From contig CALGMO010000068.1 in assembly GCA_937961665.1 (NCBI GenBank), positions 1 through 46,760 of the forward strand: a stretch of 46,760 nucleotides of DNA, given 5' to 3'. The notes under the pieces are model-generated. The model was not told the origin of the DNA and ran no database searches. It saw nothing but the letters and a program-made list of their open reading frames with translations. This document shows positions 1 through 46,760 of this stretch, piece after piece (within the stretch, counting starts at the first letter, position 1; the number at the start of each line of letters is the position of its first letter). Made by a program: the position numbers and the translations under genes. The DNA is from an uncultured Fimbriimonadaceae bacterium. GTDB taxonomy: Bacteria > Armatimonadota > Fimbriimonadia > Fimbriimonadales > Fimbriimonadaceae.

Positions 1-640
1 CGCCGAGCGGAAACTCGGCGGCGGCGACGCCGGGCCGCCAAGGCAAGCCCCGCGAGGCCCAAGGCCGCCGTGATGGACTCCGGATCCGGTGCGCCGCTCA
101 CGCCGACGTGCAGATCGTCCAGCACAAAGTGCTCGCCGCAGCCTGGTTGGAAACCGCGGGGCGTTCCGTCGCGGCTCCTGAAGCTCACCCAGCCCACCCG
201 TCCCCATGGAGCACCACGCGGGACGGGCTGGCGGCGCTCACCACCGCCGTGCTGGACTGCACAGGCGAGCCGCGCAAAGATCCGACGATGTCGACGCTCG
301 GGCCGCCGTTCCATGGGCCGGCCAGGTGCAGGCTGTGCGGCGCGAAGGTGCCCGATGAGAGCCCGAAGCCCCCGCCTTCCAGGAAGTCGTTGATGGCCAC
401 GTTGGTGCAAGAACAGAGTCCGTGGAGGCAACCGCTAGGGTTTTTGTGGGAGCCGCCAGCCTCCAAGGAGAGGAAACGGCCGCTCCAGTCGAACGCACCT
501 TACGCATCCGGAAGGTTCCACTGGCCTTCGAATCCCTCGAGGTCCAACACCGCGGCCGAGGCGGCGCTCGCCAGTGAGACGGAGACCCCGCACGGCGCCG
601 GGGGTGTCCTCCTGCTTCGATCCACCCTCTGTAAGGGTCG
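1..640 (-). pseudogene. Broken PEP-CTERM sorted surface protein (partial at left edge)
   Basis: Read on the minus strand, a signal-peptide-like hydrophobic stretch (VSLASAASA, about 560-590) leads into a Gly/Ser/Trp-rich body and ends in a PEP-CTERM-like tail: APDPES, a hydrophobic Leu/Ala segment, then a run of arginines at positions 10-90. The frame is broken. A TAA stop lies in frame at 500-502, and could have arisen from a Gln codon. The body then meets TGA at 185-187, while the tail continues in the -1 frame (GWVSF... then FVLDDLHVG), as if one G had been lost from a G run near 190. An AGGAGG ribosome site near 615 is not followed by a start codon in the right frame, so the n-region also looks damaged. 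The last codons run off the window. I call it a decayed paralogue of the PEP-CTERM genes found elsewhere here. The stretch 641-785 holds nothing I recognise. Confidence 0.62.
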
Positions 641-785
641 CCGAACATGCGACACCTTCAGCTCAACACCGGTGTGACTGTTCCGCCGAAGAACGAGGAG
701 CCCCGGGGCGGTTCGCCTTGCGCGAGGCTGTTCCCCTGGACCCACGCGCCCGTTCTCTGGCCGGACCGGGCGACTCCGGGGCGGC

Positions 786-1748
786 CTAACCGTTCGCGGG
801 CGCTCGCTCGCCCGCCAGCCAGCAGGCCGCTCGTACCGGGTCGGCGTCCGCCAGCTCAGGCTCGGCGCTGCAGACGGCCGCTCGGTGCGGACACCTCGGG
901 CCGAAGGGGCAGCCCTCGGGCAGGTCGGTGAAGCTCGGCGGCTGACCCGGGATCGTCGGCAGCCGGTCCGCTCCCGGTCTCGGCATCGCGGCGAGCAGGG
1001 CTTGCGAGTAGGGGTGCCGGGGACGCCGCAGCACCTCCTCCGCCGACCCAGTCTCGACGATCCGACCGGCGTAGAAGACCGCGACGCGGTCGCTGACCGC
1101 GGCCACCACGCCGATGTCGTGCGAGATCAGCAGCACCGCCGTCCCCTCCCGCTCTTGGAGCTCCTCGATGAGCCGGAGGATCTGCGCCTGCAGCGTCACG
1201 TCGAGGGCCGTGGTCGGCTCGTCGGCGATCAGGACCTTGGGTCGGCAGGCGAAGGCCGCCGCGATCACCACCCGCTGCCGCTGGCCGCCGCTCATCTGAT
1301 GCGGGTACTTGCGGGCCGCCGCCTGCGGCTCGGGCACTCCCACCTGTCGGAGCAGGCTCACCGCCTCCTCTCTGGCCCGGTGGCGCGGCCACCCGCGATG
1401 CACCTCCAGAACCTCCGCGATCTGGTCGCCCACGCGCATCACGGGGTTCAGGCTGGCGAACGGATCCTGCATCACCAGCGCGATCTGGCTACCCCTGACC
1501 TTTCGCCACGCCGCCTCCGGCAGGCCCACGAGCTCGCTCCCCTCCAGCCGAACGGAGCCGCTGACGGAGCCGGACCGTGGCACCATGCCCATCAGCGCGT
1601 AGCCGGTCATGCTCTTGCCGCAGCCCGACTCGCCCACCACTCCGAGAGTCTCGGCGCGGTCCAGCTCGAACGACACGCCGCGCACCACCTCGGTCACGCC
1701 GAATCGAACCCGAAGCCCGCTCACCTCCAACAGCGCCACAGGCGGCAT
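786..1748 (-). CDS. Oligopeptide/dipeptide ABC transporter ATP-binding protein (DppD/OppD type)
   Basis: This is a 320-aa ATPase that would energise import of peptides or a related solute at the inner face of the membrane. Walker A is GESGCGKS at residues 39-46. The signature is MSGGQRQR, and Walker B is VLIADEPTTALD followed by the H-loop in LLISHD. After the NBD comes the C-terminal oligopeptide-family extension, with the Cys-rich CPFGPRCPHRAAVC segment typical of OppD/OppF-type subunits. The family normally works with a second ATPase, two permeases and a binding protein; none of these is next to it in this window. The ATG at 1748 has GAGG about seven bases upstream. It lies inside a perfect inverted repeat (1741-1757). 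It is transcribed divergently from the response regulator. Confidence 0.9.
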   Translation of the reverse strand: MPPVALLEVSGLRVRFGVTEVVRGVSFELDRAETLGVVGESGCGKSMTGYALMGMVPRSGSVSGSVRLEGSELVGLPEAAWRKVRGSQIALVMQDPFASLNPVMRVGDQIAEVLEVHRGWPRHRAREEAVSLLRQVGVPEPQAAARKYPHQMSGGQRQRVVIAAAFACRPKVLIADEPTTALDVTLQAQILRLIEELQEREGTAVLLISHDIGVVAAVSDRVAVFYAGRIVETGSAEEVLRRPRHPYSQALLAAMPRPGADRLPTIPGQPPSFTDLPEGCPFGPRCPHRAAVCSAEPELADADPVRAACWLAGERAPANG

Positions 1749-1757
1749 TATGCCGCC
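1741..1757. repeat. Perfect inverted repeat over the start codon of the ABC ATPase gene
   Basis: GGCGGCA-TTA-TGCCGCC has two 7-bp arms around a 3-bp centre. The start codon of the minus-strand ATPase gene sits inside it. In the RNA the hairpin would enclose the ATG and touch the GAGG ribosome site. It could damp translation or serve as an operator in the short divergent region; which of these, if any, is not decidable from sequence. Confidence 0.4.
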
Positions 1758-1789
1758 TCGGAGATGGAACCTTCTGGAAGGCGTCTAGG

Positions 1790-1795
1790 TATATT
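1790..1795 (+). promoter_or_regulatory. Candidate -10 box of a leaderless response-regulator transcript
   Basis: TATATT lies seven bases before the ATG at 1803, so the expected transcription start is at or very near the A of the start codon. No Shine-Dalgarno sequence precedes this ATG. I see no convincing -35 hexamer. Together this fits a leaderless mRNA, a known mode in several GC-rich phyla, but it is only a pattern match. Confidence 0.35.
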
Positions 1796-1802
1796 GCCTT
1801 AT

Positions 1803-2465
1803 ATGGCGCAGACGATCCGCGTTGTCGTCGTCGACGATGAGGCGCCCTACCGGGCGGCTCTTCAGAAGACCCTGACCCTCATGCCCGAGTGCCAGCTGAT
1901 CGGCCTGTGCAAGGATGGACAGGAAGCCCTCGAGGTCTGCCTCGCCGATCCGCCCGACGTGCTGCTCACCGACCTGAACATGCCGCGCATGGGCGGGATC
2001 GAGCTGATCCGCAAGCTCCTGAAGCAGGAGAAGAACGTCAAAGTGGTCGTTCTGACCGTCCAGGAGGACGACGAGACCGTGTACGAGGCGTTTCGCGCCG
2101 GAGCCCTCGGCTACCTCTTGAAGACCTCCACGCCGCAGGACGTCATCGAGGCCATCCGCCTGGCCAACCAGGGCGAGGCCAAGATCACGCCGCGCATCGC
2201 CGCCAAGGTCATCGAGGACTTCCGCAAGGTGGACGAAGAGGAGGAGGGCGACGAGAGCGAGCTGTACGTGCTGAGTGACCGGGAGACGGAGATCTTGGAG
2301 TACGTGGCGCAGGGCCTCCGGAACAAGGACATCGCCGCCAAGCTCTGCATCGCGGAGAAGACGGTGAAGAACCACGTCAGCAACATCCTGAAGGCGCTTC
2401 AGGTGAACAGCCGGACAGAAGCCGCCATGAAGGCCGTCAAGGCCAAGCTCGTCGAGAAGGGCTGA
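1803..2465 (+). CDS. NarL/LuxR-family response regulator
   Basis: This 220-aa two-domain regulator has an N-terminal receiver (residues about 5-120) with the acidic pocket DDE at 11-13, phospho-acceptor Asp57 in LLTDLNMP, the switch Thr in VVLTV and the conserved Lys in YLLKTS. A short acidic linker (EEEEGDESE) follows. The C-terminal LuxR-type helix-turn-helix starts at LSDRETEIL and contains NKDIAAKL and EKTVKNHVSNIL. It should bind DNA when phosphorylated by a histidine kinase, but no kinase is adjacent, so its signal is unknown. The open frame extends far upstream, but ATG 1803 is the only start that gives a standard receiver N-terminus. A strong hairpin follows the stop. Confidence 0.92.
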   Translation: MAQTIRVVVVDDEAPYRAALQKTLTLMPECQLIGLCKDGQEALEVCLADPPDVLLTDLNMPRMGGIELIRKLLKQEKNVKVVVLTVQEDDETVYEAFRAGALGYLLKTSTPQDVIEAIRLANQGEAKITPRIAAKVIEDFRKVDEEEEGDESELYVLSDRETEILEYVAQGLRNKDIAAKLCIAEKTVKNHVSNILKALQVNSRTEAAMKAVKAKLVEKG

Positions 2466-2487
2466 GGCCGGCTGGCCGCGAGAGGAC

Positions 2488-2515
2488 GGCGGGGGCCGGC
2501 GAGCCGGCCCCCGCC
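2488..2515 (+). terminator. Terminator hairpin between convergent genes
   Basis: A perfect 13-bp GC stem (left arm 2488-2500, right arm 2503-2515) with a tiny GA loop is followed by GCTCTTTA. It lies between the response regulator (+) and the HExxH protein gene (-), so it may stop transcription from both sides. Confidence 0.8.
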
Positions 2516-2520
2516 GCTCT

Positions 2521-4655
2521 TTACTGGCTCCATCCGGGCGGAGGCACGAGCCTCACCTCGAACGCAGCCCGCTCCCGAAGACCCTTCCAGAAGGCCAGGT
2601 TGAGGTCCGAGATCTCCTGGAAGTGCACGAAGTCTCCCTGGCCGGTGCGGACCAGGCACAGCAGCACCGTGTTCGCCTCGCCGTAGGTGTGGCGGATCGG
2701 CTTGGGAAACGGGCTGCCCTCGAATTCCACGCGTCCGTCGGCGTCCAGCCGCAGACGCAGATCGGGGTCGCCCTCGTACCTCTTGCCGTACCAGGCGCTC
2801 GGATCCGGCTTGGCCCGCCAGATCCAGAGCCTCGCTCCGGCGGCGGGCTCGCCGCTCGGCAGCAGGAACCTCCAGGCGGTTCGGCGCGGCAGGTCGGTGT
2901 TCAGCCACTCGCCGATCACCGTGGGTGAGTTCTTTTTCCGCCCCGGGCCCTCTTTCCGGCCACGCGCTGCCACGCCCCCGCCACGTATTCGTCGATCACC
3001 GAGTAGTCGCCGCCCATCATCCCCGGATGCTTCTGGTAGCGCACGAACCGCTCGGGCAGAAGCCCGCCGACCAGAGGCTTGCCGTCCACCTGGACGCGGA
3101 TCTGGTTCGGATGGACGTCGAAGCCGTAGCTGTCGATGTGGTAGCGCGCGTGGTGCAGCTCGTGGATCAGCGCGAGGTCGGCGAGGAACGGGGGAGGACT
3201 CTTGAGCGGCGAACCCTCGTGGGGTCTGACGGCCCAGTAGTCGCTCACGCTGGAGTCGGCCTCGGCGCTGAAGCCCCAAGCGAGGTCTACCGTCTTGTCG
3301 GTGTTGTCCGGGTTGTTGCTCGGCAAGCCGCCGCTCAGCGGAAGCGCCAAGGTCGGCACCACGACCAGCCGATCCAGCCGGAGGCGGTCCAACAGGCCTT
3401 CGGGAGAGATCGAGGGGTACCTCGCGGCGGCCATCATGCCGTTCCACAGATCGAGGACGAACCAAGCCCAGTCGGCGAAGGTCTCGTTCCCGGGGTTCTG
3501 AAGGTGCTGATGGTCCAGGAAGTGGTCCCAGATGCGCTGATCCACCCAGAACCCCACGGCGAGCGCGTTCGTGCGGAACTCGCGGGCGTTGTTGCCGGGG
3601 TTGGCGTCCCATTCCGGAGGGAGGATCTCGAACCGGACGTTCTCTCCGCTCTGCTTCCACCTCCGGGGCAGATCCGCGTGCGCCCAACGGTCGGCGGCCA
3701 GATTCAGGGTGCCCTCGGCGACCGTACGCCCGTCGACCGTCCATCGGCAGCGCACGCCCCGCGCCGGACGGTGGTGCGACACGAGCCAAGCCCTCCAGAC
3801 GACCCTCTCGCCCTCGCCCGGCCAGCCGGGTCCGTTCCCACGGTCCGGGGCGTCGTAGTCGGTCCTCGGCAGCCGCTCGATGTGAAGCACGCCCACGTCC
3901 GTCCTCCGGTGCAGGCGGGGATAGGCGAACACCGTGAGTTCGAGGGAGGCCTTCAGCGGCCCGGCCGCCGCGGTCAGGGCGGCCTTCTCCGTTCCTTCCT
4001 GCACCCGCTTGGCCTGCCAACCGTCGCGCCACCGCCGGAACCCGTCTCCGGACCAGCGAACCTGATCCGTAACGTCCACCTCGGTGCCGCCCGCCTTCGC
4101 GAACGCCCGCGCCCGGACGATGCCCTCGGAGGCCACCCGGTCCGAGGGCTGCCACTCCGGCCGGTTCGGGACGCGCTGGACCCGCAGAGACTCGGCGGGA
4201 GCCAAGCGGGCCGGATGCCAATCGAACACGTGCGCGTAGTCGTCGCCCGCGAGGCGTTTGATCCAGAGCCGGAACGCCCTCGCCACCACGGGCCTCTCCA
4301 GCTCCGCCAGGAGCTCACCGCGCTCGCTCGTCTCCCGATCGACCAAGCGAAGGTAGGATCCGCCCCTCGCCGCCAGGTCCTCGGCCGATCCGGCGCACTC
4401 GATCACCACCCGGCTTCGATCGGCAACCAGCACGCGGAAGGCCCGCACCTCCGTCGGCGCGGGAAGCTCCACCACGATCTCCGCAGGGTTGACGGAGGGT
4501 GTGCGGAACAGCGTGCCCTCGTCGCCGTCGATCGCCTGAGCTGGCCCGCCGATGTCGCTGCGCGTGGCGCGCACCACTCGGGCCGGACCCCACGGCTCGG
4601 GCAGCGGGACCCACAGCGGCGGTGCGAGCGCGACCAAGGAGGCGACGACGAGCAT
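2521..4655 (-). pseudogene. Secreted discoidin-like / HExxH metalloprotease-like protein, frame broken at an A run
   Basis: A gene of about 711 codons is split between two frames. The first frame (start ATG 4655) has a hydrophobic signal-like N-terminus, then a discoidin (F5/8 type C)-like region around residues 25-160 (AIDGDEGT, FRLWIK), and beta-rich middle domains. A zinc-site motif HELHH lies at residues 498-502 (bases 3164-3150), followed by IDEYVAG. This frame stops at 2916-2918 just after a GGAAAAAG run near 2930. The -1 frame then continues for about 135 codons with clear coding character (IGEWLNTDLPRRTAW, WIWRAKPDPSAWYGKRY) to a stop at 2521. Loss of one A from A6 explains the break; sequencing error or ribosomal slippage are alternatives. 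The family was not recognised; a protease-like role is inferred only from HExxH and export. Confidence 0.6.
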
Positions 4656-4678
4656 GCCTCCAATCTAGGGCGAAGCGC

Positions 4679-5914
4679 TCAGGACAGCAACCGCGTCGGG
4701 TTCTGGAGGTACTCCTTGACCTTGTTGACGAAGCGGGCGCCGTCCGCGCCGTCCAGCACGCGGTGGTCGCAGGACAGCGTGATGTTCATGCGCTCGCGGA
4801 TCTCGATCTCGTCCTCGTCGTTCACCACCACGGTCTTCCGGGCGGTGGCGACGGCCAAGATCGCGGCGTTCGGGGTGTTGATGATCGCACCGAACTCGTC
4901 CACGTCGAGCATGCCCATGTTGCTGATGCTGAACGTGCTTCCGGTCAGCTCGTCCGGGCTCAGCTTGTTGTCGCGGGCCTTGGCGGCCAGCTCCTTGGCC
5001 TTGGCCGAGATCTGGCGGAGCGTCAGCTGGTCGGCGTTCTTCAGGACCGGCACGGTCAGACCGTCCGGCACCGCGACGGCCATGCCGATGTTCACCGCAC
5101 CGTGGCGTACGACCGAGTCGCCCTGAAAGCTCGCGTTCACCTCGGGCATGTCGCGGAGCGCCAGGGCGCAGGCCCGGATCACGAAGTCGTTGACCGACAC
5201 CTTGCCGCTGCCCTCGGCCTCGAACTGCCGACGCAGCGCCTGGATGGCGTCCACGTCCACCGCCACGGTGACGTAGAAGTGGGGCGCCTGCTGCTTGCTC
5301 TGGGCGGTCCGCTGGGCCGTGATCTGGCGGAGCCGCGTGAGCTTCACGACGGTGTCCTCGGGAGCGGCGGAGACCGGCGCGGGCTCTGCGACCGGGAACT
5401 TCGGCAGCTTGGGACCGGCGGCGAGGGCGGCCCGCACGTCCTTCTCCACGATCCTGCCTCCCGGCCCGGTTCCGACCACGGAGGAGAGGTCGAGACCGGC
5501 CTCCGCGGCGATCTTCCGTGCGAGCGGGCTTGCCTTGATCCGGTCGGAGGCGGACGGCGCGGCCGGGGCCTCCGGCTGCGCGGGCGCGGCGGATGGCGCG
5601 GGCTCTCCGGCTGCCTGCTGGCTAGGTGCCGTCGCGGATCCCGACGCCGCGCCTCCCCAGCCCTCCGGGAGCTTCTCGCCGTTCCGCAGGATGGCGGCGA
5701 TGGGCCGTCCCACGGGCACCGTCTCTCCCGGCCCGATCAGGAAGCCGGTGAGGATGCCGCTGGCCGGCGCCTCCAGCTCGAGCGTGGCCTTGTCGGTCTG
5801 GATCGTGCCGATCACCTCGCCGCTCTTGACCTTCTCCCCGTCCTTCTTGAGCCAGTCGACGAGGGTCCCCTCCTCCATGCCGTCGCCCATCTTGGGCATG
5901 ATCACTTCTGTCAT
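4679..5914 (-). CDS. pdhC: Dihydrolipoamide acyltransferase (E2) of a 2-oxoacid dehydrogenase complex
   Basis: The 411-aa E2 core protein carries acyl groups on a lipoyl arm and passes them to CoA in the pyruvate (or related 2-oxoacid) dehydrogenase complex. The order is a lipoyl domain (residues 1-78) with Lys42 in QTDKATLE, an Ala/Pro-rich linker, a peripheral-subunit-binding domain (about 125-165, ASPLARKIAAEAG and GTGPGGRI), a second flexible linker, and the catalytic domain ending with SCDHRVLDGADGA, which holds the active-site His and Asp. The start ATG 5914 is chosen because it begins the lipoyl domain (MTEVIMPKMGDG) and has GGAG seven bases upstream; the open frame continues upstream without meaning. 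E1 and E3 are not nearby, so the substrate (pyruvate versus branched-chain) is not settled. Confidence 0.9.
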   Translation of the reverse strand: MTEVIMPKMGDGMEEGTLVDWLKKDGEKVKSGEVIGTIQTDKATLELEAPASGILTGFLIGPGETVPVGRPIAAILRNGEKLPEGWGGAASGSATAPSQQAAGEPAPSAAPAQPEAPAAPSASDRIKASPLARKIAAEAGLDLSSVVGTGPGGRIVEKDVRAALAAGPKLPKFPVAEPAPVSAAPEDTVVKLTRLRQITAQRTAQSKQQAPHFYVTVAVDVDAIQALRRQFEAEGSGKVSVNDFVIRACALALRDMPEVNASFQGDSVVRHGAVNIGMAVAVPDGLTVPVLKNADQLTLRQISAKAKELAAKARDNKLSPDELTGSTFSISNMGMLDVDEFGAIINTPNAAILAVATARKTVVVNDEDEIEIRERMNITLSCDHRVLDGADGARFVNKVKEYLQNPTRLLS

Positions 5915-5981
5915 GTTCGCTCCGCTCGCTCCTTGGGAATCTGCCTCAAGGTTACCTGCCCCCGGCCCGACAGGCACGGAC

Positions 5982-7004
5982 TCAGTCGGACTGCAGCAGC
6001 GCGAGCGCCGCGCCTCCCAGCACTCCCGCCTGCTCCAGGCACTGCGCCGGCGCGATCGTCTGCACGTCCGCCCACAGGCTCTCGATGGTGGCGTCGCGGG
6101 CGACCGCGATCGCCGGCTCCAACAGCCACTTGCCGGCCTTGGCGATCTGGCCACCGATGGCGACCACGCTCGGCGCGAACAGGTTGATGGCGTTCGCGAT
6201 GCCCAGCCCCAGGAACGACCCGACCTCGCGCCAGACTTGGATCGCCAGCTCGTCGCCCCGCTCCGCGGCATCGTACAGCATTTTGGGGCTGATCTTGGAC
6301 AGATCGCCCCCGCAAAGCTCGGTCAGCAGGCTGGTGCGCCCCCGGACCAGCCGGTACACGGCCCGCTTGACGATGCTGTCGCGCTGGCAGTAGGCCTCCA
6401 CGGTGCCGTACAGACCGGCCGTCGTGTCGAGTCCGTCCCGAAGGATCACCATGTGCCCGCCCTCGGCGCCTCCCTTGTTGCCGCCCAGCAGCAGCGCCGG
6501 GCCCCGCACGTCCCCCTGCAGGCTGGCAGGGCCGAACACGACGCCGAAGCCGATTCCGGTGCCGACGGTGAACATGACCAGGCAGTCCGCGGAGTTCCTC
6601 CCCAGCCCGAACCGGTACTCGCCGAGCGCCGCGAGGTTCGCGTCGTTGCCCATGGCCATCGGCAGGTCGAGGTGCGCCCGCAGCAGCTCCCGGAACGGCA
6701 CGTCCTTCCAGTAGTGGAACACGTCTCCGACGCGGGTTCCGAGGTTCGGCGACCACCGCACGACCCCCTTGGCGTCGTCCACCGTGCCGGGGATGGCGAT
6801 GCCCACGCGGCGCACGTCGGCCTTGGCCGCGGCGATCGCCTCGTGCACCGTCAGGGCCACGGCCTGCGCCGTCGCCTCGGCGCCCTCCTCTCCCCGAGAC
6901 GGGTTCTCGATGGGCTTGCCGACGATCTCGCCATCTGGGGCGACGACCGCCGCGCGAACGTTGGTGCCACCCAGATCCACTCCGACGACATGCGCAGTGC
7001 TCAC
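5982..7004 (-). CDS. ROK-family sugar kinase (glucokinase-like) lacking the zinc motif
   Basis: This is a 340-aa member of the ROK family, which phosphorylates glucose or related sugars with ATP. The phosphate-binding loop is VDLGGTN (residues 9-15), and the catalytic Asp121 lies in GNDANLAALGE. A glycine-rich TVGTGIGFG follows at 147-155, then EGGH at 181-184. In most ROK proteins the next segment is a CxCGxxGCxE zinc site. Here it reads DTTAGLYGTVEAY, so the cysteines are replaced while the downstream EAY is kept. The sugar specificity therefore cannot be assumed. It lies 67 bp upstream of the E2 gene and may be cotranscribed with it. The ATG at 7004 begins the fold directly. Confidence 0.85.
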   Translation of the reverse strand: MSTAHVVGVDLGGTNVRAAVVAPDGEIVGKPIENPSRGEEGAEATAQAVALTVHEAIAAAKADVRRVGIAIPGTVDDAKGVVRWSPNLGTRVGDVFHYWKDVPFRELLRAHLDLPMAMGNDANLAALGEYRFGLGRNSADCLVMFTVGTGIGFGVVFGPASLQGDVRGPALLLGGNKGGAEGGHMVILRDGLDTTAGLYGTVEAYCQRDSIVKRAVYRLVRGRTSLLTELCGGDLSKISPKMLYDAAERGDELAIQVWREVGSFLGLGIANAINLFAPSVVAIGGQIAKAGKWLLEPAIAVARDATIESLWADVQTIAPAQCLEQAGVLGGAALALLQSD

Positions 7005-7036
7005 GGAGCAGGATTATGCCACCCCAGGCGCGGCGA

Positions 7037-7065
7037 GGGCCCGGTCGCCTGCGGCGACCGGGCCC
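7037..7065 (-). terminator. Hairpin downstream of superoxide dismutase
   Basis: A perfect 13-bp stem (left arm 7037-7049, right arm 7053-7065) with a 3-base loop sits in the 83-bp gap between the sod stop and the ROK start. There is no T tract on either side, so it may be an attenuator or RNA end stabiliser rather than a classic intrinsic terminator. Confidence 0.6.
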
Positions 7066-7087
7066 TTGGAGTCGACCGGTCGCTGGC

Positions 7088-7816
7088 TCAGCGCAGCGCG
7101 GCCTTCAGGCGCGCGTTGACCGCGTCCCAGTCGATGACCTGCAGGTAGGCGTCGATGTACTTGGCGCGGGCGGTCTGGAAGTCCAGATAGTAGGCGTGCT
7201 CGTACACGTCCAGCGCCAGGACGACCGTGTGGTTCCAGATCGGGAAGGTGTTCTGGGCGTCGCCGATGTAGTTGAACACCCGCTGCTCCTCGTGGTCGTA
7301 GGCCAGGAAGGCCCAGCCTCGACCGGCGATCCCCGTGGCCTTGAAGTCCGCGGCCCACTTCTCGAAGCTGCCGTAAGCCTCCTGGATCAGGTCCGCGATC
7401 GCTCCGGTGGCCGGACCGCCCTGACCTCCGATCGTGTCGAAGTACACGTTGTGGTTGATGTAGCCCTCGTAGGCGAAGGTGAGGTCCACCTTCAGCGCGC
7501 GGATGGCGCTGTAGATCTGGTTGGCCTTCGCGGGGTCGACCTCCAGCTCGGCGAGCGCCTTGCGGATCTCGTTGGTCTTGTTGGCGTAGCCCTGCCAGAG
7601 CTTGAGGTGCTCGTCGTGCGTCTGGCGACTGATGCCGACGCGCTCCGTCGTGTAGACCTTCTCGGGGATGGCTTGCGGTACGGTCACGAGTTTCGGTTCC
7701 ATGGTCGTTTCGTTGCGAGCGCGCCGCGCGGCCCAGGCTCCGGAGGAAAGCGACGAGAGCATTCCTGCGGCCAGTCCGCAGGCGATCAGCTCGCGTCGGG
7801 TCAGTCCGTGGTCCAT
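7088..7816 (-). CDS. Fe/Mn superoxide dismutase with Tat signal
   Basis: The enzyme converts superoxide to hydrogen peroxide and oxygen. From ATG 7816 the product is 242 aa. The first 30 residues form a twin-arginine-like signal (LTRRELIACGLAAGML, then SGAWA), so the enzyme is probably exported folded with its metal. The four metal ligands of the family are visible: His70 (THDEH), His122 (INHNVYF), Asp203 and His207 (LDVYEHAYYLDF). Sequence alone does not decide Fe versus Mn. A start at an upstream codon (7939) would add a non-homologous leader, and a later ATG (MEPKL) would remove the signal. The ribosome site for 7816 (GGAG) is very close to the ATG, so the start is likely but not certain. 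Confidence 0.9.
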   Translation of the reverse strand: MDHGLTRRELIACGLAAGMLSSLSSGAWAARRARNETTMEPKLVTVPQAIPEKVYTTERVGISRQTHDEHLKLWQGYANKTNEIRKALAELEVDPAKANQIYSAIRALKVDLTFAYEGYINHNVYFDTIGGQGGPATGAIADLIQEAYGSFEKWAADFKATGIAGRGWAFLAYDHEEQRVFNYIGDAQNTFPIWNHTVVLALDVYEHAYYLDFQTARAKYIDAYLQVIDWDAVNARLKAALR

Positions 7817-7951
7817 CGCTCCGAAGCCGCGCGGTCGCGTCCTCCTCTGCAACAAGGATGAACCGTCGCTAACCTTCGGATGCGGAACTTGGGACCCCCG
7901 CGGGACCCTCCTGGCGAGCGTTCGGGTCCATTGGACCACCCCGAAACGACG

Positions 7952-7984
7952 GGCGGGTTCGGATCGATCCGACCCGAACCCGCC
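7952..7984 (-). terminator. Terminator hairpin of the PEP-CTERM gene at 8009
   Basis: Arms 7952-7966 and 7970-7984 pair over 15 positions. The single irregular pair is G-U when read as minus-strand RNA but A-C on the plus strand, which supports a minus-strand role. It lies just past the stop of the PEP-CTERM gene and upstream of sod. Confidence 0.7.
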
Positions 7985-8008
7985 GCGGCCCCTTGGGGAG
8001 AGGACGCT

Positions 8009-8671
8009 TCAGCGCTTCCGGCGCCGCATCAGAGCGGCCACGCCGAGACCGAGGGCCGCGATCGTGGCAGGCTCCGGAACGGCCTCCACGCCGCCCAGCC
8101 GGTAGTCGGCGCCGGGCTCGCTGGTGAATCGAAGGATGACCTGGTCGACGTCGGTCAGATTGAACGATCCGAAGACCGAGTACGGGATCGACAGATCGAA
8201 CGGAACAGCCGAGGCCGCCACGGACGTGTTGTAGTTGAACCACTGCGAGCTCGCTCCCGCCGTCCTCCGGAGCTGGACGAGCAACCCGAGGTTGCCGGAG
8301 TTCTCCAGGAACGAGATCTTGAGGGCGTTGTTGCCACCGGCGGTCAGATCCGCGTTCAGATCGGCCAGCGCGCCGCCCAGCGTGTAACCGTAGCGCAGTT
8401 CGCTGACGTGCACCAGGCCGTTTCCGGCGACGAAGTCAGCCACGCCGCCGCCAACCGCCACCGAGAGCTGGCTGCTGCTCGGGTTGGCGGTCACATTGGA
8501 GAGAGTCCACCGCGTGCCGCCGAGCATGCTCCCCGCCACCCTCGCGCTCGAGGTGCCGACGCTGCTGCGGGTGTACGAGAAAGTCCCGGTCGTGAAATCG
8601 TCGATCACGATGACCGGGAAGGCGAGCGCCGAAAGCGCCACGCCAGAAACGATCGCCAAGCCTTTCACCAT
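8009..8671 (-). CDS. PEP-CTERM sorted surface protein
   Basis: A 220-aa exported protein has a signal peptide (MVKGLAIVSGVALSALA) and a Ser/Thr/Gly-rich beta-type body. Its tail is a textbook PEP-CTERM signal: EAVPEPATIAALG, a hydrophobic stretch and a terminal RRRKR. In this system an exosortase recognises the tail and anchors or releases the protein at the cell surface, usually in connection with exopolysaccharide. The body resembles a carbohydrate-binding-like beta sandwich only in general composition, and I do not assign a function. ATG 8671 is preferred over GTG 8677, because GAGGAG then lies about six bases upstream. A TACAAT -10-like hexamer is upstream, but I found no sigma-54-like box here, unlike two of its relatives. 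Confidence 0.88.
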   Translation of the reverse strand: MVKGLAIVSGVALSALAFPVIVIDDFTTGTFSYTRSSVGTSSARVAGSMLGGTRWTLSNVTANPSSSQLSVAVGGGVADFVAGNGLVHVSELRYGYTLGGALADLNADLTAGGNNALKISFLENSGNLGLLVQLRRTAGASSQWFNYNTSVAASAVPFDLSIPYSVFGSFNLTDVDQVILRFTSEPGADYRLGGVEAVPEPATIAALGLGVAALMRRRKR

Positions 8672-8849
8672 TGCCACTCCTCAAGCTGCCCCAACGGGCC
8701 CGATTGCATTGTACAACGCCTTGGCCCGAGGACGCGGAGATTTTTAACCGAATGGGCCGCCGGGCGACAGAACCTGTTAGAAATACCTGCCCCGGGCGGC
8801 CGCAAACACGCTCGGGGCGGATTCGGGCTTGCGGGGTACCCTACTTCCT

Positions 8850-9875
8850 ATGGCAGATCGATCCCGTCGGTTCACCGCAACGGTGGTCGGCGCCACGGGC
8901 TACTCCGGAGCGGAGATCGTGCGGCTCTTGGCTGGCCACCCGGACGTCGCGGTGGTGCGCGCGACTTCGGAGAGGCGGGCCGGCGCGCGGCTCGCCCACG
9001 AGTGCCCGTGGCTCGACACGGATCTCGTGCTGGAGAGCTTCGACCCGGCCCGGGTGGACACCGACGTCGTCTTTCTCTGCCAGAGCGCCGGCTTCGGCAT
9101 GAGGGCCGCGCCGCAGCTGGTGGGACGGACCCGCGTGATCGACCTGGGCGCCGACTTCCGTCTCAAGCCGGCGGAAGCGTTCCAGACGTGGTACGGCATG
9201 GAGCACGCCTGCCCGGATCTGCTCGAGGAGGCGGTCTACGGCCTCACCGAGCTGGCCGATCCGGAGAAGATCGCCTCCGCACGGATCCTCGCCAACCCCG
9301 GGTGCTATCCGACCTCGGCCGGCTTGGCGCTGGCCCCGCTGGCCAAGGCGGGCATGATCGCGGGTACTCCCGTGGTCGACAGCAAGTCCGGGGTGTCGGG
9401 GGCCGGGCGCTCCAAGACGGAGTGCGACTACCTGTGCGCCGAGCTGAGCGGCGGCTTCCGGGCCTACGGCGTCGTCGGGCACCGGCACACCCCCGAGATC
9501 GAGATGGCGGCCGGAAGGCACGTGCGCTTCACGCCCCACCTGCTGCCGTTCGCGCGCGGCATCCACACCACCGTGCACGTGCCCGTCGAGGAGGGCGTCG
9601 ACCGGACGGCGATCCTGGAGGCTTGGCGCCGGGCGTACGAGGGCAGGCCGTTCGTCGGCATCCAGACCGAAGGCTGGCCGAGCACCAAGCAGGTCCTCGG
9701 CTCCAACCGATGCGTGCTCGCCGCGGACTTCGACCCCCGGACGGGCTTCGCCACGCTGGTCTCCGTCATCGACAACCTGGTCAAGGGAGCAGCCGGGCAG
9801 GCGATCCAGAACATGAACGTGATGCTCGGCCTGCCCGAGGACGTCGGGCTGCCGCGCAACGGGGTGTGGCCGTGA
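8850..9875 (+). CDS. argC: N-acetyl-gamma-glutamyl-phosphate reductase
   Basis: The 341-aa enzyme catalyses the NADPH-dependent reduction of N-acetylglutamyl phosphate to the semialdehyde, the third step of arginine synthesis. The Rossmann motif VVGATGYSGAE is at the N-terminus, the catalytic cysteine lies in NPGCYPTS near residue 150, and VGHRHTPEIE and the substrate-site segment HLLPFARGIHTT follow. ATG 8850 is used rather than TTG 8829, because it begins the nucleotide-binding strand. No good Shine-Dalgarno precedes it. The stop overlaps the GTG start of argJ by four bases (GTGA), indicating translational coupling. It is transcribed divergently from the PEP-CTERM gene. Confidence 0.95.
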   Translation: MADRSRRFTATVVGATGYSGAEIVRLLAGHPDVAVVRATSERRAGARLAHECPWLDTDLVLESFDPARVDTDVVFLCQSAGFGMRAAPQLVGRTRVIDLGADFRLKPAEAFQTWYGMEHACPDLLEEAVYGLTELADPEKIASARILANPGCYPTSAGLALAPLAKAGMIAGTPVVDSKSGVSGAGRSKTECDYLCAELSGGFRAYGVVGHRHTPEIEMAAGRHVRFTPHLLPFARGIHTTVHVPVEEGVDRTAILEAWRRAYEGRPFVGIQTEGWPSTKQVLGSNRCVLAADFDPRTGFATLVSVIDNLVKGAAGQAIQNMNVMLGLPEDVGLPRNGVWP

Positions 9876-11014
9876 TTCCCCTCGGATTCCGGTTCGGCGG
9901 CGCACGGTGCGGCCTCAAGAACAAGCGGAACGACATCGGCCTGCTGGTGAGCGACCGCCAGGCCGCGCTGGCCGGGCTCACCACGCAGAACCTGGTTCAC
10001 GCCAGCTGCGTGGACTTTATGAGGGAACGCATCGCGGGGGGAACCCTCCGCGCGATGGTCGTGAACAGCGGGAACGCCAACTGCATGACCGGGCCGCAGG
10101 GCGTCCGCGACACCCATCGGATGGCGCAGCTCGCGGCCGACGCGCTGGGCCTTCAGCCGGACGAGGTGGGGGTGGCCTCCACCGGCGTCATCGGAAAGCT
10201 GCTCGACATGGCCAAGGTCGAGAGCGGGATCGCCCAGGCCGCGGCGTCCCTCGGCCCCAACCCGAAGCCGTTCCTCGAGGCGATCCTCACCACCGACCTG
10301 GTGGAGAAGGAGGCCTCCGCCACCGCGGGCCAGGCCCGCCTGTACGGCGTGGCGAAGGGCTCGGGAATGATCGCCCCGAACATGGCCACCATGCTGGCGT
10401 TCCTGTGCACCGACGCCGAGGTCGACGCGCCGACCCTCCAGGGCTTGCTGGCCGAGGCCGCCGAGCGGTCGTTCAACTCGCTCACGGTCGACAGCGACAC
10501 CTCCACCAACGACATGGTGATCGTGCTGGCGAACGGGGCCAGCGGCTACAGGCCCACCGTGCCCGAGCTGCGGAACGCCCTGAACGATGTGTGCGTGTCG
10601 CTGGCCCGGCAGATCGCGAGGGACGGCGAGGGCGCCACCAAACTGATCGAGGTGGTCGTCACCGGCACCGAGGATCCCAAGCGGGTCGCCAGAACCATCG
10701 CCGACTCTCCGCTGGTCAAGACGGCGATGTTCGGGTGCGACCCCAACTGGGGCCGCATCCTGGCGGCCGCGGGCAGGGCCGGGGTGCCGTTCGACCCGCT
10801 CGCGGCGAGGCTGAGTGTGGAGGCCGGCGGAGAGGAGCACGTGCTGTTCGAGGACGGATCGCCGGCGCCGTTCGACGCCAAGCGCGTCAGCACCGCGCTC
10901 AAGTCGGACGTCGTTCGGATTCTGCTCTCCCTGGGGACCGGTCGGAGCGCCACGGTGTACACCTGCGACCTGGGCTACGGCTACGTGCGGATCAACGCCG
11001 AGTACCACACCTGA
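9872..11014 (+). CDS. argJ: Bifunctional glutamate N-acetyltransferase / ornithine acetyltransferase
   Basis: ArgJ moves the acetyl group from N-acetylornithine to glutamate, closing the acetyl cycle of arginine synthesis. The GTG start at 9872 overlaps the argC stop and gives a 380-aa precursor. The self-cleavage site is clear: KGSGMIAPNMATML, with cut expected between Ala172 and Thr173, whose Thr becomes the catalytic nucleophile. Other family marks are NSGNAN, STGVIG, DSDTSTND and the C-terminal DLGYGYVRINAEYHT. Whether it is bifunctional or ornithine-specific cannot be told from sequence; no argA or argE lies nearby. The open frame extends upstream for over 600 codons, but only this segment is homologous to the family. 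Confidence 0.95.
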   Translation: MIPLGFRFGGARCGLKNKRNDIGLLVSDRQAALAGLTTQNLVHASCVDFMRERIAGGTLRAMVVNSGNANCMTGPQGVRDTHRMAQLAADALGLQPDEVGVASTGVIGKLLDMAKVESGIAQAAASLGPNPKPFLEAILTTDLVEKEASATAGQARLYGVAKGSGMIAPNMATMLAFLCTDAEVDAPTLQGLLAEAAERSFNSLTVDSDTSTNDMVIVLANGASGYRPTVPELRNALNDVCVSLARQIARDGEGATKLIEVVVTGTEDPKRVARTIADSPLVKTAMFGCDPNWGRILAAAGRAGVPFDPLAARLSVEAGGEEHVLFEDGSPAPFDAKRVSTALKSDVVRILLSLGTGRSATVYTCDLGYGYVRINAEYHT

Positions 11015-11057
11015 CGGGTACCGGCTGAAACGCCGGTTTTGGGCCGAGCGGGCCGTT

Positions 11058-11073
11058 CGGCACGCGCTTTGCG
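11058..11073 (+). promoter_or_regulatory. Sigma-54-type promoter of the PEP-CTERM gene at 11130
   Basis: CGGCACGCGCTTTGCG matches the sigma-54 pattern: GG at 11059-11060, exactly ten bases, then GC at 11071-11072, with CACG after GG and TTT before GC. It lies 57 bp before the ATG. An upstream box GAAAyrCCGGTTTT about 20 bases earlier is shared with the copy at 24483. Confidence 0.65.
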
Positions 11074-11129
11074 GACTCTCCTCGTCGCGCGCCCGAAACG
11101 GGGCGACGGGCTAGAAGAGGAGAGAAACC

Positions 11130-11744
11130 ATGAACCTGAAGACCCTTGCAGCGGCCTCCGCCATCCTCGCCGCGACCGCCTCCCAGGCGGTGATCGTCAA
11201 CTTCGGCGGCTTCACCCAGAACCCCGGCGGGGCCCTCGGCGAGGGGCTGTTCGTCCAGCACGGCACTCTGAACACCTTCGCCGGGCAGATCTTGGGAACG
11301 GTCCAAGGCCAGTCCGCACCGACCGTCTTCTTCTGCATCTCGCCGGACAAGGTCCTTCCGCTGCCGGCCAGCATCGACTACGACGTGACGCTCGCCTACG
11401 GCCCGATGGGCGCGGTCCTGCAGCACGCCTTCGGCCTCGGCACGGCCAACGAGAACGAGGCGGCCCGCCAGCTGGAGCTGTGGCAGATGGTCGGCGACGA
11501 CATCAGCCTGTACCAGCCGAGCGGCGGAAACAGCACCGCCGTGAACGCCGCCAAGACGGCCGCGCACGGCTATTCCGAGACCGGCTCGGCGTGGTACGCG
11601 ATCTATACGCCCAAGAACGGCAACACCCAGACGCTCGTCACGACGAGCTACCAGACGACCGGCGTGCCCGTCCCCGAGCCGGTGACCGTTGGTCTGTTCG
11701 TCAGCGGGCTGGCCGCGGCTCTGCGCCGCCGACGCCGCCGCTGA
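11130..11744 (+). CDS. PEP-CTERM sorted surface protein
   Basis: A 204-aa exported protein starts with signal peptide MNLKTLAAASAILAATASQA and ends with VPVPEPVTVGLF, a hydrophobic segment and six arginines, the full tripartite PEP-CTERM sorting signal. The body (GGFTQNPGG, VFFCISPD, WQMVGDDISLY) has no domain I recognise. The ribosome site is AGAGGAG eight bases before the ATG. The gene stands alone behind a sigma-54-type promoter and is followed by a hairpin, so it is probably a single-gene transcript needing an RpoN activator. Neither rpoN nor an exosortase gene is in the window. Confidence 0.88.
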   Translation: MNLKTLAAASAILAATASQAVIVNFGGFTQNPGGALGEGLFVQHGTLNTFAGQILGTVQGQSAPTVFFCISPDKVLPLPASIDYDVTLAYGPMGAVLQHAFGLGTANENEAARQLELWQMVGDDISLYQPSGGNSTAVNAAKTAAHGYSETGSAWYAIYTPKNGNTQTLVTTSYQTTGVPVPEPVTVGLFVSGLAAALRRRRRR

Positions 11745-11773
11745 GAGGGTTTCCCGCACCACCCCACCCCCCG

Positions 11774-11800
11774 GGCCGGGAGGCAACGGAGCCCCCGGCC
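11774..11800 (+). terminator. Terminator hairpin between convergent genes
   Basis: The 7-bp stem GGCCGGG / CCCGGCC (11774-11780, 11794-11800) is followed by GTTTCTCT on the plus strand. It fills the 79-bp gap between the PEP-CTERM gene (+) and lptD (-). Confidence 0.5.
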
Positions 11801-11823
11801 GTTTCTCTGCCCGCGCCGGCCGC

Positions 11824-14133
11824 CTAGAAGCTGTAGCCGCCGGTGCCCGTGCCGATCGCCTGGCCGCGGGTGCCGGTGCCGAACGGCGTGTCGAACGGGA
11901 ACGCCTTGAGGCGCAGAAAGAAGTAGATCTGCCGGCCCGATCGGAAGCCCACGTTGTTGTCCAGAACCTGCAGGATCGCCTCGGCGCAGTGCAGGTCGTA
12001 GGTGAACGAGTAGTGCGTGGCCTCGAACTGCTTCAGGTAGCCGTTGTAGGCCAGCACCGTGCTGAACTTGAGCCGGCCGTACTTCAGGCCGTCGACGAAC
12101 AGGTTCGCCGAGCCCCACTCCTTGCGGATGCCGTCGTAGCGGGCTCCGAGCGACACGGTGGTGGCGCCCGGCTTGTACAGCACGTCGAAGCGGACCGTGC
12201 CCAGCGACTCGCGGGTGGTGTCGTAGTTGGCCAAGGTCCGGAGCTGGAACCAGCTCTTGGGACGCCACTCCGAGCGGAGGCCGACGGTCTGCCATCGGGA
12301 AACGTCTCCGATCTCGCTGGCCCGGCCGAAGTCGTAGCCGGTCTGAATCCCCAGGGTCCACGTGTTCAGGGGGCGGGCGCTCCAGTCGAGCGACGCGAAG
12401 TTCGTCCGGGAGAGCCTGTCGAACTGCAGCGGCGAGTAGCCGTGCCAATCCAGGAACGCGTAGCGCACGCTCACGGCGGACCTCGCGCCGTAGTCCCATC
12501 GAAGGTTTGCCCCCAACCCGGTCGCGTACTGGGCCGTGTCGTCCGAGTACATCCCCTGCACGAAGCGAGCGTCCGTGGACAGCGACAGGCCCTTGGATAG
12601 GCGCGAGGTGCGGCTGGCGTCCATCTCGAAGCTCCCCCTCTGGAGCGTCCCCTTGGTGATGGGGTCGCGGAACTCACCGAGCGAGAGCTGCAGGTTGGCG
12701 GGCAGCCTGGCGCCCATGCCGGAGCCGAACAGCCGCCCCGTGTCGCTGCGCAGGGTGAGAACCGGCGTCCGGTCGGTCGAGTTGAAGAAGTTGGCGTTGG
12801 CGCCGACCGGGATGCTGCGCGTGTACTCGAACTCCGCTGTGGCGGGGCGCGTCTCCTCCCGGTACCGGTAGCGGACGTCGATGCGCTCGCGCTCCACGAT
12901 CCTGCTGGTGGCGACGCTGCGGCTGGTCACCCAGGCCAGGTCCAGGCTTTGGTTGGCGCGTCGGCCGAAGCGGCGCGAGTCGGACAGCTGGATCGTCTGC
13001 TGGGTGTACTCGAAGGAGCCCTGCTCCGTGCTCGTTCGGTTCAGGCTCAGGCGGGAGGTTCCGTCCCGGCGGGCGAAGTTCAGCGAGGCCCGGTTCAGCA
13101 CCGTGGTGGTGTCCGGAGCGTCCAGGTAGTTGCGCCTTTGCAGCGTGTTGTCGAGCTGCAGCTCGCCGAACGGGAGCTTCTGCCGGTGGCTGCTGGCAGC
13201 CTCGAGCGTTTGCGCGTCCCCCAAGACGCTGTACAGGCGGAACCGCCCTTGCGTCGCGGCCGTCTTGTAGTCGTAGTCCGCGCCTAGGCCGGGGCCCAGC
13301 TTCGTGTAGTAGTCCAGCCTGGCGTCGAACGAGTCGTTGCGGGCCAGTCCCACGCCGATCCGGGTCTTCACGTAGTAGCCCTCGTCGCTGCTCTGGCCGA
13401 CGTCGGGCAGATAGCGGTCGGCGTCCTCCCGGAGGGGCAGGCTGACGTAGGGGATGCGCAGGAGCGTGCGATCGAACGCCCGCAGGTCGACTCGCCGAAG
13501 GATGGCCCTCCGGCCGGGGTACACGTCGATCTTGCTCGCCGCCAGGTCGAAGTGGGGATGCTCGAGGTTGCAGGTGGTCAGCGCGCCGTCCTCGGTGTGG
13601 ATGTGCCCCTCCGTGCCCGCCGTCGACTGGCCCTGCACGTACACGTCGGCGAGCACGCGCCCTTGGAGCAGCGCTGGCGCCAGCTGCGACGAGGAGCCGG
13701 TCGCCCAGAACCTCTTGCGTTCGAAGTCCACCCGCAGGGCGTCCGCCCTCACGATGCCGTCGGCGCCCACGAGCTTGGCGGAGCCGGCGAGGTCGAACAC
13801 CTTCGTCTTCAGGTCGCCCTCGATCTGTTCGGCGTAGGCCTCGTAGCCCTCGTAGGCGACGGCCGCCCCGCCGGTCAGGCGGACCCTGTCGCCCGATTTG
13901 GAGACGCTGCCCGCGCGCAACACGCGGAACGCCTTGAGGGCGGACGGCGCGGCCTGCGGCAGGGAGCCGTCCCGCGGCTCGTTCGGCGGGAAGCCCGACG
14001 GCTCGAGCGGGTTTCCCCGTCGCGGGGCGCCTCCCCCGGCCGCCTCCTGGATCCCGCGGGCGGCGGCGGTCTGGGCATGGGTGGAGCAGGCGCACGCCGC
14101 CAGTGCCGCCAGCAGCAGCGCCCGCCCGATCAT
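11824..14133 (-). CDS. lptD: LptD/OstA-like LPS-assembly outer-membrane protein
   Basis: From ATG 14133 the product is 769 aa. It has a signal peptide with a Cys near the cleavage site (LLLAALAACACSTHAQ). Next comes a periplasmic OstA/LptA-like beta-jellyroll at about residues 70-200 (GDRVRLTGGAAVAYEGYEA, EGDLKTKVFDL, RADALRVDF). The remainder has alternating polar and hydrophobic strands, aromatic-rich, as in a large beta-barrel. LptD inserts lipopolysaccharide into the outer leaflet together with the lipoprotein LptE. The neighbour is an LptF/G-type permease whose stop overlaps this start (ATGA), which strongly supports the Lpt assignment. The barrel sequence is divergent from proteobacterial LptD, so the call rests on architecture and context. 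Confidence 0.78.
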   Translation of the reverse strand: MIGRALLLAALAACACSTHAQTAAARGIQEAAGGGAPRRGNPLEPSGFPPNEPRDGSLPQAAPSALKAFRVLRAGSVSKSGDRVRLTGGAAVAYEGYEAYAEQIEGDLKTKVFDLAGSAKLVGADGIVRADALRVDFERKRFWATGSSSQLAPALLQGRVLADVYVQGQSTAGTEGHIHTEDGALTTCNLEHPHFDLAASKIDVYPGRRAILRRVDLRAFDRTLLRIPYVSLPLREDADRYLPDVGQSSDEGYYVKTRIGVGLARNDSFDARLDYYTKLGPGLGADYDYKTAATQGRFRLYSVLGDAQTLEAASSHRQKLPFGELQLDNTLQRRNYLDAPDTTTVLNRASLNFARRDGTSRLSLNRTSTEQGSFEYTQQTIQLSDSRRFGRRANQSLDLAWVTSRSVATSRIVERERIDVRYRYREETRPATAEFEYTRSIPVGANANFFNSTDRTPVLTLRSDTGRLFGSGMGARLPANLQLSLGEFRDPITKGTLQRGSFEMDASRTSRLSKGLSLSTDARFVQGMYSDDTAQYATGLGANLRWDYGARSAVSVRYAFLDWHGYSPLQFDRLSRTNFASLDWSARPLNTWTLGIQTGYDFGRASEIGDVSRWQTVGLRSEWRPKSWFQLRTLANYDTTRESLGTVRFDVLYKPGATTVSLGARYDGIRKEWGSANLFVDGLKYGRLKFSTVLAYNGYLKQFEATHYSFTYDLHCAEAILQVLDNNVGFRSGRQIYFFLRLKAFPFDTPFGTGTRGQAIGTGTGGYSF

Positions 14134-15200
14134 TCCAGCCTCCTCAGCGCGACAAGCCCGGCGACGGCGAACAGCACGTTGGGCAGCCAGGCGGCCCACC
14201 AGGGCGCGAGCCAGCCGTTGCGACCCAGGATCTGCGTCGAGATGATGTGCGCGTTGTAGTAGAGGAACACCAGCACGACGCTGAGCAGCACCCCGGCGAA
14301 GCCGCTGCGCGCCAGCCAGATCGCGAACACCGGCGCGGCCAGCGCGAACACCAGGCAGGCGAACGGCACGGCGAACTTCGCGTGGTAGGCGACCTCCATC
14401 TGCACGGTGTCAGCGCCGATGCTCTTGGCCCGGCCGATGGCCTCCCTGAGTTCCCGGGCGTTCAGCTCGCTGGGGTCCGGAGGTGTGAAGAAGTCCTGGA
14501 CGGAGATCCGCTCGTTGATCACCACGTCCTCGCCGGGACGGGCCTGCAGCAGCCGCGGGCCGGAGAACTGCCTCCAGTAGGTGTCGCGCAGGGTCCAGAC
14601 GCCGTCCTTGTAGGTGCCGGACTTGGCGGTGTACAGCCAGATCTCGCGGGAGCGGGGACGCTCGACCATCAGCACGTCCGACAGCTCGATAGTCCCGTCC
14701 GGCGCGGTGGACACGGTTCCGAGGGCCACCACGTAGTTGCGGAGGTTCACGATCACGTTCGACCGGAACTGAGGCCCGGAACCGACCAGCGCGGCCTGCG
14801 TCTCCAGCTTGCGCGCCCGCTGCTCCGCGAAGGGCATCAGGCGCTCGGAGTTGTAGAACGCCGCGGCAGAGACCAAGACCCCGAACGCCGCCACGGAGAC
14901 GAGCACCCTGCGGATGCTGTAGCCCGCCGCCCGCATGGCCGTGAGCTCCGACTCGCGCGAGATTCGCCCGATGGCCAGCGACGCGGCCAGAGCCATGCCG
15001 ACCGGGAGCGTCATGTTCAGGAATCCCGGCGTTCGGTAGGCGACGATCTGGAACACCGCCGCCAGCGGCAGGCTCTGCACCTGCAGGTCCTTGAACAGCG
15101 CGATCAGCATGTTCGCCTGGAACATGAGCACCACGGCGAACGTGCCGATCAGGAAGGGCACGCCCAGCTCGCGCAGGACCGCTCGGTCGACGACCCTCAT
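14130..15200 (-). CDS. LptF/LptG-family LPS export permease (YjgP/YjgQ)
   Basis: The 356-aa inner-membrane protein has three N-terminal membrane helices (residues about 15-120), a periplasmic beta-jellyroll in the middle (about 130-260) and three C-terminal helices. This is the LptF/LptG plan. With the LptB ATPase the family extracts LPS from the inner membrane and feeds it to the periplasmic bridge. Marks include ELGVPFLIGTFAVVLMF, RISRESELTAMRAAG (coupling-helix-like) and the conserved AYHAKFAVPFACLVFAL near the C-terminus. It overlaps both neighbours by ATGA: the upstream zinc-ribbon gene and the downstream lptD. Only one such permease is encoded here, so F versus G is not distinguished. 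Confidence 0.88.
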   Translation of the reverse strand: MRVVDRAVLRELGVPFLIGTFAVVLMFQANMLIALFKDLQVQSLPLAAVFQIVAYRTPGFLNMTLPVGMALAASLAIGRISRESELTAMRAAGYSIRRVLVSVAAFGVLVSAAAFYNSERLMPFAEQRARKLETQAALVGSGPQFRSNVIVNLRNYVVALGTVSTAPDGTIELSDVLMVERPRSREIWLYTAKSGTYKDGVWTLRDTYWRQFSGPRLLQARPGEDVVINERISVQDFFTPPDPSELNARELREAIGRAKSIGADTVQMEVAYHAKFAVPFACLVFALAAPVFAIWLARSGFAGVLLSVVLVFLYYNAHIISTQILGRNGWLAPWWAAWLPNVLFAVAGLVALRRLE

Positions 15201-15991
15201 CCGGCGGCCCCGGCCTCCGGCCGATGGAACGCCTTCCAGACCAGCCAAGCTCCTCCGGCCAGCACCAGCGCGATGCCCGCGGCGGCGACGGGCGGCGGGA
15301 GGAACAGCGCCATCGCCGGGATTCCGACGAGGGCCGCCGAGGCGGCGGCCCACGCCGCCACCAGGCGCTGCGCCAGCTCCGGGCCGATCCACCGGCCTTG
15401 CACGTGGTGGATCAGGTGGTTGGCTCCGCACTGCTCGCAGAACACGGCGCCCGGACGGTTCCGGTAGCCGCACTCGAGGCACGACAGTGGCGCGATCTCT
15501 TCGGGATGCACCTTGCGCCGCCACTGCTGCAGGATGCCCCGCTCCTCTTGGAATCCCGGCCCCTGCAGCTGGCCGATCGACTCCTCGCCGATAGCCAGCG
15601 CCTGCCCTCGGAACCCACGGTTGTAGAGCGTCTTGGCGAGCCGCCACCGGGCGCCGATGTTCTCGGGCTTCTGCCTCAGGGCCTCCAAGCAGTCTTCCAT
15701 GGTCTCCACGTCGATGCGCACCAGCTCCCGGTCGTTGCGGACCTTCAGATACACGGGGGCGGAGGCGATCGTCGCGAACAGCACCAGCACGACGAACGGC
15801 GTGAGACGGGGATCCGGGTTGAGGATGGCGACCAGGCCCACGGCGATCCCGACCGCGATGCCGATCAGGCCGTTCACCGTGTCGATCTCGCCCATGATCA
15901 TCCAGTGGATCAGCCCCACCACCCAGACGGCCATCGGGAAGAGCACGAACAGCCCGATGCCGAACACGCTGAAGTGGACGCCGTTGACCAT
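15197..15991 (-). CDS. Membrane protein with zinc ribbon, unknown function
   Basis: A 264-aa protein begins with two to three hydrophobic helices (FGIGLFVLFPMAVWVV, NGLIGIAVGIAVGLV, LTPFVVLVLFATIASA). A soluble part resembles a single tetratricopeptide unit (ENIGARWRLAKTLYNRGFRGQAL). It is followed by a CxxC...CxxC zinc ribbon (CLECG, CEQCG) and two more hydrophobic helices at the C-terminus. I do not recognise a named family. The gene starts 6 bp after plsY and its stop overlaps the LptF/G start, so it is translated with envelope-lipid genes. A scaffold or quality-control role at the membrane is a guess from context only. Confidence 0.75.
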   Translation of the reverse strand: MVNGVHFSVFGIGLFVLFPMAVWVVGLIHWMIMGEIDTVNGLIGIAVGIAVGLVAILNPDPRLTPFVVLVLFATIASAPVYLKVRNDRELVRIDVETMEDCLEALRQKPENIGARWRLAKTLYNRGFRGQALAIGEESIGQLQGPGFQEERGILQQWRRKVHPEEIAPLSCLECGYRNRPGAVFCEQCGANHLIHHVQGRWIGPELAQRLVAAWAAASAALVGIPAMALFLPPPVAAAGIALVLAGGAWLVWKAFHRPEAGAAG

Positions 15992-15997
15992 GCGCGA

Positions 15998-16600
15998 TCA
16001 CCCTTGACGTGACGACGGACGAAGCCGGAACCTGGGTTCGGTGCCGGACAGGATGCGCGCCACGTTCGAACGGTGGCGGTACGCGGCGAACAGTCCCATG
16101 GCCAGATAGAGGACCACAGCCGCGGCCGGCCGGCCCAGAGCCCACGCCGATGCGGACAGTGAGAGGCTGGCGACGATGCTCCCGAGACTGATCCACCGGC
16201 TCGCGCCCACCGTGACCAGAAACAGGCCCAGGGCGATCAGCGCCACCTGCGGATCGGCCCCCAGCAGCAGCCCCAGGCCCGTGGCGATCCCCTTCCCTCC
16301 TCGAAAGCGCAGAAACGGCGAGAAGCAGTGCCCGAGCATCGCGCAGACACCGAGCGCGAGCCCAAGGAGGACGCCGTCCTGCGCCCGCCCGTACCAGGCC
16401 GGAGCCAGGCCCTTGGCCACGTCGAGCGCCAGCACCACCAGCGCCGGACCCAGACCGAGAGTCCGGTGCACGTTCGTGGCGCCGATGTTGCCGCTGCCGA
16501 CCTTCGTGATGTCGACGCCGCGCAGCCGGGCGATCCACGCCCCGAACGGCAGCGAGCCCGCCCCGTAGGCGGCCAGCATCGCAGGCCAGTGTTCGATCAT
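15998..16600 (-). CDS. plsY: Glycerol-3-phosphate acyltransferase (acyl-phosphate dependent)
   Basis: The 200-aa multi-spanning enzyme transfers an acyl group from acyl phosphate to glycerol 3-phosphate, the first committed step of phospholipid synthesis in most bacteria. Family motifs are intact: AAYGAGSLPFG near the start, GSGNIGATN (about residues 36-44), GHCFSPFLRFRGGKGIAT, and a third conserved region around AYRHRSN. The ATG at 16600 overlaps the glnE stop (ATGA). Longer starts up to 17155 would fall inside glnE and carry no homology. Confidence 0.95.
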   Translation of the reverse strand: MIEHWPAMLAAYGAGSLPFGAWIARLRGVDITKVGSGNIGATNVHRTLGLGPALVVLALDVAKGLAPAWYGRAQDGVLLGLALGVCAMLGHCFSPFLRFRGGKGIATGLGLLLGADPQVALIALGLFLVTVGASRWISLGSIVASLSLSASAWALGRPAAAVVLYLAMGLFAAYRHRSNVARILSGTEPRFRLRPSSRQG

Positions 16601-19239
16601 TGCGCCCTCAACCTCGCCATAGCATCCAGAAACAGGCCCCGGACGGTGTCGGCCACGCGCTGGTGGCGCCGCAGGAACGCGTTGCCGTCCTCGTCGCCGA
16701 ACGCCTCGGCGAGGCGGGCCAGACGGTCCGGGTTCTCGGGGAGCACGTCCTTCTCCGCCCCGAGGAGGAACAGCCGGTTGCGGAGTTCCACCAGATAGGC
16801 CCGCGCCTCGGTCAGCTCGTGCTGCTCGGCGACGTTGATCAGGCGCGCGGCGGCCAGCGCGTGGATCCGATCCTCCATGCGGCGGTTCCGTCCGGCGTCC
16901 GTAGCCGTAGGATAGCGCATCTCGTAGAGGTGCACGAGCCAGTCGATGTCCGATAGACCGCCGGGACCGAGCTTGACGTCGCGCGGGTGGGGAGATCGGC
17001 GCGCCCGCTCCGTCTCGATGCGGTGCTTCATGGCCGCCAGCTCCTCGAGCCTCTGGGGTGTGAGCGGAAGGTTGTAGGCGGCCTCCAAGACCGCATCCAA
17101 CAGCGGGGGCGGGCCCCAAAGCAGCCGGCATTGGCCGAGCGCGAACCGCTCCCACATCTCCATGGCCGTCGCCTCGTAGGCGCGGAACCCGTCCAGCGAC
17201 CGCACCAACAAGCCCTGTCGGCCCTCCGGCCGAAGCCGAAGGTCCACCGTGAGCGGAGAGCCGAGGGTCCGCAGTCGGCCCAGCTCGCCGAGGAAGGCTT
17301 GGGCCGACTCCTCCGCCGCGCGGTGGTCCTCGCCGTCCTCGATCAGCAGCAGGAGGTCGGCGTCGGAGGCCAGCGTCTGCTCGTCGATGGCGAAGCTACC
17401 CAGCGCCACCGCCCCGAAACGGACGCCGACCCGCCGCGCGACCGCCCGCAGCGAGCCCTCGGCCCACCGGGTGAGGCGCAGAGACAGGTCGAACGAGGGT
17501 TCCAGCACCCAGCGGGCGGCCAGCCGGAGGAACGTGTCCCGGATGGCGGACGCCGCGGCCTCGATCGGCTCGCCCCCGCCCAGGCGCTCCAGACGGCCGG
17601 CGGGGTCAGCCTCCTCCTCGATCTCGCCGCTGAAGATCTGCTCGACCAAGGACAGGTTTGTGCCGATCAAGTTGCACAGAACGGGCGCATGGTGCAGCAG
17701 ACGGGCCAGGCGCTCGAGGCTGCCCTCGTTCTCCATCAAGGCCCGGTAGAAGGGGTCTGGCTCCGGCAGGGAGTCCAGCCACGCCGCGGCCGCCTGCCCG
17801 ACCGGCCCGAGCCGCACGATCGCCCGTTCCCGGGGGCTTTCCGGTCGCGCCCTGCCCAGCCGCCCGCAGACGGACTGGATGATCGCGCGGTGCGACGCGA
17901 GCTGCCTGGAGAGGCCCTCCCAGCTCCGCAGACCCATGCTCTTGGCCAAGTAGCGGCGCTGGGCGGGGTCGGTCGGGAGCGAGTGGGTCTGCACGTCCCC
18001 GACCAGCTGGCATCGGTGCTCCAGCTGCCGAAGAAACCGGTAGGCGGCGATCAGCGCGAAGGCGTCGTCCTCCGGCAGCACCCCGACGGAGGCCAAGGCG
18101 CGCAGCGCGTCGCACGTCGCATGCGCCTGAACCTCGGGATGATCGGCCCCGTGGATGGTCTGGAGGATCTGGGTGAAGAACTCCACGTCGCGGATGCCGC
18201 CGGCGCCGCGCTTCAGGTCGTCCCCCTTGGCGATCTCCTCGATCCGCGCGCGAAGCTGCCACGCCTCCTCGATCGCGATGTCGCCGACCTTGCGCCGGAA
18301 GCAGTGCTCGCGGCGCATGGCCTCCCAGCGCTCGGCGAGCTCCGGCGGGCCGGCGATCGGCCGGGACCGCACGAGCGCGAGCCTCTCCCACCCCTCGGCG
18401 TACGAGCGGTAGTAGGCCTCGTGCGCCCTCATGCTGCGCACCAGCCCGCCTGCGCCGCCGTAGGGCCGCAGCCTCAGGTCCACGCGGTAGAGCGCGCCCC
18501 GCCCCATCCGGTCGCCCAGCACGCGGTTCAGCAGCTCGGCCAGGCGGCACAGGTGCGTCTCCTGCCTCTCGTCCAGCCCGTCCGGGCACACGTACACGAG
18601 GTCTACGTCGGACGAATAGTTCAACTCTCGGCCGCCCAACTTGCCGAAACCGACGATCATCAGCGGCGGCAGGCTTTCGACCGACCTCCGGAGGCGGTAC
18701 TCCTCCGAGGCCACCTCCAGCGCGAGCGCGATCAGGCCGTCGGCGAGGTCCGACAGCGCCCTCCAGACCGACTCCTCGTCCCACCGCCGATACAGGTCGT
18801 TGACGACGGTGACGAGCGTCCACCGTTGGCGCAGGAACCGGAGGCGGTCCAGCCGGTGCGAGAAAGAGCCCGCCGCCTTGAGGAGCGCCCGTCCCTCGGC
18901 GAGAACCGTCTCGAGGGTGGGCCTGACGTCGAGGGCCTCCGGCTCGAACAGAAGACCCGCGAGCTCCGGGTTTTGGATCAGGCTGTCGGCGATCGGCTGG
19001 CTCGCGCCCATCAGGGTGGCCATCAGTCGCGCGGCCGAGGGAAACAGCAGCAGGTTCTCCACCTGCATGCCGGGGTTCGAGCTGGCCGCCACCCACCGTT
19101 CGAGGTTCAGGAGCGCCAGGTCCGGGTTCGGGCTCGCGTCGAAGGCTCGGTCCAGCAACGGGCCGACGTCGCGACCCGCGAGCCGCTCGAACGACTCTTG
19201 GATCCTTTGCCGCTGCTCCGGGTTCGCGAACTCCGCCAA
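16597..19239 (-). CDS. glnE: Bifunctional glutamine synthetase adenylyltransferase/deadenylase (GlnE)
   Basis: The 880-aa protein attaches AMP to, or removes it from, glutamine synthetase in response to nitrogen status. The N-terminal nucleotidyltransferase core has the full signature GFGKLGGRELNYSSDVDLV near residue 200. A long helical linker follows, then a second core reading ALGSFAIDEQTLASDADLLLL. This keeps the catalytic D-x-D but has lost the usual GLGKLGS-type motif. A helical C-terminal domain (GPGGLSDIDWLVHLYEMR) matches the family. The only in-frame start after the nth stop is TTG 19239, with a GGGCGGGAG ribosome site. glnA is not in the window. It sits between nth and plsY in one coupled run. 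Confidence 0.9.
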   Translation of the reverse strand: MAEFANPEQRQRIQESFERLAGRDVGPLLDRAFDASPNPDLALLNLERWVAASSNPGMQVENLLLFPSAARLMATLMGASQPIADSLIQNPELAGLLFEPEALDVRPTLETVLAEGRALLKAAGSFSHRLDRLRFLRQRWTLVTVVNDLYRRWDEESVWRALSDLADGLIALALEVASEEYRLRRSVESLPPLMIVGFGKLGGRELNYSSDVDLVYVCPDGLDERQETHLCRLAELLNRVLGDRMGRGALYRVDLRLRPYGGAGGLVRSMRAHEAYYRSYAEGWERLALVRSRPIAGPPELAERWEAMRREHCFRRKVGDIAIEEAWQLRARIEEIAKGDDLKRGAGGIRDVEFFTQILQTIHGADHPEVQAHATCDALRALASVGVLPEDDAFALIAAYRFLRQLEHRCQLVGDVQTHSLPTDPAQRRYLAKSMGLRSWEGLSRQLASHRAIIQSVCGRLGRARPESPRERAIVRLGPVGQAAAAWLDSLPEPDPFYRALMENEGSLERLARLLHHAPVLCNLIGTNLSLVEQIFSGEIEEEADPAGRLERLGGGEPIEAAASAIRDTFLRLAARWVLEPSFDLSLRLTRWAEGSLRAVARRVGVRFGAVALGSFAIDEQTLASDADLLLLIEDGEDHRAAEESAQAFLGELGRLRTLGSPLTVDLRLRPEGRQGLLVRSLDGFRAYEATAMEMWERFALGQCRLLWGPPPLLDAVLEAAYNLPLTPQRLEELAAMKHRIETERARRSPHPRDVKLGPGGLSDIDWLVHLYEMRYPTATDAGRNRRMEDRIHALAAARLINVAEQHELTEARAYLVELRNRLFLLGAEKDVLPENPDRLARLAEAFGDEDGNAFLRRHQRVADTVRGLFLDAMARLRAQ

Positions 19240-19257
19240 AGACGCCGATCTCCCGCC

Positions 19258-19962
19258 CTATTTTGGCCTCTTGGACCTCGAACCGCTCTCCGGGCCTCCC
19301 GACAGGCGCCAGGCGCAACGGTCCCGAACCGGGCAGCGCTCGCAGGACGGCTTCTTGGCCGAGCACAGGTGCCGCCCGTGCTGGATGAGGGTGGTGTGGA
19401 ACCGGAACGCCATGTCCGGGGGGACCAGGCGCAGAAGGACGTCGTGCGCCTTCGCCTCGCCGATCTTCCGATCGAAGAACCCCAGCCGCCAGCCGACTCG
19501 GAACACGTGCGTGTCGACCGGGATCGCGCCCATGCCGAAGCTGAAGCACAGCACGATGCTCGCGGTCTTCGGGCCCACGCCGGGGAGGTCCATCAACCAT
19601 GCCCTCGCCTCCTCCATGGGCAGATCCCGGAGGTGGTCCAGGCTGTAGGCGCCCACGCGCTCGCGGATCGCCTTCAGCGCCCCGACGATGCTGCGCGCCT
19701 TCTGGTTGGCCAGGCCGGCCTGCCGCACCACCTCGGCCACCGCTTCCGGGCCCGCGTCCACCACGTCCTGCCAGTCCGGGTAGGTCTCCCTCAGGCGCGT
19801 GAACGCCGGGAAACTGTTGGCGTCCGCCGTGTGTTGACTCAGAATGCAGCTCACCAACTCCTCCACGGGATCGAACCGGGGCACGAAGCGCGGGCGGCCG
19901 TAGAGGGCCTCCAGGTCGGAGAGAAGGCGCTCGATCGCCTCGGGGGTCCATTCGGTGGGCAC
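19258..19962 (-). CDS. nth: Endonuclease III (DNA glycosylase/AP lyase)
   Basis: The 234-aa base-excision-repair enzyme removes oxidised pyrimidines and cuts at the abasic site. It has the helix-hairpin-helix LPGVGPKTAS with catalytic Lys132, the catalytic Asp150 in PVDTHVFRV, and a complete 4Fe-4S loop near the C-terminus with spacing C-x6-C-x2-C-x5-C. GTG 19962 is preferred as start. An earlier in-frame ATG near 20019 would overlap the divergent mannose-1-phosphate guanylyltransferase start. No strong ribosome site supports either. The stop is 18 bp before glnE. Confidence 0.92.
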   Translation of the reverse strand: MPTEWTPEAIERLLSDLEALYGRPRFVPRFDPVEELVSCILSQHTADANSFPAFTRLRETYPDWQDVVDAGPEAVAEVVRQAGLANQKARSIVGALKAIRERVGAYSLDHLRDLPMEEARAWLMDLPGVGPKTASIVLCFSFGMGAIPVDTHVFRVGWRLGFFDRKIGEAKAHDVLLRLVPPDMAFRFHTTLIQHGRHLCSAKKPSCERCPVRDRCAWRLSGGPESGSRSKRPK

Positions 19963-20017
19963 GTCGGGTAGCTTACACCCGGGTTGCGATTCCGAACGTT
20001 CCTGGAGACAGCGCGAC

Positions 20018-21118
20018 ATGACCAAGAGGGAGTATCGAAGGGTTGCGGTGGTGATGGCCGGCGGGTCCGGCGAGCGGTTCTGGCCTCTTTCGCGGCGCCA
20101 CAGGCCGAAGCAGCTGCTGCGGCTGACCAGCCCCGACGAGACGCTGCTCGAGGAGTCGCTGCGCAGGGCGCAGCCGCTGGTTCGGCAGGGCGACCTGTAC
20201 GTGGCCACCGCCTCCAATCTGCTCGAGGCCGTGCGCGCGGCGCGCCTGCTTCCGGAAGCCAACGTGCTGGCGGAGCCGATGCGCCGCAACACCCTGGGCG
20301 GAGTGGTGTGGACCGTGGCGAACCTGTGCGCCCGATACGGAGACCACGCCGACAGAGTGTCGGTGGCGATGCTCACCTCGGACCACAAGATCGCGCCGGA
20401 GAAGCGGTTCCGCGAGGTCGTCCAAGCGGCGTACTCGGCGGTCGAGAAGCACGGTGGCCTGGCCACGATCGGCATCGAGCCGAAGAGGCCCGAGACCGGC
20501 TACGGCTACATCCACTACGACAGGCAGAAGGCGGAGGTCTATCCGCACGGCGTCGAGGTGCGGCCCGTCCTCGGCTTCAAGGAGAAGCCCAGCCGCGACC
20601 TCGCCGAGGAGTACCTCGAATCGGGGGACCACGCTTGGAACAGCGGCATGCTGCTGTTCACGGTGCCGAGCTTCCTCCACGAGCTGGAGCTGGCGGACCC
20701 CGGTCTGGCCGAGACCACGCGGCGAGTGATCGACGCCCTGAAGGCCGGAGACCATTCCGCCGCCGAGCACGCGTTCGCCGAGCTGCCGAACATCTCGATC
20801 GACTACGCCCTGCTCGAGCGATCCCGCAACGTGCACATGGCGGTCGGCGACTTCGAGTGGGACGACGTGGGCTCGCTGGACGCCCTCGAGCGGAACTTCC
20901 CTCTGGACCGCTACGGAAACATGGTGTACGGCATGGCCGTGGTGGACGAGAGCACGGGCTCGATCGTGTACAACGACGACCCGGAGAAGGTCGTGTGCGC
21001 GTTCGGCATCCACGGCCTGGTCGTAGTCGCAACCCGCGACGCGGTTCTGATCTGCCCGAAGCACGAGACCCAGCGCGTGAAGGAGTTCCTCACGAGGATC
21101 CACGAGCGACACCTGTGA
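20018..21118 (+). CDS. manC: Mannose-1-phosphate guanylyltransferase
   Basis: The 366-aa nucleotidyltransferase makes GDP-mannose from mannose 1-phosphate and GTP, a precursor for exopolysaccharide, LPS sugars or glycoproteins. The N-terminal signature MAGGSGERFWPLSR...PKQLLRL is complete, followed by TSDHKI, GYGYIHYDR, FKEKPS and the product-site WDDVGSLDAL. It is the short, single-domain form without the phosphomannose isomerase half found in many ManC/AlgA proteins. ATG 20018 has GGAGA about ten bases upstream and begins the fold. It is divergent from nth across a 55-bp gap. A link to the surface polysaccharide that accompanies PEP-CTERM proteins is plausible but not shown. Confidence 0.9.
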   Translation: MTKREYRRVAVVMAGGSGERFWPLSRRHRPKQLLRLTSPDETLLEESLRRAQPLVRQGDLYVATASNLLEAVRAARLLPEANVLAEPMRRNTLGGVVWTVANLCARYGDHADRVSVAMLTSDHKIAPEKRFREVVQAAYSAVEKHGGLATIGIEPKRPETGYGYIHYDRQKAEVYPHGVEVRPVLGFKEKPSRDLAEEYLESGDHAWNSGMLLFTVPSFLHELELADPGLAETTRRVIDALKAGDHSAAEHAFAELPNISIDYALLERSRNVHMAVGDFEWDDVGSLDALERNFPLDRYGNMVYGMAVVDESTGSIVYNDDPEKVVCAFGIHGLVVVATRDAVLICPKHETQRVKEFLTRIHERHL

Positions 21119-21137
21119 GGCTGGCCGCGCCGCGCGG

Positions 21138-22154
21138 TCAGTAGGTGAGCTTCCAGCCCTCACGCTTGGCCCGGTCCCAGTCCCACACGAACATCCACCA
21201 GTTGCGCAGGGGCCTCCCCTGATAGGTCAGCCCGTGGTCGGCGCCGGGGATCGCCTGCATCCAGTACACGCGCCACCGCACGGGGTCGAAGTTCCAGCGG
21301 GAGGCGTCGATCATCCGGGTCTTCCCGATGCCGTCGGGCCGCCAATCCTCGATGTCCGACTCGACGGGCGTGGAGTTCTGCCAATCGTAGTCGCTCCGGC
21401 TGTTCGGCGCGTAGTGCGTCCAGCCGCAGCGGGCCGGCTTCGCAACGATCTTGTGGCTGGCGTCGCTGCCGACGAACTTGCCCCAGAAGAGCAGCTTCGG
21501 CCAGTCCTCGGGCGGCGTGGAGTCCCGGCCGTCGGCGTGGTTCAGCAGCGCCTCGAGCTGGTGCATGTGGTCCTCGAGCGCCTCGCCGATCCCCCGCTGG
21601 TAGTTGTAGTGGAACACGGTGTAGGTCTTGCCGAAGACCGGAAGGTCGTTGGGGTCGCGGTCGGAGTTGCTGACGTCGCCGAACGGGCTGGCCATGTTCG
21701 ACTCCCACAGGCCGACCTTGCCGCCGTGGTAGCCCCAGATCCAGAACTGCTTGACGCCGCGCCGCCCGACCCACTCGGCCGCGCCGATGCGCACCAGGAT
21801 CGCCCTGTAGTCGGTCATCGGCGCCGACTCTCCCTGCCGGAGGGGCCTGGTCGGGAGCGGCTCGCGGAACTCGAAGTCCGCCACCACCCGGTAGCGCAGG
21901 CTCGGCACGGCCTTCGGGTTCTTGTAGCCCCGGAAGCGGCTGCCCTCCTCGAGCTTGGCGCAGAGCTCGCGGGTCAGAGCGTCGCACTTCGCCCGGGTCG
22001 CGGCGAGGGTCTCCCCCCAATCCCCGGTGACGCGGACGTCGATCCGGTCGCCCGAGACCGGGAAGTAGCGCACCACCACCACGTCGATCGTCTTCGGCAA
22101 CGGTCCGACGTCGGACCGGAGGGCCGCCAGCGCGAGGGGAACTGCGAGCAGCAT
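21138..22154 (-). CDS. Secreted aromatic-rich protein of unknown function
   Basis: The 338-aa protein has a short signal-like N-terminus (MLLAVPLALAALRS) and a body unusually rich in Trp and Tyr (FWIWGYHGGKVGLWE, VFHYNYQRGIGEALEDHMHQLE, WWMFVWDWDRA). The EDHMHQLE segment contributes several His and Glu residues that could bind a metal, but I recognise no family. It starts nine bases after the stop of the ABC exporter, so the two are probably one transcript. Function is not assigned. Confidence 0.72.
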   Translation of the reverse strand: MLLAVPLALAALRSDVGPLPKTIDVVVVRYFPVSGDRIDVRVTGDWGETLAATRAKCDALTRELCAKLEEGSRFRGYKNPKAVPSLRYRVVADFEFREPLPTRPLRQGESAPMTDYRAILVRIGAAEWVGRRGVKQFWIWGYHGGKVGLWESNMASPFGDVSNSDRDPNDLPVFGKTYTVFHYNYQRGIGEALEDHMHQLEALLNHADGRDSTPPEDWPKLLFWGKFVGSDASHKIVAKPARCGWTHYAPNSRSDYDWQNSTPVESDIEDWRPDGIGKTRMIDASRWNFDPVRWRVYWMQAIPGADHGLTYQGRPLRNWWMFVWDWDRAKREGWKLTY

Positions 22155-22163
22155 GGGGCGAGT

Positions 22164-24377
22164 CTATCCGCTTTCCGGCCCGCCGCCAAGGAACAGGAAG
22201 TTCTCGTGCAGCTTGTTCACCTGCTGCTGCATCTCCACCAGCTTGCGGTAGATGCCGTCCTCCTTGTTCAGCAGCTCCTCGTGCGTGCCGACCTCGGCGA
22301 TGCGGCCCTTGTCCAGCACCACCAGCCGGTCGGCGTTGCGCAGCGTGCTGAGGCGGTGCGCGATGGCGAACACCGTCCGGCCGGAGACCAGCTTGTCCAG
22401 AGCGTCCTGGATCATCCGCTCGGTCTCGGTGTCCACGCTCGCGGTGGCCTCGTCCAGGATGAGGATCTTCGGGTTGTGCAGGATGGCGCGGGCGATGGCG
22501 ATCCTCTGGCGCTCTCCGCCGGAGAGGCGCTGGCCCCGCTCTCCCACGTAGGTGTCGTACCCGTCCGGGAAGTTCACGATGAAGTGGTGCGCGTTGGCGG
22601 CCCGCGCGGCCTGGATGATCTCCTCGAGCGTGGCGTCCGGCCGGCCGTAGGCGATGTTGTCCTTGATCGAGCCCGGGAACAGGTACGACTCCTGCAGCAC
22701 CACGCCGACCTGCCGCCGGAAGTCGTCGACCTTGATGCGCCGCAGGTCCACGCCGTCGATCTCGATCGAGCCCTCGGTGGGGTCGTAGAAGCGCATCAGA
22801 AGGTTGATCAGCGTGGTCTTCCCGGCGCCGCTGCTGCCCACGAGGCCGATCATCTCGCCCGGCTGGACCTCGAGGTCGATGCCGGACAGCACCTCGCGGG
22901 CCTTCTCGTAGCTGAAGTGCACGTCGCGGAACCGCACGTGGCCCTTGATGTCGGGCATCGGCACGGCGTCCGGGGCGTCCTCGATGTCCACCGGCGTGTC
23001 CAGCACCTCGAACACCCGCTCGGCGGCGGTGAGCGACCGGCTCGTCCAGTCGATGACGCGCTGGAGCATCATGAGCGGCTGGCCCAGCATGGCGACGTAG
23101 CCGATGAACGCCGTGAGCTCGCCGATCGACATCTCCCCGCGCAGCACCTTCACGCCGCCGACCCACCAGACGATGAACCCGCTGAGGCTCATGGTGAACA
23201 TCACGAACGGGAAGAACGTCGCCCAGCTGGTCTCGGCCTGGTAGCCGGTGTTCGCGAGCTCCTGGATCCTTCGGCCGAACTTGCGCTCCTCGCGCCGCTC
23301 GCCGTGGAACGCCTTGACCACGCGGGTTCCCTGCAGCACGCCGTTCAGGCTGCTGCTCAGGCGGGACCACGCGTGCCAGAAGCGGCTCCAAACCCGCATC
23401 ATCTTCCGGCGGAACCGCCGCACGGCCCACACGACGAACGGCATGGGCGCCAGGGCGGCCAGCGCCACCTGCCAGTCCATGAGCAGCATCATCACGGGGA
23501 TGCCGATCAGCAGCATCCCCTGCTGCACGATGATCGGCACGCCGTCCACCAGCACGTCGTACAGCGCGCCGGTGTCGTTGGTCATCCGCGACATGATCGA
23601 CCCGACGTTCCGCTTGTCGTAGAACGACAGGGACAGCTGCTGCAGCTTCTGGAACAGGCGGTTGCGGATGTCGACCGCGACGTGCGCGCTCAGGTAGGCG
23701 ACGTTCCGCCCGCGGGCCATCTGCACGAGAGACATGAGCAGGCGCGCGCCCACCAGCGCCACCATCACCCAGACGAACAGGTGCACGCGCTTCTTGCTCA
23801 GGACCTCGTCGATGAGGATCTGGGTGAGTCGGGGCGGGAGGAGCTCCAGCACCGTGCCCGTGAGCATCAGCAGCGTGCTGAGGACCAGCCGCCCGACGTA
23901 CGGCCGGGTGAAGCCGAACAGGCGGATCAGAGTCTTGCCCTTGTTCAGACACGCGCCGCAGATGTCGCTGTCCTCGGGCAGGGGCCTCTGGCATCGGGGG
24001 CAGACGCGGCGCTTGTCCTCGATGACCGGCATCTCCCCGCCCTCCAGCAGCGCCTTCAGGCGCTTCTGCGCGGCGTGGAGGTGGGTCGCGCGGGAGTTGG
24101 TCGTTCGGATCAGCTCGACGTCGGTGCCGTCGAGGCGGGCCACCAGCGCGGCGGCGTCCACGAGGTCCTCGACCCGAGGGTCCCGGATCTCGCTGAGGGA
24201 CCAACAGCCCACGACGCGCTCGCCACCGTCCGCCGGCTCGACCCGCTCGATCCGGTCGGCCCGAACGCGGAGCACGGACGGTCCGATGGTGCCGTCGCTG
24301 GTCAGATCGGCTTCGGTGGCGAACAGCTCGCCGTCAGCGTGGGGATCGGCCAAGGCGGCCGGCTCTGCCACTTCCAT
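22164..24377 (-). CDS. ABC exporter (MsbA/multidrug type) with N-terminal zinc-ribbon extension
   Basis: The 737-aa half-transporter joins a six-helix export domain (about residues 155-460) to an ATPase. The NBD has Walker A GSSGAGKTT, signature LSGGERQRI, Walker B ILILDEATASVD and H-loop AHRLS. Such homodimers export lipids, drugs or peptides. The first 150 residues are unusual. They hold a beta-rich region that looks like a small PH-type fold (SVLRVRADRIERVEP, GCWSLSEI) and a four-cysteine zinc ribbon (Cys126, Cys129, Cys140, Cys143). ATG 24377 opens this extension, which is in frame and has coding character throughout. Its partner downstream is a secreted protein of unknown function. Substrate unknown. 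Confidence 0.88.
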   Translation of the reverse strand: MEVAEPAALADPHADGELFATEADLTSDGTIGPSVLRVRADRIERVEPADGGERVVGCWSLSEIRDPRVEDLVDAAALVARLDGTDVELIRTTNSRATHLHAAQKRLKALLEGGEMPVIEDKRRVCPRCQRPLPEDSDICGACLNKGKTLIRLFGFTRPYVGRLVLSTLLMLTGTVLELLPPRLTQILIDEVLSKKRVHLFVWVMVALVGARLLMSLVQMARGRNVAYLSAHVAVDIRNRLFQKLQQLSLSFYDKRNVGSIMSRMTNDTGALYDVLVDGVPIIVQQGMLLIGIPVMMLLMDWQVALAALAPMPFVVWAVRRFRRKMMRVWSRFWHAWSRLSSSLNGVLQGTRVVKAFHGERREERKFGRRIQELANTGYQAETSWATFFPFVMFTMSLSGFIVWWVGGVKVLRGEMSIGELTAFIGYVAMLGQPLMMLQRVIDWTSRSLTAAERVFEVLDTPVDIEDAPDAVPMPDIKGHVRFRDVHFSYEKAREVLSGIDLEVQPGEMIGLVGSSGAGKTTLINLLMRFYDPTEGSIEIDGVDLRRIKVDDFRRQVGVVLQESYLFPGSIKDNIAYGRPDATLEEIIQAARAANAHHFIVNFPDGYDTYVGERGQRLSGGERQRIAIARAILHNPKILILDEATASVDTETERMIQDALDKLVSGRTVFAIAHRLSTLRNADRLVVLDKGRIAEVGTHEELLNKEDGIYRKLVEMQQQVNKLHENFLFLGGGPESG

Positions 24378-24482
24378 GGAGTTCTGGTCCTAGCCTACCG
24401 TACGCGGGAGGGACGGCGTCGGGTGCCCGCTCGGCTCCGGGGACCTAGACGAAATACCGGTTTTTCCGGTGCCGCGGAACAT

Positions 24483-24498
24483 CGGCACGCGTTCTGCG
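24483..24498 (+). promoter_or_regulatory. Sigma-54-type promoter of the PEP-CTERM gene at 24566
   Basis: CGGCACGCGTTCTGCG has GG at 24484-24485, ten bases, then GC at 24496-24497. It differs from the box at 11058 at only two positions. The upstream GAAAyrCCGGTTTT box is also present (24451-24464). It lies 68 bp before the ATG. Confidence 0.65.
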
Positions 24499-24565
24499 TT
24501 CCAAAGCAGGTAGGTGGTCCTGCGTTCGCGCGGACGGCCAACGTGAAACGAGAGGGTTCCTGATC

Positions 24566-25219
24566 ATGAAGCTTCGTTCCATTGCTCTCTTGGCCGGTTT
24601 GGCGGTCTTGGGATCCGCGCAGGCCGCATCCGTCATCCTGTACGACAATCTCGATCCCGGCGGGTACATCCCGACGAACGGCTGGACGATTTCCACGGTC
24701 CAGTCGCTGGGTCTGATGTTCACGCCGAGCGTGACCGCCACGCTCTCGCAGCTTCACCTGACCCTGTCCAGCTTCGAGCCGGTCCAGGGTTCCCAGAACG
24801 TCCCGCTGTACGACATCCAGCTGGTGGACAGCGTTCCGAGCGATCCGAACTTCAACACGCTGCCCTTCCTGCCCGGGAGCAACGTGCTCGCGTCTTGGTC
24901 GGACGTGGCTGGAGCGGGACTGAACGTTCTGACTCCGTCCGCCTCCGTGCAGCTGGCCGCGGGCACCAGCTACTGGGTGATCGTCAGCCCTGGCACGTCG
25001 TATTCCGGGCCCGGCGGCCTGTGGCTGTTCAACGCGAACGGCAAGTTGGGCGATCTTGCGTCGAACTTCGGCTCGGTGTGGTTCGACGACGACTCGAGCG
25101 TCGCCGGAGGGATGCGCGTGGTCGGCGAGACGAGCGTGCCGGTTCCGGAGCCCGCGACGCTCGCCTTGGCGGGGCTCGGCCTCGGTCTGGCCGCCCGTCG
25201 GCGCGCGCGGCGCGTCTGA
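24566..25219 (+). CDS. PEP-CTERM sorted surface protein (first of a tandem pair)
   Basis: The 217-aa exported protein has signal peptide MKLRSIALLAGLAVLGSAQA and ends with VPVPEPATLALAG, a hydrophobic segment and RRRARRV. The body starts with VILYDNLDPGG and contains SNVLASWSDVAGAGLNVLT and ASVQLAAGTSYWVIVSPG. The next gene repeats this pattern, so the two are paralogues of a beta-sandwich-like family often seen with PEP-CTERM tails. An AGAGGG ribosome site is upstream. Expression is likely to need RpoN, given the promoter box. Confidence 0.88.
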   Translation: MKLRSIALLAGLAVLGSAQAASVILYDNLDPGGYIPTNGWTISTVQSLGLMFTPSVTATLSQLHLTLSSFEPVQGSQNVPLYDIQLVDSVPSDPNFNTLPFLPGSNVLASWSDVAGAGLNVLTPSASVQLAAGTSYWVIVSPGTSYSGPGGLWLFNANGKLGDLASNFGSVWFDDDSSVAGGMRVVGETSVPVPEPATLALAGLGLGLAARRRARRV

Positions 25220-25244
25220 ACGGGCCCTGCTCGGCAACCTGCCG

Positions 25245-25275
25245 GATCGGCCGGCCCCGCGCGGGCCGGCCGATC
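25245..25275 (+). terminator. Hairpin after the first tandem PEP-CTERM gene
   Basis: A perfect 13-bp stem (25245-25257 and 25263-25275) with a 5-base CGCGC loop follows the stop by 25 bp. There is no T tract. Confidence 0.65.
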
Positions 25276-25427
25276 GCTTGGGCGAGCGCCGTCCCCGGGG
25301 CGAGCGGCGTGTCGCTGGTCTGAAGGTCCCGATGGCGACGGCCCCCTTCGCAGCCTCGAGGGTTTTTGGCCTAGACTGTCGGCGTGCTTCGATCCTCTCC
25401 GGATCGTTGAAAGGAGCCAAACGAATC

Positions 25428-26027
25428 ATGAAGAAAACGCTCGTTGCCGCGGCGCTGGCCGCCGCCACCGCCCCGTCGGCATGGTCCGCCGAGATCGTGC
25501 TGTTCGACAACCTTCAGAACGGTTACGAGAACTGGGGCTGGTCCATCGACTTCACGCAGTCCGTAGCGAACCCGTTTTCCTCGACGGTCGACGGGACGCT
25601 CAGCGAGGTCCGGGTGGCGCTGAGTCCTCTCTCGACTCTGCTCCAGCCGACCTTCTACCAGGTGAGCATCACGGACGCCTTGGGCGGCCTGCCCGGGCCG
25701 AACACGCTCTACCAGTGGGACAACGTGCAGGGAGCCGGGCTCAACGTCCTCACGTTCGCTAGCGATGTGCCGGTGGTCGCAGGCGGCAGCTACTTCGTGA
25801 AGGTCGCGCCGGCGAACCGCGCCATGCAGGGCGGCTGGCGATGGAACCTCGCGGGAGACTCCGGCCCGTTCGCGTTCACCTTCGGCGGAACGTGGCACCC
25901 GTTCAGCGACGTTCGCGGCGCCATGACCGTCAAGGCTACCACGGACGACGGCGTTCCCGCCGTGCCCGGTCCCGCGGCGGCGATCCCGTTCGCGCTCGGT
26001 CTGCTGGCCCGGCGCCGGCGGCGGTAG
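25428..26027 (+). CDS. PEP-CTERM-like surface protein with VPGP variant tail (second of a tandem pair)
   Basis: The 199-aa exported protein has signal MKKTLVAAALAAATAPSAWS and a body like the preceding gene's product (EIVLFDNLQNG, YQWDNVQGAGLNVLT, VPVVAGGSYFVKVAP). Its C-terminus reads PAVPGPAAAIPFALGLLA followed by a run of arginines. The usual Glu of PEP is a Gly, but the hydrophobic segment and basic end are kept. AAGGAG lies 11 bases before ATG 25428. No sigma-54-like box was found in the 208-bp gap upstream, so it may be expressed differently from its twin. Confidence 0.85.
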   Translation: MKKTLVAAALAAATAPSAWSAEIVLFDNLQNGYENWGWSIDFTQSVANPFSSTVDGTLSEVRVALSPLSTLLQPTFYQVSITDALGGLPGPNTLYQWDNVQGAGLNVLTFASDVPVVAGGSYFVKVAPANRAMQGGWRWNLAGDSGPFAFTFGGTWHPFSDVRGAMTVKATTDDGVPAVPGPAAAIPFALGLLARRRRR

Positions 26028-26050
26028 CGGCCCCGCGTCCCCGGGGAGTC

Positions 26051-26079
26051 GAGCCCCGCGCCGGTCCGGCGCGGGGCTC
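26051..26079 (+). terminator. Intrinsic terminator after the second tandem gene
   Basis: A perfect 13-bp stem (26051-26063, 26067-26079) with a GTC loop is followed by GCGTTTTCGTCT, the best T tract of any hairpin in this window. Confidence 0.8.
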
Positions 26080-26146
26080 GCGTTTTCGTCTCCGTCCATC
26101 CCCGCAGGCAGGAAACCCGGGCGCCCGCGCAGAATAGGTTCCCCGC

Positions 26147-28129
26147 ATGGCCTCCAGCGAAACCCTGAAGCCCGTCGCCGAACCGGAACCTCAGGAGGAG
26201 CGGCGCTTCGAAGAGGGCTTCACGATCAAGACCGTGATCGGGGCGATCTTCATCGCCCTGTTCATGCTGCCGGGAGGGATCTACCTGGGCTTGGTGGCCG
26301 GTCAGGGCGTCGGCGGCGCCGCGGAGTGGGTCACGATCGTGCTGTTCGCCGAGGTGGCGCGGCGCAGCTTCCAGCCCCTCAAGAAGCAGGAGATCTACAT
26401 CCTGTTCTACGTCGCGACCGCTCTCACGTCGGCTCTGAACGCCGGGCTGGGGCTCGCCGGCGGCCCGTTCGCGGGCCTCATCTGGAACGCCTACTTCATC
26501 CAATCCCCTCCCGCCGCTCCGATCGCCGACCAGATCCCGCGCTGGGCCATCCCGTCGCCAACCAGCCAGGCGCTGCTCCAGCGCGAGCTGTGGCACGTCG
26601 ACTGGTGGAAGCCGATCGCGCTGCTGCTGATCACCGACCTGTGCGGGCGGCTCAGCTGGATGAGCATGGGCTACGCCCTGTTCCGCATCACCAGCGACGT
26701 CGAGCGACTGCCCTTCCCGATGGCCCCGGTGGCGGCCTCGGGCGCGACGGCCCTCGCCGAGGCCGGCACCGAGAGCTGGCGCTGGAGCATCTTCTCCACC
26801 GGCACCGTCATCGGCCTGCTGTTCGGTGCGGTGTACGTCGGCCTCCCCGTGATCACGGGCATCCTGTTCGGCACGGCCACCACCGTGCTCCCGATCCCGT
26901 TCGCCGACTACACGACCAACATCGAGAACGTGCTGCCGGGAGCGATCGTGGGCCTGAGCTTCAGTCTGGGCAACGTGCTGGTGGGCTTCGTGATCCCGTT
27001 CGAGATCGTGCTCGGCGCCGCGGTGGCCAGCGTGCTCGGCATGATCGTGATGAACCCGATCCTGTTCCACCTGGGCCTGCTGCCGAGCTACCGTCCGGGC
27101 GCGTCGGCGATCACCACGAAGCTGACCGTGGACATGGACTTCTGGCTGTCCATCGGCATCGGCATCAACATCGCCGTGGGCTTCATCGGCATCTATCTGG
27201 TGGTTCGGGCGCTGCGGCAGTCCAAGCGGGAGAAGGCCGAGCGTAAGTTCAGCCTGGCTCCACCTCCCGGCCGCGGGGACGTGCCGATCGTGGCCGCGGT
27301 GCTCGTGTGGCTGTTCGCCACGATGACGCTCATCGTGCTGTGCCGCGTCCTGGTGCCGGGATTCCCCGTGTGGATCCTGGCGTTCTTCGGCCTGGTCTGG
27401 AGCCCGCTCAACAGCTACGTGTCCGCCCGCATGATCGGTCTGACGGGGAGCGGCGTGTCGTTCCCGTACCTGAAGGAGGCCAGCGTGGTGGCGTCCGGCT
27501 ACCAGCGGGTCGACATCTGGTACGCGCCGATCCCGCTCGCCGACCACGGCTGGGCGGCCCAGCGGTTCCGCGAGGTGGAGCTCACCGGCACCAAGTTCAC
27601 GAGCATCCTGAAGGCGGAGGCGCTGATGTTCCCCACCATCATGATCTGCTCGTTCCTGTTCTGGAGCTTCTTCTGGAACAGCAACCCGCTGCCCTCGCCG
27701 CAGTTCCCCTACGCGCAGAAGTTCTGGCCGATGGCCTCCACCATGCAGGCCGTGATCCAGCAGATCAACGTGCCGCGCCCCGCCGGGGAGGAGGTCAGCT
27801 GGTTCGCTCGGGCGATCCGGCCGGACTACATCGCCTATGGCACGGCGGGCGGTCTGGCGGTGTTCGCCCTGTTCAACCTGCTCAAGTGGCCGCTGCTGTT
27901 CTTCTACGGCTTCGCGGGCGGGCTCGGGCTGTTCCCCGCCAACACCATCCCGACCCTGCTCGGCGCGATCCTCGGCCGCCGGTACTTCGCCCGCCGCTAC
28001 GGCGCCGAGAACTGGAGGAGGTTCACGCCGGTGCTGCTGGCGGGCTTCAGCTGCGGCACCGGCTTGGTGGCGATGGTCTCGATCTCTCTGGCCTTGATCG
28101 CCAAGGCCGTCGCGAAGCTGCCTTACTGA
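26147..28129 (+). CDS. OPT-family oligopeptide/metal-chelate transporter
   Basis: The 660-aa protein has about fourteen hydrophobic helices and fits the oligopeptide transporter (OPT) family, secondary carriers for short peptides or metal chelates. Visible features are the N-terminal FTIKTVIGAIFIALFMLPGGIYLGLVAGQ region, the paired FPMAPVAASGATAL segment, long Gly-rich helices (GIGINIAVGFIGIYLVV) and the C-terminal GFSCGTGLVAMVSI. The ATG at 26147 gives a charged cytosolic tail before helix 1. Its stop is 19 bp from the convergent glgA stop. The substrate is not predictable from sequence. Confidence 0.88.
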   Translation: MASSETLKPVAEPEPQEERRFEEGFTIKTVIGAIFIALFMLPGGIYLGLVAGQGVGGAAEWVTIVLFAEVARRSFQPLKKQEIYILFYVATALTSALNAGLGLAGGPFAGLIWNAYFIQSPPAAPIADQIPRWAIPSPTSQALLQRELWHVDWWKPIALLLITDLCGRLSWMSMGYALFRITSDVERLPFPMAPVAASGATALAEAGTESWRWSIFSTGTVIGLLFGAVYVGLPVITGILFGTATTVLPIPFADYTTNIENVLPGAIVGLSFSLGNVLVGFVIPFEIVLGAAVASVLGMIVMNPILFHLGLLPSYRPGASAITTKLTVDMDFWLSIGIGINIAVGFIGIYLVVRALRQSKREKAERKFSLAPPPGRGDVPIVAAVLVWLFATMTLIVLCRVLVPGFPVWILAFFGLVWSPLNSYVSARMIGLTGSGVSFPYLKEASVVASGYQRVDIWYAPIPLADHGWAAQRFREVELTGTKFTSILKAEALMFPTIMICSFLFWSFFWNSNPLPSPQFPYAQKFWPMASTMQAVIQQINVPRPAGEEVSWFARAIRPDYIAYGTAGGLAVFALFNLLKWPLLFFYGFAGGLGLFPANTIPTLLGAILGRRYFARRYGAENWRRFTPVLLAGFSCGTGLVAMVSISLALIAKAVAKLPY

Positions 28130-28148
28130 GGGGTCGCCCTGCGCCCCA

Positions 28149-29615
28149 TCAGCAGCCGGCCGCCTCGTGGCTCTGGCGGACGTCGTCCCAGCGGCGCTTG
28201 GCGGCGCGCTGGTAGAGCGACTCGTACTCCCGGGCGCTCTTGCCCCAGCTGTAGTCCAGGTGCATCGCCCGGTCCACCATCACGTTCCAGACCTCCTTGA
28301 TCTGGTAGGCGGAGTGCGCCCGCCGCACGGCCGAGAGGAACTCGTCCAGGTCGCGCCGATCGAACACGAAGCCGTTCTGGCCCTCGAACACGGTATCGGC
28401 GAGACCCCCGGTTCGGCGGACGATCGGGATGGTGCCGTACCGCAGTGCGATCATCTGGCCGAGGCCGCAGGGTTCGAACGAGCTGGGCATCAGGAACAGG
28501 TCGGATCCCGCGTAGACGCGCTGCGCCAACTCGGCGTCGAACTTCTCCACGTAGCGGAAGTTCCGCGGGAAGGCCTGCTGCAGCTCGCGGTAGCGCCGGG
28601 CCAGCCAAGGGTCGCCCAAGCCCTGCACGATCAGCTGCGCCGGCAGGGCGAACATCGCCTCCGCGGCCTCGATCATCAGGTCCATGCCCTTCTGGCTGCT
28701 GAGACGGCTGACGACGCCCATCAGCGGCGCGCCCTCGATCGGCTCGAGGCCGACCTCCCGCAGCACCGCCTCCTTGCAGACCTGCTTGCCGTCCAGGTCG
28801 TGGGGGCCGTAGTGCGCCGGGAGGGCGGGGTCGGTGCGCGGGTCGAACACCTCGGTGTCGATGCCGTTGAGGATGCCGGTCAGGCGGCCCTGTGCGGCGA
28901 GGTGGGCCATCAGCCCCTCGAGCCGGCAGCCGTACTCGGGAGTCTGGATCTCCCGCGCGTAGGTCGGGCTGACCGTGTTCACCTGCTCCGAGTACACGCA
29001 GGCCGACTTGAGGAAGTTCACACAACCGTACGTCTCCAGCCGGTGCATGTCGAAGAGGCTCCTCGGCAGGCCGACCCGGTCCAGAATCTCCACCCCGAAC
29101 TCGCCCTGGTAGGCCAGGTTGTGGATGGTGAACACCGAGGCCGTGCGATGGAACACGATGTCTCCGCTCTCCCGCAGCAGCACCGGGACGAAACCCGTGT
29201 GCCAGTCGTTGCAGTGGATGACGTCGGGGATCCACCCCAGGCGCTTGCAGGCGTCCAGGATCGCCCTCGCGAGGAACAGGTACTGATCCTCTCCCGGCAG
29301 GTAGATCCTCTCGCTGCGGTCAACCTCGTCGAACCAGCGGTCGGTGCCGAACAGCCAAACAGGCACCTTGTCGAGCATGGTCTCGCGCACCCAGGAGGTT
29401 TGGACCCACGCCGGTCCGACGCGCACGTTGTGGGGCCTCAGGACGCAGCGGTTCCGCCAGCGCGGATCGTCCAGGACCATGCGGTACGCGGGCATCGCGA
29501 TGCGCACGTCGTGACCCAGAGCCTGGAGGGCCTTGGGCAACGATCCCGCTACGTCCGCCAGACCACCGACCTTCGCGAACGGCGACACCTCCACGCTGAC
29601 GTACAAGACCCTCAT
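28149..29615 (-). CDS. glgA: Glycogen synthase (ADP-glucose, GT5)
   Basis: The 488-aa glycosyltransferase extends alpha-1,4-glucan from ADP-glucose. The N-terminal nucleotide-sugar motif K-x-G-G-L is present (FAKVGGLADV, Lys15). CNDWHTGFVP, the segment VSRLSSQKG, and the C-terminal PSSFEPCGLGQMIALRYG with TGGLADTV are all family marks. ATG 29615 begins the first beta strand (MRVLYVSVEVSPF), and GGAAGG lies upstream. No other glg genes are in the window. It lies downstream of murJ, 138 bp away, and probably has its own promoter there. Confidence 0.95.
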   Translation of the reverse strand: MRVLYVSVEVSPFAKVGGLADVAGSLPKALQALGHDVRIAMPAYRMVLDDPRWRNRCVLRPHNVRVGPAWVQTSWVRETMLDKVPVWLFGTDRWFDEVDRSERIYLPGEDQYLFLARAILDACKRLGWIPDVIHCNDWHTGFVPVLLRESGDIVFHRTASVFTIHNLAYQGEFGVEILDRVGLPRSLFDMHRLETYGCVNFLKSACVYSEQVNTVSPTYAREIQTPEYGCRLEGLMAHLAAQGRLTGILNGIDTEVFDPRTDPALPAHYGPHDLDGKQVCKEAVLREVGLEPIEGAPLMGVVSRLSSQKGMDLMIEAAEAMFALPAQLIVQGLGDPWLARRYRELQQAFPRNFRYVEKFDAELAQRVYAGSDLFLMPSSFEPCGLGQMIALRYGTIPIVRRTGGLADTVFEGQNGFVFDRRDLDEFLSAVRRAHSAYQIKEVWNVMVDRAMHLDYSWGKSAREYESLYQRAAKRRWDDVRQSHEAAGC

Positions 29616-29753
29616 CGACCACACCTTCCTTGGCGCGCCCCAAGCGCGGCGCCCCGACGGGAGCCACCCCACCCCATGCAGGCGGTTCCGAGCGGTTTGT
29701 TCCCTCCGCTATCGTCGGACGATCCCGGCAACTGTCCCAGTTTTCCGTTCAAC

Positions 29754-31382
29754 CTAATCCTCGCAATTTCCGTTCGGCCTGCGCCGGTCGAGGCGCCGCA
29801 CGTAGCGGGCCAGCGTCTCGGTCTCGCGCATGCCCAGAGCCTTCGTCGCCACGTAGTAGATCCAGAAGCCCGCGGCGGCGCCCAGGCCCAGCTTCGCCGC
29901 AGACCAGAGGTTGCGGCCCAGTCCGCTCCCCTCCGGCAGCAGAGCCTGCAAAATCGCCAGCCCCGCCGCCATCGCCAACGACCCCGCGAGCGATCCCGCG
30001 GCGGTCCGCAGCACGGAGCGGTGGTCGAAGCCGCCGATCCGCGGCGCCAAGGCCCAAGCCAGCGCCACGACCAGCGCCAGGGCGGCGACGGAGCTGGCCA
30101 GAGGCAGCCCCAAGTGCCTCAGGGGCGTCGCCGAGAGCGCGAGCGCCAGAACCACGAACAGCGCCGTCGTCGCCGTTCCCAGCAGGATCGGGGTGAGCGA
30201 GACGTGGATGGCGAAGAAGCCGCGCATCAAGACCGGGTGCAGGCACCAGGCCGTGACGCCGATGGCGAACATCCGGAGGAGGTCGGCCACGGTTCCCAAG
30301 TTCTCGCTGCCCGCACCCTTCCCATACGCGAAGAACAGGTGCACGATCTCGGGCGCCAGCACGACCATGAACGCCGCGATCGGCATGGTCATGTACACGA
30401 TCGTCCGGAGCGTCGAGGCCAGCTGGGCGCGGTAGGCGTCCATGCGCTCCTGGGCGAAATACTGGGACAGCGTCGGAAACACCGCCAGCGCCAAGGATTG
30501 CCCGAACACTCCGAGAGGGGCCTGCATCAGCTTGTTGGAGAGGTCCAGCGCGGCGTTGGTTCCCGCGCCGTAGGCGGTGCCCAGCGCCTGCATGATCATG
30601 CCGTACACGCCGGGGAGCGAAAGACCCAGCACCACCGGCGCCATCAGCGCGAACACCTTCCGCACGCCGGGATGGCGCAGGTCGAGCGAGGGGCGGTACC
30701 GCGCGCCGATGCGCCGCATGGCCACCAGAGGCAGCACGAAGCTGCCCAGCGCCGCGCCCGCGAGGGCTCCCACCGACATCCCCACGATACCGGGCTCGAA
30801 GAACCGGGAGAGCACGATCGCGCCGAAGATGATGCCGAGGTTGTAGACGTTCGGCCCCAGACCGGGCACGACGAACTTCTGGCGGGCGTACAGGGTGCCC
30901 ACCATCAGCCCGCCGATGAAGAACGCGAACTGGGCCGGCAGAACGATGCGGCTCATCTGGGCGATCAGCGGCCTCAGATGGTCCACCTTCGGGCTGGGCG
31001 CGACCACGTGCGTGAGCGGCAGGGCGTAGACCCACGCCACGGCGATGAACCCCAGCACCACGATCGACATCAGCGTGGCGACGACGCTGAACACGTGCCA
31101 GGCCTCGTCCTCGCGGTCCGTGTGGAGGTACTGGCTGAACACGGGGATGAACGCGGAGCTGAGCGCCCCGCCGGCGATGAGGAAGAACAGCAGGTCGGGG
31201 ATCTGGAAAGCCAGCCGGTAGGCGCCCGTCATCTCGTTGATGCCGAACTGCGCCGACATGACCGTGTCCCGAACGATGCCGAGCACACGGCTGAGGAACA
31301 GGCTGAGCATCATGATGCCGCCCGCGCGGGCGACATTGGGCGTGGCAGGGGTCTCCGACACGTGCGGGACATTAAACCCCAT
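29754..31382 (-). CDS. murJ: Lipid II flippase MurJ (MviN)
   Basis: The 542-aa polytopic protein of the MOP superfamily flips the peptidoglycan precursor lipid II across the inner membrane. Characteristic features include LSRVLGIVRD in the first helix, QIPDLLFFLIAGGALSSAFIPVF, and GVFGQSLALAVFPTLSQYFA. Fourteen hydrophobic segments are apparent. ATG 31382 gives a short 20-residue leader before helix 1. The ribosome site is weak, so an internal start a few codons later is possible. It is separated from trxA by a strong hairpin. Confidence 0.93.
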   Translation of the reverse strand: MGFNVPHVSETPATPNVARAGGIMMLSLFLSRVLGIVRDTVMSAQFGINEMTGAYRLAFQIPDLLFFLIAGGALSSAFIPVFSQYLHTDREDEAWHVFSVVATLMSIVVLGFIAVAWVYALPLTHVVAPSPKVDHLRPLIAQMSRIVLPAQFAFFIGGLMVGTLYARQKFVVPGLGPNVYNLGIIFGAIVLSRFFEPGIVGMSVGALAGAALGSFVLPLVAMRRIGARYRPSLDLRHPGVRKVFALMAPVVLGLSLPGVYGMIMQALGTAYGAGTNAALDLSNKLMQAPLGVFGQSLALAVFPTLSQYFAQERMDAYRAQLASTLRTIVYMTMPIAAFMVVLAPEIVHLFFAYGKGAGSENLGTVADLLRMFAIGVTAWCLHPVLMRGFFAIHVSLTPILLGTATTALFVVLALALSATPLRHLGLPLASSVAALALVVALAWALAPRIGGFDHRSVLRTAAGSLAGSLAMAAGLAILQALLPEGSGLGRNLWSAAKLGLGAAAGFWIYYVATKALGMRETETLARYVRRLDRRRPNGNCED

Positions 31383-31421
31383 CCGGACGGAGGGGCAAGA
31401 AACGGAGCGGGAGGGAACGGA

Positions 31422-31453
31422 GGGGGCGCCGGCCGTTTCCAGCCGGCGCCCCC
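31422..31453 (-). terminator. Terminator hairpin after trxA
   Basis: A perfect 12-bp GC stem (31422-31433, 31442-31453) has an 8-base loop. It lies just downstream of the trxA stop in the minus direction and upstream of murJ. Confidence 0.7.
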
Positions 31454-31475
31454 TGGACGCTCGAAGTCCTAGAAA

Positions 31476-31799
31476 CTACAGGTTGCGCTCGATGAGCTGG
31501 GCCAGAGCCTGCTTGGGTGCCGCTCCGACGTGCTGGTCCACGACCTTGCCGCCCTTGAACACGAGCAGCGTCGGGATGCTCATCACGCGGTACTGCATCG
31601 CGATGTCCTGGTTCTGGTCCACGTCCAGCTTGTACACGGCGGCCCGACCCTCGTACTCCTGGGCCAGCTCCTCGATCGACTTGGCGATCATCCGGCACGG
31701 GCCGCACCACTCGGCCCAGAAGTCGACGAGCACCGGGATCGGGGACTCGAGAACCTTCGCTTGGAACTCGGCGGAAGTGACTGCGAGATTGGATGCCAT
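31476..31799 (-). CDS. trxA: Thioredoxin
   Basis: The 107-aa cytosolic thiol-disulfide reductant has active site WCGPC with Cys32 and Cys35, the conserved Asp26 (VLVDFWAEW), cis-proline in SIPTLLVF and the typical C-terminal helix. It is standard in length. GAGGAG lies upstream, somewhat far from ATG 31799. It is divergent from the Gly/Pro/Met-rich protein gene and has its own terminator, so it looks like a single-gene unit. Confidence 0.96.
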   Translation of the reverse strand: MASNLAVTSAEFQAKVLESPIPVLVDFWAEWCGPCRMIAKSIEELAQEYEGRAAVYKLDVDQNQDIAMQYRVMSIPTLLVFKGGKVVDQHVGAAPKQALAQLIERNL

Positions 31800-31962
31800 G
31801 GCTGATTCGTACTCCTCGTCCCGACGGAACGTTGCGGCGGGTATACCCCACAGGCGGTCCGATCGGGCCTTCCCACTGGACCAGAGTGACCTCGCGCCGC
31901 GGAGGATGCGTCCTATGGATGAAGGCCCGGCAAGGGGCCATTGTCAGGAGGGGTCGAACCAC

Positions 31963-33018
31963 TTGAACAACAGAACGATTTGCATCGCACTGGCCGTCGC
32001 CGCGGCCCTCGCGGTGGCCCCGTGGGCTCCCGCGCAGTCCCGGAAGGCCGCCCCCAAGAAGCCGGCCGCCACGGCTTCGGGGGCCGAGAACGGGCTGTAC
32101 GGCGTGTACCTCTACGATTCCGCCATCAAGCTGATCCAGAAGTTCGGTTCGCCGGACGACATCGAGCCGCTGAGCATCGGCGGCGCGGCCGTCGGCCCGG
32201 CCGGCGGCATGGGTGGGCGCGGCGGCGTCGGCCCGATGGGTCCGATGGGCGGCCCGATGGGTCCGATGATGGGACCTCCCGGAATGGGCGGTCCGCAGGC
32301 CGGGCCAGGAATGATGTCGCCTCCCGGCGGCGCGGGAGCCAGCCCCCTCAACGAGCCGGACTTCCAGATCGGCGACTGGCTGGGCGACACCCTGAACGCG
32401 CGCCAGATGGGCGCCGGCGGACGGCAGGGCGGCGGAATGCCCCCCGGCGGGATGCCTCCCGGCTACAGCGGAGGTCCCGGCTTCGGCCCCGGCGGTCCGG
32501 GCGGAATGCCCTCGGTCGGCCCGGCCGGCGCGGGCAACAAGGGACCGGGCGCCGCGGGCGGCCCCAGCGCCGGCCCCGGCATGATGGGCCCTCCCGGCAT
32601 GGGCGGCTTCGGCCCGATGGGTCCCATGGGCGGTCCGATGGGGCCGATGGGCGGAGCGCCGACCGGTGGCGCGGGATTCGGAAACCAAGCCACCACCCGC
32701 GTGGTGAACACCCGCTGGGTCTACAAGCGCAACGGCATCCGCCTGGGCTTCATCATCGACAAGTTCAACCGCATCGTGCAGATCGAGGCGATCGGCCTCT
32801 CCAACCCGGCCGTCCGCACCAGGCGCGGCGTGACGTTCGGAGCGACCTTCGCCGACATCATCAAGAAGTACGGCGCGCCGGACGCCTACGAGATCGGCGG
32901 CAACACGATCGTGATGCGTTACCTCGTGAAGCACAAGGTCGCCTTCCGCCTCAACCGGCTGGGCGTCGACAAGCCGCACCAGGTGACCGGCATCGTGGTC
33001 GCCGCCGGCAAATCGTAA
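31963..33018 (+). CDS. Secreted Gly/Pro/Met-rich protein of unknown function
   Basis: From TTG 31963 (AGGAGGGG 11 bases upstream) the product is 351 aa. A signal peptide (ICIALAVAAALAVAPWAPAQS) is followed by a short folded segment (GVYLYDSAIKLIQKFGSPDDIEPL). About 170 residues then consist almost only of Gly, Pro, Met and Ala (repeats of GPMGPMGGPMG type), with one island of ordinary sequence (EPDFQIGDWLGDTLNARQM). The C-terminal 100 residues are folded and contain TFADIIKKYGAPDAYEIGG, which echoes the N-terminal KLIQKFGSPDD. One reading is two copies, or two halves, of a small domain separated by a flexible linker. I recognise no family. It lies 7 bp before dnaG. Confidence 0.8.
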   Translation: MNNRTICIALAVAAALAVAPWAPAQSRKAAPKKPAATASGAENGLYGVYLYDSAIKLIQKFGSPDDIEPLSIGGAAVGPAGGMGGRGGVGPMGPMGGPMGPMMGPPGMGGPQAGPGMMSPPGGAGASPLNEPDFQIGDWLGDTLNARQMGAGGRQGGGMPPGGMPPGYSGGPGFGPGGPGGMPSVGPAGAGNKGPGAAGGPSAGPGMMGPPGMGGFGPMGPMGGPMGPMGGAPTGGAGFGNQATTRVVNTRWVYKRNGIRLGFIIDKFNRIVQIEAIGLSNPAVRTRRGVTFGATFADIIKKYGAPDAYEIGGNTIVMRYLVKHKVAFRLNRLGVDKPHQVTGIVVAAGKS

Positions 33019-33025
33019 GGAAGCC

Positions 33026-34783
33026 TTGTCCGACGAAGTCAGCGAGATCCGATCGCGCATCGATCTTGTCGCTCTCGTCGGCCAACGGGTGGCCCTGAAG
33101 AGGGTCGGGAAGAACTGGAAGGGTCTCTGTCCGTTCCACGAGGACAGAAACCCTTCCTTCTATGTCAGCCCCTCGATCGGACGTTACCGCTGCTTCGCGT
33201 GCGGAGCATCGGGGGACGCCTTCAACTGGGTCATGCAGACCCAGAACGTGGACTTCTCCGAAGCGCTGGAGATCCTCGCCGGCATCGCGGGAGTCCAGCT
33301 GCAGCGCAGGAAGCGGCCGGAGGAGCGCACCGAGCGCCAGAGGCAGGCGCTGGCCATGGCGGCGGCGCTGGCCTTCTTCCGCGAGGAGCTCCAACGCTCG
33401 CCCGCCGCCAAGTCCTACTGCGAGCGGCGCGCGCTGGACGACGAGACCCTGCAGCGTTGGGAGATCGGCTACGCGCCCGACGTGGGTTCCGCGCTGGCCG
33501 TTCGCCTTCAGCGCGAGGGCTTCCCGTTGGCGGAGTGCGCCGAGCTGTTCCTCGTGGACCGTGACGCCTCCGGGGGGTACTTCGACAAGTTCCGCGGCAG
33601 GCTCATGTTTCCGATCCGCAACGATCGGGGCGAGCTGGTGGCGTTCGGCGGACGCCTGCTGGGAGACGGCCATCCCAAGTACATCAACAGCGGAGACACG
33701 CCGATCTTCCGCAAGAGCCGGGTTCTCTACGGCTTCCACCTCGCCCGACCGGCGATCCAGGAGTCGCGCCGAGCCGTGCTGGTCGAGGGCTATCTGGACG
33801 TGATCGCCTGCCACCGGGCCGGCGTGCGCGAGGCGGTTGCGTCGCTCGGCACGTCGCTCACCGAGGAGCACTGCGCCCTGCTCCATCGTTGGTGCGACGA
33901 GGTGGTGGTGCTGTACGACGCCGACGAGGCCGGCCAGAAGGCGGCGGACCGCGCCTACGACGTGCTGAGGGCGGCGGGCCTCAAGGCGAGGTTCGCGCTG
34001 ATGCCCCCGGGCGAGGACCCGGACACCCTCCTGCGCACCAAGGGCCCCTCCGCCGTGGAGCAGGCGGTCCGCGAGGCGCTCCCGCCCGTCGAGTACCGCA
34101 TCCGCCGGCTCGTGGCGAGGCTGGCTCCCAGCGACGAGGCGTTCTGGGAGGAGGCGTTCGCCATCCTCGCGGCGGCGGACAACGAGCTGGAGGTCGAGCG
34201 GCAGATCGCGTTCCTGGCCGGGATCTACCCGGGCCTCCGCGACCCCTCCGCCGCCCAGCGGGCCATCCGATCCCAGCTGGAGCGGTTGCGGCGGCCCGCG
34301 AGGCGCCGAGGCGACCCGCCTCCACGAACCGTCGCCCCGACCGCGCCCAAAATGACCGCCTCGGAGAGAACGGTTTTCCTGGCGCTGCTCGAGCCGGACC
34401 TGCGCGGCGCCGCGCTGGAGGCCCTCCGCGACGAGGACCTGATGGAGACGCAGGCCGCCGCCGACTTGGCCAAGGCGCTCTCGGCCTCGTTTCGAGAAGC
34501 GCCGCCCGAAGGTCCGCCGGCCGTCTGGATGGCCAACGTCGAGCCGGAGGATCAGCGGCAGGCGTTCGCGGACCTGGTTCTGGAGCACCAGGCCAAGGCT
34601 TCCGCGGGCCAGATTCCGGAGACGATTCCGGAGGCCTTCCTCCTCGACGCGCTCCGCAGATTAAGCCTGGCGCGCCAAAAGCGGCAGATCCAGCATCTGA
34701 AAGGCCAAGTGCTGGACGACGAACGCCTGCGCGAACTCGCGGAGCGGCTCAGGCGCGCGCAACAGCAACGGAACAACTCCTGA
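33026..34783 (+). CDS. dnaG: DNA primase
   Basis: The 585-aa enzyme lays RNA primers at the replication fork. It has a CHC2 zinc finger (Cys35, His38, Cys56, Cys59), an RNA-polymerase core with LMFPIRNDRGELVAFGGR, and a TOPRIM domain with VLVEGYLDVIA and VVLYDADEAGQKAA. A C-terminal helical helicase-binding region follows. The start is TTG 33026 with AAGGA close upstream. Immediate linkage to rpoD reproduces the classic macromolecular-synthesis operon, but without rpsU. It starts 7 bp after the Gly/Pro/Met-rich gene. Confidence 0.96.
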   Translation: MSDEVSEIRSRIDLVALVGQRVALKRVGKNWKGLCPFHEDRNPSFYVSPSIGRYRCFACGASGDAFNWVMQTQNVDFSEALEILAGIAGVQLQRRKRPEERTERQRQALAMAAALAFFREELQRSPAAKSYCERRALDDETLQRWEIGYAPDVGSALAVRLQREGFPLAECAELFLVDRDASGGYFDKFRGRLMFPIRNDRGELVAFGGRLLGDGHPKYINSGDTPIFRKSRVLYGFHLARPAIQESRRAVLVEGYLDVIACHRAGVREAVASLGTSLTEEHCALLHRWCDEVVVLYDADEAGQKAADRAYDVLRAAGLKARFALMPPGEDPDTLLRTKGPSAVEQAVREALPPVEYRIRRLVARLAPSDEAFWEEAFAILAAADNELEVERQIAFLAGIYPGLRDPSAAQRAIRSQLERLRRPARRRGDPPPRTVAPTAPKMTASERTVFLALLEPDLRGAALEALRDEDLMETQAAADLAKALSASFREAPPEGPPAVWMANVEPEDQRQAFADLVLEHQAKASAGQIPETIPEAFLLDALRRLSLARQKRQIQHLKGQVLDDERLRELAERLRRAQQQRNNS

Positions 34784-34798
34784 GCCGTCTGTTACAAT
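34770..34798 (+). promoter_or_regulatory. Candidate internal promoter for rpoD
   Basis: GGAACA (34770-34775), 17 bases, then TACAAT (34793-34798) lie across the dnaG stop and 33 bp before the rpoD GTG. The -10 is good and the -35 is weak. It would allow rpoD to be expressed apart from dnaG. Confidence 0.35.
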
Positions 34799-34831
34799 AG
34801 GTTCGGCGGCGACGTCCAAGGGCGAACGAAG

Positions 34832-35809
34832 GTGCGGCGCGACCATCAGGAGTTTCTCGAATCGGCCGAGTGGGCCGACGAGCCGGTTTGGCAAGAGGAG
34901 ACCATCGGCTCGGACGCCCCGTTGGGCCCCTACCGGGAGGCCTCGCAATGGGAGGAGCCGTCCGAGGAGGCCCTCGAGGAAGCCGATCCCGAGGTCGACG
35001 ACTCCATCCGCCTATGGCTCCGTCGCATCGGCCGGGTGCCCCTGCTGACCATCGAGCAGGAGGTGGAGCTCTCGCGGATGTCGCGCCAGGGCTGCGCCGT
35101 GTCGAAGAAGGCGCTCATCGAGGCGAACCTCCGGCTGGTGGTGATGGTGGCCAAGCGGTACCGTGGCAGGGGCCTGAGCTTTCAAGACCTGATCCAAGAG
35201 GGCAACCTCGGCCTGCTGCGGGCGGTCGAGAAGTTCGACGACCGCAAGGGTTGCCGCTTCAGCACCTACGCCATCTGGTGGATCCGGCAGGCGATCCTCA
35301 AGGCGGTCAGCGACACGGGCCGGCCGATCCGGGTGCCGAACCACACCTTGGAGATCGCCACGAGGGCGCTGAAGGCCGCGACGTTCCTCGAACAGGCGCT
35401 GGGACGCCCGCCCACCGACGCCGAGATCGCCGAGAGGGTCGGTTGCGAGCATTCCAAGGTTCCGACGCTCCGGAGGGCGCTGATGGATCCCGTGTCGCTG
35501 GAGGCGAAGATCGGCAACACCGACGCGCAACGGGAGGACTTTCTGGAGGGCCCGGATCCCGACCCGATGGCGGCTGCGGCCCGGTCGATCGCCAGGGAGC
35601 AGCTCGAGGCGGCGATGGCGTGCCTGAGCGACAGGGAGCGCGAGGTGGTGCGCCTCCGCTACGGCATGGACGACGGCGTCTTCCGGACACTGGACGAGGT
35701 CGCGGCGGGCTTCGGGGTCACGCGCGAGCGGATCCGCCAGATCGAGCAGAACGCGCTGCGAAAAATGCGGGTCCCCCTAGAGTCCGCAGGCTCGTTGGAG
35801 CTAGTCTAA
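34832..35809 (+). CDS. rpoD: Primary sigma factor RpoD/SigA
   Basis: The 325-aa sigma-70 factor directs housekeeping transcription. An acidic N-terminal 50 residues stand in place of region 1.1. Region 1.2 is SIRLWLRRIGRVPLLT. Region 2 contains RLVVMVAKRYRGRGLSFQDL and FSTYAIWWIRQAI, which hold the -10 recognition helix. Region 3 follows, then region 4 with LDEVAAGFGVTRERIRQIEQ, the -35 recognition helix-turn-helix. The length and the dnaG linkage argue for the primary factor rather than a specialised one. The start is GTG 34832; its ribosome site is weak. Confidence 0.93.
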   Translation: MRRDHQEFLESAEWADEPVWQEETIGSDAPLGPYREASQWEEPSEEALEEADPEVDDSIRLWLRRIGRVPLLTIEQEVELSRMSRQGCAVSKKALIEANLRLVVMVAKRYRGRGLSFQDLIQEGNLGLLRAVEKFDDRKGCRFSTYAIWWIRQAILKAVSDTGRPIRVPNHTLEIATRALKAATFLEQALGRPPTDAEIAERVGCEHSKVPTLRRALMDPVSLEAKIGNTDAQREDFLEGPDPDPMAAAARSIAREQLEAAMACLSDREREVVRLRYGMDDGVFRTLDEVAAGFGVTRERIRQIEQNALRKMRVPLESAGSLELV

Positions 35810-35813
35810 CGAC

Positions 35814-36602
35814 ATGCCTGTGCTGGATGCGATCGTGCCCGCCGGAGGCACGCTGAGGGAGGACTTCGCCAAGGTGGTCGGCGTCAACCGGAAGGCGCTG
35901 ATCCGGTTCGAGGACAAGCCGCTGATCCAACGGGTGCTGGAGGCGCTCCGCGCCGCTCCCTCCGTGGGACGCATCGTGGTGATCGGCGCCGAGGAGGTCG
36001 AGAAGGCCATCCCCGCCGGGCTGGCGGACGCCGTGGTGCAGGAGGGCACCAGCGGTCCCGACAACATCGACCGTGCGATCCGGTGGTACCAGCAGTCCCT
36101 CCAAGAGCCGGAGAGGGTGCTGATCGTCACCGCGGACCTGCCGTTCCTCACTCCGCAGAGCATCGAGGACTTCGTCGCGAAGGTCCCGCCCGAGGCCGAC
36201 ATCGCCGCGCCGCTCATCACCAAGGAGGCGTTCGAGGACATGTTCCCGATGTCCGACGCTCTCTTCGTGAAGCTGCTGGACGGCCCGGTCACGCTGGGCT
36301 GCGCCTACGTGGTCAAGGCCAAGACCTGCGTGCGATGCAAGCCCTACATCGAGGAGGCGTTCGCCCGAAGGAAGAGCAAGATCGGCATGGCGAGCCTGTT
36401 GGGAGTCCGGTTCGTGTACAAGTGGCTCGTCGGTTCGCTCAGCGTCGCCGACGTCGAGCGGAAGGTGGGGGAGGTGCTGCACTGCAAGCCGGTCGCCGTG
36501 CGCGACGCCCCGCCGGAGCTGGCGTTCGACGTCGACTACCCCGACGACTACGCCTACGCGCTCGGCGTGTTCGAGCAGAAGCTGGCCAAGCCCCACCCGT
36601 GA
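35814..36602 (+). CDS. MobA-like NTP transferase family protein
   Basis: The 262-aa protein has a nucleotidyltransferase N-terminus (LDAIVPAGG, then ALIRFEDKPLIQRVLEAL), a metal-site-like VTADLPFLTP, and a C-terminal FDVDYPDDYAYAL typical of MobA/NTP_transf_3 proteins. The glycine loop is less basic than in MobA itself (GGTLREDF), so a molybdenum-cofactor role is not claimed. Three cysteines (KTCVRCKP, LHCKP) are noticeable. It starts four bases after the rpoD stop and may be cotranscribed. It is tail-to-tail with the TPR gene. Confidence 0.8.
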   Translation: MPVLDAIVPAGGTLREDFAKVVGVNRKALIRFEDKPLIQRVLEALRAAPSVGRIVVIGAEEVEKAIPAGLADAVVQEGTSGPDNIDRAIRWYQQSLQEPERVLIVTADLPFLTPQSIEDFVAKVPPEADIAAPLITKEAFEDMFPMSDALFVKLLDGPVTLGCAYVVKAKTCVRCKPYIEEAFARRKSKIGMASLLGVRFVYKWLVGSLSVADVERKVGEVLHCKPVAVRDAPPELAFDVDYPDDYAYALGVFEQKLAKPHP

Positions 36603-36609
36603 GGCCGGC

Positions 36610-37545
36610 TCAGTTCCGCCGGGCCGCGTCCATGGCGGATCGGATCATCCTCTGCACCGCCTCGTCGGTGAAGATCGAGGGCGGGTCGACCGCCAGACGA
36701 GCCAGAACGAAGTCGTCCGGAAACTCCCGGAGGCCCTCCCACGCCACGCGGCGCATCGCCGGCCGCTCGCCGCTGTCCCGCAGGATCAGGGCCAGCCACC
36801 GGTAGGCGGACAGCAGCGCCTCCGACGTCTCCTCGCCCATCTCCGCCCGAGCCCGCCTCCCCAGCTCGATCGCCCGCTCGAAGTGGCGGCGCGCCTGTTC
36901 CGGCTGGCGGCGCCAAACCAGCAGGGCCTGGCCCATCTGCTGGTGCAGCTCGATGCTGTTCGGGTTTGCCCGCAACCCCTCCCGCAAAAAGGCCACCGCG
37001 CGCGCGTAGGCCTCGGGCGTGCGGTCGAGGCTGTACACGTAGGCTCCCGTCGTCCACGCGGCGACGAACTCCGGATCCAGCCAGGCCATGAGGCGGAACA
37101 GGGGCAGGGCCTTGCGGGGATCGTTGTGCGTGTGGCCCTTCATGTTCTTGTAGGCGCTCACGGCCCGCTCGACGTCGCCGAAGACGCCGCGGAAGTCCCT
37201 CTCCTTCGGGGGGATCACGGTCACCACGTCCGTCTCGCCCTTGGCGATCTCGTCGTGCTCTCCCTCGTGCCGGGGCGTCTCGGCCTCTCGGCCGGAGGCG
37301 ATCTCCTCCCGCGTCATGCGCCGCATCATCACGCCGTTGTGCAGGTACAGATCGGTGCGGAGCCAGAGCCAAGACGAGAGGCTGGTTCGGAACTGGCCGA
37401 CGAGGCTCGCCGTGGCCGACGTCTCGTGGGCGTCGAGCCCCGAGGAGCCCTGGGGCGGACTGACGATCGGCCGGAGCTCCGGCAGGCGCCAGCCTGCGCC
37501 CAAAACGGCCCCGAGGATGCCGACCGAGAGGAGCCACGTCTTCAT
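36610..37545 (-). CDS. TPR-repeat membrane-anchored protein
   Basis: The 311-aa protein has one N-terminal membrane anchor or signal (LLSVGILGAVLGAGW). A region with many charged residues follows (MTREEIASGREAE, HEGEHDEIAK). From about residue 140 there are several tetratricopeptide-like helix pairs (ALPLFRLMAWLDPEFVAAWTTGAYVYS, LREGLRANPNSIELHQQMGQALL, ARRHFERAIELGRRA). It starts one base after the permease stop, in an operon with an ABC-2 ATPase and permease, so it probably works with that transporter. Function unknown. Confidence 0.8.
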   Translation of the reverse strand: MKTWLLSVGILGAVLGAGWRLPELRPIVSPPQGSSGLDAHETSATASLVGQFRTSLSSWLWLRTDLYLHNGVMMRRMTREEIASGREAETPRHEGEHDEIAKGETDVVTVIPPKERDFRGVFGDVERAVSAYKNMKGHTHNDPRKALPLFRLMAWLDPEFVAAWTTGAYVYSLDRTPEAYARAVAFLREGLRANPNSIELHQQMGQALLVWRRQPEQARRHFERAIELGRRARAEMGEETSEALLSAYRWLALILRDSGERPAMRRVAWEGLREFPDDFVLARLAVDPPSIFTDEAVQRMIRSAMDAARRN

Positions 37546-37546
37546 C

Positions 37547-38323
37547 TCACACTGCCTGCCGCTGGAACCGGACCCAAGCCAGCACCAGCATCGCCGCCGT
37601 GTAGGCCGCGGCGTAGCCGGCCAGCCAGCCCATCACCCAGGCCGGGACCATCGGCCAGCCGAAGTTCGCCACGCGCCCACCCAGGTCGAAGAGGCTGTAC
37701 TGAGGCAGCGTGGCGTTCAGAGCCCGGAACAGCACGCGCATCGCCTCGCCCGAGGAGTCGTGGGCGAGCACCAGAGCCCGCACCACCATCGGCGACCCGA
37801 AGGCGAGCAGGAGGCTCAGGGTCGCCGCGGCCTGAGGAGTCATCCAGCAGCTCAGAGCCAGCGTGACGCCGCACAGAAGCACCAGGCCCATCATCTTGGC
37901 GACCACGTACTGGAGCATCAGCGCCTCGAACGGGATGCGGAACGCCAGCAGCACCCCGCCGGTGAGCAGGCACAGCAGCAGGAACGCAGCCCAAGAGACG
38001 AGGACCGCGCCGAAGAGCTTCCCGAGCAACAGGTCCAAACGCGAGATCGGCCGCGCGAGCAAGGGGTACAGGGTCCGGCGTCCGATCTCCTCGGGCATCA
38101 GCCTGGCGGTCGAGAGCACCGCCATCACCGTCGAGAACAGGCCCAGCACGCCGACCGCCAGGTCCTTGGCGAACGCCTCCAGGCCGGTGATGCCAAATAG
38201 GCCGAGCAACCCCGCGGCGCCCACGATCAGCGCACCGAGGATGCCGACCACCCAGAGGTCCTTGCGCCGAAGGGCCTCTAGCACCACGCCCTTGGCCAAA
38301 ACCCACCAAGCCCTAGCGTTCAT
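37547..38323 (-). CDS. ABC-2 type transporter permease
   Basis: The 258-aa membrane protein has six hydrophobic segments and the ABC-2 export layout: a cytosolic N-terminal helix (WWVLAKGVVLEALRRKDLW), then helices such as VVGILGALIVGAAGLLGLFG. The RTLYPLLARPISRLDLLLGK motif is typical of this family after the second helix. Its start overlaps the ATPase stop (ATGA). The cargo is unknown. Confidence 0.88.
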   Translation of the reverse strand: MNARAWWVLAKGVVLEALRRKDLWVVGILGALIVGAAGLLGLFGITGLEAFAKDLAVGVLGLFSTVMAVLSTARLMPEEIGRRTLYPLLARPISRLDLLLGKLFGAVLVSWAAFLLLCLLTGGVLLAFRIPFEALMLQYVVAKMMGLVLLCGVTLALSCWMTPQAAATLSLLLAFGSPMVVRALVLAHDSSGEAMRVLFRALNATLPQYSLFDLGGRVANFGWPMVPAWVMGWLAGYAAAYTAAMLVLAWVRFQRQAV

Positions 38324-39231
38324 GCCGCCCTCCCGATGGCTTGCACGAAGTGCTCCTCCAACGATCCCTCCTCGGCGGCCAGGTCCACGACGCGACCTCC
38401 CGAGCGGACCACCGCCTCGACCGCGACCAAGAGCGACCGCTTGTCCTCGAACTCCGCTCGGACGACGCCCGCCTCGTCCCGCTCCACCGCGGAGGCTCCG
38501 ACCAGCGGGATCGTCGGCCCCTGGTAGGCGAGCCGGAACGTGCGGAGCGACTCCTTGAGCTCGCCGAGTTCGCGCTCCTCGACCAGCCGCCCGCGGTTCA
38601 CGATCAGGATGCGGTCGCAGATCATCTCCACCTCGCTGAGCTCGTGGCTGCTGAAGAAGAGCGTCGCGCCGGCCCGGTTGCGCTCCTGCAGCAGCTCGCG
38701 GAGCTCCCGCCGGCCGACCGGATCCAGGCCGCTGGTGACCTCGTCCAGCACCAGCAGCCTCGGCTCGCCGAGCAGAGCCTGGGCGATCCCCACGCGCTGC
38801 AGCTGTCCCTTGCTGAGGTTCCTGTTCTGCTTGTCGGCCAGGCGGGCCAGGCCCATCCGCTCCAGCAGGGCCTCGGTTTCTCTTCGAAGGGCGGCCCCCC
38901 GCAGGCCCTGCAGCTCGCCGTACAGCTGCAGCGTCTCGCGCGGGGTCAGGTACGGGTAGTACAGCGCCACCTCAGGCAGATATCCGATGAGCCGCTTGGC
39001 CTCGAGCGATCCGGCGGGCAGGCCGAACACCTCCAGGCGCCCCGCCGCCGGCTGGACGAACCCCATGATCGCCTTCAGCGTGGAGCTCTTGCCCGCTCCG
39101 TTGGGGCCCAGGAAGCCGACCACCTCTCCCGGGCTCACGTGGAACGTCAGGCCTCGGACGGCCTCGACGCACTCGCCGCCCCGGCCGCGGTAGCGCACGC
39201 CGAGGTCTTGGGACTCGATCGCGAACTTCAT
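38320..39231 (-). CDS. ABC-2 type transporter ATP-binding protein
   Basis: The 303-aa ATPase drives the adjacent ABC-2 permease. Walker A is LGPNGAGKSS, the signature is LSKGQLQRV and Walker B reads LLVLDEVTSGLDP, where a Val replaces the common Pro after the catalytic Glu. The H-loop is FFSSHEL. A C-terminal extension of about 90 residues follows, as is usual for this subfamily. AAGGAG lies just before ATG 39231, and a GCCGATAA sequence (39246-39253, minus strand) lies just upstream of that. Confidence 0.92.
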   Translation of the reverse strand: MKFAIESQDLGVRYRGRGGECVEAVRGLTFHVSPGEVVGFLGPNGAGKSSTLKAIMGFVQPAAGRLEVFGLPAGSLEAKRLIGYLPEVALYYPYLTPRETLQLYGELQGLRGAALRRETEALLERMGLARLADKQNRNLSKGQLQRVGIAQALLGEPRLLVLDEVTSGLDPVGRRELRELLQERNRAGATLFFSSHELSEVEMICDRILIVNRGRLVEERELGELKESLRTFRLAYQGPTIPLVGASAVERDEAGVVRAEFEDKRSLLVAVEAVVRSGGRVVDLAAEEGSLEEHFVQAIGRAA

Positions 39232-39270
39232 AGGCTCCTTCAGGTTTATCGGCGGTTGACTGCAGGGCGC

Positions 39271-39753
39271 TCAGGGCGCGGCGGACCTTGGATCCGGCAG
39301 CGACGCGACCTTCTGGATCTCCCGCGAGAGCTTGGACGCCCGCTTCGGCTCGAGCTGCCCGAGGAGGCCCGCGACCTTGCCGTTGTCCATCAGCGCCAGC
39401 ACGGGCGCAGCCTCGTCGTCGCGCCAGTCGGCGATCACCTCCGCGAGCCTCTTGGGCTCCATCTGCTCCCACAGCTTGGCCAGCTTCTTTCGGCCTTTGG
39501 CCAGGTCGGCCTTCGGCGGCTCCTGCCTCTTGGGCCCCTGTGCGTCGGCCTTGGGCGGCTGCTGCTTCTTGGCCTCGGGCTTCTTCGTCGCTTCGGCCGC
39601 CTTGGCGGCCGCCTGCTCCCCATAGAGGGCCTGAGCCGCAGCGGCCTTCTTCGCCGGGGTGATGCCGGGAATCCGGATCATCCCCTTCCAGCCCGCGAAG
39701 AGCACCCCGCCCACCACGGCCAGAAGAGCCGCCAGGATCACCACGATCTTCAT
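39271..39753 (-). CDS. MotE/MgtE-N-like flagellar protein
   Basis: The 160-aa protein has one N-terminal membrane helix ([19 protein letters not shown]) and a Lys/Ala/Pro-rich linker. Its C-terminal helical domain ([43 protein letters not shown]) resembles the MgtE N-terminal / FliG-like fold of MotE proteins. These are found at the end of flagellar operons and act in the periplasm on motor assembly. Its start overlaps the transglycosylase stop (ATGA). The assignment rests on this pattern and context. Confidence 0.72.
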
Positions 39754-40337
39754 CTCGGCCTCCTGCTCTCGTACAGCCCCAGCACGCGGTCCACGTAGCG
39801 TCGGGTCTCGTCGTAGGGCGGCACCCCGCCGGCCTTCAGGACGGCGTTCGGTCCCGCGTTGTAGGCGGCCAAGGCCAGCCGCACGTCGCCGAACTGCCGA
39901 AGCAGCCTAGCGAGGTAGGTCGCCCCTCCGCGGAGGTTGGCGATCGGGTCCATCGGGTTGGCGACCCCCAGCTCGCGCGCGGTGTCCGGCATCAGCTGGC
40001 TGAGGCCGAGCGCGCCGGCCCTCGAGCGGGCCAGCGGGTTGTAGCCGCTCTCGGCCTCGACGAGGGCGTCGAACAGGTCCGGGTCGACTCCTGCGTCCTC
40101 GGCCGCCCTTCGGGCCGCCGCCCTCAGCGCCGGATCCGGAGCTAAACCCACGCCCGGCGCGCCGATCGGAAACGGCTCCAGCCCGCCTCCGATGGGGCCG
40201 CTCAGCCCCGCCGACGCGAGGCTCGCCCGGAAGTCGTTCGACGCCGGAGGGGCCTGCGGCTGCAGACGCTGGAGCCGAGCCTGGATCTCCGCCATCCTCT
40301 GTCGCACTCCCTCGGGTCCCAAGAGATCCACGTTCAC
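39750..40337 (-). CDS. Lytic transglycosylase (SLT domain) of the flagellar operon
   Basis: From GTG 40337 the product is 195 aa. The C-terminal two-thirds is an SLT lysozyme-like domain. The catalytic Glu is in [14 protein letters not shown], followed by [30 protein letters not shown] and [13 protein letters not shown]. It cuts the peptidoglycan glycan strand, here presumably to let the flagellar rod through. There is no clear signal peptide, so it may leave by the flagellar export route or by another path. The N-terminal 60 residues ([17 protein letters not shown]) could be the export or rod-contact part. GAGGAGG precedes the GTG, which overlaps the fliJ stop (GTGA). Confidence 0.88.
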
Positions 40338-40753
40338 GATGCCCTCCTCAACACCGCCCACTCGTCGAGCGCCGCCTGCTCTCGGCGGTCCGCCTCGGCC
40401 TGCCACTCCGAAAGGGCCGCCTCCCGCAGCTTGCGCAGAGCCTCGGCGTCCCGGCGCGCCTCGATCCACGCCTGCCGGAGGGACTCCTCCTCGTCCTCCA
40501 GGGTGCGCACGACGATCCTCTGCTGGCGCTCCCGATCGGCCAGCGCCTCCAGAAAACGTTCGAGTACCAAACGGTCTTCCAGCCCGGCAAGGGGCTTGGC
40601 GAGCGCCTCCGACCGGACCGCTGCCAGACCCTGCAGCATCCGTTCGGCATCCAAACGCTGGGCCCTGGCGTTCAGGAACGCCGTCTTGGCCTGCTCCTCC
40701 AGGCGCTCCCGATGCTCGAGCACCTTCTGCAGCCGAAACCGGAACTTACGCAT
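40334..40753 (-). CDS. fliJ: Flagellar export chaperone FliJ
   Basis: The 139-aa, almost entirely helical coiled-coil protein ([20 protein letters not shown]...) is the central stalk-like subunit of the flagellar export ATPase, escorting late substrates. Its identification rests on the FRLQKVL start, the coiled-coil length and its place directly after fliI, with which it overlaps by eight bases. Sequence conservation in this family is low. Confidence 0.88.
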
Positions 40754-42077
40754 CCGTCAGCCTCCGAAGGCGCGCCACGGTCTCCTGGAAGGGCGTTCCG
40801 TCCGCCTTGTCCTGCCTCAGGAAGGCGTTGATCTCGTCCCACTTGGCCAGCGCCTGGTCCGCCACCGGCCTGGATCCGGCCTTGTAGGCGCCGATGCTCA
40901 CCAGATCCTCCACGTCGTCGTAAGCGGCGATCAGCTCCCGCAGCCGCCGCGCGGCCTGAATCTGCCCGGCGTCGACGACCAGCGGCATCGTCCGGCTGAG
41001 GCTCTGCAGCGTGTCGATCGGGGGATAGTGCCCCCGGCTCGTCAGCCGGCGGCTCAGCACGATGTGCCCGTCGAGGATCGAGCGTGCGGCGTCCGAGATC
41101 GGTTCGTTGGTGTCGTCGCCCTCAACCAGCACGGTGTACAGCGCCGTGATCGCTCCCGTCTCGCTGGTGCCGGCCCGCTCCATCAGGCGCGGCAGGAGCG
41201 CGAACACGCTGGGCGTGTAGCCCTTGGTGCTCGGCGGCTCGCCCACGGCCAAACCCACCTCGCGCTGCGCCATGGCGAATCGGGTCACGGAGTCCATCAT
41301 CAGCAGCACGCTCTTGCCGCGGTCGCGGAACCACTCCGCCATGGCCGTCGCCGTCATGGCCGCCTTGATCCGCACCAGAGCCGGCTGCTCGGAGGTGGCG
41401 CACACCACCACGCTGCGGCGCAGCCCGTCCGGACCCAGGTCGTTCTCGAGGAACTCTCGAACCTCGCGCCCGCGCTCTCCGACGAGCGCGATCACGTTCA
41501 CGTCGGCCGAGCAGTACCGGGCGATCATGCCCAGCAGCGTGCTCTTGCCGACGCCGCTGCCGGCGAAGATGCCCATCCGCTGGCCCTCTCCCAGGGTCAG
41601 GAGCCCATCGATGGCCCGCACCCCGGTTGCCAGCGGCCTGTTGATCACCGGGCGCCGCATGGCCTGCGGAGGGGTCGAGTCGATCGGGTAGGCGTCGGAG
41701 CAACCGAGCGGCCCCAGGTCGTCGAGCGGCCGGCCCAAACCGTCCAGCACCCTGCCGAGCAGAGCCTCGCCGACCGGCACCTCGAGACAGCGGCCGGTGC
41801 CCCGAACCAAGCTTCCCGCACGGACGCCGGACAGCTCGCCCAGAGGCATGAGCAGCACCCGGTCGCCGCGGAACCCCACGACCTCGGCGGCGATCGGCTC
41901 GTCCGACCCGGACTCGATCCAGCACAGGTCGCCGATCCTCGAGTTCGGCCCGTTGGCCTCCACCACGAGCCCCACGACCTGGGTGACCCTGCCCTTGACG
42001 TCCAGCAGGCGGCACCGATCCAGCGCCCGCCACCGCGAGGCGAAGTCCGGCCTAGGCGGCGACAGCCTCATCCTCAT
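40746..42077 (-). CDS. fliI: Flagellum-specific ATPase FliI
   Basis: The 443-aa F1-beta-like ATPase powers flagellar type III export. Walker A is FAGSGVGKST. IALVGERGREVREFLE, LLMMDSVTRFAMAQREVGLA and the segment PISDAARSILDGHIVLSR are hallmark motifs. ATG 42077 overlaps the end of fliH by 26 bases; a second ATG at 42071 is equally placed relative to the GGGAGG site. It is standard in length. It works with FliH (regulator) and FliJ (stalk), both adjacent. Confidence 0.96.
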   Translation of the reverse strand: MRMRLSPPRPDFASRWRALDRCRLLDVKGRVTQVVGLVVEANGPNSRIGDLCWIESGSDEPIAAEVVGFRGDRVLLMPLGELSGVRAGSLVRGTGRCLEVPVGEALLGRVLDGLGRPLDDLGPLGCSDAYPIDSTPPQAMRRPVINRPLATGVRAIDGLLTLGEGQRMGIFAGSGVGKSTLLGMIARYCSADVNVIALVGERGREVREFLENDLGPDGLRRSVVVCATSEQPALVRIKAAMTATAMAEWFRDRGKSVLLMMDSVTRFAMAQREVGLAVGEPPSTKGYTPSVFALLPRLMERAGTSETGAITALYTVLVEGDDTNEPISDAARSILDGHIVLSRRLTSRGHYPPIDTLQSLSRTMPLVVDAGQIQAARRLRELIAAYDDVEDLVSIGAYKAGSRPVADQALAKWDEINAFLRQDKADGTPFQETVARLRRLTDA

Positions 42078-42774
42078 CCCCCTCCCGCGGCAGGAACGTC
42101 TCGCCCAGGGTCTGCCGCACCAGGTTCCGGACGCGCGTGGGCAGGGTTGCGTCGATCACGCCGCCGGCGCTGTCCACGATCACGCCCGCCGCGACCGTCG
42201 GGTCGTCCACCACCTCGATCCGCCTGAGGCTCTCGGAGGCGGCCAGCAGCTCGGCCATCCGCTCGCGCAGCACCGCCCCGTGGAACGGGTGCACCCGGAT
42301 CCGGGCGGACTCGGCGTGCGTCACCTCGGCCAGCGCCTCCCTCGCCAGGCCCATCGCCGCGGCGGGGTCGGCCTGAAGCTCCTTGGCCAAGAGTCGGACG
42401 GCGATCGCCAGAGCCAGCGGCGCAAGGGCCTCCTCGCAGTTCGCGAAGAACCGATCCATGAGGGGGCCGAAGCATTCGTCCACCCTCTGCAGGGTCTGCG
42501 CCAGCTCCTCCAGGCCCGCGCGCGTGCGCCGCTCGACCTCGGCCATGGCGGCCTCTAGGCCCTCTCGGTAGCCCTCCTGCCGGCCCTGCTCCCTTCCCGA
42601 GGCGAGCCCTTCCGCGTAGCCCTCCGCGCGCGCCTGCTCGCGCAGCTCCTCCAGCTGCCGGTTCAGCCTTCGGCCTGCGGAGCTCGAGGCCGCCTGCAGG
42701 GGATCGGTCAGGACCGAGGCGAACGGCCGGGCCTGAGGCGCGGCTTCGCCCGGGAGGATCGTCCGCTTAGACAA
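42052..42774 (-). CDS. fliH: Flagellar assembly protein FliH
   Basis: The 240-aa regulator binds FliI and links it to the export gate. The middle holds the GxxxG-type heptads expected in FliH (ARAEGYAEGLASGREQGRQ, EGYREGLEA), forming a helical stalk. The C-terminal domain resembles the V/A-type ATPase E subunit (DDPTVAAGVIVDSAGGVIDATL). It overlaps fliG by eight bases upstream and fliI downstream. Confidence 0.9.
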   Translation of the reverse strand: MSKRTILPGEAAPQARPFASVLTDPLQAASSSAGRRLNRQLEELREQARAEGYAEGLASGREQGRQEGYREGLEAAMAEVERRTRAGLEELAQTLQRVDECFGPLMDRFFANCEEALAPLALAIAVRLLAKELQADPAAAMGLAREALAEVTHAESARIRVHPFHGAVLRERMAELLAASESLRRIEVVDDPTVAAGVIVDSAGGVIDATLPTRVRNLVRQTLGETFLPREGDEDEAVAA

Positions 42775-43780
42775 GGACGTCCTCCTCTCCGTCGCGCCCG
42801 ATGGTGATCTCCCCGGCGGCCTCGAGCCTGCGGATCACGGCCACGATCTTCTGCTGGGCCTCCTCCACGACCTTCAGGCGGACAGGACCCATGAACTCCA
42901 TGTCCTCCTTCAGCATCGCGGCCGCGCGCTCCGACAGGTTCTTGAACACCTTCTGCTGCACGTCCTCCTTGACCGACTTCAGCGCCGTGGCGAGGTCCTT
43001 CATGTCCACCTCGCGCAGCACCTGCTGCACGGCCCGGTCGTCCAGCTGGACGATGTCCTCGAACACGAACATCATGTTCTTGACCTGCTCGGCGAGCTCC
43101 GGGTTGGACTCCGCCAGGGACTCCATGATCATCCGCTCGGTCGAGCGGTCCACCCGGTTCAGCAGGTCCACGAGCGCCTTCGGGCCGCCCGCCTGGCTCA
43201 TCTCCTGGTTCAGGAGGCTCGACACCTTCTTCTCCAGCACCTGCTCCACGCGGCGGATCACCTCGGGCGGGGTCTGCTCCATCATCGCGATGCGCGCCGC
43301 CACGTCCGCCCGCAGCTCGGGAGCGAGCTTGCTCAGCACCATCGCGGCGCTGTTCAGCGGCATGTAGGCCAGGATCAGGGCGATGGTCTGGGGATGCTCG
43401 TCCTGGATGAAGCTGAGCAGCTGGCTGGGATCGGCGCGCTTGAGGAACTCGAACGGCACGACCTGCATCGCGGCTTGGATCCGCTCGAGGATCTCCTTCG
43501 CCTTCTCCGGCCCGAAGGCCGCCTCGAGCACCCGGCGGGCGTGCTCCAGTCCTCCCTCCGAGATGTAGTCCTGCGCGAGGGCGACGTCGTGGAACTCCTT
43601 GATCACCTGCTCCCGATGCTCGGCCGTCACTTTGTCCAACCGGGCGACCTCGAGCGAGAGCTCCTCCACGTGCCTCTCGTCGAGATGCTTCAACACCTGG
43701 CCCGAGAGCTCCGGACCCAGGATCATCAGCAGCACGGCCGCCTTCTGCCGGCTGGTCAGTTCGTCCTTCTGCTTCCTCAC
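42767..43780 (-). CDS. fliG: Flagellar motor switch protein FliG
   Basis: The 337-aa rotor protein couples the stator to the MS and C rings. The three-domain plan is visible: an N-terminal FliF-binding part (LTSRQKAAVLLMILGPE), a middle domain with DEHPQTIALILAYM, and a C-terminal torque domain with FEDIVQLDDRAVQQVLREV and the charged helix EDMEFMGPVRLKVVEEAQQ. It overlaps fliF by four bases (ATGA-type). It is standard in length. Confidence 0.97.
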   Translation of the reverse strand: MRKQKDELTSRQKAAVLLMILGPELSGQVLKHLDERHVEELSLEVARLDKVTAEHREQVIKEFHDVALAQDYISEGGLEHARRVLEAAFGPEKAKEILERIQAAMQVVPFEFLKRADPSQLLSFIQDEHPQTIALILAYMPLNSAAMVLSKLAPELRADVAARIAMMEQTPPEVIRRVEQVLEKKVSSLLNQEMSQAGGPKALVDLLNRVDRSTERMIMESLAESNPELAEQVKNMMFVFEDIVQLDDRAVQQVLREVDMKDLATALKSVKEDVQQKVFKNLSERAAAMLKEDMEFMGPVRLKVVEEAQQKIVAVIRRLEAAGEITIGRDGEEDVLV

Positions 43781-45420
43781 CGCCTATCCTCCAGCAGCCA
43801 GCTCTTCACCAGCATCGCCACGGCCTGCGGCCGCTCCTCGGCCATCTTCCTCACCTGCTCCATCGGCACGTTCAGATGCTCGGGGATCGCCTCGATCTCC
43901 GGCTGAGGGAGCGACTGGCGGTCGGCTCCGGCATCGTGCGTGTCGGCTCCTGCGTGCGGCCGTGCGGCCTCCTCCTGCTCGTCGCCCTCGGCGTGGCCCC
44001 GGTCCAGCGCCGCGATCGGGGTGAGGGCGCCGTCCGGGGTCGCGGCGACCAGCACGTTCCCCTGCTCCTTGGCCGCCTTGCCGATCGCCCGAACCACCAT
44101 GAAGGCGACCGCCAGCATCGCCAGGATCGGCAGGAACGAGAGCGCCTGCTGGATGCGCTGCGCCGTGGCGGAGCTGGCCTTCGCCTTCTCTGCGGCCTCC
44201 TTGACCGAGGTGTCGAACTCCACCAGGCTGACGGTCGACTTGAAGTTCTCCGTATCCGCGGCCTTGGGCCCGATGAACCCCTCCACGATCCTCTGAAGCT
44301 CCGCGTCGTCCTGGAACTTCCTGCTGTCGGCCAGCACCGTGACCGCCATCGACTTGATGGAGCCGGCCGCCGGCACCGTGCGCGTGCGGATCTCGTCCTC
44401 TGTGTACACCTTCTGCTCCTTGGTGCCCTTGTAGGACGAGGCCTGGCCGGGCGAGCCAGCCGCGGCGACCGGGGCTCCCGGCAGGTTCGACGCGGCCCCC
44501 GCCAGCCCGCCCGCCACGGTCGGCTCGCCGCCGTTCATGTCCTCCTGAGCCACCACGACCGTCGTCGGGCTCTCCGAGGGGCGGCGCTCCACGCTGGTGG
44601 TCTCCCGCTCGTCGAAGTCCATCTCCAGCGTGACCTTGGCGATGGTGCTGCCGGGGCCGAAGGCGGCGTCCAGCATCCCCTGCAGCTCGCGCTCTCGCCT
44701 CTTCGACTCGGCGATCTCGGCCTGCAGCTTGCGGTCGGCGATGCCGGTGGCGCCGGCCTGGTCGTTCCCGTCGAACAGCAGCCTGCCGGCCTGGTTGACG
44801 ATCGTCACGTGGCGCGTGTCAAGGCCGGGCACCGCGAACGCGACCAGCCGGGCGATCGCCCGGGCCTGCTCCGCACCGAGCGAGCCCTCGGTCCTCTCGG
44901 CGATCGTGACGCTCGCCGTGGCGGGCTTCCGGTCGTCGACGAAGGGCGAGTCGTCGCCCAGGGTGATGTGCACCCGGGCCGAGGCCACGCCGGCGATGAA
45001 CTGGACGCTCTCGGCGACCTGGCCCTCGAGCATCGCCTTCAGCCTCTCCCGCTCAACGGCCGGCGTGGTGACCATCGTGATCTTGTCCAGGTCGGCGGCG
45101 CCCTTCGCGTTCCCGGCCGGGAGCTTGCCCGAAACCGCGAGCTGGGCCTTCACGTACGCCACCTTGTCCGCCGGCACGAGCACGTTCCCCTGCTCGTCGA
45201 ACTCCATCGGCAAGCCCATCTTCCGGATCTCCTCCGTGACCGTGCCCAGCTCGGTCATCGAGAGGCCGACGAAGGCCGGCTGCATCTTGGGCTTGGACGC
45301 GAAGTAGAACGTGCCGACCAGGAGCACGATCAGAAACGCTCCGCCGAAGAGGGTGACCACCTTCTGCGTTCGGTCGGCGGTCTCCCACCAGGTGCGCAGT
45401 CGCAACATCAGGCTTCCCAT
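43777..45420 (-). CDS. fliF: Flagellar MS-ring protein FliF
   Basis: The 547-aa protein forms the membrane ring on which the rotor and export gate assemble. Two membrane helices bracket the periplasmic part (LFGGAFLIVLLVGTFYF; LSFLPILAMLAVAFMVV). Ring-building motifs include the YscJ-like VKAQLAVSGKLP and ARVHITLGDDSPFVDD. The extreme C-terminus (VRKMAEERPQAVAMLVKSWL) is the FliG-binding region. The periplasmic part carries a Gly/Ala-rich insert. ATG 45420 is chosen over 45447, which has no ribosome site; ATG 45408 is a further possibility. Confidence 0.95.
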   Translation of the reverse strand: MGSLMLRLRTWWETADRTQKVVTLFGGAFLIVLLVGTFYFASKPKMQPAFVGLSMTELGTVTEEIRKMGLPMEFDEQGNVLVPADKVAYVKAQLAVSGKLPAGNAKGAADLDKITMVTTPAVERERLKAMLEGQVAESVQFIAGVASARVHITLGDDSPFVDDRKPATASVTIAERTEGSLGAEQARAIARLVAFAVPGLDTRHVTIVNQAGRLLFDGNDQAGATGIADRKLQAEIAESKRRERELQGMLDAAFGPGSTIAKVTLEMDFDERETTSVERRPSESPTTVVVAQEDMNGGEPTVAGGLAGAASNLPGAPVAAAGSPGQASSYKGTKEQKVYTEDEIRTRTVPAAGSIKSMAVTVLADSRKFQDDAELQRIVEGFIGPKAADTENFKSTVSLVEFDTSVKEAAEKAKASSATAQRIQQALSFLPILAMLAVAFMVVRAIGKAAKEQGNVLVAATPDGALTPIAALDRGHAEGDEQEEAARPHAGADTHDAGADRQSLPQPEIEAIPEHLNVPMEQVRKMAEERPQAVAMLVKSWLLEDRR

Positions 45421-45482
45421 GAGTTCATCCCGAACCCCGGGGAGCATCGACGGCCCGACGACGGCTCAGCGAGAAGGCGGGC

Positions 45483-45788
45483 TCACACCTGCAGGCGGCT
45501 GATCTCCTGGTAGGCCTCCAACAGCTTGTTGCGGACCTCCAGGGTGAGCTGCATGGCGGTGCTCGCCTTCTCCAGGGCGATCATCAAGTCGTGATACTCG
45601 ACCGGTTGACCCGTCAGGAAGGCGGTCTGGAGCTCGCGAGCCTGCTGCTGCGTTCCGTTGACCTCCTTCAGGACGTCCATCAACATCTGGGCGAAGTCAC
45701 CGCCGTCCTTGGTCGCGGGCGGCTTGGCCGCGGGGGCCTGCACCGCCGGGTTGCTGAAGTTCGCCAGGGCCGCGATCTTGGCGTTCAC
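45483..45788 (-). CDS. fliE: Flagellar hook-basal body protein FliE
   Basis: The 101-aa rod-MS-ring adaptor carries the FliE C-terminal signature HDLMIALEKASTAMQLTLEV followed by NKLLEAYQEI. The N-terminus is Ala/Pro-rich and variable, as usual. GGAGG lies upstream of ATG 45788. It starts 13 bp after the flgC stop. Confidence 0.95.
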   Translation of the reverse strand: MNAKIAALANFSNPAVQAPAAKPPATKDGGDFAQMLMDVLKEVNGTQQQARELQTAFLTGQPVEYHDLMIALEKASTAMQLTLEVRNKLLEAYQEISRLQV

Positions 45789-45801
45789 GATGGTCCTCCG
45801 C

Positions 45802-46194
45802 TCACACCTTGCCGATGTTCAGCGCGCTGCGGATCATGCCGCGGGCCGCGTTGAACGCCGCGATGTTGGCCTCGTAGGCTCGGCTGGCGCCGATCATGTC
45901 CACCATCTCCTCGATGGGCCGGACGTTGCTGTACAGCACGCGCCCCCGCGCGTCGGCGTTGGGGTTGCCGGGATCGAACTCCACGCGGAACTCGCGCGGG
46001 TCCTGGATCACGCCGGTGATGCGCACGCCGTCGGGACCAGGTGCCAGCTGCACGATGCGCCGCTGATAGGGCATCTGGTTGCCGACCTTCATCGAGTTCG
46101 CGTTGGCGATGTTGGTGGAGATCACGTCCATGCGGAAGCGCTCGGCGACCATGCCCGAAGCGCTGACCCGCATCGAATGATTGAGCCCGGCCAT
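45802..46194 (-). CDS. flgC: Flagellar proximal rod protein FlgC
   Basis: The 130-aa rod protein has the conserved N-terminus with a helical SASGMVAERFRMDVISTNIANA segment in which NIANANS is the family mark, the PYQRRIV strand, and the C-terminal helix MIGASRAYEANIAAFNAA. ATG 46194 overlaps the flgB stop (ATGA). It is standard in length. Confidence 0.96.
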   Translation of the reverse strand: MAGLNHSMRVSASGMVAERFRMDVISTNIANANSMKVGNQMPYQRRIVQLAPGPDGVRITGVIQDPREFRVEFDPGNPNADARGRVLYSNVRPIEEMVDMIGASRAYEANIAAFNAARGMIRSALNIGKV

Positions 46195-46562
46195 CAGCGT
46201 CCACCTCGGATCACGTTCTTGAGTCCGGCGAAGTAGCGGCCCGTGAGCTCGGTGAGCGCTTGGTAGCGCAGCTCGGTCTCGGCGAGGGCCATCACCTCGC
46301 GCTCCAGGTCCACGGAGCTCCCGTCCGCGCGCACCTCCCCGCGCCCCGTCTCGCTCTGGTCGCCGGAGGGGAAGGCGCCTGCCGCGGAACCCGACAGGGC
46401 GTCGTCCAGAACCAGGTTGAAGTCCAGGTCCTTGCGCTTGTAGCCGGGCGTGTTCACGTTCGCGAGGTTCTCGGTGAGCAGCGCCTGGCGGCGCGTGGCC
46501 AGATCCATCGCCCTCTGGAGGCGATCGAGGTGCGGTCCGAACAGGCTGTCGATGAGTTCCAC
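46194..46562 (-). CDS. flgB: Flagellar proximal rod protein FlgB
   Basis: The 122-aa rod protein contains RRQALLTENLANVNTPGYKRKDLDF split over residues about 25-50 (key motif NLANVNTPGYK) and a C-terminal helix ETELRYQALTELTGRYF. The start is GTG 46562 with an AAGGGAAGG ribosome site. It is the first gene of the ten-gene flagellar run and has about 90 bp of leader before a sigma-28-like promoter. Confidence 0.95.
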   Translation of the reverse strand: MELIDSLFGPHLDRLQRAMDLATRRQALLTENLANVNTPGYKRKDLDFNLVLDDALSGSAAGAFPSGDQSETGRGEVRADGSSVDLEREVMALAETELRYQALTELTGRYFAGLKNVIRGGR

Positions 46563-46619
46563 GGCAGGCCTTCCCTTCCGCGACTCCTTCCGCGTTGCCG
46601 GGTCCGCTCCGTGAACCCG

Positions 46620-46647
46620 CGGGCCGTTCCGTGCGGAATCCGGCCCG
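46620..46647 (-). other. Leader hairpin upstream of flgB
   Basis: CGGGCCG (46620-46626) pairs with CGGCCCG (46641-46647), and an inner TTCC/GGAA pair extends the stem with a two-base bulge. It falls right at the 5' end expected for a transcript from the sigma-28-like promoter, so it may protect the mRNA end. Confidence 0.4.
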
Positions 46648-46653
46648 TAGGTT

Positions 46654-46681
46654 CTATCGGCAATTCTGCCGGGTGTCCTTA
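46654..46681 (-). promoter_or_regulatory. Sigma-28-like promoter of the flagellar operon
   Basis: On the minus strand TAAG (46681-46678), 16 bases, then GCCGATAG (46661-46654) resembles the FliA consensus TAAA-N15-GCCGATAA. The -10 differs at the last base and the spacer is one base long. It overlaps a small inverted repeat, CGGCA-ATTC-TGCCG (46659-46672). Confidence 0.45.
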
Positions 46682-46696
46682 GTGTTCTCTTCGGAT

Positions 46697-46729
46697 TCGG
46701 CGCGCCGATTTGCGTTCGGTTTCCGAACG
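46697..46729. repeat. Two palindromes upstream of the flagellar promoter
   Basis: TCGGCGCGCCGA (46697-46708) is a perfect 12-bp palindrome, and CGTTCGG-TTT-CCGAACG (46713-46729) is a 7-bp inverted repeat. They lie 16 to 48 bases upstream of the -35-like element, where an operator or activator site would be expected. The second could instead be the terminator of a gene beyond the window. Confidence 0.35.
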
Positions 46730-46760
46730 ATCTAGGCCGGGGACGAACGCGGGCGGCCCG

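Follow-up and report, generated by a model that had tools for sequence, protein, structure and literature searches.

Among the described systems closest to the one examined here is that reported by Haft et al. (2006), in which PEP-CTERM genes, in Proteobacteria only, are preceded by a sigma-54 motif and, about 63 nt further upstream, by a second motif that ends in TTTACA (PMC1569441). The genes analyzed in this study resemble that system, being PEP-CTERM genes, usually in single-gene units, with a -24/-12 element and an upstream motif (PMC1569441), but differ from it in the motif and its spacing, in the presence of a sigma-54 element at only 3 of about 24 PEP-CTERM genes of the genome, in that no PrsK/PrsR pair was detected, and in that the upstream box is shared with sigma-70-type promoters. 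Aquincola tertiaricarbonis pepA is an RpoN-dependent PEP-CTERM gene whose transcription start has been mapped by primer extension (PMC9850573); it shares with the genes studied here the -24 TGGCAC and -12 CTGC elements, but belongs to a Proteobacterium and carries a predicted PrsR-type enhancer sequence (PMC9850573).

Two further systems are comparable at the level of the activator. Sigma-54 activators of type Ic, such as Chlamydia CtcC and Helicobacter FlgR, have no DNA-binding domain (PMC3162934), and the activator found here likewise consists of a receiver and an AAA+ domain without a helix-turn-helix (HTH), and is the sole sigma-54 activator found in its genome; it comes from another phylum, and its targets would be PEP-CTERM surface proteins. 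In Borrelia, BosR binds next to the -24/-12 element, at which the sole activator, Rrp2, has no specific site (PMC3037356). The Rrp2-RpoN-BosR system therefore also pairs a sole sigma-54 activator with a second DNA-binding protein (here a proposed one) beside the -24/-12 element, but BosR binds TAAATTAAAT repeats, whereas the box of the putative second protein described below serves sigma-70-type promoters too. Our literature search returned no paper joining Fimbriimonadia with PEP-CTERM, and the single match for Armatimonadetes was incidental, judged by title and term counts.

The window, that is, the whole stretch of 46,760 nucleotides that was analyzed, corresponds to contig C68 of an assembly of 2.88 Mb in 142 contigs (95% complete), across which pattern and profile searches were run. 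The following features of the window concern two of its PEP-CTERM genes, referred to below by their first positions, 11130 and 24566:

11021..11040, + strand: upstream box in its full form, CCGGCTGAAACGCCGGTTTT; its right part is the 14-mer discussed below, and it matches the genus-wide box weakly
11057..11073, + strand: sigma-54 -24/-12 promoter TCGGCACGCGCTTTGCG of PEP-CTERM gene 11130, predicted start near 11084, kept in two sister species
11130..11744, + strand: PEP-CTERM protein of 204 aa with a signal peptide-like start and a VPEP...RRRRRR end (TIGR02595, 24.3 bits, cut-off 16)
24445..24464, + strand: upstream box in its full form, CTAGACGAAATACCGGTTTT, the window's best match to a matrix built solely on boxes of the sister species
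24482..24498, + strand: sigma-54 -24/-12 promoter TCGGCACGCGTTCTGCG of PEP-CTERM gene 24566, predicted start near 24509
24566..25219, + strand: PEP-CTERM protein of 217 aa (PF07589, 27.7 bits)

Direct reading finds the pattern CGGCACGCG-N3-TGCG, with GG and GC ten bases apart, before both genes, and GGCACGCGCTTTGCG (11059-11073) and GGCACGCGTTCTGCG (24484-24498) are the sole zero-mismatch promoter matches within the window. The promoters read CGGCACGCGCTTTGCG from 11058 (gene 11130) and CGGCACGCGTTCTGCG from 24483 (gene 24566); set against the consensus TGGCACG-N4-TTGC, they offer GGCACG-N4-TTGC and GGCACG-N4-CTGC, respectively, each with GG-N10-GC. Since promoter matches with two mismatches are not commoner in the window than in shuffled sequence, the promoter string alone is little proof. 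Genome-wide, TNGGCAC-N5-YTGC was found at 11 sites, compared with 7 for the reversed control; three of the 11 precede PEP-CTERM genes (about 0.007 expected, an estimate), and most others lie inside reading frames. The genome holds one copy of rpoN (PF04552, 119.8 bits), the gene named in the original prediction.

Both leaders also carry GAAAyrCCGGTTTT, as GAAACGCCGGTTTT at 11027-11040 and GAAATACCGGTTTT at 24451-24464, ending 18 and 19 bases before the GG; the likeness of the two boxes at matched offset from the -24 element gives p = 0.0018 in a shuffle test. The promoter and upstream box proposed to be common to the two genes are confirmed by direct reading. The strict pattern of box plus promoter occurs at two places in the genome only, 11130 and 24566. 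The relaxed pair AANNCCGGTTN{12,30}GGCACNNNNNYTGC occurs at exactly three, these two and contig C66 (2375-2420), and all three precede PEP-CTERM genes, while the reversed-pattern control gave no matches in this genome; the genome-wide scan that had been proposed thus yielded, by pattern search, PEP-CTERM genes at 3 of 3 sites. The spacers from CCGG to GG at the three sites are 22, 23, and 24 nt long, and the box lies at about -44 to -57. Among 100 relatives, the pair matched once each in G011 and in G044, in neither case ahead of a PEP-CTERM gene. The proteins encoded by 11130, 24566, and the C66 gene have a C-terminal motif of PEP, transmembrane, and basic parts (in the C66 protein, by genome-wide search only), and pairwise BLAST finds little in common between them beyond it.

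A site on contig C35 (position 17680, L264) was considered as a fourth member and left out, as half of the box (TTTTTGCCGGTTCC, 14 nt before GGCACGTTTCCTGC) is present and the spacing is different. Its sigma-54-like sequence, TCGGCACGTTTCCTGC, with the partial box 14 nt upstream, is intergenic, lying between a FliA-like sigma gene and, downstream, a PrsA/SurA-like lipoprotein gene. In another pair of leaders (L023 on contig C129 and L139 on contig C135 of sister species G001), TGGCAC stands at sigma-54 distance after the box with no GC at -12, and a TTACACT -10 element then follows; this promoter has possibly switched from sigma-54 to sigma-70.

Two sister species were compared, G001 (73% complete) and G002. 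Orthologues of 11130 are present in both, at 89% (G001) and 75% (G002) identity, and each is adjoined by the stop codon of the gene that ends just upstream of the 11130 box, which we take, as recognized from sequence only, to be argJ. In these leaders CGGCACGC-N3-YTGCR is kept at the same place although the flanks have diverged, and the box has drifted, to AAAAGTTCCGGCTTT in G001 and GAGATTGCGGTTTT in G002. For the C66 gene the comparison with G001, at 99% identity, is uninformative; in G002 the gene's sigma-54 element is degenerate and the box lost. For 24566, no close orthologue was found among the fetched loci; a distant G002 homologue (31% identical) has the box and no sigma-54 site. The case for sigma-54 is therefore strongest at 11130, where the element is kept in both sister species. 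Taking together the exact elements, the single rpoN, the PEP-CTERM-specific pairing with the box, and the conservation at 11130, the proposed RpoN-type -24/-12 element before both genes is well supported: the promoter at 11130 is very likely real, and so is that at 24566, at a slightly lower level of confidence. As a separate observation, the non-coding leader of the C66 gene (L024/L252) is almost identical to that on contig C322 of G001 (L253), while the orthologue of 11130 reaches only 89% identity; the 99% identity of the C66 gene may reflect recent transfer, recombination, or cross-binning.

The box extends well beyond the sigma-54 promoters. A motif search upstream of PEP-CTERM genes returned a near-palindrome, CCGGCAATTTTGCCGGTTTT, whose right part is the box described above; the general longer form is the palindromic aCCCGGYAAWTTTRCCGGTTTT, with ACCCGGTAATTTTGCCGGTTTTTG as an example. 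A profile built from 16 boxes by their sequence alone matched 30 places in this genome, 29 in G002, and 12 in G001, compared with 0-6 in nearly all other relatives; G019, G023, and G074 had somewhat higher counts than other relatives outside the genus. The two G019 matches that were inspected are each a copy of the same repeat; among those inspected in G023, most do not precede PEP-CTERM genes. The notion of a family-wide element was rejected, as counts outside the genus are at background level in nearly all relatives. Twelve of the 27 inspected sister-species matches lie directly before PEP-CTERM genes, others before flagellin or LacI-type regulator genes, and in this genome the targets also include flagellin, type IV pilin-like, and LacI-type regulator genes.

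To guard against circularity, a matrix was made solely from sister-species boxes. It matches 16 of the 24 PEP-CTERM upstream regions of this genome at a background p of 0.01 or less. Within the window the 24566 box ranks first on either strand, and a minus-strand box near 8768 ranks third; this box belongs to the third PEP-CTERM gene of the window:

about 8003..8671 (approximate ends), - strand: PEP-CTERM gene, motif at 8015-8083, with a sigma-70-type promoter
about 8764..8794, - strand: weaker box GGTATTTCTAACAGGTTC before this gene, followed at 60 nt by a TACAAT -10 element and lacking a sigma-54 element

The boxes at 11130 (5.0 bits, p = 0.064) and C66 (p = 0.2) score weakly, and only that at 24566 is a clear member of the general class. 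The view that the box is missing from the other PEP-CTERM genes did not hold, given that 16 of 24 upstream regions carry its longer form and the window's third gene a weaker one. Of the suggestion of at least two expression classes, the existence of two promoter classes stands, but what separates them is the core promoter and not the presence of the box.

Several other loci with the box deserve mention. A flagellin gene has two copies of it upstream in this genome (L061, contig C28, 1457-1529), and the box is also present in G002 (L131, contig C68 of that assembly), which suggests that motility and PEP-CTERM genes are under a common regulator. LacI-type regulator genes carry an upstream box in both species (L077 on contig C96; L129 on contig C50 of G002), and such a regulator may be the box-binding protein or may itself be under that protein's control. 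At 46655-46677 of the window, near the contig end, there is a palindromic box-like sequence, TCGGCAATTCTGCCGG, and the gene it possibly serves lies past the end. Downstream of the -10 element, the related PEP-CTERM leaders L247 (contig C73) and L248 (contig C92 of G002) have a conserved stretch in common, gtgaaggtgccgag...cggaggccggatcga, which is possibly a 5' UTR element.

At sigma-70-type promoters the box is phased with the -10 element. With the -10 chosen by algorithm and the distance counted from the CCGG of the box, the values fall at 28-29, 38-41, 48-51, and 59-60 nt, apart from a single value of 33. Compared with uniform placement, this gives p = 0.001 in this genome and 0 of 5000 random sets for the full set; the former is the fairer figure, because sister orthologues are not independent. 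No obvious -35 element was seen by eye at these promoters. Class I activators, such as CRP, touch RNA polymerase from one DNA face, and spacing by helical turns is what would be expected of an activator making such a contact. It is very likely that the box is the site of a regulator working mainly with sigma-70-type promoters; a protein would then bind the box, and would act as an activator.

Whether the boxes at 11130, 24566, and C66 are this same operator is a closer question. The sigma-54 promoters could be real and the short box AAAnnCCGGTTT at these three genes a separate element with its own protein, resembling the general box in CCGGTTT only. Its left half reads GAAAyr as opposed to AWTTTR in the general box, the 11130 and C66 boxes score low on the general matrix, and the 22-24 nt spacing is peculiar to these three genes. 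Against this, the 24566 box is a clear member of the general class, first in the window, and the G002 box at the 11130 orthologue, gagattgCGGTTTT, resembles the general form. We regard a separate element as rather unlikely and favor, on balance, the same operator at all three sigma-54 promoters, in which case the boxes at 11130 and C66 would be placed in the general class. Since the box looks like a variant of a PEP-CTERM box confined to the genus, it probably serves a separate regulator rather than the sigma-54 activator.

The properties of that activator point in the same direction. A strong sigma-54 AAA+ interaction domain was found in one protein of the assembly, of 390 aa, composed of receiver, AAA+, and lid, which ends directly after the lid without a Fis-type HTH (HTH_8). 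By eye, no frame restoring the HTH was seen just after its stop codon, and no Fis-type HTH across the genome exceeded the family cut-off. In the named genome collection its closest homologue belongs to Chthonomonas sp. UBA2017 (Armatimonadota; L162); that protein shares 59% identity with it and stops at the same place, and the kinase beside that homologue is 39% identical to the kinase adjoining the activator here; the shared endpoint and neighboring kinase make it probable that this architecture was inherited and is not an assembly error. It is from this one homologue that the probable placement of the genome in the Armatimonadota is drawn. The other homologues listed extend 80-107 residues into an HTH, and one more short copy is cut by a contig end. 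As the assembly is 95% complete, a second activator could be missing from it.

The original prediction tied these genes to PrsK/PrsR, with the box as the activator's site, so that a PrsK/PrsR-like pair would act with RpoN and the box would be the PrsR enhancer. Proteobacterial PEP-CTERM genes do combine an activator motif with a sigma-54 motif tied to PrsK/PrsR (PMC1569441), and Aquincola pepA is RpoN-dependent with a mapped -24/-12 element (PMC9850573), but motif 1 of the Proteobacteria, with TTTACA at its end, is separated from the sigma-54 motif by about 63 nt (minimum 32), whereas a different box stands here at 18-19 nt. Direct reading of the sequences upstream of 11130 and 24566 shows no TTTACA-ending motif about 63 nt before the sigma-54 motif. 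The search for prsR found the only clear sigma-54 activator, without its HTH, at 374.3 bits against PrsR (TIGR02915, NCBIfam; cut-off 502.6), part of the shortfall being the missing C-terminus itself, and the adjacent kinase, the one scored, at 98.1 bits against the PrsK cut-off of 300. The box is, moreover, common to sigma-70-type promoters, lies at about -44 to -57, and would have to be bound by an activator without a DNA-binding domain. Control by PrsK/PrsR is thus unlikely, and a PrsR enhancer at the box very unlikely.

Still less probable is a role for the box at the RNA level, as the intrinsic terminator of the upstream gene or as a hairpin of some other kind. Some copies do read CCGGC...GCCGG followed by TTTT (11130, L007, L022), and the 11130 box lies 13 nt downstream of the argJ stop; however, the ABC transporter gene neighboring 24566 is divergent, as the upstream reading frames at L008 and L022 also appear to be, many copies have no G+C-rich stem while the AT-rich core is conserved, and the distance from box to -10 is helically phased. 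As a structured RNA the box was rejected by an Rfam search of 17 loci, which returned only a tRNA and one sub-threshold match elsewhere, with no match at the boxes. That GC-rich DNA yielded a sigma-54-like string twice by chance is scarcely credible: loose promoter matches are as common as in shuffled sequence, but all three box-plus-promoter sites precede PEP-CTERM genes and the 11130 site is kept in two sister species.

The explanation that we favor, and consider moderately probable as a whole, combines RpoN promoters, an activator without an HTH, and a box for a separate dimeric regulator that also serves sigma-70-type promoters. RpoN would transcribe 11130 and 24566 from their sigma-54 promoters, which a single NtrC-type response regulator would open; having lost its DNA-binding domain, this regulator is proposed to act from solution on the promoter-bound polymerase. 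The box just upstream would be bound by a different, dimeric DNA-binding protein, predicted to control most PEP-CTERM genes of the genus as well as some flagellin, type IV pilin-like, and regulator genes, and to work mostly at sigma-70-type promoters, with the box on a fixed helix face relative to the -10 element. More tentatively, and with considerable doubt, one operator and one putative protein may coordinate a surface-protein regulon over both promoter types, using phased distances at sigma-70-type promoters and one fixed distance at sigma-54 promoters, where the protein would replace the lost enhancer function.

The link between PEP-CTERM genes and sigma-54 was earlier described as proteobacterial and tied to PrsK/PrsR; here it is found, probably, in the Armatimonadota and with different parts, which suggests that the link had more than one origin or has been rewired. 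With a sole activator that lacks a DNA-binding domain, the question arises of how promoters are chosen, and a nearby box with another protein, for which Borrelia BosR is a partial precedent, is a testable answer. The genus-wide box provides a concrete operator with which a regulator of cell-surface proteins may be fished out.
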